Positions 1 through 49,922 of a DNA stretch of 49,922 bases are shown here, piece after piece (within the stretch, counting starts at the first letter, position 1; every line of letters begins with the position of its first letter). The position numbers were made by a program, and so were the translations under genes. The DNA is from Chloroflexota bacterium (GTDB lineage: Bacteria > Chloroflexota > Dehalococcoidia > Lucifugimonadales > UBA3495). Below the pieces are notes generated by a model, which worked only from the letters and a program-made list of their open reading frames with translations, had not been told where the DNA came from and did not search any database. Location: contig NZVX01000005.1 of the NCBI GenBank assembly GCA_002698265.1, forward strand, positions 1 through 49,922. The letters are read 5' to 3'.

Positions 1-2429
1 ATCATATGATTGACTGAACCCTCAGGAAATGCCCCGGTGTCGTCGGCTTCGCCAGCTGTAACACCGGTCAAGATCTCCAGACCTTCGTCAATGGTCTTCA
101 CTGCGTAAACGTGGAATTTTCCTTCTCTGATGGCCTCAACCACATCGTCTCTCAACATCAGGTTCTTGACGTTCTGGTGGGGAATCATTACTCCCTGAGT
201 GCCCGTAAGCCCGTCTCCTGTGCGGCAGACATCGAACATCCCTTCGACCTTTTGATTGACGCCACCGATGGGTTGTATCTCGCCCTTTTGGTTGACCGAG
301 CCTGTGACGGCGATGTCTTGCCGAATCGGCAGCCCCGATAGGCTAGAGGAGATGGCGTAGACTTCCGTGGACGAGGCGCTGTCTCCGTCCACCCCGTCGT
401 AGGACTGCTCAAAACAGATGCTGGCCGACAATGTCAGGGGCCGGTCCTTCCCGAATTTCGCGCCCAGGTAGCCACTGAGGATCAAGATACCCTTGTCGTG
501 GGTACGGCCGCTCATCGACGCCTCCCGTTCTATGTTGATGAAGCCTTCCCGGCCGGCAAAAGTCTCGGCCGTGATCCGCGATGGTCGGCCGAAGCTGAAG
601 TCGCCCAGGTCGTAGACGGCCAGCCCGTTAATCTGCCCCACCTTTTCTCCGGTGACATCCAGCAGCAGCGAGCCGTCGGATATCATCTCCTGGATGCGCT
701 CTTCCACCAGGTTCAACCGGTAGATCTTCTGATTGATTGCCTGTTGAACATGGTGGTCTTGAACCGTTCTAGCATCGTCCTTGCATGCCCAGTAATCGGC
801 CTCGATGAGCAGGTCTTTGATTTGTCCGAACCTGGTGGACAACTTGGTCTGGTCCGAGACTTGGCGGGCGCCGAATTCCAAGACCCGGGCGGCTCCTCCA
901 GTCTCGAACGCCAGCAGGTTTTCTTCTTCGCAAGTACGGCAGATGAAGGCGCAGTAGGCCATCATGTTCTCTTCGTTCAGTTCCACGCGGTAATCGAACT
1001 CCGCTTTGACCTTGAAGAGGTCCCAGAAATCCTCATTGTCGTTGGCGGTTAATAGCCGGTAGGTACTCTCATCTCCGGTGACAATCACTTTCAGGTCCAG
1101 GGGAACCGGTTCCGGCCGGAGTCCTTGAGGTATGAAAAGGCCGGTCTGCTCTGCTGGGTCCTCCAGGCGGACTTCCTGGTTGCGGATGGCCCTTTTCAGA
1201 CCTTCCCAGGCCCCGGGCGCTAGCAAAACGTCGCGGGCATTCAAGACCAGGTAACCGCCGTTGGCCAAGTGGACCGCGCCGGGTTTAAGCATGCCGTGAT
1301 CGCTGACGTAAGTCCCCATGACAGCACGGCGCTCGATACGCCCAAACAGATTTCCCCAGTTGGGATTAGGCTCGATGATGATCGGCAATTTCTGAACCGC
1401 GCTGTTGTCCACCAGCACGTTCAATTCAAAGGGCAAGAAGGGGTTTATCGCCAAGGACCCTCCCCCTGCCGCGGGGCCGGAAGGCAACCCGGACGTCATC
1501 GGCTTGGGGCGATCCGTCTCTTTGAAGTAGTTGATATTGTTCAGAACATATTCGCCCAGGTGAGACAAGAAATGTTGCATCTCCGGTATGTCCTGCGAAA
1601 GGGCGTGCATCTCGAAAAAGACCTGGTCAACGAGTCGATTGACGGCGCTGCGCTCCAGTTCCTCAAGCCGTTCGGCCGATGCTTTCTCCAGTTCCCGAAT
1701 CTTGGACATTGTGTCTTGGGTCTGCTGCATCAACTGGGACCGGACCTCATCAATCGCCGCTTTAGGTTCGGCCTCCAACGCCTGATACTCCTCCGGCGTC
1801 ATGGGACGGTCTTCCATCATGGGGAATATCGAGATTCCATTTGGAGTAAGTTGAACGGCGAAATTCACCTCCTGGCCAGCCTGGTCCAGACCGCTCATCA
1901 ATTCCTGGGTGGCCTTGCGGTCGGACTCCTCATGGGTGCGGAGCTGGTGTTCGAACGTCTCGTTGCCCAGCACCTTGGGAATCTCTGCTTGAAAAGTCCG
2001 TAGCGCCAAGGAGATCTGCTGACGATAGACCTTGCCGCTGCCGCAGGGAAGGCGAATTATGTTTGGCCGGTCCGGGTCTTCGAAGTTGTAGACGTACGTC
2101 CAGTCACTGATGGGCCGCCGTTTCTCCTGCCGGTCCAGATCGTCAACGATACCTTGGAGGTGCGTTTGGATGGCGCTGGTTTTCCCAGTGCCGGTGAGGC
2201 CGGTCACGAAAAGGTTATACCCCGGCTTGTCTACCTCTAGACCGAAGCGGATCGCTTCTTGGGCCCGGTCTTGCCCGATGAAATGGTCAAGGGGGGCTAG
2301 TTCGTCGGTACACTGGAAAGCGAAGGATTCCAAGTCCCGTTTCCAGGTGGTCTTGTCCCAGGCCACCCGAAATCGTTCCATCAAATCTTCATTTTTTGCG
2401 CCGATAGGGCTGATCCTGCTCCTAGTCAT
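1..2429 (-). CDS. Lon-family ATP-dependent protease (AAA + Lon proteolytic domain), 3' partial
   Basis: My own minus-strand translation gives 809 codons from ATG at 2429 (GGAGG 5-6 nt upstream) to the window edge with no stop, so the C-terminus is missing. It belongs to the Lon-related AAA protease group with a fused proteolytic domain and without the N-terminal substrate domain of classical LonA. Walker A is GLTGTGKT at residues 77-84. A long helical insertion (about residues 160-260, rich in Glu, Gln and Arg) follows. The Lon Ser-Lys dyad is present: Ser684 in the motif DGDSAS and Lys727 in GGVNQK, 43 residues apart as in E. coli Lon (Ser679, Lys722). It should degrade misfolded or regulatory proteins in the cytoplasm using ATP. 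It is divergent from the BFN-domain gene. The family assignment is firm; the exact subfamily is inferred. Confidence 0.9.
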   Translation of the reverse strand, partial: MTRSRISPIGAKNEDLMERFRVAWDKTTWKRDLESFAFQCTDELAPLDHFIGQDRAQEAIRFGLEVDKPGYNLFVTGLTGTGKTSAIQTHLQGIVDDLDRQEKRRPISDWTYVYNFEDPDRPNIIRLPCGSGKVYRQQISLALRTFQAEIPKVLGNETFEHQLRTHEESDRKATQELMSGLDQAGQEVNFAVQLTPNGISIFPMMEDRPMTPEEYQALEAEPKAAIDEVRSQLMQQTQDTMSKIRELEKASAERLEELERSAVNRLVDQVFFEMHALSQDIPEMQHFLSHLGEYVLNNINYFKETDRPKPMTSGLPSGPAAGGGSLAINPFLPFELNVLVDNSAVQKLPIIIEPNPNWGNLFGRIERRAVMGTYVSDHGMLKPGAVHLANGGYLVLNARDVLLAPGAWEGLKRAIRNQEVRLEDPAEQTGLFIPQGLRPEPVPLDLKVIVTGDESTYRLLTANDNEDFWDLFKVKAEFDYRVELNEENMMAYCAFICRTCEEENLLAFETGGAARVLEFGARQVSDQTKLSTRFGQIKDLLIEADYWACKDDARTVQDHHVQQAINQKIYRLNLVEERIQEMISDGSLLLDVTGEKVGQINGLAVYDLGDFSFGRPSRITAETFAGREGFINIEREASMSGRTHDKGILILSGYLGAKFGKDRPLTLSASICFEQSYDGVDGDSASSTEVYAISSSLSGLPIRQDIAVTGSVNQKGEIQPIGGVNQKVEGMFDVCRTGDGLTGTQGVMIPHQNVKNLMLRDDVVEAIREGKFHVYAVKTIDEGLEILTGVTAGEADDTGAFPEGSVNHM

Positions 2430-2488
2430 TGTATCCTCCGGTGGACTCCGGTGAGTTGGCTCGCGTGTCCATCGCTTTGCTGAACAAC

Positions 2489-2494
2489 ATTATA
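2489..2494 (-). promoter_or_regulatory. Possible -10 box for the Lon-like gene
   Basis: On the minus strand a perfect TATAAT occurs about 60 nt upstream of the ATG at 2429. No good -35 hexamer lies 16-18 nt further upstream, so this is a weak call. Confidence 0.3.
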
Positions 2495-2676
2495 CATTTT
2501 GGACTATGCGAGGCTTGGAATGGACTCGGCGCCGGCATTACGGACGACTGGCTCCGATTACCGGTGCTGGTCCGGCTTTCCGGTCTTTGTTAAATCAGAT
2601 TGTTTTTATGTCCACCTAGGTTCAACATTTGTTGTATTGACGCAAATCTGGACATAACATCTCTTATCTCTAGGCA

Positions 2677-2694
2677 CGAATCACGCGTGATTCG
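2677..2694. promoter_or_regulatory. 18-bp perfect palindrome, probable operator
   Basis: The sequence CGAATCACGCGTGATTCG reads identically on both strands. It ends 2 bp before the TTGACA -35 box of the BFN-domain gene promoter. Perfect dyad symmetry at this distance is typical of a dimeric repressor or activator site. Which regulator binds is unknown. The 338-bp gap between the divergent genes holds nothing else I recognise. Confidence 0.55.
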
Positions 2695-2696
2695 GG

Positions 2697-2726
2697 TTGA
2701 CACGCAAATTGCGCTAGGTCTACAAT
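2697..2726 (+). promoter_or_regulatory. Sigma-70-type promoter of the BFN-domain gene
   Basis: TTGACA (2697-2702) and TACAAT (2721-2726) are separated by 18 nt. The predicted transcription start is near 2733, about 35 nt before the chosen ATG. This supports the ATG at 2768 over a start further upstream at 2600. Confidence 0.7.
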
Positions 2727-2767
2727 TTTGCCAGAGCAACGGACGAATTTCGGAGGCCACTAACTGC

Positions 2768-3331
2768 ATGCTCGAGATGACCGTAGATAGCATCCGGGTC
2801 AGCCCACAGAATTACCAGCGCGTCGTGATTCTCAAAGAGAAAGCATCAGACAGGTATTTACCTATCTGGATTGGCCCGGCGGAAGCCGATGCCATCGCGG
2901 TTAAGCTCCAGGACCTAAGTGTGCCCCGGCCTCTGACCCACGACCTCTTGGGGACGATCATCGACTCTCTTGGCGGCACCATCGACCACATCTTGGTGAA
3001 CGATCTTGAGAATGACACATTCTTCGCCAAGATCACCATCCAGACTAATGGCGAGTCCAAAGAGATCGATTGCCGGCCCAGCGATGCCGTGGCCTTGGCG
3101 GTGAGGGCCAAGGTGCCGATCTACGCTAACGAAGAGGTCATGGACAAGGCGGGAATCCATTTGGATAAGGAGACCGGCAAGCCTCTGGGACAGGATACCG
3201 CCAGCAGCGATTCCCCGTCGGAGGCCCCCAAAGAAGTGAAGCCGGAAGAACTGAAGAGCATGTCCGCTTTCACTGATTTCATCGACTCCCTCGACCTTGA
3301 GGACTTTGGCAAGCAATCTGGCGCCCGTTGA
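2768..3331 (+). CDS. Bifunctional nuclease (BFN) domain protein
   Basis: The 187-aa product matches the BFN / DNase-RNase family (PF02577). The core reads VDSIRVSPQNYQRVVILKE, then LPIWIGPAEADAIA and, later, DCRPSDAVALAVRAKVPIY; these are family hallmarks. The domain covers about residues 1-135. The tail is acidic and Ser/Pro-rich with a predicted helical end (SAFTDFIDSLDLEDFGKQ). I chose ATG 2768 because GGAGG lies 11 nt upstream and the promoter ends just before it; the longer frame from 2600 would start upstream of the promoter. Plant BFN proteins show nuclease activity, but the role of bacterial members is not well defined. It lies 150 bp upstream of the ATP synthase operon but has its own promoter and a weak terminator. 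Confidence 0.88.
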   Translation: MLEMTVDSIRVSPQNYQRVVILKEKASDRYLPIWIGPAEADAIAVKLQDLSVPRPLTHDLLGTIIDSLGGTIDHILVNDLENDTFFAKITIQTNGESKEIDCRPSDAVALAVRAKVPIYANEEVMDKAGIHLDKETGKPLGQDTASSDSPSEAPKEVKPEELKSMSAFTDFIDSLDLEDFGKQSGAR

Positions 3332-3359
3332 CCGCTGGGAGAATACGTCGAGCAACTGA

Positions 3360-3394
3360 CAGCCTTGTCGCTAGTTCGGCAGGGCTGTTTTGTG
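3360..3394 (+). terminator. Weak terminator after the BFN-domain gene
   Basis: ACAGCC (3360-3365) pairs with GGCTGT (3384-3389), followed by a short T-rich run. The loop is long (18 nt) and the stem only 6 bp, so efficiency is doubtful. Confidence 0.35.
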
Positions 3395-3431
3395 TAATAT
3401 GGGCCAACGAATTTCGTAATCTCAAGCCTAA

Positions 3432-3460
3432 TTGACTTTTATAATACCCGGTGATAACAT
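3432..3460 (+). promoter_or_regulatory. Candidate promoter of the ATP synthase operon
   Basis: TTGACT (3432-3437) is followed after 17 nt by TAACAT (3455-3460), upstream of the first operon gene at 3482. A perfect TATAAT also occurs at 3440-3445 but lacks a good -35. One of the two probably drives the operon. Confidence 0.45.
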
Positions 3461-3481
3461 CCGAATCGCTCTGGCGGAGAC

Positions 3482-3727
3482 ATGAATCTGATGGTCTTGG
3501 CCTTACGCCTGACCGGGCTCGGATGGTACATCGCCATCTGCATAGTCATTGGTGTCGTAGGGGGCCTAGGTCTAGATAAGTTAACGGGTACCGTTCCCTT
3601 ATTCACACTCTTGGGCACGGTACTTGGCAGCATTGTCGCGTTTTGGGGACTCTATAAAATGGTCCAACCGATCCTCTACGGAATGAAATCCGGAGAATCC
3701 ACCGGCGATAAGCGAGGAGAACACTAG
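3482..3727 (+). CDS. AtpZ/AtpI-family ATP synthase accessory protein
   Basis: This 81-aa protein has two predicted membrane helices (about residues 13-32 and 41-63) joined by a short loop with GLGLDKLTG. This is the usual layout of the AtpZ/AtpI family (PF09527) found at the head of atp operons. Members are linked to assembly of the c-ring or ion supply to it. The gene starts the operon, and its TAG stop overlaps the GTG start of subunit a by one base. GGAGA precedes the ATG closely. Confidence 0.85.
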   Translation: MNLMVLALRLTGLGWYIAICIVIGVVGGLGLDKLTGTVPLFTLLGTVLGSIVAFWGLYKMVQPILYGMKSGESTGDKRGEH

Positions 3728-4698
3728 TGCCGACTGGCGCCTTGGCCAAAAAATTACTCCTATTCACAGGAGTAGGTCTGGTTGTATTGCTGCTGGTTGG
3801 TTTCATTTTCGGGGCTGTTGGTTCCGCCATGTTAGGTACCGACCAATTCTTGGACAAGCCGGAGATTCACCTTCCCCCACAGCCGATCTTCCCCGCGGAC
3901 GTTCGCGACGAACACCTTGGACTGTTGCAAATTGACGGTGAGCACCACGGTGAAGACGCGGAAGCGCACTTCACACCCCTCGGCGCTACCGAGATCGCGG
4001 TAACCAACACACTCCTATCCTCTTGGTTCACCACTGTCGTTCTGATTCTTATCTTCGTGACGGCCGCACGCCGCCGCTCCGTTATTCCAGGACGATTCCA
4101 GGGGTTTGTTGAGACGATGATCGAGGGCGTCTTAGGGTTCGCCAGCAGCGTACTGGGACCCGAGATGGCCCGGAAGACTTTCCCCGTAGTGGCAACGATT
4201 TTCTTCTTCGTGCTGTTCAACGCCTGGTTAGCGTTGCTTCCTTTCTACCAATTTCTGGGCTTCACCCAAGATGGCGAGATCAAAGCCCATTTCCTCCGTT
4301 CTGCAGGCACAGACATAAACATGCCTCTGGCTCTGGCCTTGATCTCATTTGTTTTCGTCGAGTATTGGGGGTTCCGGGCCCGTGGTTTTAGTTACCTGAA
4401 GAAATTCTTTCAGTTAGGCAAGATATTCCGGGGCAAGCCCTCGGGTCTGATCGACGCCTTCGTGGGATTCTTGGAATTGACCAGCGAACTCGTCCGCGTG
4501 GTCAGCTTCACTTTCCGGCTCTTCGGCAACATGACTGCCGGCGAGATTCTGGTGGTGATGATCACCTTCTTGGTGCCGTTCGTCGCCACCCAATTCGTCT
4601 TCGGACTGGAGTTACTGGTGGGCCTGATTCAAGCGGTGATCTTCGCCGGGTTGACTCTTGTGTTTCTGTCGGTGGCCACCAGCCACGAAGAGCATTAG
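3727..4698 (+). CDS. atpB: F0F1 ATP synthase subunit a
   Basis: The 323-aa membrane protein forms the proton half-channels against the c-ring. The essential arginine is visible as Arg264 in FRLFGNMTAGE, equivalent to E. coli aArg210. An extra N-terminal membrane helix (about residues 7-36) and a His/Asp/Glu-rich stretch (residues about 70-90) precede the core, making the protein longer than E. coli subunit a (271 aa). The GTG start overlaps the previous stop (TAGTG) and has AGGAGA 7 nt upstream; no ATG is suitably placed. Helices with GFLELTSELVR and the C-terminal HEEH tail complete the usual pattern. It is the second gene of the operon and acts in the cytoplasmic membrane. Confidence 0.96.
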   Translation: MPTGALAKKLLLFTGVGLVVLLLVGFIFGAVGSAMLGTDQFLDKPEIHLPPQPIFPADVRDEHLGLLQIDGEHHGEDAEAHFTPLGATEIAVTNTLLSSWFTTVVLILIFVTAARRRSVIPGRFQGFVETMIEGVLGFASSVLGPEMARKTFPVVATIFFFVLFNAWLALLPFYQFLGFTQDGEIKAHFLRSAGTDINMPLALALISFVFVEYWGFRARGFSYLKKFFQLGKIFRGKPSGLIDAFVGFLELTSELVRVVSFTFRLFGNMTAGEILVVMITFLVPFVATQFVFGLELLVGLIQAVIFAGLTLVFLSVATSHEEH

Positions 4699-4725
4699 AC
4701 CTATAAAAATTACACTAGAAAATAG

Positions 4726-5070
<345 letters not shown>

Positions 5071-5071
5071 C

Positions 5072-5587
5072 ATGGTACTGCTAGGAGTAACCGAGCTAGG
5101 GGTAAATCTACCTAGCTTAGTCGCATACTTAGTCAACTTCATCCTCCTACTGGGCATCCTTGGCGTCTTCGCCTACAAGCCCCTGATGCGGATGCTGGAT
5201 GAGCGGACGGAGCGGATCCGGGAGAGCCTTGAAGCGGCCGACCTGGCACGGCAGGAAGCTGCCAATGCCCAGGAGGCTATTCAGGAGCAGATAACCGAGG
5301 CCCGGCGTGAAGGTCAACGCATCATGGACCAAACACGGGAAGCGGCGGAACGGTTCCGGACCGAGGAGATGGAAAAGGCACGCCAGGAGGCCGAGGCCTT
5401 CGTGGAACGGGCCAGAGCGGACATCCAACGGGAGCGGGACACCGCCCTCCAAGAGGTTCGGGCCAGTTTCGGCGACCTAGCCATCACCGCGGCTGAACGT
5501 GTCATCCGAAGTTCTCTGGACCGTACGGCCCATGAGAGCCTTATCGCTCAGGTACTGGAAGAAGGCGAATCCCTGAGAAGGGGCTAA
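5072..5587 (+). CDS. atpF: F0F1 ATP synthase subunit b
   Basis: The 171-aa stator subunit has one N-terminal membrane helix (about residues 11-32), followed by the conserved KPLMRMLDERTERIRESLE and then a long charged coiled coil. The frame is open from a TTG at 5060, but the ATG at 5072, one base after the atpE stop, fits family length and translational coupling. It links the F0 membrane part to delta and F1. An identical-order gene block follows. Confidence 0.95.
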   Translation: MVLLGVTELGVNLPSLVAYLVNFILLLGILGVFAYKPLMRMLDERTERIRESLEAADLARQEAANAQEAIQEQITEARREGQRIMDQTREAAERFRTEEMEKARQEAEAFVERARADIQRERDTALQEVRASFGDLAITAAERVIRSSLDRTAHESLIAQVLEEGESLRRG

Positions 5588-5595
5588 GGGAGACC

Positions 5596-6144
5596 GTGGC
5601 CCAACAACTCTCAGGAATACGTTACGCACAAGCCATTTTCGATCTGGCGCTGGAGAACAACCAGGTAGAACAGTGGGGCGAGGACTTGGCAGTGGTGGCA
5701 GAGGTGTTTGAGGACGCCGATTTCGCCGCCCTCATGAAACACGCCGATATGCCTGCTGCAGACAAACTGGCGGCCACAGCATCTGTCTTGGCCGGAGTTA
5801 ACCCTTTGGTCCGGAACTTGGTTGACCTTTTGATTTCCAAAAACTCGGTGGACGCCATAGCCGGCGTATATTCCAGTTACACGGAATTACTGGACAGTCA
5901 TCTGGGGCGGCAACGGGTAGAGATCACCACCGCCGTGCCACTGGAAAGCGCCGAGACTGAGCGCATTAGTAGCTTTGTTACCGGGTTGGTCCGCCGCGAA
6001 GTCGTGTTGACCACCAAGGTCGATGAATCGATCCTCGGTGGCTTGGTGATTCAGATTGGCGACCGACTGCTGGACGGCAGCACCAAAGCCCGGTTGGACG
6101 GGCTACGAAACCGCTTGCACACGGAGATTGCCGCCTCGGCGTAG
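5596..6144 (+). CDS. atpH: F0F1 ATP synthase subunit delta
   Basis: The 182-aa stator protein has the family signature near its N-terminus (GIRYAQAIFDLALEN) and near the C-terminus (VDESILGGLVIQIGDRLLDGSTKARL). It caps alpha3beta3 and binds subunit b. The GTG start at 5596 follows AAGGGAGA and sits 8 nt after the atpF stop; there is no ATG near. Length is normal for the family. Confidence 0.95.
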   Translation: MAQQLSGIRYAQAIFDLALENNQVEQWGEDLAVVAEVFEDADFAALMKHADMPAADKLAATASVLAGVNPLVRNLVDLLISKNSVDAIAGVYSSYTELLDSHLGRQRVEITTAVPLESAETERISSFVTGLVRREVVLTTKVDESILGGLVIQIGDRLLDGSTKARLDGLRNRLHTEIAASA

Positions 6145-6184
6145 CAGTCCCGATTTAATCGTTAGTCAATAAGGAGAACCTCTG

Positions 6185-7696
6185 ATGGCGACCAGAGGAC
6201 AGGACATAGTCTCACTGATAAAGCGTCAGATCGAAGAATTTGGCGGAGACCTGACACTAGTGGATGTGGGCACGGTCGTCCAGGTGGGCGACGGTGTTGC
6301 CAGCATCCAAGGCCTTCAGGGCGTCCGTTCCAACGAGTTGTTGGACTTCGGGAACGACGTGCTGGGTCTGGCCCTGAACTTGGAATCAGACATCGTGGGA
6401 GCGGCCATCTTGGGCGACCCCAACGCTGTCAAAGAAGGCCAACGGGTACAGTCCACCGGCAGGATCATCGAGGTCCCCGTGGGCGACGCTCTGATCGGCC
6501 GTGTGGTCGACCCCTTGGGCCGACCCCTGGACGGGAATGGTGCTGTGGAGACCTCGGGCACCAGGTCAGTTGAGAAAGTGGCCCCAAACGTGGTGGCGCG
6601 CCAGTCGGTCGACCAGCCGGTGCAGACCGGCATCAAAGCCGTCGACTCGATGATTCCCATCGGCCGCGGCCAGCGGGAATTAATCATCGGTGACCGCTCC
6701 ACCGGCAAGACCGCCATCGCTCTGGACACCATCATCAATCAGAAGGGCGGAGACCTGATCTGCATCTACGTGGCCATCGGCCAGAAGCAGGGTAAAGTCG
6801 CCCAGGTCGTGGGGTCCCTGGAAGCGGCCGGCGCTATGGAACACACGATCGTCGTCACCGCCGGAGCGTCCGACTCAGCTCCTCTGCAATACATCGCACC
6901 CTATGCCGGTTGCGCCATGGCCGAAGAGTTCATGGACCAAGGCAAAGACGTCCTAATCGTATATGACGACCTGACCAAACACGCCTGGGCTTACCGCCAG
7001 ATGTCGCTATTGCTGCGCCGCCCGGCCGGTCGCGAGGCCTATCCCGGAGACATATTCTACCTACATAGCCGCTTGTTGGAGCGGTCCGCCCGGCTTGATG
7101 AAGCCAACGGCGGCGGCTCAATCACCGCTCTGCCGATAATCGAGACCCAAGCCGGCGACGTTTCGGCGTACATCCCGACCAACGTTATCTCCATAACCGA
7201 CGGCCAGATCTACTTGGAGCCAGAGTTGTTCAACTCCGGCATCCGACCAGCGGTAAACGTCGGGCTGTCCGTGTCCCGCGTGGGCGGCGCGGCCCAGACC
7301 AGGGCCATCCGCAAGGTTGCCGGTCAGCTTCGGCTGGCCTTGGCGCAATACCGGGAACTGGCCACCTTCGCTCAGTTCGGCACGGCCGACCTTGACGCCG
7401 CCACCAGGGCCCAGTTAGCGCGGGGCCAATTGGCCACCGAGGTGCTCAAACAGGCGCAGTATGTGCCGCTATCGTTGGCCAACGAAGTAGTTGTCCTGTT
7501 CGCGGTTAACGAAGGCCTGATGGAAGACGTGGAGATTGAGAAAGTCGGCGCATTCGAGGAACAGCTCCTGCGTTACGTCGCTGGCAACCACCCCGACATC
7601 CTGACCGCCATCGACGACTCCAAAGACATCTCCGATGAGGTGTCGGCCAACCTGACCAAGGCGATCAACGATTTCAAGCCGACTTTTACCGGCTAG
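6185..7696 (+). CDS. atpA: F0F1 ATP synthase subunit alpha
   Basis: The 503-aa F1 subunit carries the non-catalytic nucleotide site. Walker A is GDRSTGKT at residues 169-176, with Ser where Gln is most common. The conserved block with [21 protein letters not shown] and [12 protein letters not shown] follows, then the [10 protein letters not shown] motif containing the arginine that reaches into the catalytic site. AAGGAG lies 8 nt before the ATG. Length and layout are standard. Confidence 0.98.
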
Positions 7697-7721
7697 ATAG
7701 ATTTGGATCATAGAAAGATAG

Positions 7722-8585
7722 ATGCCTAGCGTTAGAGACATACGACGGCGCATCCGCAGCGTAGACAACACGGCCAAGGTGACGAATGCCATGTCACTCA
7801 TCGCCGCCTCCAAGATGCGGCGCGCCCAGAACTCCGTGCTTGAAGGAAGGCCGTACTCGGTCAAGATCCAAAGCGTCATCGCCCACTTGGCCGCCCAGCC
7901 CATGGACGACGATGCCGGGTCCCAACCGTTGCTGGCCGTCCGTACAGTGGGAAAATCCACCGTGCTGATGATCAGCCCCGACCGTGGTCTGTGCGGAGGT
8001 CTGCACGCCAACCTGAATCGGCAGGTGGGGAATTTCATATTGGAGCAAGAGGTCCCGGTACAAGCCATCGCCGTTGGCCGCAAGGGCCGCGATTTCATGG
8101 CGCGCACAAACCAGGACCTAAAGGCGACCTTCACCGACCTCGGCGAGACGCCACAACTGATCGACACAAACGCCATCGCACACATGATCATCGAATCCTA
8201 CTCAGCCGGCGAGACCGACGAAGTCTACCTGGCCTACACTAATTTCGTTTCGACCATGGTCCAAGAGCCGGTGATCGAAAAACTGCTGCCCATTTCCCCG
8301 GCAGAATTAACCGCTGCTGAGAGCGTGGGTTACATCTACGAGCCAGATAACCTGGCCGTGCTGCAAAACTTGCTGCCTCGATATATTGAGATGCAGGTCT
8401 ACCACGCCATCTTGGAAGCCATAGCCAGCGAACAATCGGCGCGGATGGTGGCCATGCGGGCCGCCACCGACAACGCCAGCGAGCTTGCCGGAGACCTGAC
8501 TCTGACCATGAATAAACTGCGGCAGGAAAGCATCACCAACGAACTGTTAGATCTGATCGGCGGCCAGATAGCCTTGGAAGGGTAG
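7722..8585 (+). CDS. atpG: F0F1 ATP synthase subunit gamma
   Basis: The 287-aa rotor shaft shows both family ends: an N-terminal helix IRRRIRSVDNTAKVTNAM and a C-terminal helix LRQESITNELLDLIGGQ. The central Rossmann-like part contains SPDRGLCGGLHANL. It turns inside alpha3beta3 and connects to the c-ring. It lies between atpA and atpD in the standard order. Confidence 0.97.
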   Translation: MPSVRDIRRRIRSVDNTAKVTNAMSLIAASKMRRAQNSVLEGRPYSVKIQSVIAHLAAQPMDDDAGSQPLLAVRTVGKSTVLMISPDRGLCGGLHANLNRQVGNFILEQEVPVQAIAVGRKGRDFMARTNQDLKATFTDLGETPQLIDTNAIAHMIIESYSAGETDEVYLAYTNFVSTMVQEPVIEKLLPISPAELTAAESVGYIYEPDNLAVLQNLLPRYIEMQVYHAILEAIASEQSARMVAMRAATDNASELAGDLTLTMNKLRQESITNELLDLIGGQIALEG

Positions 8586-8638
8586 AAATACCTCAATATT
8601 AAGCAAACCTTAAATCAAAGGCTAGATTCACGCCGTAG

Positions 8639-10063
<1,425 letters not shown>

Positions 10064-10112
10064 CTGACCAGTTATGCCCATGATTGATGAGGTAAGGAAC
10101 TAATACACCACC

Positions 10113-10562
10113 ATGCCTATGATGCTGGAAATAATCACTGCCGAGCGCCAAGTCTTTTCCGATGAGGTAGACATGGTTGTCGCTCCCGGGATCGACGGGC
10201 AACTAGGGATTCTTCCCAGACATGCCCCATTGATGACCATGCTCAAGCCCGGCGAGCTGACGGTCCGTAAGGCAGGCGAGGAAGACATGTACGTGGCCGT
10301 GTCCGGAGGCTTCATGGAAGTCCTGGGCAACCGCGTCAGCATTTTGGCCGACGCCTGCGAGCGCTCCGATGAGATCGACGAAGAGCGCGCCCAACAGGCG
10401 GTACAACGGGCACAAGAGCGCCTCGCGAGCCGAAGTGAAGACATGGAGTTGGAAAGGGTGATGGCATCGCTAAGGCGGGCCCAAGTGCGGGTCGACCTAG
10501 TGCGCCGCCGCCGTCTTCGTGGCGGTCAGCCCCCTCCAGGAGTAGGCGGAACTACAGCTTAG
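10113..10562 (+). CDS. atpC: F0F1 ATP synthase subunit epsilon
   Basis: The 149-aa protein has the N-terminal beta-sandwich (residues about 3-85, with GQLGILPRHAPLMTMLKPGEL) and a C-terminal helical part with ERAQQAVQRAQERL. It is at the long end for the family because of a basic, Gly/Pro-rich tail after RRRRLRGGQ. It couples the rotor and can inhibit ATP hydrolysis. ATG at 10113 is used; ATGs at 10119 and 10122 are possible. It is the last operon gene, directly before a strong terminator. Confidence 0.95.
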   Translation: MPMMLEIITAERQVFSDEVDMVVAPGIDGQLGILPRHAPLMTMLKPGELTVRKAGEEDMYVAVSGGFMEVLGNRVSILADACERSDEIDEERAQQAVQRAQERLASRSEDMELERVMASLRRAQVRVDLVRRRRLRGGQPPPGVGGTTA

Positions 10563-10571
10563 TAAATTATA

Positions 10572-10609
10572 AAAAGGCCCCGTCCTTCATGCGAAGGACG
10601 GGGCCTTTT
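10572..10609 (+). terminator. Strong terminator of the ATP synthase operon
   Basis: A perfect 17-bp stem (10572-10588 with 10593-10609) encloses the 4-nt loop ATGC. The outer 4 bp are A/T pairs, so the 3' arm ends in TTTT. It begins 9 nt after the atpC stop. Confidence 0.92.
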
Positions 10610-10637
10610 CTGTTGTAGTTTAGCGGCATCCTGCACG

Positions 10638-10852
10638 TCATTAAAGCGAACGCTGGAATCCCGGAAGACGAGTCCGGCGATTGCTAGAGGACTAAATAGA
10701 ATCCCCGCCCTCACCTCAACCACCTCCCATGCGTAGGAGAGGGAACTTCTCTCGTCGTTCCAGCGAAAGCTGGAATCCACGCATTACAATGTTAGAAGAG
10801 GCAACTTCGAACTCTCGAACATGAAACCAGTGGGTTCCGGTTTTCACCGGAA
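10638..10852. repeat. Cluster of three small palindromic repeats
   Basis: The 300-bp gap between atpC and rex holds no gene. It contains three copies of a palindromic unit of the general form TCATTCC(A/G)GC-GAAA-GC(T/C)GGAATCC: a degenerate one at 10638-10661, one with stem TTCCAGC/GCTGGAA and GAAA loop at 10758-10775, and one with stem TTCCGGT/ACCGGAA at 10835-10852. Such units resemble REP-like elements. Confidence 0.6.
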
Positions 10853-10862
10853 TGACAAAGAG

Positions 10863-11513
10863 CTAGTCCTCGCTGATGTAGTAGGTCATGGACTGGAGGG
10901 ATAGTACTGGGTCGATATTGCGGATGCGGATGCCTTCGCGAACCTGGGGCGTTATGGGAGCGTAATTGAGGATCGCCCGGACTCCGCAAGCCACCAACTG
11001 GTCAACAACGTTCTGAGTGTATTCCACCGGGACCGCTACGATGCCGATACTGACCTTTTCACTTTGAACTACCCGGTCCAACTCATCCATCTTCCGCACT
11101 GTAAGCCCACCCACCGTTTCACCGACCACGCTGTCGTTAAGATCAAACGCGGCGACCAGATGAAAACCGTCTGGGTTGAATCCGGGATAGCTTAAGATGG
11201 CCCGTCCCAGCCGGCCGACGCCAACTACCGCCACGTTCCATGGGGAATTGATGCCAAGTATTTGGCGCAGGCGGTTCAACAAGTCACTCACGCTGTAGCC
11301 GCGACCCTGCTTGCCGAACCGGCCGAAATAGCTGAGATCCTTGCGGATCTGGGCGGGGGTTACCTGGAGTTTCTCGCCCAATTGCTGGGAGCTGACCACC
11401 TGGATCCCATCATCCAGCAGCCGGTTGAGTATCCGCACGTATTGCGGAAGCCGACTGATGACGACCTCAGGCACTTCTGAGCGGCTCTGTCGAGATTCAG
11501 AGTTGGGGGCCAT
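10863..11513 (-). CDS. rex: Redox-sensing transcriptional repressor Rex
   Basis: The 216-aa protein has an N-terminal winged helix (about residues 15-75; recognition part VTPAQIRKDLSYFGRFGKQGRGY) and a Rossmann domain with the NADH-binding VGVGRLGRAI (about residues 96-105). The C-terminus has the usual NYAPI and a final helix that swaps between monomers. Rex represses respiratory and fermentative genes until NADH/NAD+ rises. Its position next to the ATP synthase operon suits an energy-metabolism regulator, but I found no clear Rex operator in the window. Confidence 0.95.
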   Translation of the reverse strand: MAPNSESRQSRSEVPEVVISRLPQYVRILNRLLDDGIQVVSSQQLGEKLQVTPAQIRKDLSYFGRFGKQGRGYSVSDLLNRLRQILGINSPWNVAVVGVGRLGRAILSYPGFNPDGFHLVAAFDLNDSVVGETVGGLTVRKMDELDRVVQSEKVSIGIVAVPVEYTQNVVDQLVACGVRAILNYAPITPQVREGIRIRNIDPVLSLQSMTYYISED

Positions 11514-11633
11514 GGCGTTTTAGTTCCCTCACCGACGGAATTCTATTGACGAAATAACCAATTCAGAACACCAGAGGGTAAACCCGGACATCTATTTGGG
11601 CAATCTACGACGTTAAATCGGACTGCCGTTGCC

Positions 11634-11646
11634 TATAATCTATAAT
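11634..11646 (+). promoter_or_regulatory. Tandem TATAAT boxes before the DUF503 gene
   Basis: Two TATAAT hexamers occur at 11634-11639 and 11641-11646, about 75 nt upstream of the DUF503 start. No strong -35 box accompanies them. Confidence 0.4.
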
Positions 11647-11717
11647 GTACGTTTGATGCTAGTCAAGAATGCCGATGGATGTTCGCCGCTGATTCCGCGC
11701 GGGGCCGGGAGTAAATT

Positions 11718-12011
11718 TTGCACATAGGTGTTTGCCGAATCATGCTCCATCTTCCCGATTCAGCCAGTCTTAAAGACAAACGGCGGGTGGCGCGTTCTCT
11801 CTCGGCCCGCATCCGCAATACCTTCAACGTCGCGGTGGCCGAGGTGGCGGACCAAGAGCTATGGCAACGGCTAACCCTGGCCGTTTGCTGCGTTAGCACC
11901 GACTCGGCCCACGCCAACGAGATGGTCTCTAAGGTAGTCTCATTTATCGAAGAGTCTCGACAGGACTTGGAGTTGCTGGACTACCAGACCGAGATCATCT
12001 CCGGTGTCTGA
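11718..12011 (+). CDS. DUF503 (YlxP-like) family protein
   Basis: The 97-aa protein matches DUF503 (PF04456) across its length: an N-terminal IGVCRIMLHLPDSASLKDKRR and the later FNVAVAEVADQELWQR are typical. YlxP-type genes often sit near infB/rbfA, but here it stands alone. The start is TTG at 11718, with GGGAG 6 nt upstream; the first in-frame ATG would cut the conserved first strand. Function is not established. It converges on the hydrolase gene with only 13 bp between stops. Confidence 0.85.
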   Translation: MHIGVCRIMLHLPDSASLKDKRRVARSLSARIRNTFNVAVAEVADQELWQRLTLAVCCVSTDSAHANEMVSKVVSFIEESRQDLELLDYQTEIISGV

Positions 12012-12024
12012 ACCAAGTCTAGAC

Positions 12025-12879
12025 TCAAAGCCCGGCAAGAAATTCGTTTATCGTGCCCCAGAACTGGTCCGGGTTTACCTCATGGGTGTTGTTGTGTGCC
12101 GCCCCGCCCAAGGTCTGGAAGCGTTTTGGATGGTTGGCGGCTTCGTAGAGTTTCCGGCCTTGTGATATGGGGACCAGGTCGTCTTCATCGCCGTGGAGCA
12201 CCAGCAGAGGGACGTTTAGCTGCCTGATGCGGGCGACGTTGTCATAATGGTTACGGACCAGCCAGCCAACCGGCGGGAAGGGCAGCGTCAGCTTGGCCAT
12301 GTCCCGCACAGAAGCGAAGGGCGACACTAAGATCATCGCCATCGGTGGCTGGGTCAACGCCAGTTCCACTGACAATGCCGCGCCTAGAGAGTTGCCCATG
12401 AAGACGATCCGCTCTTTATCGACATCGGGGCGGGAGGCGAGGTATTCCATGGCCGCCCGGGAGTCCAAGTGGGTGCCCTTTTCAGACGGACTGCCCTCGC
12501 TTTCGCCGTACCCCCGGTAATCGAAGATAAATATGTTGACACCAGTCCGGTGATGGGCCAGAGCCAGTTCGCCGATGCGGTGACCGTTGTTCCCGCCGTT
12601 ACCATGAAACCAGAGCCACGTGATGTCTGTGCCGGGTTTTCCGGGGATGAACCAGCCCTGCAAGATCAGGCCGTCGGAGGTCTTGATGCGGACGTCTTCG
12701 TGATCCAGATTGACGTCGTTGGGCGTGTACAACAGCTCTGCCACCGGGAAGAATACGAACCGCTTTTCCAACTGGGTCCAAAGCACGATGAAGGTCACTC
12801 CATAGGCGATCGACGCCCCGACGGCAAGGCGGACCAAGAGCCAACGGACGCGCCAAATCACGGAGTTAGCCATCGTCAC
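12025..12879 (-). CDS. Membrane-anchored alpha/beta hydrolase
   Basis: The 284-aa protein has one N-terminal membrane helix (about residues 11-34) and a hydrolase domain resembling the ABHD13 / BEM46-like group. The oxyanion region is FHGNGGN, the nucleophile Ser164 lies in GNSLG, the acid is likely Asp233 in DEDDLVP, and His262 completes the triad. The substrate cannot be told. It is the last gene of a minus-strand cluster (Fe-S reductase, zinc ribbon, receiver-like protein, hydrolase), 37 nt after the receiver-like gene. Confidence 0.85.
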   Translation of the reverse strand: MTMANSVIWRVRWLLVRLAVGASIAYGVTFIVLWTQLEKRFVFFPVAELLYTPNDVNLDHEDVRIKTSDGLILQGWFIPGKPGTDITWLWFHGNGGNNGHRIGELALAHHRTGVNIFIFDYRGYGESEGSPSEKGTHLDSRAAMEYLASRPDVDKERIVFMGNSLGAALSVELALTQPPMAMILVSPFASVRDMAKLTLPFPPVGWLVRNHYDNVARIRQLNVPLLVLHGDEDDLVPISQGRKLYEAANHPKRFQTLGGAAHNNTHEVNPDQFWGTINEFLAGL

Positions 12880-12916
12880 TACCTAGGTTATTCGGTCGAG
12901 TAGTCGCGCTTTGGGT

Positions 12917-13297
12917 TTAACCCGATGCCGATGCGCCCCGGCTGGCCAACAACTCGATCAACCCTTCGGAGAAGTCCCGTTTGATGAGAACAGCGTCGCT
13001 GCCAAGATCGCGGGCTTTACGCAGGGTGTCCGGCTCGCCGTGTGGGCCGTAGGCGACAACCTTGGTCCCTGCTGCTTTGCCTGTCTTGAGACATTCCAAA
13101 GCCTCGGTCCAGACCGGTTCATCTATCTCCAGGTCGACTAATACCAGCGGCACGTCGTGAGACCCCGCGGCCTCCATAAGACGCGCGGCGGTGGAGGCGC
13201 TGACAGTATCCATGCCGCCGGCCTCGGCTGCCGCTTCGATGCGGGGCATGAAGAACAGGTTGCTGGTCAGTACCAGTACGGTCTGTTTGTCGGCCAT
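12917..13297 (-). CDS. Stand-alone receiver-like (CheY-fold) protein, degenerate
   Basis: This 126-aa protein has the alternating strand/helix pattern of a response-regulator receiver. Asp55 in VLVDLE matches the phosphorylation site and Lys106 in VLIKRDF matches the conserved Lys. The acidic pair expected after strand 1 is missing (VLVLTSNLF) and the Thr/Ser after strand 4 is replaced (VVAYGPHG). It may therefore not be phosphorylated in the normal way. No output domain is attached. It lies 8 nt after the zinc-ribbon gene, probably co-transcribed with the Fe-S reductase. The fold call is inferred from pattern only. Confidence 0.6.
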   Translation of the reverse strand: MADKQTVLVLTSNLFFMPRIEAAAEAGGMDTVSASTAARLMEAAGSHDVPLVLVDLEIDEPVWTEALECLKTGKAAGTKVVAYGPHGEPDTLRKARDLGSDAVLIKRDFSEGLIELLASRGASASG

Positions 13298-13305
13298 GCC
13301 GCCCT

Positions 13306-13554
13306 TTATCTTCCCGCAGCCTGGCCGGGGAATGGCTCAGCAGGCACGGCCTTGGGATAGCTCTGCTGTTCTTCCTCGATGGACTTCAATCGACCGGCCA
13401 TGTCGCGCACCTGAGAACGGTTCGTCTGGCATTTGGAGCACCACACCTGCTCATTGGTGGTGAGCATCATGTTGTCCTTCTTGACCGTCACGGTCTCGAA
13501 CTCGGTACCGCACTCGGCGCAGAAACTGACGATTTCTACTTCATTTATCGGCAT
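13306..13554 (-). CDS. Small zinc-ribbon protein of unknown function
   Basis: The 82-aa protein has two CxxC pairs, Cys12/Cys15 and Cys39/Cys42, spaced as in a zinc ribbon, followed by a charged helix and a Pro-rich tail. I do not recognise a family. It starts 7 nt after the Fe-S reductase stop, which suggests translation from the same mRNA. Confidence 0.7.
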   Translation of the reverse strand: MPINEVEIVSFCAECGTEFETVTVKKDNMMLTTNEQVWCSKCQTNRSQVRDMAGRLKSIEEEQQSYPKAVPAEPFPGQAAGR

Positions 13555-13561
13555 TGGTTAA

Positions 13562-15601
13562 TTATAGCTCCAGACTGTCTGCCAGGATCTCCAGGACGTC
13601 TTTGGCTTCTTTCTCGGAGTCTAACCCCTTGGCTTGGATTCCCTCAGTCATCATCTGGACACAGAATGGGCAGGATACGCCCACGGTGTCAGCCTCGGTC
13701 TCCAGGAATTGGTCGGTGCGGGCGTGGTTCACCCTGGTGCCCTGACTCTCTTCGATCCACATGTGCCCACCGCCGGCGCCGCAGCAGAATCCCCGTTCGC
13801 GGCAACGTGAACCCATCTCCACTAGCTTGAGGCCCGGAATCGCCTTGGCCACGTCCCGGGGCTCGTCGTAGACCCCGTTGTGCCGGCCTAAGAAACAGGA
13901 GTCATGGTAGGCCATGGTGATGTTCATCATCTTCACAGGCTTGATACTACCCTTTTTGATTAGTTGGTCCACGAACTGGCTGTAGTGCAGCACCTCGAAT
14001 TTCCCACCCAACTGGGGGTACTCGTTCTTCATGGTGTTGAAGCAATGGGGGCAAGTCGTTACTACCTTCTTCACGTTGTAGCCGTTCATGGTGTCGATAT
14101 TCTGCTGAGCCAGTATCTGGAACAGGTACTCGTTGCCCATGCGGCGGGCCGGGTCGCCGGTGCAGGTCTCCTCGTCGCCCAGGATGGCGAAGTCAACTTT
14201 GGCGACCTTGAGTATCTTGGCCATGGACCGGGCGATGGCCTGGCTGCGCTGTTCCAATGCCGGGGTGCAACCAACCCAGAACAGCACCTCAGCGTCCGGT
14301 TTCTCAGCCAGGGTGGGCACTTCAAGGCCCTCAGCCCAGTCGGTCCGGGAATACTGGGTGCCGCGCCAGGGATGACCTCGCTGCTCCAAGCTGAGGAGGG
14401 CATTCATGGCCGATTCAGGTGCTTTGGACTCTTCTAGTACTAGGTGGCGGCGCATGTCCATGATGGTCGGCACGTGCTCCACAGTCACGGGACATTCTTC
14501 TATACAGGCCCCGCAGTTCAGGCAGTCCCATATAGACGTCTCGGAAATCACGCCCTCCAAGATGGGAAAAGGTTCTACGTGCTCCGGGTTCCGATCACCC
14601 TGATGGCCGATGGCCACCATGTGGTCCTTGAGGTTTTCCACGATGTGCATCGGCGAGAGCTGCTTGCCCGTTAGGTTGGCCGGGCATGCGTCAGTGCAGC
14701 GGCCACAGACTGCACAGGCATATCCGTCCAGCAGCTGCTTCCAGGTGAAGTCTTGGACGCGCCCAGCGCCGAATTTCTCGGTGTTTTCCAGGTCCATCAG
14801 GGGAAGCGCCCCCTTGGGCTCCAAGGACCGGAAATACGCGTTCACCGGAGCGGCAAACATGTGCATGTGTTTGGTGAACGGGATATAGACCGTGAAGATC
14901 AGGATGATCGACAGATGCGACCACCAGAATACGCCCTGAAGGGTGTTGGCGGCGCTCACTCCGATTCCCCAGTCGGTGAACAGTTCCCCCAGGGCTTTAC
15001 CGATGAAAACGTCTGCCTCGGGGCCCGTACCGCCCTGGGCCACCCAGAATGCGTGGGTCAAAATGGTGGACAACATCAGTCCCATGATGAGGACCACGAT
15101 AATCAGTGCATCGGAGTGTCGGGTCAAGTCGAAGGCCAGGCGGCTGGGGGTGAGCACCCATCTACGAACGAAAGCCCAGACCAACACCACGGCCAATACA
15201 GCGGCCAAGATGTCCAGATACTGGCTGTATACCCTTACTCCGGTCTCCGTGAGCAGCCATTCCGGGAACCCGCCATTGGCCGATGCGGCGAAGACGAAGA
15301 TGCCATAGCTGAGCATGAAGGTCAGGAAGCCCCAGAAAATGGTGGCATGGCCGATGCCGGCGTAGTCGCCGTACTTCACCCGCTGCAAAACCTTCTGCTG
15401 GCCCAGGGAGATCAGCAGAGCGCCCTTGAGACGTTCCAGTGGACGATCGAACCGCGCAGTTTCTTTACCCTGTAGCACCAGGCGGACGACCCTGTGGTAG
15501 AAAGCGTAATGGAAAATCGCCAGGGCTAGCCCCAGCAACACGAATACGCCAACCCATAGGGGCAGCGCGCCAATATCTCCAGGAGGGACCAAACTCAACA
15601 C
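13562..15601 (-). CDS. Membrane Fe-S oxidoreductase (FadF / HdrD-like, NarI-type anchor)
   Basis: The 679-aa protein has a NarI-like membrane part (about six helices within residues 15-245, with several His that could bind haem b), then two 4Fe-4S motifs (Cys296-299-302-306 and Cys360-363-366-370) and two CCG domains with the CCGAGGG motif near residue 620. This matches the FadF / heterodisulfide-reductase-related family thought to pass electrons from ETF or similar carriers to quinone. No etf genes are in the window. The start is GTG 15601 with only a weak ribosome site, so the exact start is uncertain. It heads a four-gene cluster. Confidence 0.88.
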   Translation of the reverse strand: MLSLVPPGDIGALPLWVGVFVLLGLALAIFHYAFYHRVVRLVLQGKETARFDRPLERLKGALLISLGQQKVLQRVKYGDYAGIGHATIFWGFLTFMLSYGIFVFAASANGGFPEWLLTETGVRVYSQYLDILAAVLAVVLVWAFVRRWVLTPSRLAFDLTRHSDALIIVVLIMGLMLSTILTHAFWVAQGGTGPEADVFIGKALGELFTDWGIGVSAANTLQGVFWWSHLSIILIFTVYIPFTKHMHMFAAPVNAYFRSLEPKGALPLMDLENTEKFGAGRVQDFTWKQLLDGYACAVCGRCTDACPANLTGKQLSPMHIVENLKDHMVAIGHQGDRNPEHVEPFPILEGVISETSIWDCLNCGACIEECPVTVEHVPTIMDMRRHLVLEESKAPESAMNALLSLEQRGHPWRGTQYSRTDWAEGLEVPTLAEKPDAEVLFWVGCTPALEQRSQAIARSMAKILKVAKVDFAILGDEETCTGDPARRMGNEYLFQILAQQNIDTMNGYNVKKVVTTCPHCFNTMKNEYPQLGGKFEVLHYSQFVDQLIKKGSIKPVKMMNITMAYHDSCFLGRHNGVYDEPRDVAKAIPGLKLVEMGSRCRERGFCCGAGGGHMWIEESQGTRVNHARTDQFLETEADTVGVSCPFCVQMMTEGIQAKGLDSEKEAKDVLEILADSLEL

Positions 15602-15680
15602 CCACTTCGCTGGACGGCGGCCCGTCCAGGCAGTTATTCACTCGTTCAAACGATTTTCAACGGCCCTCAGTTTAGCATGA

Positions 15681-15701
15681 TTCAGGCGTGTTTCGCCTGA
15701 A
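15681..15701. repeat. Short inverted repeat
   Basis: TTCAGGCG (15681-15688) and CGCCTGAA (15694-15701) form a perfect 8-bp stem with a 5-nt loop in the 222-bp gap upstream of the Fe-S oxidoreductase. No T-run follows on either strand. Confidence 0.4.
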
Positions 15702-15784
15702 CGAAGGGCGGCTGAATCGTCGGGTTCGCCGGGGGTAGGCTGTTGTGCTTCGGTGTGGGTCTGGTGGCGAGTATTTCACCCTAA

Positions 15785-15806
15785 CCCTCTCCCTACGGGG
15801 AGAGGG
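15785..15806. repeat. CCCTCTCCC-type palindromic repeat
   Basis: CCCTCTCCC and GGGAGAGGG flank TACG. A near-identical unit preceded by the same CCCTAA lies at 48737-48758, so this is a dispersed family. Confidence 0.6.
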
Positions 15807-15823
15807 AATTAATCGGCTTTAGC

Positions 15824-16834
15824 CTAAAAGTCTTTGATCCGGGGGATCACTTCCCGGCCTAATAGTTCGATCTGCTTTAGGACCTGCTCTTGAGGCATGC
15901 CCGGCCATTGCATGCGGCAGATCATGTGGTTGACGCCCAGCTCGTCGGCGTAGCGGCGGAACTCGGAGACGATGTCGTCGGGCGAGCCCAGCAGGAACCG
16001 GTCTTTGGCCAGGTCCTGGTAGGGCACGCTAAAGCTTTCGTTGCCGGGCAATGCCTTGTCCTGGCCCCAGGCGGCATACGCCTGGTATTTGCCCTCAAGG
16101 AAGGGCTGGCTCTCTATGAAGGCCGTCTCCCGGTCCCGGGCAACGTACATCTCGCGCATCATGGGCAGTTCATCCGGGACCGGTTGCCCGAACTCGTCCA
16201 AGGCCGCTTTGTACCTGGTCCATTGATCGGCCACCATGGGCACGGTGGCGTGGGGGTTTATCAGCCAAGGATAGCCCCAGCGGGCGGCCCGCCGGATGGC
16301 CACATCGTTGTTGGCGGCGACCCAGATGGGGGGATGCGGTGCCTGGACAGGTCTAGTGCTGATCTTGGTCTTGGGGACAGTGTAATACTTGCCGTTGAAC
16401 TCGACTTCGTCCTCGCTCCATAGCTGTTTGATCAGGTCCATGGCCTCGTTCATGCGCCCGACCCGTTCCCCGCGTTCTATCCCAAATGCAGTGTACTCCT
16501 CGTCCCGGTAGCCCAGGCCGACACCAAAGACGAACTTCCCGTTGGTTATGCAGTCCAGGGTAGCGATGCTTTCGGCCAATTCCACCGGGTTATGAAGAGG
16601 GACCAGTATGACGGTGGCGGCCACCTGCATATCGCCGGCCTCAGCGGCCAGACGGGACAGCAACGGGAACACCGTGCTCATCTGGTAGGGGGCGGCTAGG
16701 TAGTGCTGGCCTGTAGCGATTAGACTGAACCCGGCGTCGCGGGCCGCCCGCACCTGTTCCGCGCTGTCTTGGATCTTTTGCGGCATGGACTCGCCGGGTA
16801 AGTACTGGTTGGTGACGAAAAATCCTAGTTTCAA
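15824..16834 (-). CDS. LLM-class flavin-dependent oxidoreductase
   Basis: The 336-aa protein has the luciferase-like TIM-barrel pattern: KLGFFVTNQY at strand 1, then VAATVILVPLHNPVELAES, GVGLGYRDEEY and the later PIWVAANN. Members use FMNH2 or F420 to oxidise diverse substrates. The frame is open from 16918, but I chose TTG 16834: AAAGGAGA lies 5-6 nt upstream, the protein then begins at the conserved first strand, and the promoter at 16921-16949 would start transcription near 16914. It is divergent from the FAH-family gene, with back-to-back promoters. The substrate is unknown. Confidence 0.88.
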   Translation of the reverse strand: MKLGFFVTNQYLPGESMPQKIQDSAEQVRAARDAGFSLIATGQHYLAAPYQMSTVFPLLSRLAAEAGDMQVAATVILVPLHNPVELAESIATLDCITNGKFVFGVGLGYRDEEYTAFGIERGERVGRMNEAMDLIKQLWSEDEVEFNGKYYTVPKTKISTRPVQAPHPPIWVAANNDVAIRRAARWGYPWLINPHATVPMVADQWTRYKAALDEFGQPVPDELPMMREMYVARDRETAFIESQPFLEGKYQAYAAWGQDKALPGNESFSVPYQDLAKDRFLLGSPDDIVSEFRRYADELGVNHMICRMQWPGMPQEQVLKQIELLGREVIPRIKDF

Positions 16835-16920
16835 TGGGTCTCCTTTTCGGCCGCCGGTGGCCGGTGGCCGGTTCAGGGTGTGCAGAACAATCGCGAACGG
16901 GAAACTCCGCCCGGCCATGT

Positions 16921-16949
16921 ATTCTAGTCTTTGGACAATTTCCGAACAA
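16921..16949 (-). promoter_or_regulatory. Promoter of the LLM oxidoreductase gene
   Basis: On the minus strand TTGTTC (16949-16944) is followed after 17 nt by TAGAAT (16926-16921). It sits back to back with the FAH gene promoter, so a single regulator could control both genes. Confidence 0.55.
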
Positions 16950-16962
16950 CCCTAAAAACCCC

Positions 16963-16991
16963 TTGCCTAGCCTGGGCATAAGCAGTAGAAT
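16963..16991 (+). promoter_or_regulatory. Promoter of the FAH-family gene
   Basis: TTGCCT (16963-16968) and TAGAAT (16986-16991) are 17 nt apart. The predicted start near 16998 lies upstream of the chosen ATG at 17040. Confidence 0.55.
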
Positions 16992-17039
16992 CCGCCATTG
17001 ACTCCGGGTTCTTTAACTCAACTAATTCGTAGGAGTAGC

Positions 17040-17825
17040 ATGAAGATCGCACGCTTCCGCAGCAATGGCAGGACCGCATTCGGGGTGGTCCAGGGTGATG
17101 AGGTGGTGGAGATCCGAGGCAGTATTTTTACCCGATTCCGCCTGACCGACACCAAACACTCGCTGCAGGACGTGAAGCTCCTACCTCCAACCGAACCATC
17201 CGAAATTTGGTGCCCCGGCCTTAATTTCGCCAACCATTTGGAATTCGCCGCCGGGGTATTGGGCGACAAGAACCCCACTGTGCCCGAGCACCCAGAGCCC
17301 TGGATCAAGGCAAGGGGGTCTCTCACCGGCACTGAAGAGCCGATCGTTCTCCCCAGCGACTCAACCGACGTTCATTACGAAGGTGAGGCTGTGGCGGTCA
17401 TCGGTAAACTGTGCCACCGCGTTACTGCACAAGATGCCCCAAAATATATCCTGGGATACACCTGCGGCAACGATGTCAGCGACCGCACCTGGCAGAAAGA
17501 CGATTGGACATTTTGGCGGGCCAAGGGCGCCGACACTTTTGCGCCGGTGGGCCCTTGGATCGATACCGATGTCGACCCCCAGAAGCTGGAGATGATCGTC
17601 CGCCTGAATGACGAAGAGGTACAGCATGGCCACACAGAGGAGATGTTATTCAGCTTTGCCGAGATCGTGAGCTACATCAGCCAACAAGTGACCCTGCGGC
17701 CGGGAGACCTGGTCTTTTCGGGCAGCACCGGTGTTACGGTTGCCCTGAAACCCGGGGACAAAGTTGATGTTGAGATTCCTAACATCGGTGTACTTCGAAA
17801 TTCGGTTGAAGCGGAAGCCGCCTAA
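17040..17825 (+). CDS. Fumarylacetoacetate hydrolase (FAH) family protein
   Basis: The 261-aa protein has an N-terminal small domain and the FAH barrel from about residue 60. Metal-binding acids are visible in HYEGEAVAVIG and in the GNDVSDR region; the C-terminal KPGDKVDVEIPNIGVLRNSV is typical. Family members cleave C-C bonds in diketo acids or act as hydratases or decarboxylases in aromatic catabolism. ATG 17040 has TAGGAG 6 nt upstream; the longer frame from 16998 would begin at the transcription start. It is divergent from an LLM oxidoreductase, a plausible partner in one degradation pathway. Confidence 0.9.
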   Translation: MKIARFRSNGRTAFGVVQGDEVVEIRGSIFTRFRLTDTKHSLQDVKLLPPTEPSEIWCPGLNFANHLEFAAGVLGDKNPTVPEHPEPWIKARGSLTGTEEPIVLPSDSTDVHYEGEAVAVIGKLCHRVTAQDAPKYILGYTCGNDVSDRTWQKDDWTFWRAKGADTFAPVGPWIDTDVDPQKLEMIVRLNDEEVQHGHTEEMLFSFAEIVSYISQQVTLRPGDLVFSGSTGVTVALKPGDKVDVEIPNIGVLRNSVEAEAA

Positions 17826-17847
17826 GGCGCACTCAAGACCCAGTATG

Positions 17848-17893
17848 GAAAACAAGAGGCCCTCCCGCAACAACGGGAGGGCCTCTTGTTTTC
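17848..17893. terminator. Bidirectional terminator, 20-bp perfect stem
   Basis: Arms 17848-17867 and 17874-17893 are perfectly complementary with the loop CAACAA. Each arm has an A- or T-run at its outer end, so it can terminate both the FAH gene and the M16 peptidase gene, which converge on it. Confidence 0.93.
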
Positions 17894-17911
17894 AGCCGAA
17901 ATTAGTCCGGA

Positions 17912-19174
17912 TCAGAAACGGAGCATTCCCGTCAGGGCTTTGACGCCGCCGCGGGGACCCACTACTGCGAGGCGCATCTTGTCGTCATTCAAGAAGTTTT
18001 TCGCCACCCTGGCGATATCAGCAGGAGTCACGGCGTCCAGAGATTCCACCACTTCCTCGGGAGTTCGTACGCTGTCTTGAAGCAGTTCCTGGGCGCCGAG
18101 CCAAGAAGCGACGGCGCGGGTGTCTTCCATACGGAGCAAGAGCCGTCCTTTGGAGTACTCTCTAGCCTTGTTGAGTTCCTGTTCGCTGGGCGCTTGGTGC
18201 ATGCCCTGAAACTCTTTGACGATGGTCTTCACGGCATCGTTGGTCTTGCTGGGTTCGACTCCGCAGTAGACGACCAGAGCTCCGGTGTCTCGGTAGTTGC
18301 TGCTGGAACTATGTACGTCGTAGGCCAGGCCCTGTTCCTCCCGTAGATTCAAGAACAGGCGGCTGCTCATACCGTCTCCCAAGATCGTGTTCATCAGGTT
18401 GAAGGCATACCGGTCCGGGTGAGTTAAGGACAGGCCCGGCACTCCCAGGCACAAATGGGTCTGGTCGCTGTGGCGCCGCTCAACCTTCACCAAGGGGCCC
18501 TCGACATTGTCGGTGGCCTGTTCCCAGTCCAACGACTCCAGAGGCTTCCAGTCGCGGGTGGTCTCGGCCAGCATGCCCACAACTTCCTCGTGGGTCACGT
18601 TGCCGGCGACCGCCACAACCGTGTTGGCCGGGTTGTACTGCTGGTGCATGTATTCCCGGATATCTTTCTGCTGGATATCGGCCACCGTCTCCAGAGTGCC
18701 GCCGACGTCGCGGCCCATGGCTTGGTCCGGCCACATCGCCTCGTCGATCAGCAGGTCCACCCGGTACGACGGCTGGTCGTAGGTCATCCGCAGCTCTTCC
18801 TGGATCACCTCGCGCTCTTTCTCCACCTCTTCCGGGTCCAGGCGGGAGTTGAGCACCATATCCATGAGTACGGCGAACGCGGTCTTGTAATGGAGACGGG
18901 CTACTTTACACCAGAAGACGGTCATCTCCCGGTCGGTGCTGGCGTTCATAACGCCGCCGACGCCCTCGATGGCCTCGCTGACCGCACGGGCGGTGGGCCA
19001 ACTCTCAGTGCCCTTGAATGGTAGGTGTTCGATAAAATGGGAAACGCCGGCCAGTTCGTCGGACTCGTAACGTGAACCGGCCCCAACGCAGATGACCATG
19101 GAGATCGACTGAGTATGGGCCATCGTTGATGTCAGGACGCGCAGCTTGTTATCCAGTACAGAACTTTGATACAT
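17912..19174 (-). CDS. M16-family zinc peptidase
   Basis: The 420-aa protein has the inverted zinc motif HxxEH at residues 46-50 (HFIEH) and the third ligand at Glu126 or Glu127, about 76 residues later, as in pitrilysin and processing peptidases. The C-terminal half is the second M16 domain. It resembles the YmxG / processing-peptidase beta-like group and should cut peptides in the cytoplasm or near the membrane; no signal peptide is visible. It lies downstream of the metallo-hydrolase and uvrA in the same direction and shares the convergent terminator. Confidence 0.92.
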   Translation of the reverse strand: MYQSSVLDNKLRVLTSTMAHTQSISMVICVGAGSRYESDELAGVSHFIEHLPFKGTESWPTARAVSEAIEGVGGVMNASTDREMTVFWCKVARLHYKTAFAVLMDMVLNSRLDPEEVEKEREVIQEELRMTYDQPSYRVDLLIDEAMWPDQAMGRDVGGTLETVADIQQKDIREYMHQQYNPANTVVAVAGNVTHEEVVGMLAETTRDWKPLESLDWEQATDNVEGPLVKVERRHSDQTHLCLGVPGLSLTHPDRYAFNLMNTILGDGMSSRLFLNLREEQGLAYDVHSSSSNYRDTGALVVYCGVEPSKTNDAVKTIVKEFQGMHQAPSEQELNKAREYSKGRLLLRMEDTRAVASWLGAQELLQDSVRTPEEVVESLDAVTPADIARVAKNFLNDDKMRLAVVGPRGGVKALTGMLRF

Positions 19175-19215
19175 GTACTCCTCGGGCCTTCCTTAGTGAT
19201 CGATCGTTGTGGTGG

Positions 19216-19857
19216 TTACGACTTGAGCCAGTCCACGTCGCCGGACAGGTCCGCCGGATGCGACCGGGATGAGAAATCTGTGTGGCGGCGGCGGGCCTCG
19301 CCGATGGTGGTGTCGTCTCCGTGGCCGGGGTAGACGGCGGTGTCGTCGGACAGGGGCAGAAGCTTGGAGGTGATGCTGTTCAGCAGTTGTACGAACGCCT
19401 CGGGGCTGCGGGACTTACCGGGGCCGCCGGGGAACAGCGTGTCGCCGGAGAACAGGTGCTTGCCAACCAAGAAACAGGAGGCGCCGTCGGTGTGGCCAGG
19501 GGTATTCAAAACGTGAAGTTCTTGGTTGCCGAACTTGATGACTTTGCCATCGGTCAGGTCTATCTCCGGTGGACGGGGCAGGGCGTGGGCGTCGGCCGGG
19601 GAGATCCCCACCGGAGCGTCTACCTTGCCAGTGATCTCGCCAAACCCGGCTAGGTGGTCACCGTGATTGTGGGTGATCAAAATCGCTTTGATATTCTCGT
19701 CGGTGATGGCCCCCAGCAATTTATCGGGTTCCCCTGGGGTGTCGATCAGGATGCATTCATTGGTCTCGGGGCAGGTGATCAGGTAGCCGTTATTCATCAT
19801 GGTGCTCATTCCGGCAACCTTGGTGATCTTCACTTCGCCGTCATAGTGCAGTGCCAT
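19216..19857 (-). CDS. Metallo-beta-lactamase-fold hydrolase (glyoxalase II-like)
   Basis: The 213-aa protein has HNHGDH at residues 63-68, His122 in TPGHTDG, Asp139 in SGDTLF and His179 in YPGHGD. This is the full two-metal set of the MBL fold. The spacing resembles small glyoxalase II-like thioesterases. The substrate is not determined; the length is shorter than classical glyoxalase II. It starts 77 nt after uvrA and lies 41 nt before the M16 gene. Confidence 0.9.
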   Translation of the reverse strand: MALHYDGEVKITKVAGMSTMMNNGYLITCPETNECILIDTPGEPDKLLGAITDENIKAILITHNHGDHLAGFGEITGKVDAPVGISPADAHALPRPPEIDLTDGKVIKFGNQELHVLNTPGHTDGASCFLVGKHLFSGDTLFPGGPGKSRSPEAFVQLLNSITSKLLPLSDDTAVYPGHGDDTTIGEARRRHTDFSSRSHPADLSGDVDWLKS

Positions 19858-19934
19858 ATCGCATCTCCCGGTGGTCGTTTTTCATATGTCTCGTCTCGTT
19901 GATTCTATCAGAGGCGGGCCTCCATATCGCCGAA

Positions 19935-22907
19935 CTAATCACCAACCGCCGCAACGGCCGGTTCCTTGGCTTTGGATTTACTTGGAGTCTTAGCAGTTTT
20001 TCTCACGGGATCCTTGCCCGGTTTGGTGGCCGGAGCGGCTTTCTTCAACACTCGCTTCAGGTATTTGCCGGTGAATGACTTGGCATTGGCGGCCAACCGC
20101 TCGGGGGTGCCGGTGGCGATGAGTTTGCCGCCCTCGTCGCCGGCGCCGGGGCCCAGATCGATAATCCAGTCCGAGTTCTTGATGACATCCAAGTTGTGCT
20201 CGATGAGTATGACCGTGTTTCCGGTGTCCACCAGCCGGTGCAGCACTCCCAGCAGGGCGGCGCAGTCGGAGAAAGAAAGCCCAGTGGTGGGCTCGTCCAA
20301 CAGGTAAACGGTCTTGCCGGTGGCGCGGCGGGACAGCTCGGTGGCCAGTTTGACCCGCTGGGCCTCGCCTCCCGACAGTGTGGTGGCCGGCTGCCCCAGG
20401 CGGATATAGCCAAGGCCCACGTCCCGCATAGTCTCCAACTTGGGCTTGATCCGCGGGAAGTTGGTGAAGAATTCCAACGCCTGGGCCACGGTCATGTCTA
20501 GGACTTCAGCGATGCTCTTACCCCTTAGCGTTACCTCCAGCGCCTCCCGGTTGTAGCGCGCACCCTGGCATATCTCGCAGGGAACGGTGACATCGGGCAG
20601 GAACTGCATCTCTATCTGGTTGTAACCTTCTCCCTGGCAGGCCTCGCAGCGGCCTCCCTTGACGTTGAAGGAGAACCGTCCCGGCGCATAGCCCCGCACC
20701 CGGGCTTCGGGCAGGCTGGCGAACAGGTCTCTGATGGGGGTGAAGGCCCCGGTGTAGGTCGCCGGGTTGCTCCGTGGCGTCCGGCCGATGGGCGATTGGT
20801 CGATGTTCACGACTTTGTCGACGCCCTCGATACCGAGAACATGTTTGTGTTCTCCGGGAAGGTCCCGGCCCTTGTTGATCGCTTGGTTCAGCCTCTTGTA
20901 GAGAATCTCGTAGACCAAGCTGCTCTTTCCCGAGCCTGAGACGCCGGTCACTGAGACTAAACGACCCAATGGGAATTTAACGTCGATATTCTTGAGGTTA
21001 TTTTCTTTGGCCCCTTTCACCACGATCGCATCGCCGTTTCCCTTGCGCCGTTTCTCGGGGTAAGGGACGACCTTCCGGCCACTCAAATAGGCGCCGGTCA
21101 GGGAGTCTGGGTGCGCTTCGATCTCGGCAACCGTGCCGGTGGCGACGATGTGGCCCCCGTGCTCGCCTGCGCCGGGGCCAAGGTCAGCGATGAAGTCGGC
21201 AGCCCGCATCATGGCTTCGTCGTGCTCGACGACCAAGACGGTGTTGCCCAGGTCTTTCAGGCGGACCAGGGTGTCGATCAGCCGGTGATCGTCGTGGGGA
21301 TGGAGGCCCACGGTGGGTTCGTCACACACGTAGAGCACTCCAGTGAGTCCGGAACCGATCTGCGTAGCCAGTCGAACCCTCTGGGCCTCGCCACCGGAAA
21401 GAGTGCGGGCGGTGCGGTCCATGGTCACATAGTCCAGACCGATACCTTCAAGGAACTTGACCCGCCCCTCGATCTCTTTCAAGACCTGGTTGGCTATGGT
21501 CTTCTCGCGAGTGGTCAATACCATTTTCTTGTGGGGGCCGGGGGCGTCGGGGTCGATGTCCCTGATCCATTCGGCCGCCTGCCCGATATTCTTGGCGCAG
21601 ACGTCCATTATCCCTAGTCCGCAGACTTTTACCGCCAGGGCCTCAGGGCGAAGCCGTTTGCCGCCGCAGGACTGGCAAGGGCGCGCCGACATATAGCGCT
21701 CGATCTGGTGGCGCATGTAGTCGGACTCGGTCCGTTTGTAGCGGCGTTCCAGGTTAGGGATCACGCCTTCGAATTTGGTGTCCCATTCGTAGCTCTGGCC
21801 ACGGTGGGTCCGGTGACGGACGGTGACCTTCTTCTCGTCGTTCCCGTAGAGGATCATGTCCAGGTGTTTCGGGTCCAGGTCCTTGACCGGCGTTTTCGAA
21901 GAGAAACCGTTGGCCTGGGCCACCGACTCCATCAGGCTGATGTACCAACTGCTGGACGGTCCGCCTCGAGTCCAAGGCGCGATGGCCCCTTGGGACAGCG
22001 ATAGTTCCTTGTTGGAGATGATCAGTTCTGGGTCCAACGAGAGCTTGAAGCCCAGCCCTGTGCAATCGCTGCAGGCGCCGTGGGGGCTGTTGAAACTGAA
22101 TGTACGGGGCTCGATCTCCGGCAGGCTGGTGTTGCACTTGGTGCATGCGAACTGTTCGGAGAAGACCAGCGTCTCACCGCCCTCTACGTGGGCTTCGACC
22201 ACGCCTTCGCCTTCGCGGAGGGCTGTTTCCACGGATTCGGCCACCCGGCCCACTTCGGTGTCGGGTCTAACGATCAGACGGTCAACGACCAGCTCTATGT
22301 AGTGCCATTTTTTCTGGTCTAGGTTCAGGTCGCCCATATCGTCCAGCATGAGAATCTCGCCGTTAACCCTGACCCGGACGAATCCAGATTGGCGGGCGGC
22401 CTCGAAAACGTCCCGGTGCTCGCCTTTCTTGCGGCGGATCTTGGGCGCCATCAGCGTGATACGGCTGCCTTCTTCCAGGCTCATGATGGCGTCGACGATC
22501 TGGGAGATGGTCTGCCGCTCGACGGGACGACCGCACTTGGCGCAGTGGGGCAGGCCCACTCTGGCGAACAACAGACGGAGATAGTCGTAGATCTCGGTTA
22601 CCGTGCCCACAGTGGAACGTGGGTTATGAGAAACACCTTTCTGGTCGATGGAGATGGCCGGCGAAAGGCCTTCGATATAGTCGACGTCTGGCTTGTCCAT
22701 CCGGCCCAGGAACTGCCGCGCGTAGGCCGATAGGGATTCTACGTAGCGGCGTTGGCCCTCCGCGTAGATGGTGTCGAATGCTAGGGAACTCTTGCCGGAA
22801 CCGGATACTCCGGTAATCACCACCAGCTTGTCACGGGGAATGGTGATATCTATGTTCTTAAGGTTGTGTTCGCGGGCGCCTTTTACGTGGATAAAATCCT
22901 GGGGCAT
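19935..22907 (-). CDS. uvrA: Excinuclease ABC subunit A
   Basis: The 990-aa DNA-damage sensor of nucleotide excision repair has two ABC ATPase modules. The first Walker A is GVSGSGKS (residues 33-40), the two signature motifs read [12 protein letters not shown] and [12 protein letters not shown], and the zinc modules show CAKCG..., CTKCN...CSDC and CEAC...CEIC pairs. It is about 45 residues longer than usual because of a Lys/Ala/Pro-rich basic tail after [10 protein letters not shown] 22907 has GGTGGAG upstream. I saw no clear SOS box. uvrB and uvrC are not in the window. Confidence 0.98.
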
Positions 22908-23014
22908 ACAGCTCCACCCTCACCCAATTATCGACCCATATTGTAACATCGTTATGACAAGCCAGGGCCACTAACCGGGTTGGCTGACTGATGTGATATC
23001 AACTATGCAGATTC

Positions 23015-23028
23015 GCGCAATACTGCGC
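23015..23028. promoter_or_regulatory. Inverted repeat upstream of the HTH/MazF-like ORF
   Basis: GCGCA-ATAC-TGCGC lies 36 nt before the ATG at 23064. It could be an autoregulatory site for an HTH protein. This is only a positional inference. Confidence 0.3.
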
Positions 23029-23063
23029 TAAATAGATATATTTTAGCAAACTAGGATACGATT

Positions 23064-23170
23064 ATGACACGCGATGATGGGCCGCATTCTCTCGGCGACT
23101 CCATTCGGCGGCAGGTGCTGGAAAACATACCCGAAGACCCGGCGGTCGACTATCTCGAATTGCGCCGCAA
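23064..23170 (+). pseudogene. Displaced N-terminal reading frame of the HTH protein
   Basis: Translation from ATG 23064 (TAGGAT upstream) gives a plausible acidic N-terminus ending PAVDYLELRR. The next frame (+1) then carries CAAKYLSVSKRTV, the core of an excisionase-type HTH. Family members normally read YL(T/S)-x-x-E-AA-K-YL, which needs 12 nt between YL and AA; only 7 nt are present. A 5-nt deletion would explain the break. It may be a true mutation, a sequencing error or frameshifting. Confidence 0.4.
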
Positions 23171-23727
23171 AATACCTTTCAGTATCAAAGCGCACAGTGC
23201 AGCAATTGATCCGCGACGGAGAGATGGTGGCCTACCGGGTTGGCCGGGGAGGCCACCGCAGGATTCACCGAACGGACTTGGACGGTCCGATGCACCGGGA
23301 AGACCACTCTGGTCTAGGGGAACTGGTCGGGGCGAAAGACGCAGTGTGTCAGAATTATGGGATAACGAGCAATATGCTGCTTACGACCGAATATAAGCGC
23401 GGTGATATCGTCCTGGTAAATATCGTCTTCGCGGAGGAAACTGGAAGCAAGCGTCGTCCGGTGTTAATCCTAAGTTCGAACCGCTACATGGAGGAACGCC
23501 AAGATGTCATCGCCTCGGCCATAACCGGTGATACCCGCCGGCTATTAGTAGGCGACCATCTGATTCTCGATTGGGAAGCAGCGGACCTTTTGCTCCCCTC
23601 AGTTACCACCGGAATCATCCGAACGATCAAACAGAGCATGATTAAAACGAAGATGGGCGAAGTTTCCCTGGTCGACCTTGATGAGATAGAGTCCAACCTG
23701 ACACAGATTTTGGAGCTAACCAGTTAA
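23074..23727 (+). CDS. Excisionase-type HTH fused in frame to a MazF/PemK-like toxin domain
   Basis: This 217-aa frame contains a MerR/excisionase-type HTH at about residues 26-69 (AAKYLSVSKRTVQQLIRDGE, then the wing GRGGHRRIHRTDL), a linker, and a MazF/PemK-like domain from about residue 106 (RGDIVLVNIVFAEETGSKRRP, ending in a helix IESNLTQILEL). MazF-type enzymes are mRNA endoribonucleases, usually paired with a separate antitoxin. Here HTH and toxin share one frame with no stop between. The first 25 residues look like out-of-frame translation (see the 23064 entry). The toxin could alternatively start alone at ATG 23374. BtpA follows after 3 bp. Confidence 0.65.
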   Translation: MMGRILSATPFGGRCWKTYPKTRRSTISNCAAKYLSVSKRTVQQLIRDGEMVAYRVGRGGHRRIHRTDLDGPMHREDHSGLGELVGAKDAVCQNYGITSNMLLTTEYKRGDIVLVNIVFAEETGSKRRPVLILSSNRYMEERQDVIASAITGDTRRLLVGDHLILDWEAADLLLPSVTTGIIRTIKQSMIKTKMGEVSLVDLDEIESNLTQILELTS

Positions 23728-23730
23728 ACA

Positions 23731-24528
23731 ATGAGCCGTGACCTTTTTGGCCCTTCCAAGGCATTCATCGGTGTGGTCCATCTACTGCCCCTGCCCGGCT
23801 CGCCCCGATGGGGCGGCAACATGCGCGCGGTCATTAACCGGGCCGAAGAGGAAGCCAACATCTTGGAACAGGGTGGGGTGAACGGGATCATAGTGGAGAA
23901 CTTCGGTGACGTTCCATTTCGCACGGGCCGATTAGACCCCGAGACAATCTCCGGCATGACCGTGGCAGTGGAACGGGTAGAGGAGGTGGTGAACGTCCCG
24001 GTTGGCATCAACATGCTGCGGAACGACGCCCTGTCTGCTCTGGGAATCGCCGCCGTCACCGGGGCCAAGTTCATTCGGGTGAACGTCCACTACGGCGTGA
24101 TGGCCGCTGAAGAAGGCCTCATTGAGGGCGAGGCGTTCCAGACCATGCGCCACCGGCAGGCTCTGAACGCCGATGTGAAGGTGTTGGCCGACGTCCTGGT
24201 GAAGCACGCTGTGCCATTGGGATCGGTTGACCTAGGGTTAGTCGCCCGTGAGACAGCCCAGCGCGGGTTGGCCGACGGCCTGATCGTTTCCGGCGCGGCG
24301 ACGGGCGAAGAAACGGCCAGTTTCGATGTTTCCGTGGTACGCCGGGCCATGCCCGATGGTCTGGTGCTGGTGGGCAGTGGTGTAACCGAGAAGAACATCT
24401 GGCGGGTGATTGAACACTCCGACGGCGCTATCATCGGCACCAGCCTAAAAGAGGGCGGGATCGTCACCAACCAGGTGGACCCAGAGCGGGTGCGAAGGAT
24501 GTCGGAGATATTCCGGAGTTTGCCGTAG
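23731..24528 (+). CDS. BtpA / SgcQ family protein
   Basis: The 265-aa protein matches the BtpA family (PF03437), a TIM-barrel group: FIGVVHLLPLPGSPRW at the start, then GGVNGIIVENFGDVPF, AAVTGAKFIRVNVHYGVM and a final GTSLKEGG phosphate-type loop. BtpA is linked to photosystem I stability in cyanobacteria and SgcQ sits in a sugar operon; in non-phototrophs the role is unknown. The 3-bp distance to the toxin-like ORF implies one transcript. It converges with the aminotransferase gene. Confidence 0.88.
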   Translation: MSRDLFGPSKAFIGVVHLLPLPGSPRWGGNMRAVINRAEEEANILEQGGVNGIIVENFGDVPFRTGRLDPETISGMTVAVERVEEVVNVPVGINMLRNDALSALGIAAVTGAKFIRVNVHYGVMAAEEGLIEGEAFQTMRHRQALNADVKVLADVLVKHAVPLGSVDLGLVARETAQRGLADGLIVSGAATGEETASFDVSVVRRAMPDGLVLVGSGVTEKNIWRVIEHSDGAIIGTSLKEGGIVTNQVDPERVRRMSEIFRSLP

Positions 24529-24601
24529 GTAGCTGTCAGATCTCAGATTTTTGAGGAATGCTGGTCGCTATTCCAGTCTTCCGCGCAGACGTGCCCTCTC
24601 C

Positions 24602-24617
24602 TCCTTCCGCGGAAGGA
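24602..24617. repeat. 16-bp palindrome between convergent genes
   Basis: TCCTTCCGCGGAAGGA is a perfect palindrome within a CCCTCTCC-type context, in the 137-bp gap between the convergent BtpA and aminotransferase genes. It may be a degenerate member of the CCCTCTCCC repeat family. Confidence 0.45.
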
Positions 24618-24665
24618 CGACGGGAGAAGGGACACATGGCTGTAAAGGACAATTTGTCGCCCTTG

Positions 24666-26042
24666 TTAAACGCCCAGATCTTTAGACACTTGGTCGAACA
24701 CTTTGTCCATGATGGTCACCAGGTCGTCGACCTCGCTGGAGGTTATGCAGAGGGGCGGAGCGACGTTCATGCGGTCTCCGCCACGAAGCAGCAGGCCGTT
24801 CTCGGCGAAGCCCTGGGTGATGCGGTTGGCCAGGTCGGCCTCAGCGGGGAAGTACTCCTTGGTTCCGCGGTCGGCAACTAGCTCGAGTCCGCAGAACAGA
24901 CCCAGGCCCCGAACATCGCCGATCATCTGGTACTTTTCCTTCATCTCGTTCAAGCCGTCCAACAGGTAGACTCCCTGTTTGGCCGCGTTCTCGACCATGC
25001 CCTCCTCTTCCATGATCTCGATGTTTTTGAGCGCGGCGGCGGCGGCAACGGGGTGGCCGCCAAAGGTGATGACATGCTTGAACGACGCCTTCTGGCTGCC
25101 GATGAAGGCGTCGGAGATCTCGCCGCGGGTGATGCATCCGCCCATCGGGATGTAGCCGCTGGTGATCCCTTTGGCAACGGTCATCATGTCGGGAACCACG
25201 CCCCAGTGCTCAGTGGCGAACATCTTGCCCGTGCGGCCGAAGCCAGTGATCACTTCGTCGGCGATCAGCAAGACACCGTATCTGTCGCAGATCTCGCGGA
25301 GCCGGGGCCAGTAATTATCACCGGGGACGGCGCAACCCATGGGACTGGAAATGGGCTCCGCGAATACGGCGGCGATGGTCTCGGGGTCTTGGAACTTGAT
25401 CATTTCTTCGACGGCATTGACGCAAAGCTCGGCACATTCCTCAGGTGTCTCGCCGCCGAATTCACAGCGGTAGGGCAGCGGCTGTGGGACGTGGAATACG
25501 CCGGGCATCAACGGTTCGTAATCGAGCTTGGGGTAGAGATGGGAGCCGCCCAGGGCCAGCGCACCCATGGTGGCGCCGTGATATGAGCCTTTGCGGCTGA
25601 TGAACTTGGTCCGGTTGGGTTCGCCCACCCGCTTGAAGTAGGCGCGGGATAGTTTCAGGGCCGTCTCAATAGCTTCCGAACCGCCGCTAGTGAAGAATGA
25701 ACGGGTCATGTCTCCGGGCGCAATTTGAGATATCTTCTCGGCCAGCCTGATGGTGGGCTCGGTGGTGGTGCCCAAAGGCATGTAGGTCAGATTCAGCATC
25801 TGCTCGTAGGCCGCATCGGCGATCTCTTTCCGGCCATAACCCACGTTTTTCAGCCACAGCCCCGACATACCATCGATGGACGTGTTGCCCAGGGCGTCGG
25901 TAACGTGGACACCCTCGCCGCTGACGAAGATAGCGGGGTCTCCTTTTTCGGCCATATCCGATGGTTCCCGCAGGTAGACCCAGAGGTGTTCCAGGGCAGA
26001 CTCCTGCAGGCTTTTTACTTCTGAGGGCGAATGGGTGGTCAT
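24666..26042 (-). CDS. Class III PLP-dependent aminotransferase
   Basis: The 458-aa enzyme has the class III fold marks: [13 protein letters not shown] near residue 60, [19 protein letters not shown], the PLP-binding Asp in [14 protein letters not shown], and the Schiff-base Lys291 in [10 protein letters not shown]. It most resembles omega-aminotransferases such as beta-alanine or taurine:pyruvate types. It would move an amino group from an amine or omega-amino acid to pyruvate or similar. AAGGAG lies 5 nt before the ATG. The next minus-strand gene upstream is an LLM oxidoreductase, 36 nt away, so both may be co-transcribed. Confidence 0.92.
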
Positions 26043-26078
26043 GAGAGCTCCTTACTAGTCCTGATTAAATCGAGACAA

Positions 26079-26963
26079 TCAGCTTCGGACTGCGGGAATC
26101 ACAACTTCGGCAATCATTTCCATGATCGGGCGGAGTTGGGATTGGTCACGGGTGTTTGGCGAGACCACCAGGCGGCCTACGCCCATCTCTTGGTATTTCT
26201 GAGCTCTTTCTAAGACCTCTTCCGGGTCCTCGCCCAGAGAATAGCGGTTGTGGTTGTGAGTGCTGCCGATGGCGGCGCTGACCGATACCTCGACCTCGGA
26301 AGGGTCGCGGCCTGCGGTTACAGCCTGTTCTTTCAGATATTCCATTCCCTGGGCCAGGACTTCCGGCGACAGGGCCGTCGGGTGCCAGGCAGCGCCGGAG
26401 CGGGCGGCCCGTCTGATGGCGGCCTTGCTGGTGCCTCCGATTATGATGGGAATATGAGGTTTCTGCACGGGCTTGGGCGTGAACTTCATGCCCGAGAAGC
26501 TGTGATACTTGCCTTGATAGCTGGGGTCTTCTTTGGTCCACAGCTCTTTCATGATGGCGATGGTCTCGTCGGTGATGGCTCCCCGCTCGGCGAAGGGGCT
26601 GCCCATGGCCTCCAATTCTTCCTCGATGACGCCGACACCAACGCCCAGCATCACCCGGCCGCCGGAGAGCACATCCAGAGTTGCCGCGACTTTGGCGAGG
26701 CGAATGGGGTTGTGATAGGGGAGGACCAGCACACTGGTTCCCAAACCGATAGTGGATGTCTTGGCCGCCACGTAGGTCAGGACGGTCAACGGTTCATAGT
26801 ACGGCTTGTCCCCGATGCGGTCGTAGACGTAGCTAACGTTGAAGACGTGCTCACTGGCCCAAACGGAGTCGAAACCAAGGTCCTCGCAGCGGGCCGCCAA
26901 GTCTATCACCCCTTGGATATCTTCCATGCCTTGGTTGTTGGAAAGCGAGTAACCGATCTTCAA
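26079..26963 (-). CDS. LLM-class F420/flavin-dependent oxidoreductase
   Basis: The 294-aa protein has the LLM signature set: GYSLSNNQG at strand 1, SVWASEHVF, VLVLPYHNPIRLAKVAATLD, GVGVGVIEEE and PIIIGGTS. The layout resembles F420-dependent family members. The start is TTG 26963 with CCAGGAG about 6 nt upstream. It lies between a VOC protein gene and the aminotransferase on the same strand (36 nt on each side), which suggests a three-gene unit. Confidence 0.9.
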   Translation of the reverse strand: MKIGYSLSNNQGMEDIQGVIDLAARCEDLGFDSVWASEHVFNVSYVYDRIGDKPYYEPLTVLTYVAAKTSTIGLGTSVLVLPYHNPIRLAKVAATLDVLSGGRVMLGVGVGVIEEELEAMGSPFAERGAITDETIAIMKELWTKEDPSYQGKYHSFSGMKFTPKPVQKPHIPIIIGGTSKAAIRRAARSGAAWHPTALSPEVLAQGMEYLKEQAVTAGRDPSEVEVSVSAAIGSTHNHNRYSLGEDPEEVLERAQKYQEMGVGRLVVSPNTRDQSQLRPIMEMIAEVVIPAVRS

Positions 26964-26999
26964 ATGAAGCTCCTGGTCATCTATAGCTTTGTGTTGTGA

Positions 27000-27779
27000 C
27001 TAGACTGCGGGTTTAAATATGAAGAACACCGAGCCCTGAGGGTCCTTGAGTCCGGCGAACCGGCCGATATCCGGGATATCCGCCGGTGGAACCATAATCG
27101 AACCACCCAGGGACTCAATTTTACTGGCGGCAGCGTCGACATCGTCGATGCCGAAGTACACCATCCGGTGCGGCGGCCCGGGTGCCATCTCATCGCTGAT
27201 CGCCATCACGCCTGCCACGTCGGTCCCTCCGACCTTGAGCGTCGTGTAGTCCACGGGACCTGGCATCTTAGATGAGGACATACCCAAAAGATCGGAATAG
27301 AATTTGGTGGCGTCTTCAGCGGCGTTGGTCAGGAGTTCGGTCCACATTATGGCGCCCGTTTCATCCTTCACCCGGACGCCGATGTAGTTTTTGCCCTGTG
27401 GCATGGCAAAAACCGCGCCCTGGGGGTCTTGCGGTACGGCCGCGTGGCCCGCATCGAATACCTCGATGGGGCCAAACATCACGGTGGCCCCGGACTCGTT
27501 GGCCTGTTCCGTCGTCTTGGCGATGTCGTCAACGGTGAAGTAGGTCCTCCAGTGAGGCGGGACACCCTGCTGCTGTTCTTCGTTTCCCTGCTGATACATC
27601 GCGGCCACTTCGAGGCCACGCAGTTTCTGAATATGGTAGTACATCCCAGGACCCATCTCTTGAAGGTCGTCTACCCAGCCGAACCAAGCGCCGTAGAACG
27701 CTAATGCTGCTTGATCGTCGGTGGTAGAAAGTTCTACCCATGAAGGGGTCCCTTGGATGTGGCTGGAGAATTCAGGCAT
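27000..27779 (-). CDS. Two-domain VOC (glyoxalase/dioxygenase-fold) protein
   Basis: The 259-aa protein contains two VOC domains, about residues 10-120 (starting SWVELSTTDDQAALAFYG) and 135-255 (starting IMWTELLTNAAEDATKFY). Such tandem VOC proteins include hydroxylases and antibiotic-binding proteins, mostly unassigned. It is the first gene of the probable unit VOC, LLM, aminotransferase. Confidence 0.85.
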   Translation of the reverse strand: MPEFSSHIQGTPSWVELSTTDDQAALAFYGAWFGWVDDLQEMGPGMYYHIQKLRGLEVAAMYQQGNEEQQQGVPPHWRTYFTVDDIAKTTEQANESGATVMFGPIEVFDAGHAAVPQDPQGAVFAMPQGKNYIGVRVKDETGAIMWTELLTNAAEDATKFYSDLLGMSSSKMPGPVDYTTLKVGGTDVAGVMAISDEMAPGPPHRMVYFGIDDVDAAASKIESLGGSIMVPPADIPDIGRFAGLKDPQGSVFFIFKPAV

Positions 27780-27937
27780 CGTTCACTCTCAGGCGATCCA
27801 AAGATAGTGTGTCTTCGCCCCGACAAGAAGGCATGAGCCTAAGTTTACAACCTCCGCCAGATGTCCACAAATTCCGTCGCGAGAACCACTCCGCCTTGAA
27901 GGCGATTCCCGATTCCGATAAGCTGAGCGCCAAAGGT

Positions 27938-27953
27938 CCCGATGCGAATCGGG
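27938..27953. repeat. Small hairpin with GCGA tetraloop
   Basis: CCCGAT and ATCGGG enclose a GNRA-type GCGA loop, 30 nt upstream of the FAD/Fe-S gene start. The 204-bp divergent gap otherwise shows no clear promoter. Confidence 0.35.
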
Positions 27954-27983
27954 GCTGAATGCTGACAGCTACGGAGTAACCAC

Positions 27984-30929
27984 ATGGCCACCACGGCGGC
28001 GACACGGGTCCACGCATCGGAACGGGGCGATATTGAGAACGCACTGAAACGCCGGGTTTCGGGCGAGGTAAAGTTCGACCCATTCTCCCGTGTCCTCTAC
28101 AGCACTGACGCCAGCATCTACCAGATGGAGCCGGTGGGCGTGGTGATTCCCCGAAACGTGGAAGACGTCCTGGCAGTGATCGAAGTGGCCAAGGGGAACG
28201 GCGTGCCGGTGCTGCCCAGGGCCGGTGGAACGAGCCTGGCCGGTCAGACGGTGAACCACGCCATCGTCACCGATTTCAGCAAGTACCTGAACCAGATAAT
28301 CGAGGTCAACCAAGAGGAGCAGTGGGCTAGGGTCCAGCCAGGCATCGTGCTGGACGACCTGAACCGCCAGTTGCTGCCCTGTGGCCTGATGTATGCCCCA
28401 GACCCCACCACATCCAGCCGTGCCTGTGTTGGCGGCGGAGTCGGCAACAACTCATGCGGCGCCCACTCGGTGATTTACGGCAAGACCCTGGACCACATCA
28501 AAGAAGTGTCCGTAATCCTGTCCGACGGCACACAGTCTCACTTCCAGGAGTTAGATTCTCGGGAATTGCAAGCCAAGCTCAGCGGGGCGGGGTTGGAGTC
28601 GGAGATCTACCGGGGAGTGCGCCGGCTGGCCCAGGAAAATGCCGCCGAGATCGAAGCCCGTTACCCAAATATCATGCGCCGGGTCAGCGGCTACAACCTG
28701 GACGAATTCCTGACCGACTCTCCCTTCAACATGACGAAGATGGTGGTGGGTTCGGAAGGGACCCTCTGCGTAATCACCGAGATCAAGATAAACCTGGTGC
28801 CGCGGCCCACGATGACCGCCCTGGGCGTGGTCCACTTCCAAGATATCTTCAGGGCCAGCGACGCCGTGCAGCACATCCTGGAGCACGACCCATCGTCCAT
28901 CGAGATCATGGACAAGAACGTGCTGGAGCGTTCCCGCGCGTCCACCGGCCTCGGTTCCAACATGTCGTTCATCGAGGGTAATCCGGGCGCCATCTTGGTG
29001 GTGGAGTTCTACGGAGAATCGGAAACAGAACTCACCGACAAGACGGACAAGCTGAAAGAAGACATGGCCCGCCGCGGCCACGGGTACGCCTGCGTGAACG
29101 TGCTGGACCGGGCGGCCCAGGCCAGCGTCTGGGCGGTGCGGAAGAACGGTCTGGGCCTGCTGATGAGCATGCACGGCGACGCCAAGCCCCTGCCTTTCGT
29201 GGAAGACACAGCGGTGGACCCGGACAAGATGGGCGAGTTCGTCCGCAGGTTCGATGAGGTCGTCCGGAACCACCAGACAGAAGCCGCCTATTACGGGCAT
29301 GCCAGTGTGGGCTGCCTCCACATCCGGCCGGTGGTCAGCCTGAAGAGCCAGGACGGCGTGAACAAAATGCTATCCATCGCCGACGAGATCAGCGACCTAG
29401 TCAAGGAGTTCGGCGGCTCTCTCAGCGGCGAGCATGGCGACGGAATCGTCCGGGGCGTGTGGAACGAGAAGATGTTCGGTCCGGAGATCTACAAGCTCTT
29501 TCAAGAGCTGAAGGGCACGTTTGACCCCGACGGCATCATGAACCCCAACAAGATCATCGATTGCCCGCCCATGGACCAGAACCTGCGCTACGGCGGCGAC
29601 TACCTGGCCCCATCGCTGCCAACCAAGCTGGATTTTTCGATAGACACCGATTTCGCGGGCGCGGTGGAGATGTGCAACGGCATGGGCGCCTGCCGGCAGC
29701 ACACCGGGACGATGTGCCCGTCGTATGTGGCCACGAGAGACGAAGAGCATTCCACGCGGGGCCGGGCGAACCTGCTGCGGGCCGCGCTTTCGGGCCATCT
29801 GCCCGAAGGCACCATGACCAGCAAGCGCCTCTGGGAGGCCATGGATCTGTGTCTGGAATGCAAGGGCTGCAAGTCGGAGTGCGAGTCCGGCGTGGATATG
29901 GCCAAGTTGAAGTACGAGTTCTTGGACCAGTATCACAAGGCGAATGGAACGCCGCTGCGAAACCGGGTCTTCGGGCACATCAGCCGGCTCAGCGCCTGGG
30001 GTAGCCGCACGGCGCCCCTATCCAATCTGATGGCCGGCAACCGCGTCGGCAGGCTGATGTCTCAGGTGGTTCTGGGTATCCACCCTAAGCGGAAGCCGCC
30101 CAAGTTCGTTCGGCAAACGTTCGCGAAGTGGTTTAAAGGGCGGGGCGGCGAAAATCCCCCTAAATCCCCCTTTACGAAACGGGGACTTGGGACGTCTTCG
30201 CTTCAGAGTACGGACACGGTTGTGCTGTTGAATGATACCTATATGAACTACAACTACCCGGAGATTGGGAAGGCGGCGGTGGCGTTGTTGGAGGCTGCTG
30301 GGTTGAATGTGGTCCTGTCGGATACCAAATGCTGCGGCCGGCCCATGATCTCGAAGGGGATGCTGGACGACGCTACGGCCAACGCGGTGTCCAACATCGA
30401 CCAGCTATACGCCTACGCTGAGCAAGGCATCCCGGTCATCGGCTGCGAACCAAGCTGCCTGCTGACCTTCCGGGACGAGTATCCCCAGTTGGTGCGGGAC
30501 GATCGGGCCCAGAAAGTTGCCGAGAACTCGTACATGATCGACGAATATCTGATGCAACTCCAGGAAGACGGCGAGTTGGAATTGGACCTGGGCAATCTGG
30601 AAAAGAAAGTGCTGTTCCAGGCCCACTGCCACCAGAAGGCGGAAATGGGAACGGCAACGTCCTTGGCGGCCCTGCGGCTGGCCCCGGGCTACCAGGTGGA
30701 GTTGGTCAACGCGGGATGCTGCGGCATGGCTGGGTCTTTCGGATACGAGAAAGAACACTACGACCTCTCCATGAAGATTGGCGAAGAGGCATTGTTCCCA
30801 GCCATCAGGGCCAAGGACGATGACTGGGAGGTGGCCGTGATGGGCGTTTCCTGCCGCCAGCAGGTGGAAGACGGGACGGGCCGGAAAGCAAGGCATCTGG
30901 TGGAGGTGCTAGCGGATGCGTTGGAATAG
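27984..30929 (+). CDS. FAD-linked oxidase fused to Fe-S (GlpC-like) dehydrogenase
   Basis: The 981-aa fusion has an FAD-binding domain (about residues 35-250, with PRAGGTSLAGQTV), an FAD-oxidase C-terminal domain (to about 530), two 4Fe-4S motifs starting at Cys564 and Cys623 (CLECKGCKSEC), and two CCG domains with CCGRPM and CCGMAGSFGYE. It is the one-chain form of GlcD-GlcF / D-lactate dehydrogenase type enzymes that oxidise 2-hydroxy acids and feed electrons to the respiratory chain. Between the Fe-S and CCG parts lies the odd segment ENPPKSPFTKRGLG, which is a translated nucleotide repeat (30151-30190). The 244 bp after the gene show no feature. Confidence 0.93.
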   Translation: MATTAATRVHASERGDIENALKRRVSGEVKFDPFSRVLYSTDASIYQMEPVGVVIPRNVEDVLAVIEVAKGNGVPVLPRAGGTSLAGQTVNHAIVTDFSKYLNQIIEVNQEEQWARVQPGIVLDDLNRQLLPCGLMYAPDPTTSSRACVGGGVGNNSCGAHSVIYGKTLDHIKEVSVILSDGTQSHFQELDSRELQAKLSGAGLESEIYRGVRRLAQENAAEIEARYPNIMRRVSGYNLDEFLTDSPFNMTKMVVGSEGTLCVITEIKINLVPRPTMTALGVVHFQDIFRASDAVQHILEHDPSSIEIMDKNVLERSRASTGLGSNMSFIEGNPGAILVVEFYGESETELTDKTDKLKEDMARRGHGYACVNVLDRAAQASVWAVRKNGLGLLMSMHGDAKPLPFVEDTAVDPDKMGEFVRRFDEVVRNHQTEAAYYGHASVGCLHIRPVVSLKSQDGVNKMLSIADEISDLVKEFGGSLSGEHGDGIVRGVWNEKMFGPEIYKLFQELKGTFDPDGIMNPNKIIDCPPMDQNLRYGGDYLAPSLPTKLDFSIDTDFAGAVEMCNGMGACRQHTGTMCPSYVATRDEEHSTRGRANLLRAALSGHLPEGTMTSKRLWEAMDLCLECKGCKSECESGVDMAKLKYEFLDQYHKANGTPLRNRVFGHISRLSAWGSRTAPLSNLMAGNRVGRLMSQVVLGIHPKRKPPKFVRQTFAKWFKGRGGENPPKSPFTKRGLGTSSLQSTDTVVLLNDTYMNYNYPEIGKAAVALLEAAGLNVVLSDTKCCGRPMISKGMLDDATANAVSNIDQLYAYAEQGIPVIGCEPSCLLTFRDEYPQLVRDDRAQKVAENSYMIDEYLMQLQEDGELELDLGNLEKKVLFQAHCHQKAEMGTATSLAALRLAPGYQVELVNAGCCGMAGSFGYEKEHYDLSMKIGEEALFPAIRAKDDDWEVAVMGVSCRQQVEDGTGRKARHLVEVLADALE
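30151..30190. repeat. Palindromic repeat embedded in frame in a coding sequence
   Basis: The stretch has two AAATCCCCCT units, then CCCCCTTT-ACGAAA-CGGGG, the form of common intergenic AAATCCCCCT/AAGGGGGA repeats. Here it lies inside the FAD/Fe-S gene and is read as NPPKSPFTKRG in an inter-domain linker. Confidence 0.6.
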
Positions 30930-31173
30930 TCTTGCCAGGAACCTTGGTTGCTCAGGTAGGATATCGCGACACGTGCCCGCGCCGGTCCCGCATGCTTCGC
31001 GGCCGTCGCAATCAGCAACGCGAAATTCTGTACCGCTGGGCATTCGCAGGGTCGGTGTAACTGTTTTTGACGCACTGGAGCATGTTCGAAGTTTATCCAG
31101 CGCCGGTTGCGGGTACAACTGGGGGACCTGCAATTTTTCTTAGGGCGCGGTTATGGAAAAACGGCTGCGGCGC

Positions 31174-32352
31174 CTAGCACTGCCCCATCTGCATGAGGCG
31201 ACCTTCGCGCCAGCCTACCTGGCCGGCCCGGACAGTTAGGAATGTGTCCAGGCGTACCTTGCCTTCCTGGACGCCTCCCGCTGAGTCGATCCACTTGAAG
31301 TTACCTTCCCGCATGTCGAATACGGCGGCGTCTCCGCTCATTCCGGGGGCCAGAGAGCCTATAGTGTCACTTAGGCCCAAAACGCCCGCAGGGGTGCTGG
31401 TGCTGGCGGCGATGACGTCATGCAGGGACATGCCCATGGCGTGGAACTTGCTCACCAGGTCGTTCATCTTATAGACGGTGCGGTCCGGCGGCGGGTTGTG
31501 GATGTCGGTGCTGATGGTGTTGGGAAACATTCCCTGCTGCATGGCAGCCTGCGCAACACCAACGTCGCAGTGGACCCCGGCGTGGGCCACGTCCATAATC
31601 ACGCCCCGTTCGGAAGCCTCCCGAACCTCAGGCCGAATCTTGAGGTTCCGGTCCAGGATGTTCTCCGGAAGGCCGTTGAAGGCATGGGTGCTGATGTCGC
31701 CAGGACCCAGGAACTCGAGCACGTCGGGCAAGGCGATGGGGGTGCCGCTGACGTGCACCATCAACCTGGTTCCGGCCTGGTCGGCCACCGCCCGCGCAGC
31801 CCTCATGGCTTCATGAGCGTTCCAAGCGGCCACCGCATTGAAATGCATCCGCACCTTGACGCCGAAGCAGAAGCCTGGGTTGTTCTTGATGGCGTCGGCG
31901 GTCTGGTCAACGTCGATCATGCGCATGTCGTGTAGCCCGCCCAGCAACAATCGGTTGTTGGCCAAGCCGACTCCGCTCACGTGCAAGAAGGCCAGCAGGC
32001 GGGTCCGGTGGGCTGGGAACACGTAGTCGCGCATGGCTTCGTAATTGACGAAGCCGGCGCTTCCGGCGTCGATGCCGGTGGTGGTGCCCGAAGAGAGGCA
32101 GATCTCATCGGGGTGGACGGAGGTTGGGTTGCCACCGTGGTAGAAGTGTCCGTGCAGGTCGATCAGTCCGGGTGTGATCAATTTGCCTGTGACATCCACT
32201 GAATTACCCGCTTTGGCCGCGTCGATGCGCTCGGAGACCTCGGCCACCAGGCCGTCTTTGAAAGCTATGTCCCGGCGTCCGTCGATGCCCTGGGCCGGGT
32301 CCAGTATATTTCCTCCTGTGAGCAGCAGATCATAAGCAGGTGCGGTGGTCAT
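31174..32352 (-). CDS. Amidohydrolase / deacetylase (dihydroorotase-like)
   Basis: The 392-aa protein shows a full binuclear metal set: His67 and His69 in DLHGHF, a probable carbamylated Lys166 in GVKVRM, His200 in MVHVSG, His223 in THAF and Asp283 in STDIHN. It resembles the EF_0837/AHA_3915-type deacetylase branch of the amidohydrolase superfamily. The substrate is unknown, probably an N-acyl compound or cyclic amide. It is the last of a four-gene minus-strand cluster. Confidence 0.9.
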   Translation of the reverse strand: MTTAPAYDLLLTGGNILDPAQGIDGRRDIAFKDGLVAEVSERIDAAKAGNSVDVTGKLITPGLIDLHGHFYHGGNPTSVHPDEICLSSGTTTGIDAGSAGFVNYEAMRDYVFPAHRTRLLAFLHVSGVGLANNRLLLGGLHDMRMIDVDQTADAIKNNPGFCFGVKVRMHFNAVAAWNAHEAMRAARAVADQAGTRLMVHVSGTPIALPDVLEFLGPGDISTHAFNGLPENILDRNLKIRPEVREASERGVIMDVAHAGVHCDVGVAQAAMQQGMFPNTISTDIHNPPPDRTVYKMNDLVSKFHAMGMSLHDVIAASTSTPAGVLGLSDTIGSLAPGMSGDAAVFDMREGNFKWIDSAGGVQEGKVRLDTFLTVRAGQVGWREGRLMQMGQC

Positions 32353-32384
32353 TGGCTTCTCTCTGGTCTGAATTTATCGAGGGG

Positions 32385-32873
32385 CTATTCGGGACTTCCG
32401 TCGACCTCAGGCGCTTCCCAACCGAGATCCACGTTGGGTTGTGGGGCCTCTTGGTACTCAATCCTTCTCAAGCGCGGGTAGACCTGGACCTTGGGGCTTT
32501 CCAGGTCCAGGTCGGTTATCTCGTCCGACTCTTCCAGTTGGTGAATACCCCATTTCTCAATGGCTTCGTCCATCATCTTCTGGACGATCTGGGGTGAGCG
32601 GCCTTCCAGGCGGCCCAGGTGGTAGGCGAGGGTAACTGCTAACTGGTTCTGGGTGATCTGCTCGAAGGCATCATCGGCTTTCAGGTCGCGAGGCATGCCG
32701 CCGGACTGTTCCAAAAGATCGTCCAGCACCTGGCCCATGATATCGGTCAGGCCGCCAAGTTCAATCTCGTGCATGTAGCCGGTCAGGATATCGGTCAATT
32801 CGACGACACCCTCATCGGGCAACACGCCGTATATCTCTTCGGGTATATGTTCGTGGGTATGTTCGGTGGTCAT
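32385..32873 (-). CDS. Acidic protein of unknown function
   Basis: I do not recognise this 162-aa protein. It begins with a His/Glu-rich stretch (TTEHTHEHIPEEI), is strongly acidic and mostly helical by pattern, and has no Cys motif, signal or membrane segment. It lies 32 nt before the amidohydrolase gene and 56 nt after the M50 protease gene on the same strand. Confidence 0.7.
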   Translation of the reverse strand: MTTEHTHEHIPEEIYGVLPDEGVVELTDILTGYMHEIELGGLTDIMGQVLDDLLEQSGGMPRDLKADDAFEQITQNQLAVTLAYHLGRLEGRSPQIVQKMMDEAIEKWGIHQLEESDEITDLDLESPKVQVYPRLRRIEYQEAPQPNVDLGWEAPEVDGSPE

Positions 32874-32929
32874 AATCAGGCGTCTTCCAATCTGGGATAG
32901 GCAGGAATTAGTTTATCACGCTGCGGAGA

Positions 32930-33631
32930 TCAGTAGCCGGTGGCAGCAGTTGTCAACGCCCCAACTACCGGGCCGATGATCCCCCACAATATGCCCAGGT
33001 CCAAGGCAAAATCGAGCATGATGATGGCCACCAAGATTCCGGGGCCATTGCGTTGTAATCTGCCGTAGGCGGCAGTATGTTCGCTCGGCACCAAACCGGC
33101 CAACACTCGCGAGCCGTCCAACGGGGCCAGGGGCAATAGGTTGAATACCCCCAACAGAAGATTGAAAAAGATAACCACCGCTAGAACGTCGGCGATGCCT
33201 TCTCTGAGGCCGCCGGTCATCACATGAACTACACGGTCAAGAGAAAGGGAAGCCGGGACCAGGACCCCCGTCTTGAACGGGATGGCCAGAAGGAAGGCAA
33301 ACATCAGGTTGGAGAGCGGCCCGGCAGCGGCCACCAGCGCAGTACCGGTGTAGCCGTGGGATAGTTGCCTCGGGTCCACCGGGACTGGTTTGCCCCAGCC
33401 GAACCCGGCGATGAACATCATTATCGCGCCGCCGGGGTCCAGGTGACGCATGGGATTGAGACTCAGGCGGCCCAGGCGTCGGGCCGTGTTGTCGCCCAGA
33501 CTGTTGGCCACCAGGGCGTGGCTGAACTCGTGGATGGTGACGGCAGTTAACAGAGCGAAGACAATCAAGACCGTCAGGCGGAAAAAGCCCGACGGATCAT
33601 CTGCCAGCAGGTCAAAGGATCCCAATAGCAT
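32930..33631 (-). CDS. Site-2 protease (M50) family membrane peptidase
   Basis: The 233-aa membrane protein has HEFSH at residues 34-38 in the second half of the first helix and the second-site Asp172 in NLLPLAPLDG. These are the zinc ligands and catalytic Glu of rhomboid-like S2P family enzymes (short form without PDZ). Four to five helices are predicted. Its substrate is unknown. It starts 37 nt after the preceding 260-aa protein gene. Confidence 0.92.
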   Translation of the reverse strand: MLLGSFDLLADDPSGFFRLTVLIVFALLTAVTIHEFSHALVANSLGDNTARRLGRLSLNPMRHLDPGGAIMMFIAGFGWGKPVPVDPRQLSHGYTGTALVAAAGPLSNLMFAFLLAIPFKTGVLVPASLSLDRVVHVMTGGLREGIADVLAVVIFFNLLLGVFNLLPLAPLDGSRVLAGLVPSEHTAAYGRLQRNGPGILVAIIMLDFALDLGILWGIIGPVVGALTTAATGY

Positions 33632-33668
33632 GGGCTAAGCCAGCGCACTAAGCTGAAGCATGAGCCGG

Positions 33669-34451
33669 CTATTCGTCGTCGTCGTCGTCCTCATCGGGCT
33701 CAGGCGCCGCGTCTTCCCTCTGGGAGGAATAGACCACACCGGGCAGGATGGCGTTGGCCCGGCCGGACTTCTCGGACCCAGCCTTAGGCATGTCCATCAG
33801 ACTCTTTTTCAGCGATTCCAAGACTTCTTTGCCGGCGGAAACGTCCAGAACCAAGGCGTCGATACCCGCCGTGCGCAGGACTTTCAAGTCGTCAGCGCTG
33901 GGCGGTTCGGTAATCTCGGCCAGGAGATACTTGTTCAGGCGTCCGCTGATCCTCGCCACAGTGGCCAGGTCGTCCAAGGTCCAAGAAGATGAGGCGCCGG
34001 ACATAGGAAACAGCACGGCGTCGATAGGCAGAGCGTTGATATCCCGCAATACTTCGATTCCGGTGTCCGGTTCGATGCACAGCACCGTGGCGGACTCTTC
34101 CGATGAAACTGCTCCCATGGCGGTCCCTTTGAGGTGGAACGCCACCACTCCGCTGCCGTCTTCCTCGTAGGCTTTGGCGTCGGCTGTACTCAGGGCGTCG
34201 GTCCTGACGCCCCAGATCACGCCCGACAAGGCATCTTTCAAGTCTTTAACCTGGGCTACGCCACTCAGGCCGGACAAAATGATCCCGTCCGGAGAAACTT
34301 CGGCTGCGGTGGCGGCACCCGCTTTGTGGTCTCCTGAGACTTGGACTATTAAAGCCAGTCCGGGGACCTTTGCGGCCCGGGCGGGTCCGAACCCCATGCG
34401 GGCCGGAGCCCCTTCATTTATCTCATCCAGACGGTCGGTAAACTTACTCAT
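33669..34451 (-). CDS. Protein of unknown function with poly-acidic tail
   Basis: The 260-aa protein is not recognised. It has alternating hydrophobic strands and helices (PGLALIVQVS, GIILSGLSG, IDALVLDVSAG) in the manner of an alpha/beta barrel, and ends in a Pro/Glu run followed by five consecutive Asp. The tail is encoded by a GTC/GAC triplet repeat near 33671-33692 that could vary in length. It is the first gene of the minus-strand cluster ending in the amidohydrolase. Confidence 0.7.
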   Translation of the reverse strand: MSKFTDRLDEINEGAPARMGFGPARAAKVPGLALIVQVSGDHKAGAATAAEVSPDGIILSGLSGVAQVKDLKDALSGVIWGVRTDALSTADAKAYEEDGSGVVAFHLKGTAMGAVSSEESATVLCIEPDTGIEVLRDINALPIDAVLFPMSGASSSWTLDDLATVARISGRLNKYLLAEITEPPSADDLKVLRTAGIDALVLDVSAGKEVLESLKKSLMDMPKAGSEKSGRANAILPGVVYSSQREDAAPEPDEDDDDDE

Positions 34452-34708
34452 TTATCCCAGTCCCTGTAGATTAGGCAGCCTAGTCGGAGGACCAAGCGGA
34501 CAGTGTAATTGATTTCGGAAGAGCGGCCCACGGGCAAAAACCTGCCTTAGTCACGCTCCCGGCTGATTATACTCCATACTCGATTTATCGGGCAGTCCTA
34601 ACCGGTTGATATTCCGTATCCTAGAACCTCTAGGCCCCATTCCGCATCAAATCGACCGGTGGCTAGTCGGACCTGCCATTGGCCTTTATCCTAAAACTTG
34701 GTGAATTC

Positions 34709-35653
34709 ATGGCGATCGAGAAACTAGACCTGATCAAGAACCCGGAGACCGCGCCCTTCTCCAAACTGCAGTATCTCAAGTGGACGCCGGAAGATGAAGT
34801 AACCGAGTTTTTCAACCGCCTGTTCCATCTGAACGTGGCCGCCCGGGAGACCGGGGACTGGTCCGACGTGGACCGTTTCCTGGAAGAGCAGGGGGACTCG
34901 ATCGCGGCTAAGGTCGCGGCCCCCATTGCATTTGACGACACGCCTCGGTCCCCTTTCAAGAAGCGGCTGTCCGAGTCGAAAGTCGCGGTCATGGCCACAG
35001 GCGACGTTTACGTTGAGGGCCAGATTCCCTTCGATACCGATGGCGACTGGAGTTACCGGGAGATTCCCCTGGACACTCCGTTGGACCAGTTGCGGGTCGC
35101 CCACACCCACTACGACACCAACGGCGTTGCCGAGGACGTAGACTCGGTACTGGCCATGCACCGACTGCTGGACATGGAGGCAGAGGGAATGGTGGGCGAG
35201 GCTCTGACGCCGACCTACAGCTTCATGGGCTACATCCCCGACCCGTCGGGCCTGATGGAAGTTACAGGGCCGGAGGTGGCAGGAAGGCTCACGGAAGACG
35301 GGATGGACGGGGCGGTCATCGGCACAACTTGACCCATCTGCAATCAGTCCGGCGGACTGATTGCCCGGGCCATCGAAGCAGCCGGTATCCCCACAGTGGT
35401 GCTCATGGTGCACCGCACCAGGGCCGAGACATTGTCGGTGCCCCGCGGGTTGGTGCTGCGATTACCCTTCGGCCGCCCCTTTGGCGCGCCCGGCAACCCG
35501 GAGCAGCAGCGGGTGGTGTTGGAAGACGCGCTGACGATGCTGGGCTCAGCAAGAGAGCCCGGAGAGATCCGCACCATGCCATACCGTTGGCGCCGGGAAG
35601 ACTACGGCCGCATCCTGACCGAGCGCCACGGAGGCACGTCGGCGGGAATCTAG
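34709..35653 (+). CDS. Probable selenoprotein: GrdB/PrdB-like reductase, Sec208 at in-frame TGA
   Basis: Read through the TGA at 35330-35332, the frame gives 314 aa ending at TAG 35651-35653. It matches the selenoprotein-B (glycine/sarcosine/betaine/D-proline reductase) family in outline: LRVAHTHYDTNGVAEDV, then GYIPDP, then AVIGTT-U-PICNQSGGLIARAIEAAG. Sec208 and Cys211 form UxxC where relatives have CPxC or UxxC. Homologous-looking protein continues directly after the TGA, and a perfect 11-bp hairpin starts 7 nt after it. The ATG at 34709 was chosen over the TTG at 34679; its ribosome site (GGTG) is weak. GrdB/PrdB enzymes cleave C-N bonds reductively; no grdA, grdC or prd partner is nearby, so the substrate is open. 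Alternative: Cys-to-stop mutation. Confidence 0.8.
35340..35364 (+). promoter_or_regulatory. Candidate bacterial SECIS stem-loop
   Basis: Arms 35340-35350 and 35354-35364 are perfectly complementary (11 bp) around loop GGC. The loop begins 18 nt after the TGA and starts with G. This fits the known bacterial SECIS rule of an apical loop about 16-37 nt after UGA with a G near its start. It lies wholly in coding sequence. Confidence 0.72.
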
Positions 35654-35720
35654 CGGCCATTCGGCCGAGCATTTCCGGTCGCCCGGAACCTCTCCCCCCA
35701 AAGGCTTCCCACGCCTGTCG

Positions 35721-35750
35721 TTGCCGCGTTTCATCGGCGTACCGTATAAT
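35721..35750 (+). promoter_or_regulatory. Promoter of the coaX-coaBC operon
   Basis: TTGCCG (35721-35726) and a perfect TATAAT (35745-35750) are 18 nt apart. The start site would be near 35757, about 45 nt before the coaX ATG. Confidence 0.65.
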
Positions 35751-35803
35751 TACGGGCACATCTTATCGTCCGTATTCTAGGTATTGCAGGTAATATTCAA
35801 GAG

Positions 35804-36589
35804 ATGCTCTTAGCTATAGACATAGGCAACAGCATGGTCAACCTGGGCGTTTTTGACGGTGAACGCCTGGTCGCCAACCTGCGTGTTTCGACGGACGCCA
35901 GGCGCTCCGCCGACGAGTACGGTCTCACACTTCGCGACCTGTTGATGCTGAACGGTGTCGAACTCTCAAGGATCACAGACGTCTGCATGTGCAGCGTCGT
36001 ACCGCCCCTGACCGGTATCTTCGAGGAACTCATCCAGACTTATTTCAAGGTCAATGCTTTGACCGTCACCGCAGGGGTCAAGACTGGCCTGCAGATCAGC
36101 TACGACAACCCTCGGGACGTGGGCGCAGACCGCATCGTGGACGCTGTGGCGGCCATCGAGCTTTACGGCCAACCGACCATCATCGTGGATTTCGGCACAG
36201 CCACGGTGTTCGACGCGATCTCAAGGGACGGCGTTTATCTGGGGGGCGCGATATCGCCGGGGATGAACGTCGCGGCCGAGGCGCTGTACTTAAATACATC
36301 CCAACTGCGGCGTGTGGAACTGGTGGCCCCGGACTCTGCCATTGGCCAAAACACGACCGAAGCGCTGCAGTCGGGGTTGGTGCTGGGCTACGCCGGCTTG
36401 GTCACCGGCATGGTTGCCCGTTTCAAGAAAGAACTGGGGGAGGACGCCAAGGTCGTAGGCACTGGGGGGCTGGCAGACACCATGGCCAGGGTAGCAAACG
36501 TGTTTGACGCCATCAATCCGGACCTGACGCTAATTGGATTGCGCCTGATCTACGGCAAGAACCAACCGCCTCCCAAGGTATTAGACTAA
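35804..36589 (+). CDS. coaX: Type III pantothenate kinase
   Basis: The 261-aa enzyme phosphorylates pantothenate, the first step to coenzyme A. It has the ASKHA-fold motifs AIDIGNSMVNLGVF (phosphate 1), GADRIVDAVAA, IIVDFGTATVFDAI and GGAISPGMN. CoaX enzymes need a monovalent cation and are not inhibited by CoA. The stop lies 4 nt before coaBC, so the two steps are made together. It has its own promoter. Confidence 0.96.
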   Translation: MLLAIDIGNSMVNLGVFDGERLVANLRVSTDARRSADEYGLTLRDLLMLNGVELSRITDVCMCSVVPPLTGIFEELIQTYFKVNALTVTAGVKTGLQISYDNPRDVGADRIVDAVAAIELYGQPTIIVDFGTATVFDAISRDGVYLGGAISPGMNVAAEALYLNTSQLRRVELVAPDSAIGQNTTEALQSGLVLGYAGLVTGMVARFKKELGEDAKVVGTGGLADTMARVANVFDAINPDLTLIGLRLIYGKNQPPPKVLD

Positions 36590-36593
36590 CCCC

Positions 36594-37790
36594 ATGGCCG
36601 GAGCGCTAACGGATAAACACGTAGTCCTGGGGGTCACTGGGAGCATCGCCTGCTACAAGGCGTTGGACCTGGCCAGCAAACTGATGCAGGCCGGGGCCTT
36701 GGTGGACACCATCATGAGCTACGGCGCCACCCAGTTCGTCACGCCCCTGGCCTTCCGCAGTATCACCCACCGGGCGGTGGTGACCGACTCCTTTGACCCC
36801 GACTCCGAATACAGCGTTGAGCATGTGGCCCTGGCCCAGCAGGCCGACGTTATCGTCGTGGCCCCCGCCACCGTCCACTGCATCGCCAAGCTTGCCCTGG
36901 GGTTGGCAGACGACCCTCTGACGACAACGATAGTGGCCGCCAAATGCCCATTAGTGGTCGCGCCGGCCATGGACGGCAACATGTATGACCATCCAGCCAC
37001 CCAAGCCAACCTGGCCACGTTGCAAAAGCGTGGGGTGGTCATCGCTGGACCCGGCACAGGAAGGCTGGCATCGGGACTGACCGGTGTGGGCCGGTTGCTG
37101 GAAACCCCTGAACTACTGGGGCACATCTCCTACGCCATAGGAAAAAACGGCGACCTGGCTGGAAAGACCGTCGTGGTCAGCGCCGGGGGCACCATGGAGC
37201 CCATAGACCCGGTGCGGGTGATCACCAACCACTCCTCGGGCAAGATGGGTTACGCACTGGCCGAGGCCGCCCGCGACCGAGGCGCCGACGTGGTGCTGGT
37301 GACCGCACCGACCAGCCTGCCCGAACCCGCATTGATGAAGGTGGTGCAAGTCCGAACCGCGGAACAGATGTGGCAGGCCATCCAGAGCCATTTGAAAAAA
37401 GCCGATGCGCTGATAATGGCCGCCGCCGTGGCTGATTACCGTCCGACCGAGGCCGCCGATCAGAAGATCAAAAAGGCGGACGACGACCTAAGCATCTCTC
37501 TAGCCAAGACCACTGACATCCTGAAATCAGCCAAAGGTGATTTCGTGCGTGTGGGATTTGCCGCCGAAAGCCAGAACCTGGTGGAGAACGCCAAGGCCAA
37601 GGTCGGCAGCAAACAACTGGACCTGATCGTGGCCAACGACATCACCGCCGAGGGCAGCGGTTTCGGCTCCGACACCAACAAAGTCACCCTGATCGACCGA
37701 GAACTGGCGGTCGAAGAACTCCCCTTGCTTAGCAAATACGACGTCAGCAACCGGATACTGGACCGGGTGAAGCGACTGTTCCGGGACTGA
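36594..37790 (+). CDS. coaBC: Phosphopantothenoylcysteine synthetase/decarboxylase
   Basis: The 398-aa bifunctional enzyme adds Cys to phosphopantothenate and then decarboxylates it. The N-terminal flavoprotein (CoaC, about residues 1-185) has GSIACYKALDLASKL, the catalytic His in SVEHVAL, and PAMDGNMYDHPATQ, the Asp form of the PAMN motif. The C-terminal CoaB part has SAGGTMEPIDPVRVITNHSSGKMG and the VAAVADYRP motif near residue 280. Together with coaX it covers the middle of CoA synthesis. Confidence 0.97.
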   Translation: MAGALTDKHVVLGVTGSIACYKALDLASKLMQAGALVDTIMSYGATQFVTPLAFRSITHRAVVTDSFDPDSEYSVEHVALAQQADVIVVAPATVHCIAKLALGLADDPLTTTIVAAKCPLVVAPAMDGNMYDHPATQANLATLQKRGVVIAGPGTGRLASGLTGVGRLLETPELLGHISYAIGKNGDLAGKTVVVSAGGTMEPIDPVRVITNHSSGKMGYALAEAARDRGADVVLVTAPTSLPEPALMKVVQVRTAEQMWQAIQSHLKKADALIMAAAVADYRPTEAADQKIKKADDDLSISLAKTTDILKSAKGDFVRVGFAAESQNLVENAKAKVGSKQLDLIVANDITAEGSGFGSDTNKVTLIDRELAVEELPLLSKYDVSNRILDRVKRLFRD

Positions 37791-37830
37791 CGGTTTCCCT
37801 ATCAACCCAACGAAACCGGCCCTGCCGTCA

Positions 37831-37848
37831 CTCCGGCGAAGGCCGGAG
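37831..37848. repeat. Small palindromic repeat (CTCCGGC type)
   Basis: CTCCGGC and GCCGGAG enclose GAAG, a variant of the CATTCCGGCGAAAGCCGGAATCC family seen at 10638-10852. Confidence 0.5.
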
Positions 37849-37897
37849 AAGTAGCGTTTCCAATATCGTGGCTATCGAAGCCGTTGCAGTCATACAC

Positions 37898-37930
37898 ACG
37901 TAGGGGCACGGCAATGCCGTGCCCCTACGT
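37898..37930. repeat. GTAGGGGC-type palindromic repeat
   Basis: Arms of 16 nt (37898-37913 and 37915-37930; ACGTAGGGGCACGGCA) flank a single A. The same GTAGGGGC theme recurs at 47252-47289 and, degraded, at 45593-45620. Confidence 0.7.
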
Positions 37931-37983
37931 CATATACGAAGAATCGAACATTTCGCTTTGAGCGATATTGAAAGCGCTTTCCT

Positions 37984-38007
37984 GGATTCCTGCCTTCGCT
38001 GGAATCC
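37984..38007. repeat. GGATTCC / GGAATCC inverted repeat
   Basis: GGATTCC (37984-37990) and GGAATCC (38001-38007) flank TGCCTTCGCT; another relative of the CATTCC...GGAATCC family, at the 3' end of the convergent LLM gene. Confidence 0.45.
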
Positions 38008-38033
38008 CGATGTGGAGGGAGACGTTCGCCTGC

Positions 38034-38900
38034 CTACCCCGACACTGTCTCCTTAAAGCGTCGAATCGCCTCTATGTGCTGGTCCGGGCCTTGGAGGCCG
38101 GCCTTCATGGTGTTCACCGAGAGGTGGGTGGCGCCCGCTTCGTCCCAGGCGGCGGCCATCTTTTCCCAGGTGCTCTGGTCGTCAGCGGCGTAGGATATGC
38201 GACCCTCGATGCCGATGGCCTTGGGGTCGCGTCCGGCTTTGGTGGCGTACTCATGCATCTGAGCCAGTTTCTCTTGACCCGCGCTGTCGGGCTGGAACTG
38301 GGGAAACCAGCCGTCTGCCATCTTGCCGATGCGCCGGATGACCCGTTCCTCGCCGCCACCCAGCCAGATGGGGATGGGCCGTTGCACCGGCAGGGGATTG
38401 ATGCCGGCGTTGGTGACCTTGTGGTACCGGCCGTCAAAGTCCACCGATTCCTGGGTCCACAGCAGGCGCAACAACTCGATCTGCTCCTCGCTGCGCCGGC
38501 CTCGGTTGGAGAAACTCTCGCCCAAGGCTTCGTACTCGACCTCATTCCAGCCGATGCCGATGCCGAGACGCAGGCGGCCTCCAGTCAGCACATCTACCTC
38601 TGCCGCCTGTTTGGCCACCAGGCTAGTCTGACGCTGCCCGAGGATCAGCACGCCGGTGGTGAACTCAATCTTCTCGGTGATGGCGCCCAGATAGCCGAAC
38701 ATCACGAAGGGCTCGTGGAACATGTCGTTCTTGTTATAGGGCCGGTCCCAGCCGTCCCTCTTTGTGTGGTCGGCGCCCAACACGTGGTCAAACACCAGGA
38801 TATGCTCGTAACCCAAGTCCTCGGCGGCCTGGGCGAAGTCCTTAACCGCGGACGGGTCCGCGCCGATCTCAGTCTGCGGGAATATAGCTCCTAATCGCAT
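38034..38900 (-). CDS. LLM-class F420-dependent oxidoreductase
   Basis: The 288-aa protein has LGAIFPQTEIG at strand 1, ILVFDHVLGADH, GVLILGQRQTSLVAKQAAEVD, GIGIGWNEVEYEALG and PIWLGGG. This resembles the TIGR03619-type F420-dependent group. The ATG has GGGAGG 5 nt upstream, and the promoter at 38948-38976 is well formed. The gene stands alone and its substrate is unknown. Confidence 0.9.
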   Translation of the reverse strand: MRLGAIFPQTEIGADPSAVKDFAQAAEDLGYEHILVFDHVLGADHTKRDGWDRPYNKNDMFHEPFVMFGYLGAITEKIEFTTGVLILGQRQTSLVAKQAAEVDVLTGGRLRLGIGIGWNEVEYEALGESFSNRGRRSEEQIELLRLLWTQESVDFDGRYHKVTNAGINPLPVQRPIPIWLGGGEERVIRRIGKMADGWFPQFQPDSAGQEKLAQMHEYATKAGRDPKAIGIEGRISYAADDQSTWEKMAAAWDEAGATHLSVNTMKAGLQGPDQHIEAIRRFKETVSG

Positions 38901-38947
38901 GCCAGCCTCCCATCGTGTTTCAGCAATATCGTCGTCAATTCACGCCC

Positions 38948-38976
38948 AGTATCCAAGTTTGATCAGGCTGCGTCAA
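38948..38976 (-). promoter_or_regulatory. Promoter of the 38.0-kb LLM gene
   Basis: On the minus strand TTGACG (38976-38971) and GATACT (38953-38948) are 17 nt apart. It lies next to the acetamidase promoter, giving a compact divergent control region. Confidence 0.6.
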
Positions 38977-38983
38977 CCGCCGG

Positions 38984-39011
38984 TTGGTTTTCCCTTTTCT
39001 TGGTCTATAAT
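38984..39011 (+). promoter_or_regulatory. Promoter of the acetamidase/formamidase gene
   Basis: TTGGTT (38984-38989) and TATAAT (39006-39011) are 16 nt apart. The start near 39018 leaves a short leader before ATG 39054. Confidence 0.55.
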
Positions 39012-39053
39012 GCGTGGACTTTCGAACGCGCACAGTCAGATGGGAGGAAACGG

Positions 39054-40163
39054 ATGAAAAGCATCGAGCTAGATTACTCCAAACGTTGCGGGGAAGAACC
39101 TAATAAGGGCCACAACCGCTGGCATCCTGACATACCCCCAGTGGTCGAAGCGGACCCGGGCGAAGACGTGGTGATGCAGACCAGGCACGCCTTCGACGGC
39201 CAGATCACGCCCACCACCATCGCCGACGACCTGCTGGGCACTGACCTCGGCTTGGTCCACCCTCTCACCGGTCCGGTCTTCGTGAAAGGGGCCGAGCCGG
39301 GCGACCTGCTGGAAGTGACGATCCAGCACATCGAGCCGGCCCATTGGGGCTTCACCAGCATCCTGCCGGGGTTCGGGTTCCTTAGGGACGTCTTCACCGA
39401 GCCGTATCTGGTGCATTGGGAGATGAACGACGGGTTCGCGCGGTCATCACAATTGCCGGGCGTGGCCATCCCCGAGGCATCATTCATGGGGACCATCGGC
39501 GTGGCCCCGTCCCGCGCCCTGCGGCAGGAGATCCTGCTCCGGGAAGACGAACTGCTGCGACGGGGCGGCATGGTGGTAGGCCCAACGCCCGAGGGCGCTG
39601 TCCCAGCCCAGGAGCCCTTCGCTAGCGAGGGGCTCCGGACCATCCCGCCAAGAGAGCACGGCGGAAACATGGACATCAAGCAGCTAACCGCCGGTACGAG
39701 GCTGATGCTGCCGGTATTCACCGAGGGCGCTCTATTCTCGGCCGGCGACGCCCATTATGCCCAAGGCGACTCCGAGTGCTGCGGCACTGCTGTGGAGATG
39801 GACTGCACGCTGCACGTGAGTTTTCGACCCCTGAAAGGGGAGGCCGCGCGCCGCGGCATCCGCTTCCCGATCTTCGAGCGGGACGAGTACTTCACCAGCC
39901 CCGAGATGGCGGCCCCCAGGCGTTTCATCGCCGCAACCGGTATGTGCATCTCCAGTGACGGCGTGAACCAGTCCGAGGACGGCACCCTGGCGTCGCGTAA
40001 TGCGCTCTTGAACATAATTCAACTGCTGATGGAAAGAGGCTGGTCAAGAGAGCAGGCTTACTGCATCTGTAGCGTGGCCGTTGACCTGAAGGTCAGCGAA
40101 GTGGTGGACGTACCCAATTTCGTGGTTTCCGCCTTCCTGCCTCTGGATATCTTTGAGGACTGA
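39054..40163 (+). CDS. Acetamidase/formamidase family protein
   Basis: The 369-aa protein matches the FmdA/AmdA family (PF03069). Visible blocks are HPDIPPVVEADPGEDVVMQTRHAFDGQ, LVHPLTGPVFVKGAEPGDLLEV, GGNMDIKQLTAG, LPVFTEGALFSAGDAHYAQGD and the C-terminal VSVAVDLKVSEVVDVPN-like stretch. It would hydrolyse small amides to acid and ammonia. ATG 39054 has GGGAGGAAA 5 nt upstream; the frame extends back to 39000, but that overlaps the promoter. Confidence 0.93.
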   Translation: MKSIELDYSKRCGEEPNKGHNRWHPDIPPVVEADPGEDVVMQTRHAFDGQITPTTIADDLLGTDLGLVHPLTGPVFVKGAEPGDLLEVTIQHIEPAHWGFTSILPGFGFLRDVFTEPYLVHWEMNDGFARSSQLPGVAIPEASFMGTIGVAPSRALRQEILLREDELLRRGGMVVGPTPEGAVPAQEPFASEGLRTIPPREHGGNMDIKQLTAGTRLMLPVFTEGALFSAGDAHYAQGDSECCGTAVEMDCTLHVSFRPLKGEAARRGIRFPIFERDEYFTSPEMAAPRRFIAATGMCISSDGVNQSEDGTLASRNALLNIIQLLMERGWSREQAYCICSVAVDLKVSEVVDVPNFVVSAFLPLDIFED

Positions 40164-40261
40164 CCGATTCACCTGCGCATTCCACGATGCGCTATACTCA
40201 CGCCGAATACGGTTGCGTGCCGGTGAAAGACAATGGATAGACGACAGAAAGGAGCAATCAC

Positions 40262-41443
40262 ATGAAATTCGGACTGCTATTTGAGATGCAGCGCCCCTAC
40301 GAAGGCACTGACATCGACTGGAATGCCCTGTACCGGGAAACTCTGGATCAGTGCGAACTGGCCGACCAGGTGGGATTCGACAACCTCTGGTTCGTGGAGC
40401 ACCACTTCTTATTCGGGTTCTCCGGGTCGCCCTGTCCTGAGGTCATGTTCGGCGCACTCAGCCAACGCACCAAGAACATTCGCATTGGCTTTGGAGTGTC
40501 AGTCCTACCCAACCACCATCCCATCCGGGTGGCGGAACGGGTGGCTATGGTAGACCAGCTCACCAACGGCCGGGTGGAATTCGGTACCGGCCGCTCCAAC
40601 GCCTACGAACAGGTGGGCCAGGGCATCGACCCCCGGGAGACCAGGGAGCGATGGGAAGAGGCGATCGAGATGATCCCTCAGATATGGCAGTCAGAAGAGT
40701 TCTCCTGGGAAGGCAAATTTTGGAACGTCCCAGCACGGCGGGTGCTGCCCAAACCCTTCCAGAAACCCCACCCCCGCATGTACCTCGCCTGCACGCAGAC
40801 AGAGAGCTTCCGGTTGGCTGCCCAGAAGGGTATCGGCGTGTTGTCGTCCGCATCGTACGCCGTGGATATCCTCAAAGAGCACGTGAAAGTCTACCGGGAC
40901 GCCATCAAGGATGCCGACCCGGTTGGCGCCGAGATCAACGATTACTGGGCCAACAACGTCCACTCATTCTGCAGCAAGGACGACCAGGCCGCCAAGGAGC
41001 TTTGCGCCGAGTCCATGAAGACGTTTTTCGGGCCGGATAAGCCCTATATCCAAGGCCGCATCAACGCCTACGAGGAGTTGTTGGAGTCCTGGGGCGGCGT
41101 CCCGGACAACCTGAAGGCGGACTTCGGCCGCTGGCTGCGCCAGTCAGACGATGAACACAAGACTCAGGCGGCGGAGGCCGGGATCTCCCTGGACTCCGGA
41201 CCCGGCGCTGCCCGGGCCGCCGTGGCTGAACTAGACGCAAATATCCTGTCCGACCGGGGCGTCATCATCGCCGGCAACCCTGAAAGTTGCATCAATACCA
41301 TCAAGACCTATGAAGACGTCGGCGTCGACCAGGTCATGCTGATCATGCAGACGGAGACCATCCCCCACGACCAGGTGATGGAATCCATCGAACTGTACGG
41401 CAAAGAGGTGATCCCAGCATTCGCGGACGCCAAGGTCGCTTAA
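40262..41443 (+). CDS. LLM-class flavin-dependent oxidoreductase (bacterial luciferase-like)
   Basis: The 393-aa protein is longer than the other three LLM enzymes here and resembles the alkanal-monooxygenase-like group: KFGLLFEMQRPY at strand 1, LWFVEHHFLFGFSGSPCPEVMFG, GFGVSVLPNHHPIRVAERVAMVD and FGTGRSNAYEQ. AAAGGAG lies about 8 nt before the ATG. A TATACT box at 40193-40198 may be its -10. It follows the acetamidase gene by 98 nt and could act with it, for example oxidising an N-compound before amide cleavage; this link is only positional. Confidence 0.92.
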   Translation: MKFGLLFEMQRPYEGTDIDWNALYRETLDQCELADQVGFDNLWFVEHHFLFGFSGSPCPEVMFGALSQRTKNIRIGFGVSVLPNHHPIRVAERVAMVDQLTNGRVEFGTGRSNAYEQVGQGIDPRETRERWEEAIEMIPQIWQSEEFSWEGKFWNVPARRVLPKPFQKPHPRMYLACTQTESFRLAAQKGIGVLSSASYAVDILKEHVKVYRDAIKDADPVGAEINDYWANNVHSFCSKDDQAAKELCAESMKTFFGPDKPYIQGRINAYEELLESWGGVPDNLKADFGRWLRQSDDEHKTQAAEAGISLDSGPGAARAAVAELDANILSDRGVIIAGNPESCINTIKTYEDVGVDQVMLIMQTETIPHDQVMESIELYGKEVIPAFADAKVA

Positions 41444-41631
41444 GCAATCACCAGCTAGTGCTTGAAACATTAGTCATCCGGGATTTACCTAGATGTGCGC
41501 GCGCGAAGGTTGCGGGTTAGTAGAAACTGAGATCACCCTTCAGTGGGATCCAAGAATCTTAGATTTCTAGCCATCCGTTCGTGGTGAGCCCGTCGCCCAC
41601 CCTCTTCGCGTCGAACGTGACTGAGGCGCAT

Positions 41632-41654
41632 CCTTCGACACGCTCAGGACGAAC
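41632..41654. repeat. CTTCGACA-GCTCAGGACGAAC-type repeat
   Basis: The unit CCTTCGACACGCTCAGGACGAAC matches a widely seen intergenic repeat form. It lies in a 276-bp gap between convergent genes with no coding signal. Confidence 0.45.
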
Positions 41655-41719
41655 TGTTGTGGCCAAAATTCCGCTTAGACTCGCGAGTCGATCTCCGGGA
41701 TGACTCATGTCTCAGCCGG

Positions 41720-42664
41720 CTAAATCCGCTTGTCGACATCAACACTTAGCTCAGCGGCCAGCCGCTCTGCTTCGGCAACGGCAGCCACTGTGTATCCCGG
41801 GACGCCGCATTTCAGGCTGGAATGAGCGGTGGCGAAACGCGCGCACTTCTCAAGGTCCCAACCTCGCAAACTACCGTAGATATAGGCGGCTGAGAAAGCT
41901 GACCCTGCCCCGTTGCCGTCAATCACGTCCACCTTAGGCGCACTCACCCTGACCTTCTGTCCGGAGTGCGCCACCAAACAACCGCGGCTGCCTCCGGTGA
42001 CCGATACCGTGCCCACTCCTGCTTTCAACAAGCCATCGGCGATCGATTCCAGCCCATATCCCTTATCAGGACTGTCCGCCGACACCTGGCAGACGGTTGC
42101 GAATGGAAGTAGCTTGGACAACAATTCGGCGTTCTCGTATTGGTCTTCCAGGTTCACCAGTACCGGCACTCCCAGCCGTGTGGCCACTTCCATGGGCCGT
42201 ATGATGTGGTCTCCGTCGTACCAGTCAACGTACAGGTAGGCGGCGTTTTCCAACGGCGCCAGATCGGCAGCGTCCAGCGTGGCCAACAGCTCTGGAGTCC
42301 TGTGGTAAAAATACGTGCGCGCGCCGCTGGGGTCGGCGATGGAAATCTCTGCCACGGTGGAAACCGCCGGGTCGATTACCATACTCACTGGCACTCCCAG
42401 ACTGCCTACGGCATCGGCCACCTTACGGCCCAATTCGTCGTCGCCTACCGCAGATGGTATGAGCCTGGTTTTCTGCCCCCATTGGTGGAGCATCCCGGCC
42501 ACGATGGCCGCGTCGTCGCCGTAGGAGTCGGTCAACTGACTGATGGGCGTTCCTTGGTTGTACACCGGCACCTGGTCTACCACCATCAACTGAAGGTAGC
42601 TCAGCACTCCGAAACACACAACTTCGCCAGGAGAATGATATTCCATTGGCTGGCCGCTGCTCAT
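41720..42664 (-). CDS. PfkB-family carbohydrate/nucleoside kinase
   Basis: The 314-aa kinase has the ribokinase-family outline: VVCFGVLSYLQL at strand 1, GDDAAIVAGMLHQWG, and the catalytic block DVIDGNGAGSAFSAAYIYG near residue 260. The usual GAGD motif is written GNGAGS here, so the base normally an Asp is Ser; this weakens the kinase call. The frame is open to 42757, but I chose ATG 42664 because it overlaps the stop (ATGA) of an upstream mini-ORF with a good ribosome site. In-frame ATGs at 42673 and 42646 are alternatives. The substrate is unknown. Confidence 0.82.
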   Translation of the reverse strand: MSSGQPMEYHSPGEVVCFGVLSYLQLMVVDQVPVYNQGTPISQLTDSYGDDAAIVAGMLHQWGQKTRLIPSAVGDDELGRKVADAVGSLGVPVSMVIDPAVSTVAEISIADPSGARTYFYHRTPELLATLDAADLAPLENAAYLYVDWYDGDHIIRPMEVATRLGVPVLVNLEDQYENAELLSKLLPFATVCQVSADSPDKGYGLESIADGLLKAGVGTVSVTGGSRGCLVAHSGQKVRVSAPKVDVIDGNGAGSAFSAAYIYGSLRGWDLEKCARFATAHSSLKCGVPGYTVAAVAEAERLAAELSVDVDKRI

Positions 42665-42714
42665 ACGTTGCATGGGCGGCGGTCCAGCGCGATGTAATCC
42701 GATACCGGTGTCAT
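42661..42714 (-). CDS. 17-codon upstream ORF overlapping the PfkB start
   Basis: ATG at 42714 has AAGGA exactly 6 nt upstream and encodes MTPVSDYIALDRRPCNV. Its TGA overlaps the kinase ATG at 42664 (ATGA). A TATACT box lies just upstream. It is either a translational-coupling leader or the displaced N-terminus of the kinase after a frameshift. Confidence 0.45.
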   Translation of the reverse strand: MTPVSDYIALDRRPCNV

Positions 42715-42944
42715 GGCGTATCCTTACAAAGACCAGTATAGCCATTCCCTGAATCATGGGATTCGAAGCTGACCGAGTCTACGAAGGAGATGTGGCTCCT
42801 TCCATTGACGCCAAGCTAGAGGCATAATTACAAGAAGATTCAAACGGAACGCCACCGAGGCTGGCACCAGATTGTCGATGCCAGATATCGTTACGTCACA
42901 CAGAGCGCGGCTATCCCGTTGCCAGACCGTTAAGCGAGGATTAC

Positions 42945-44669
42945 ATGAGACTCGTTTTCGCATCACTATCGTTACTTCTCGTGGTGGCCATCGCGTGTTC
43001 GTCGGACTCCACCACCGATTCCGCCACTAGCCCGACACCTGATTCGTCTAGTGGAGCCAATCCGACATCGGTCCCCCAAGCGGCACTTGGGACGCAGGCG
43101 ACCGCCGTTCCAGTACCCCAATCCACCAGCGAGCCTGCAACCCGTTCCGACGCCAAGAAGATCGTTGAGGGCGGCATCTTTCTCCGACTGGGAGCAGATC
43201 CGCCTACGCTGGACCCCCACCTGACCACCGATGTCAACTCGGCAGTCTACGCTGTGGAGATCTACAGCGGGCTGATGACCATTGACCGGAACCTGGCCAT
43301 CGTGGGCGACCTGGCCGAGAACTGGGAAGTTAGCCCAGATGGACGGACCACCACCTTCCGCATCCATCCCTATGCCAAGTTCCATGACGGCAGGGAGGTA
43401 ACGGCAAACGATATCAAATGGTCGTTGGAGAGAGCGGCGGACCCGCTCACCGAGGCTTTCAACGCCAGCGTTTTCCTCAATGACATCGTTGGTGTTACTC
43501 AGAAATTATCCGGGGCTTCAACTGCGATATCAGGTATCCAGGTGATCAATGACAGCACTGTGACCATTACCATCGACGCTCCCAAGCCCTATTTCCTTTC
43601 CAAACTCACCTACCCTGTGAGTTTTGTGCTGGACCAGCAGAATGTGGAATCGGGCCGGGACTGGATCTTTGAACCCAACGGCACCGGGCCCTTCAAACTT
43701 GCGGAATACCGACCAGGCGAGTTACTTAGGCTCGAAAAATTCGATGGCTACCACCTAGGGCCAGCCATGATCGACGGGGTAGAATTCTTGATCAGCGGCG
43801 GCAATAGCATGCTGATGTACGAGAATGACGAGTTGCACATCACCGGCATCCCACTGAGTCTGTTGGATGGCATTTTGGACCCATCCAGTGCCTTGCGAAG
43901 CGAAGTGGTCGCGGCCCCGCCCCAATTCGACATCGATTACTTTGGCCTCAACACAACTGAACCTCCGTTCGACGACATCAAAGTCAGACAGGCTTTCAAC
44001 TACGCCATAGACCGGCAGACCTTAGCCAGCACCTTGCTCGAAGACCTAGTGGTACCTGCAGCGGGCATCCTGCCACCCGGGTTCCCCGGCTACAACCCAG
44101 ACCTCCAAGGATATGAATACGACCCGGAGAAGGCCCTCAGATTGATCCAGGAGTCCAAATACGGCGCCTTGGACGAACTGCCCAGGATAATCCTCACCCT
44201 GCCAGGCAACTTCGGCGCCGGCGTCAGCCCGTCCATCGAGGCGATGTTGGCCATGTGGGGAGAGAACCTGAATGTGGACATTCAACTTCAACAAACCGAA
44301 TGGGCCACATTCCTGCAGGACCTCCATCAGAACCGGTTCCAGATGTTCGGCGGTCTCGGTTGGATAGCCGACTACCCTGACCCGGAGAATTTCCTGGATG
44401 TCTTGTTCCACAGCAAGAGTAACAACAACCAATCGGAGTACAACAACGGCCAATTGGACATCCTGTTGGAACGGGCCCGTGTGGAGCTGGACGAATCAGC
44501 CAGGTTCGAGCTTTATCACCAAGCCGAAGAAATCATCGTATATGACGCTCCGTGGGTGCCGCTCTGGCACTCCAACGGCGGCTCGGTCCTGATCAAGCCG
44601 AACGTCAACGACTACTTCCTCTTCCCATTGGTGATTCCAAAGTACCGCTATGTTTATTTCACCGAATAG
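42945..44669 (+). CDS. Lipoprotein solute-binding protein of a peptide-type ABC transporter (family 5)
   Basis: The 574-aa protein starts with a lipoprotein signal (hydrophobic residues 4-16, lipobox VAIAC, Cys18), then a Ser/Thr/Pro-rich linker, then an SBP_bac_5 domain with GADPPTLDPHLTTD, NWEVSPDGRTTTFRIHP and FHDGREVTANDIKWSLER. It would bind oligopeptides or other solutes outside the membrane and deliver them to a permease. No permease or ATPase gene is in the window, so it is an orphan here. GCGAGGA lies 6 nt before the ATG. The exonuclease gene follows after 18 nt. Confidence 0.93.
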   Translation: MRLVFASLSLLLVVAIACSSDSTTDSATSPTPDSSSGANPTSVPQAALGTQATAVPVPQSTSEPATRSDAKKIVEGGIFLRLGADPPTLDPHLTTDVNSAVYAVEIYSGLMTIDRNLAIVGDLAENWEVSPDGRTTTFRIHPYAKFHDGREVTANDIKWSLERAADPLTEAFNASVFLNDIVGVTQKLSGASTAISGIQVINDSTVTITIDAPKPYFLSKLTYPVSFVLDQQNVESGRDWIFEPNGTGPFKLAEYRPGELLRLEKFDGYHLGPAMIDGVEFLISGGNSMLMYENDELHITGIPLSLLDGILDPSSALRSEVVAAPPQFDIDYFGLNTTEPPFDDIKVRQAFNYAIDRQTLASTLLEDLVVPAAGILPPGFPGYNPDLQGYEYDPEKALRLIQESKYGALDELPRIILTLPGNFGAGVSPSIEAMLAMWGENLNVDIQLQQTEWATFLQDLHQNRFQMFGGLGWIADYPDPENFLDVLFHSKSNNNQSEYNNGQLDILLERARVELDESARFELYHQAEEIIVYDAPWVPLWHSNGGSVLIKPNVNDYFLFPLVIPKYRYVYFTE

Positions 44670-44687
44670 CCAGGTGAAAAGGACGAT

Positions 44688-45569
44688 ATGAAAGTCCATC
44701 TGGTGGACGGCACCTACGAATTGTTCCGGTCCTATTTCGCCCTTCCGCCCATCCAGGCGCCGGACGGACGTCCGGTGGGCGCGGTCCGAGGCATCGTGCA
44801 AAGCCTTCTCTATCTGCTTCGGGAAGACCAAGTGACCCATGTCGGCTGCGCGTTCGACCATGTTGTGAAGTCGTTCCGGAACGATATGTTCGACGGCTAT
44901 AAGACCGGCAACGGCACTCCGGAAGACCTGCTGGCCCAATTTGAACTGGCCGAACGGGCGGTGGAGTCCCTGGGGATCCTGGCCTGGCCGATGGTTGAAT
45001 ACGAGGCTGACGACGCCATCGCCACCGCCACCGCTTACTGCACCGGGCTCAGCGAAGTTGAACAGGTGGTTATCTGCTCCCCGGACAAGGACTTGGCCCA
45101 GATGGTCCAGGGTGATTCCGTCGTCTGCTATGACCGCCGCCGGGAAACAGTTATGGGCGAGACCGGCGTGATCGAGAAATTCGGCGTCTCCCCCGGTTCC
45201 ATTCCCGATCTGTTGGCGCTGACCGGCGACGCGGCGGACGGAATACCGGGGATTCCCAAATGGGGCGCTAAGACCTCAGCCCAATTGCTCGCCCAGTACG
45301 GCCACATCGAAGACATCCCGCACGATGCCGCTGATTGGGAGGTGAAGGTTAGGGGAGCAGCAGCCGCGGCTGAAAGCCTGAATGCCAATGCCAGCGAAGC
45401 GCGTCTATACAAAGACCTGACCACCCTGCGCACCGACGTGCCCATAGCCGCATCCTTGGCGGCCCTGGAGTGGAAAGGCGTCGACCGGGAGAAATACCAG
45501 GCGTTGTGCGACGATCTAGGCTTCGGCAGACTGGCCAGCCTACCCCACAAATGGTCTGACGGCTCTTGA
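44688..45569 (+). CDS. Stand-alone 5'-3' exonuclease (PolA-type FEN domain)
   Basis: The 293-aa protein equals the 5' nuclease domain of DNA polymerase I. Metal-ligand motifs are visible: VDGTYELFRSYFA at the start, YEADDAIAT, SPDKDLAQMV, and the helix-hairpin-helix LTGDAADGIPGIPKWGAKT. It should trim flaps and RNA primers. It lies 18 nt after the solute-binding protein gene, which has no obvious functional link. Whether the genome's polA lacks this domain cannot be seen. Confidence 0.93.
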   Translation: MKVHLVDGTYELFRSYFALPPIQAPDGRPVGAVRGIVQSLLYLLREDQVTHVGCAFDHVVKSFRNDMFDGYKTGNGTPEDLLAQFELAERAVESLGILAWPMVEYEADDAIATATAYCTGLSEVEQVVICSPDKDLAQMVQGDSVVCYDRRRETVMGETGVIEKFGVSPGSIPDLLALTGDAADGIPGIPKWGAKTSAQLLAQYGHIEDIPHDAADWEVKVRGAAAAAESLNANASEARLYKDLTTLRTDVPIAASLAALEWKGVDREKYQALCDDLGFGRLASLPHKWSDGS

Positions 45570-45592
45570 TTGTAAATACGATCGCCAGCAGA

Positions 45593-45620
45593 CGTAAGGG
45601 GCGGGTTTCCAACCTGCCCG
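45593..45620. repeat. Degraded GGGGCGGGTT palindromic repeat
   Basis: GGGCGGGTT-TCC-AACCTGCCC with flanking GTAAGG resembles the GTAGGGGC family at 37898 and 47252, with one mismatch in the stem. Confidence 0.5.
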
Positions 45621-45824
45621 GTTGCTGCTCTATCAATTACCGGGCGCGGAGACCTGATTTAACCGCAGATGCGCTCTTGATGGAATTACAATAATGGTGG
45701 AGCAATCCGGGTCTCTGGATGCACTGATTTAGGTCTCCAACTAAAGCCCTCTGATCCAGGGAGTTTTGTCGCGTTTTGGGGTGGTACAACCCAGACGCAT
45801 AGACGCCGCCATTTCGTGCATCTG

Positions 45825-45850
45825 TCATCCTGAGTGAAGCGAAGGATCTG
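45825..45850. repeat. TCATCCTGAGTGAAGCGAAGG-type repeat
   Basis: This unit has the form of a widely dispersed intergenic repeat. TCATCC and GGATCT ends are partly complementary. Confidence 0.5.
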
Positions 45851-46105
45851 CCGGACCCGGTCTGGAGTACCAAGTCCCGATGAATCGCCCCAAGGCTGCT
45901 AATTTACTCATCGAATGAAGTCCTGCCGGGAGACCTGTTGGGGGTTCGTAATGACGTTATCCGGTTATACGGAGATCTGGTGATTGAGGATCGGTCTGGA
46001 GTCCGCCGCGGGGCTAAGGCCACGAGGGCGCGTGGATGATACCGAGGTAGCAAAAGAGTGTCAAACGTGGCCCGCAAGCTTGAGAGACGAAAACCGAGGC
46101 TGCGA

Positions 46106-46179
46106 TGGCTGGGGATGGAGGGTTCGAACCTCCGCTTCCTGATCCAGAGTCAGGCGTCCTACCACTGGACTAATCCCCA
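46106..46179 (-). tRNA. tRNA-Gln (CUG)
   Basis: The minus strand folds as a full cloverleaf: acceptor TGGGGAT with ATCCCCA, D arm GTCC/GGAC, anticodon stem CCTGA/TCAGG with loop CTCTGGA (anticodon CTG), T arm GGAGG/CCTCC with TTCGAAC, discriminator G and encoded CCA. Its promoter lies about 70 nt upstream. Confidence 0.95.
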
Positions 46180-46249
46180 ACGGTGCGGTGCTCTTCCACC
46201 GGTCGGAAGGGAAGAACGATGGCCCTTCCGGGGAAGAACCCGTAATCCT

Positions 46250-46278
46250 ATGGTATTGACGGGCCAGAACGGTGTCAA
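46250..46278 (-). promoter_or_regulatory. Promoter of tRNA-Gln
   Basis: On the minus strand a perfect TTGACA (46278-46273) and TACCAT (46255-46250) are 17 nt apart, reading toward the tRNA. Confidence 0.65.
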
Positions 46279-46298
46279 GAAGTGCGTACGCAGGCAAC

Positions 46299-46327
46299 TT
46301 GACAACCCTCCTCGTTTGTAACAAAAT
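46299..46327 (+). promoter_or_regulatory. Promoter of the 46.4-kb hydrolase
   Basis: TTGACA (46299-46304) and CAAAAT (46322-46327) are 17 nt apart. Back to back with the tRNA-Gln promoter. Confidence 0.45.
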
Positions 46328-46429
46328 CGGGTTGCCGCCCGTCAGTCTTGGATAATAGGCTGCCCCCTTTATATGACATCCCAATACAGTCATCGTGCGG
46401 TAATTTCGGCGAAGATCGAGGGATAATCA

Positions 46430-47224
46430 ATGACTCTGATGAAAACCGCCAACCAGTCTGAGGCCACGGTTTCAGGGCACAAAATTGAGATGCACAAATC
46501 CGGCTCAGGACCGCCCCTGCTCTTTTTGCACGGAGGCGGAGGATTCGGGACTTTCGACCCCACGGCCAGTCCGCTAGCGGAGAAATTTACCGTGTACGCA
46601 CCGTCCCATCCCGGTTTCTTCGGCTCAGAGCGGCCGGACTGGCTGTACACGATCAACGACCTGGCCCATTTCTACAAGGATATGGTCCAAGAGTTGGGTC
46701 TCGAAGACTACGTCTTGGTCGGGCATTCTGTGGGCGGCTGGATCGCCGCCGAGATGGCGGCAATGGACCATCACAACATCAAGGGATTGGTCTTGATTGA
46801 CGCGGCGGGAGTCCGCCCCGAGAAGGGCGAGATCACCGAGGTCTTCATGGTTTCCGGCGATACCCGGCTGAAGCTGGGGTTCCACGACCCCTCTCAGGTA
46901 CCCAGCTATGACGTCATATCGGCGGACCCGACCCCAGAAGGAGCAGCTATCGCGCATGGCAACATGGAGATGCTTTCCAGGCTGTGCTGGCGGCCCTACC
47001 TCCACAATCCCAGCCTGCCTCACTACCTGGGCAGTGTGAAAACTCCGGCGCTGGTCGTCTGGGGCAAGCAGGACGCCATCATCCCCGTGGAATGCGGCGA
47101 GATGTATTCCAAGCTGCTACCGAACGCCACGTTGAAGTCCATCGACAACTGCGGCCACAGTCCTCAGATGGAGAAACCCGACGAGTTCAACGCCGCCATG
47201 GCCGCCTTCTTGGGCGAACTCTAA
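46430..47224 (+). CDS. Alpha/beta hydrolase (meta-cleavage-product hydrolase-like)
   Basis: The 264-aa enzyme has the oxyanion stretch LFLHGGGGFG, nucleophile Ser100 in VGHSVGG, Asp215 in GKQDAIIP and His243 in CGHSPQ, a complete triad. The cap lies at about residues 130-195. The outline resembles hydrolases of aromatic ring-cleavage products, but other esterases look alike. GAGGG lies 6 nt before the ATG. It converges on the CoA-transferase gene. Confidence 0.9.
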   Translation: MTLMKTANQSEATVSGHKIEMHKSGSGPPLLFLHGGGGFGTFDPTASPLAEKFTVYAPSHPGFFGSERPDWLYTINDLAHFYKDMVQELGLEDYVLVGHSVGGWIAAEMAAMDHHNIKGLVLIDAAGVRPEKGEITEVFMVSGDTRLKLGFHDPSQVPSYDVISADPTPEGAAIAHGNMEMLSRLCWRPYLHNPSLPHYLGSVKTPALVVWGKQDAIIPVECGEMYSKLLPNATLKSIDNCGHSPQMEKPDEFNAAMAAFLGEL

Positions 47225-47251
47225 GCAGGTCGTCCTCCGGCATCCGATACC

Positions 47252-47289
47252 AAGAAGTAGGGGCGCTGCCTGCAGCGCCCCTACTTCTT
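47252..47289. terminator. GTAGGGGC-type hairpin acting between convergent genes
   Basis: Arms 47252-47268 and 47273-47289 form a perfect 17-bp stem with a CCTG loop. The outer ends are AAGAAG/CTTCTT, giving a short T-rich 3' end on both strands. It carries the same GTAGGGGC core as the repeat at 37898, so a repeat may serve as terminator. Confidence 0.65.
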
Positions 47290-47322
47290 TATTGCTGAAA
47301 TCTGATAGCTGACGGCTAAGAG

Positions 47323-48594
47323 CTAACCAATCACCCCGTCATCCCGCCAAGACTCGACCTCTGCCTTGGTGAAACCCAGGCTCTCCAGTATCTCGCCGGC
47401 GTGCTGGCCCAGAGCGGGGGAAGCGGCGGGAGGGGTTGGAACGGTGCCCCGGAAATGGGCCATTGGACCCATCATCTTCACCTTGCCCTCTTGAACGTGT
47501 TCTACCTCAGTGACCAGGCCGTTTGCCACCACCTGGGGGTCGTCGAACATCTCCTCGATGAAGCGCACCGGCCCAGCGGGGATGGCCCGTTCCTCGAAGA
47601 TCTGTAGCCACTCGGCGCTGGGTTTCTCGGCGATCAACTCCTCGGCTCGCTGCTCCAGCGCCTGGCTGTAGGCCCGGGACTCGGGCTTAGTTGGGTCCCA
47701 GCCCGGCTCCAGGCCGTCGTCAGTGAGGCCCAGGGTTTCCAACAAGCGGCGGCGCAGCGGGTCGCTGAGACAGCCGACGCCGATGGGGGAGTCCTCGGTG
47801 TAGTAGACCCGGTAGTAGAGATTACCGTGGTGCTCCCGGCGGCGGCTTCCCGGCGAGGCGGCTACCATCTCTTCATAGGTGGCGCCTTCCGCCCGTTTCG
47901 CTTCCAATTCTTTAATCGTCTTGTCCCTAGTCTCCCCGTCCAGCGATTCCACGTGCAGGAACCGGGCCCCCATCAGCGAAAGTGCCGACGCCAAGAGGCT
48001 GGTCTCGATTTTCTGTCCTACGCCGGTGCGTTCTCTGGCGTAGAGCGCGGCGCAGACCGACCAGGCCATGCATATGCCGGCCGAGGTGTCGATCAAAGGG
48101 CTGGACCAGACCCACGACGGAACTCCGTCCAGAGTCTTGGTCTCGGAGGCCACCATCCCGGTCATGGCCTGGACGATCATGTCGTAGCCTGGGCGGTCCG
48201 CGTCGGGGCCTTCCCGGCCGTAGGCGGTCAGTTCGCAGTAGATCAACCGAGGATTGATGTCGGACAGCGTCTCGTAGTCCACGCCCAATTTGGCCGCGAC
48301 ATCGGGCCTGAAATTGACCAGGGCGATGTCCATCTTCGGGATCAGCCGCTTGAGGATCTCGGCGGCGCCGTTCTTGGTCAGGTTCAGCGGTAGGCTGCGT
48401 TTGCCCCGGTTATACGTCATGAAGGTGCGGCTCTCGGTGTCAGTGAACCGCTGAGTCAGCCGCCAGGGCTCGCCCCAGGGCGGTTCCACCTTGATCACGT
48501 CGGCGCCCAAGTCGGCCAGCAAGCGGCCAGCTAGGGGCCCAGCGATGATCTCGGTGAAGTCGACGACCTTGACGTCGTCCAGGGGTCCGGGCAT
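47323..48594 (-). CDS. CaiB/BaiF-family CoA-transferase
   Basis: The 423-aa enzyme has the family layout: KVVDFTEIIAGPLAGRLLADLGADVIKVEPP at the start, YNRGKRSLPLNL, and the catalytic Asp169 in SPLIDTSAG, the same residue number as in formyl-CoA transferase. It moves CoA between carboxylic acids, often in catabolism. The ATG at 48594 has GGAGGA 7 nt upstream; the frame continues to 48648, but the protein start fits family alignment. It stands alone on the minus strand. Confidence 0.94.
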   Translation of the reverse strand: MPGPLDDVKVVDFTEIIAGPLAGRLLADLGADVIKVEPPWGEPWRLTQRFTDTESRTFMTYNRGKRSLPLNLTKNGAAEILKRLIPKMDIALVNFRPDVAAKLGVDYETLSDINPRLIYCELTAYGREGPDADRPGYDMIVQAMTGMVASETKTLDGVPSWVWSSPLIDTSAGICMAWSVCAALYARERTGVGQKIETSLLASALSLMGARFLHVESLDGETRDKTIKELEAKRAEGATYEEMVAASPGSRRREHHGNLYYRVYYTEDSPIGVGCLSDPLRRRLLETLGLTDDGLEPGWDPTKPESRAYSQALEQRAEELIAEKPSAEWLQIFEERAIPAGPVRFIEEMFDDPQVVANGLVTEVEHVQEGKVKMMGPMAHFRGTVPTPPAASPALGQHAGEILESLGFTKAEVESWRDDGVIG

Positions 48595-48736
48595 GGGGAG
48601 TTCCTCCAAGCAGATCGCTGACAGCGATCTACCGCCAGCGTTCAGCAATTATGCCGACTAGGCGTTGCTGCTGCAATGGGCCGGTCGCTTCGAAGATGTC
48701 AAATCTCTGCGGGCCATCGATTCTCCCTTACCCTAA

Positions 48737-48758
48737 CCCTCTCCCTCGAGGGAGAGGG
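48737..48758. repeat. 22-bp perfect CCCTCTCCC palindrome
   Basis: CCCTCTCCCTCGAGGGAGAGGG is a perfect palindrome, preceded by CCCTAA as at 15785. Second copy of the family, between the CoA-transferase and tRNA-Pro genes. Confidence 0.65.
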
Positions 48759-48824
48759 GATTTTTGACCTCTCTCAAATTGGCTCCTCCATGCCTGGCTC
48801 ATGAGTGTTATAATTGCTGAGCGT

Positions 48825-48901
48825 CGGGGTGTGGCCCAGTCCGGCAGGGCACCTGCATGGGGTGTAGGGGGTCGTCGGTTCGAATCCGACCACCCCGACC
48901 A
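48825..48901 (+). tRNA. tRNA-Pro (GGG)
   Basis: The cloverleaf has acceptor CGGGGTG with CACCCCG, anticodon stem CCTGC/GTAGG (one G-T pair) and loop ATGGGGT giving anticodon GGG, T arm with TTCGAAT, discriminator A and encoded CCA. A TATAAT box lies at 48809-48814. A terminator and a tyrosine recombinase gene follow. Confidence 0.95.
48877..48901 (+). other. Candidate attachment site at the tRNA-Pro 3' end
   Basis: The T-arm to CCA segment of a tRNA next to an outward integrase gene is the usual crossover region of tRNA-targeting elements. The second copy would be outside the window, so it is only inferred. Confidence 0.3.
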
Positions 48902-48933
48902 TCAACTCTAAAACGACCGGGATCGAGCCTGGA

Positions 48934-48959
48934 GACCGCCTTTTAGGCGGTCTTTTTTT
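48934..48959 (+). terminator. Terminator after tRNA-Pro
   Basis: GACCGCC (48934-48940) and GGCGGTC (48946-48952) pair around TTTTA, followed by seven T. Confidence 0.9.
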
Positions 48960-49073
48960 GCGCGGGGCCCAGACCCGCAAAAAAAAGCGACTCCCTACAT
49001 ATTCCCTCTCCTTCGTCCTTCCTCCAAAAGCTTGCCCGCCAGGCAATTCCCATAAAGGAGGCAAGGTTCCATC

Positions 49074-49922
49074 ATGGGATCGATGAAAAGAAGACGAAGG
49101 AAACAAGGGGCCGTGGGCGCCGGGCGAACCGACCTGCAAGATCTCATGGGGCATTTCGAGGTCCATAACCGGACCGAGGGCAAATCGCCCCGGACCGTCG
49201 AGTGGTACAACCTGGCCCTGGGAAAACTCAGGGACTGGCTGATCGAGCAGGGCGAGCCCACCGTCTTATCCGCGCTGGACGAGTTTCGAGTCAGAAGGTT
49301 CTTACTTGATCTCCAGGAGAAACCCGGGATCAAGGGCCCCCGCATGTCCAGCCACACCATGTACGCCAGGGTGAACGCCCTCAAATCCTTCTTCAACTGG
49401 CTGAACAGGCAAGGCTATACCGAAGAGCACCGGCTCTCCGGCTTGAGATTGCCCAAAGTCTCCGAGCTGGTGATAGAGCCCTTGAGCCCCGATGAGATAG
49501 GCCGGATCCTAAGCTCCATGAACCCGAATGCCGCCATGGGATCAAGGAACACCGCTCTAATATCCATCATGCTGGACACGGGTCTCAGGCTTTCCGAGGT
49601 GACCAGCCTGAAAGACAAAGACGTCCATATAGAAGACCGCTACCTGAAAGCCATGGGCAAAGGCTTGAAGGAGCGGGTGGTCGCCTTCGGGTCCTCATGC
49701 CAAAAAGCGCTCCTTCAATACCGCCACCGGTTCCGGGGCGAGCCCGTCTTCTTCGAGACGGGGGAGTTCTTCTTAAGCATAGACGGCCATTCGCTAACCG
49801 CATCGGCCCTGAGATGCCTGGTGAAACGGATCGCCAAATCCTCCGGGGTGAACCGGCTCCATTCCCACCTCATGAGGCATACCTACGCCACCATGTTCTT
49901 GCTGAACGGCGGTGACGTCTTC
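49074..49922 (+). CDS. Tyrosine recombinase / integrase, 3' partial
   Basis: My own translation gives 283 codons from ATG 49074 to the window edge with no stop. After a basic start (SMKRRRRKQG) comes a SAM-like core-binding domain (about residues 20-125, with SPRTVEWYNLALGKLRDWL) and the catalytic domain from about 140. Catalytic Arg172 in TGLRLSE, a Lys in the GKGLKERVV hairpin, and His265/Arg268 in HSHLMRHTY are visible; the nucleophile Tyr is beyond the edge. AAAGGAGG lies 12 nt upstream. It reads away from tRNA-Pro in the same direction, as in integrative elements. Confidence 0.92.
   Translation, partial: MGSMKRRRRKQGAVGAGRTDLQDLMGHFEVHNRTEGKSPRTVEWYNLALGKLRDWLIEQGEPTVLSALDEFRVRRFLLDLQEKPGIKGPRMSSHTMYARVNALKSFFNWLNRQGYTEEHRLSGLRLPKVSELVIEPLSPDEIGRILSSMNPNAAMGSRNTALISIMLDTGLRLSEVTSLKDKDVHIEDRYLKAMGKGLKERVVAFGSSCQKALLQYRHRFRGEPVFFETGEFFLSIDGHSLTASALRCLVKRIAKSSGVNRLHSHLMRHTYATMFLLNGGDVF

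Follow-up and report, generated by a model that had tools for sequence, protein, structure and literature searches.

The gene at 34709-35653 of the window, which is the whole 49,922-nucleotide stretch of DNA analysed here, almost certainly encodes a selenoprotein. On sequence evidence, its in-frame TGA at 35330-35332 is read as selenocysteine (Sec208) in the motif U-P-I-C. As judged by sequence profiles, the protein is related to clostridial PrdB, yet it is not PrdB itself. The overall explanation considered probable is a selenol-based reductase of the GrdB/PrdB superfamily, with the UGA read by SelA/SelB/SelC/SelD and a bSECIS, and with the enzyme working without PrdA. PrdB-type UxxC selenoproteins are already known from seawater DNA surveys. 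The host, the complete Sec machinery of its lineage, the phylum-wide Sec/Cys/SECIS evidence and the partner-less subfamily are new.

The reading frame passes through one TGA codon

The frame was read on the forward strand from ATG at 34709 to TAG at 35651-35653 and gives 314 aa. The TGA is codon 208 and the sole internal stop. The original prediction that the frame runs past the TGA to the TAG was confirmed, with 106 sense codons between them and no further stop. Standard gene calling truncates such genes at TGA; here, without recoding, ordinary calling gives an ORF of 217 aa with a TTG start at 34679 and its end at 35332.

Table 1 Features of the selenoprotein gene and its neighbours in the window.
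Feature	Position	Strand	Basis
PrdB-like selenoprotein CDS, 314 aa	34709..35653	+	Open through one TGA; orthologues in congeners; purifying selection on both sides
N-terminal helical region, residues 1-72, subfamily-specific	34709..34924	+	Alignment and structure model
PrdB/GrdB-like catalytic core, residues 68-296	34910..35596	+	TIGR04483 157 bits, PF07355 24.2 bits
Selenocysteine codon TGA, residue 208	35330..35332	+	Only TGA or TGC/TGT among 64 relatives; alignment column invariant
Cys211, putative resolving cysteine of UxxC	35339..35341	+	C211 invariant among 40 sequences
bSECIS-type hairpin	35340..35364	+	Folding energy, covariation, published model
coaX (type III pantothenate kinase) and coaBC, neighbours outside the system	35804..37790	+	Adjacent in congeners, not in other genera
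Divergent 260-aa protein, neighbour outside the system	33669..34451	-	Conserved neighbour within genus; no Pfam match

The window copy departs from its relatives at two residues. Residue 80 is R in place of W (W80R), at a site that is mostly aromatic and strongly conserved elsewhere, and residue 99 is D in place of the G found in all 39 other aligned sequences (G99D). Its tree tip is also longer than those of its nearest relatives. These features possibly reflect a sequence or assembly error, or mild relaxation or degradation of this copy. Both substitutions fall within 34946-35005 of the window.

Codon 208 is either TGA or a cysteine codon

Orthologues with 76-90% identity were found in 7 of the 11 other genomes of the genus, each with TGA at the same codon, and a chance frame is therefore ruled out. 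In a set of 60 related genomes, 41 gave matches, and TGA was present in every match whose alignment spans residue 208. Among 64 related Chloroflexota sequences, the codon at the Sec site was TGA in 57, TGC in 6 and TGT in 1, with no other codon. Pooled over the genus, pN/pS was 0.186 for the part upstream of the TGA and 0.133 for the part downstream; by these ratios, purifying selection acts on both sides. A loss of conservation after the TGA, which would have spoken against selenocysteine, was not found in the close relatives examined. The TGA takes the first position of a UxxC redox motif (U208-P-I-C211), as had been proposed.

The Cys homologues (TAGCPLCHR...) are from large-genome Chloroflexota and form one clade in the tree (L161-L164, L169-L171). 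They share the same core, with CPLC in place of UPIC. Unlike the subfamily, they carry Cys and have neither the SECIS hairpin nor the N-terminal region. The Sec site is identified by this Sec/Cys pair, UPIC in the subfamily and CPLC in the Cys proteins. The clade apparently reflects a single Sec/Cys switch. One large-genome Chloroflexota genome with the Cys form (G376) holds both Sec and Cys copies. A UAG-encoded Sec in a TAG-containing relative from this genome was considered and rejected, the protein being a Cys protein and TAG its normal stop.

If the TGA were a true stop or a nonsense mutation, the product would be a 207-aa protein or a pseudogene, with unrelated sequence downstream. The alterations of the window copy at conserved sites agree with such a reading; however, TGA is retained in all 57 non-Cys relatives, the low pN/pS continues after it, and the Cys homologues read through the site with the same motif.

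A bSECIS-type hairpin follows the codon

The hairpin has an 11-bp stem (35340-35350 with 35354-35364) and the loop GGC at 35351-35353, 18 nt after the TGA. Its energy is -21.7 kcal/mol, with a z value of -3.15 against dinucleotide shuffles and -3.65 against synonymous recoding. The published bSECIS model describes a loop of 3-9 nt with G within the first two positions, an upper stem of 4-16 bp, a distance of 16-37 nt from the UGA and an MFE of -7.5 or lower (PMC13188914). The hairpin lies within all of these constraints.

In the 51 distinct Sec windows, pairing at the six core positions was seen in 98.7% of cells, and in 6-44% when slid; the seven Cys homologues keep only 2-4 of the 6. The loops in the Sec windows are mostly G(G/U)N. 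Some pairs had changed on both sides of the stem in a compensatory manner, such as from G-C to C-G or from U-A to G-C. Within the subfamily alone covariation is scarce, so it is the wider family that supplies the compensatory evidence. By this comparison, Sec members have a covarying bSECIS hairpin after the TGA and the Cys homologues have none, and the covariation also argues against a true stop. The original assignment of residue 208 as Sec is thus upheld by the TGA-or-Cys-only column, the selection after the TGA and the hairpin.

Selenocysteine machinery in the host lineage

The host is a SAR202-cluster Chloroflexota MAG with a completeness of 78.5%. Its nearest named relatives are SAR202-cluster/Dehalococcoidia/Chloroflexi MAGs, five of them at 80-91% identity, in agreement with the Chloroflexota origin first suggested. 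Of 400 genomes sampled from across the phylum, 92 contain the family.

Searches of the contigs of this MAG found no SelA, SelB or tRNA-Sec. The SelB-model matches were rejected as EF-Tu and other GTPases, and the weak tRNA-Sec matches were rejected too, since ARAGORN identified them as ordinary tRNAs for Ser, Arg and Tyr. SelD was found at 6099-7019 of contig C84, itself with an in-frame TGA. In the relatives, SelB was above cut-off in 52 of 60 genomes (9 of 11 congeners) and tRNA-Sec was found in 50 of 60 (8 of 11 congeners). Similarly, SelA was above cut-off in 35 of 40 genomes and SelD in 38 of 40, with selA in 9 and selD in all 11 of the 11 congeners. In three congeners ARAGORN reported tRNA-SeC with anticodon TCA. 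Like that of the host, most SelD genes detected in the relatives contain an in-frame TGA.

Contig C53 of the host aligns with the region around selB in congener G003 up to C53 position 29239, and C53 (29244 bases) ends inside the gene following selB. Because C53 ends beside selB and the congeners carry the genes, the missing selA, selB and tRNA-Sec are best explained by MAG incompleteness. The original prediction had named an absence of selB, selC and selD from a complete genome as a ground for rejection. In this incomplete MAG selB and selC were indeed not found, but selD is present, and with all four genes in congeners the absence is not refuting. The MAG taken alone, without selA, selB and tRNA-Sec, would agree with a true stop at codon 208; against this stand its own selD, carrying its own TGA, and the contig break that falls at selB. 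The true-stop reading is very improbable and already contradicted.

A general change of the code, with UGA standing for Trp or some other amino acid, would also account for one TGA read through in this gene, but it has a negligible probability and is likewise already contradicted. On three contigs of the host, 19 of the 75 predicted genes that encode 150 aa or more end with TGA, and this use of TGA as an ordinary stop indicates no global reassignment of UGA. The homologues carry Cys, never Trp, at site 208, and tRNA-Sec and SelB are found in congeners.

In four relatives (G004, G005, G007 and G012), tRNA-Sec lies at a contig end or no more than about 500 bases from one. Given selB and tRNA-Sec near contig ends, the Sec machinery may be under-counted in SAR202 MAGs.

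Relationship to PrdB and GrdB

The nearest NCBIfam family is TIGR04483 (PrdB), with 157 bits against a cut-off of 300, residues 68-296 aligning to profile positions 9-236. Other Chloroflexota members score 164-202 bits. PF07355 (GRDB) gives 24.2 bits, just above its gathering score of 22. These two scores support the GrdB/PrdB relationship that had been proposed for comparison with PF07355. The NCBIfam models for GrdB all score under their cut-offs; TIGR01918 (GrdB) gives 44.1 bits against a cut-off of 65.45 and covers residues 62-264 only, short of the full-length GrdB architecture.

The likeness to PrdB, the 26-kDa selenoprotein subunit of clostridial D-proline reductase, extends over a core of about 230 aa that aligns along almost its whole length, with Sec in UxxC and, presumably, a selenolate nucleophile and a resolving Cys. 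The protein is nevertheless not PrdB, because its score is below the 300-bit equivalog cut-off, it has an extra N-terminal helical region of 72 residues, and PrdA and PrdC are not linked to it at the locus. The host, a marine Chloroflexota, also differs. With GrdB/GrdF/GrdH, the selenoprotein B of glycine/sarcosine/betaine reductase (PF07355, TIGR01918), the homologous part is the C-terminal half with the Sec site. Unlike these proteins, the present one is without the N-terminal GrdB half, scores below the TIGR01918 cut-off and has UPIC where they have STUG.

In the tree, the subfamily of 15 rows forms one branch against the Cys clade with support 100; L109 and L110 are drawn apart at the unresolved root. 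The tree sets the subfamily apart from a C-terminally extended line (including a second host gene, C99:2471), a line with the UPxCHRS motif and the Cys clade. The N-terminal region of about 72 residues is common to the 15 members in the alignment and is reduced or absent in other relatives. Besides the start M, R117, H132, D143, M173, G174, U/C208, C211, E223, G226, R246, G255 and G259 are invariant in 40 sequences.

AlphaFold2 was used to predict the structure, with pLDDT 87 and pTM 0.82. In the model, residue 208 lies between strand 201-205 and helix 209-224, and the N-terminal region has helices at 18-25, 28-48 and 52-69. Foldseek against the PDB gave no match with E <= 0.001, and there was no thioredoxin or peroxiredoxin among the matches listed. 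Sequence searches of the PDB gave no significant relative.

Partner subunits and gene neighbourhood

At the locus, no PrdA/GrdE-type pyruvoyl gene (PF09338) was found, and the flanking genes include no PrdC or proline racemase (PrdF). The subfamily is found in 14 of the 60 genomes, and only two of these, the host (G000) and G005, have PF09338; the other 12, including genomes of 93-98% completeness, gave no PF09338 match. From these genome sequences, the subfamily usually exists without a detectable pyruvoyl subunit.

The PF09338 gene of the host belongs to a cluster at 5138-9321 of contig C8 (L017), in which grdC (reverse strand), grdE and grdB (both forward) lie side by side. The GrdB of this cluster, the real GrdB of the genome, has a TGA read-through in a STUG motif, and its grdC is divergent, with 673.7 bits against a cut-off of 450. 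By gene content, the cluster is a glycine/sarcosine/betaine-reductase-type system in a SAR202 genome. The original claim that grd and prd partners are lacking thus holds for the locus and not for the genome.

The selenoprotein could also be the Sec subunit of a two-component reductase, with an activating subunit encoded elsewhere and too divergent for PF09338. Clostridial PrdB and GrdB act with PrdA/GrdE-type partners (PMC3091704), and the host does have a PF09338 gene on C8. That gene, however, adjoins its own grdB, 12 of the 14 subfamily genomes have no match, and the neighbours of the selenoprotein gene differ between genera. A two-component arrangement is accordingly rated improbable.

The neighbourhood is conserved only within the genus (260-aa protein gene on one side, coaX-coaBC on the other), so the context names no substrate, and gene neighbourhood was dropped as a guide to function. 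Outside the genus, the neighbours are Uma2, DUF1800/DUF1501, luciferase-like or amidohydrolase genes. Over the subfamily loci, the flanking genes include coaX/coaBC, M50 peptidase and amidohydrolase. No conserved operon pointing to a substrate or electron donor was found in the genera compared. Further along the window, at 38034-41443, an acetamidase/formamidase (FmdA) gene lies between two genes for luciferase-like monooxygenases; these are unrelated to the selenoprotein.

Proposed mechanism

In clostridial PrdB, the selenolate is proposed to attack the alpha carbon of pyruvoyl-bound D-proline to give a selenoether, which a PrdB cysteine cleaves to a selenide-sulphide that PrdC reduces (PMC3091704). 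For the GrdB-like selenoprotein FarB, an attack on the C-F bond of fluoroacetate was proposed (PMC10838667). FarB is a precedent for GrdB-type Sec chemistry on non-amino-acid substrates, but its gene is accompanied by those for the GrdE-like partner FarE, a transporter and a radical-SAM oxidoreductase (PMC10838667), and no such operon is present here.

By analogy, PrdB/GrdB-type reductive chemistry without PrdA is slightly favoured for the present protein. The UGA would be read through by the standard bacterial SelA/SelB/SelC/SelD machinery with the bSECIS directly after the codon. Sec208 would sit at the start of a helix after the central beta strand of a Rossmann-like alpha/beta core. Its selenolate would attack the C-N or C-X bond of an electrophilic small organic substrate, as proposed for PrdB, GrdB and FarB. 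Cys211 would then resolve the product by forming a selenenylsulfide, to be reduced perhaps by thioredoxin or another general thiol system. Since PrdA-type subunits are missing, the substrate would be activated by the protein itself and not through a pyruvoyl Schiff base, with R117, H132, D143 and E223 as candidate residues; the enzyme would therefore not be a D-proline reductase.

The main rival is a selenol peroxidase, a selenoprotein that detoxifies peroxides or electrophiles instead of cleaving an organic substrate reductively. In its favour, the protein keeps the UxxC redox pair while the pyruvoyl partner is absent, SAR202 is largely marine, and clostridial GrdB was reported with peroxidase activity, according to the title of a reference in PMC3091704. 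The invariant R117, H132, D143 and E223, however, suggest that the protein has a substrate site as well as the redox pair, the fold matches listed contain no peroxiredoxin or thioredoxin, and PrdB is the closest protein. A peroxidase is thus unlikely, and reductive chemistry is preferred.

More broadly, and only tentatively, the subfamily may belong to a branch of the proline/glycine reductase selenoenzymes that acts as a single component and needs no pyruvoyl group. Several paralogous lines of this branch, spread over SAR202 and other Chloroflexota, would each attack a different organic compound reductively. If so, a largely marine group known for the oxidative breakdown of dissolved organic matter (DOM) would have an unrecognised selenium-dependent reductive arm.

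Relation to marine PrdB-type selenoproteins

PrdB selenoproteins with UxxC ranked with the commonest selenoprotein families both in the Sargasso Sea, with 42 genes (2005, PMC1088965), and in the GOS metagenomes, with 235 Sec and 110 Cys forms (2008, PMC2398784). As described in the available text of these surveys, the marine 'Proline reductase PrdB' is, like the present protein, of the Pfam07355/PrdB type with UxxC and with Sec commoner than Cys. Most likely, the two are the same broad family. The survey sequences differ in being metagenome fragments without host, genome context or partner analysis in that text, and no host lineage was found named there. The original view of an uncharacterised reductase system therefore stands in part: PrdB-type UxxC selenoproteins are already among the commonest marine families, but their owner and a tested function are not given in the available text of PMC1088965 and PMC2398784. 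No link to Chloroflexota was found in two reviews. A literature search pairing SAR202 with selenoprotein found nothing, and two SAR202 genome papers were without mention of selenium, which is not proof of absence.

An enzyme of proline fermentation makes little sense in oxic plankton, though PrdB-type selenoproteins are abundant at sea. The present analysis ties marine PrdB-type genes to SAR202 and other Chloroflexota, with complete Sec machinery in related genomes, and the subfamily usually does without the pyruvoyl subunit, the hallmark of the clostridial enzymes. The role of the marine 'PrdB' is now testable with one gene, and cultivation of SAR202 has been reported (PMC10444878).

Further GrdB/PrdB-type genes in SAR202 genomes

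The selenoprotein had been described as a lone Sec copy, which the genome contradicts: two further GrdB/PrdB-type genes, each with an in-frame TGA, bring the Sec genes of this kind to three. Apart from the grdB on C8, a second stand-alone PrdB-like Sec gene lies at 2411-3607 of contig C99 (L016). It encodes 399 aa with a UPAC motif and a C-terminal extension of about 150 aa, and its relatives are found in many genomes of the family. As many as six GrdB/PrdB-type genes occur in single SAR202 relatives (G013, G029), and almost all of these genes contain an in-frame TGA.
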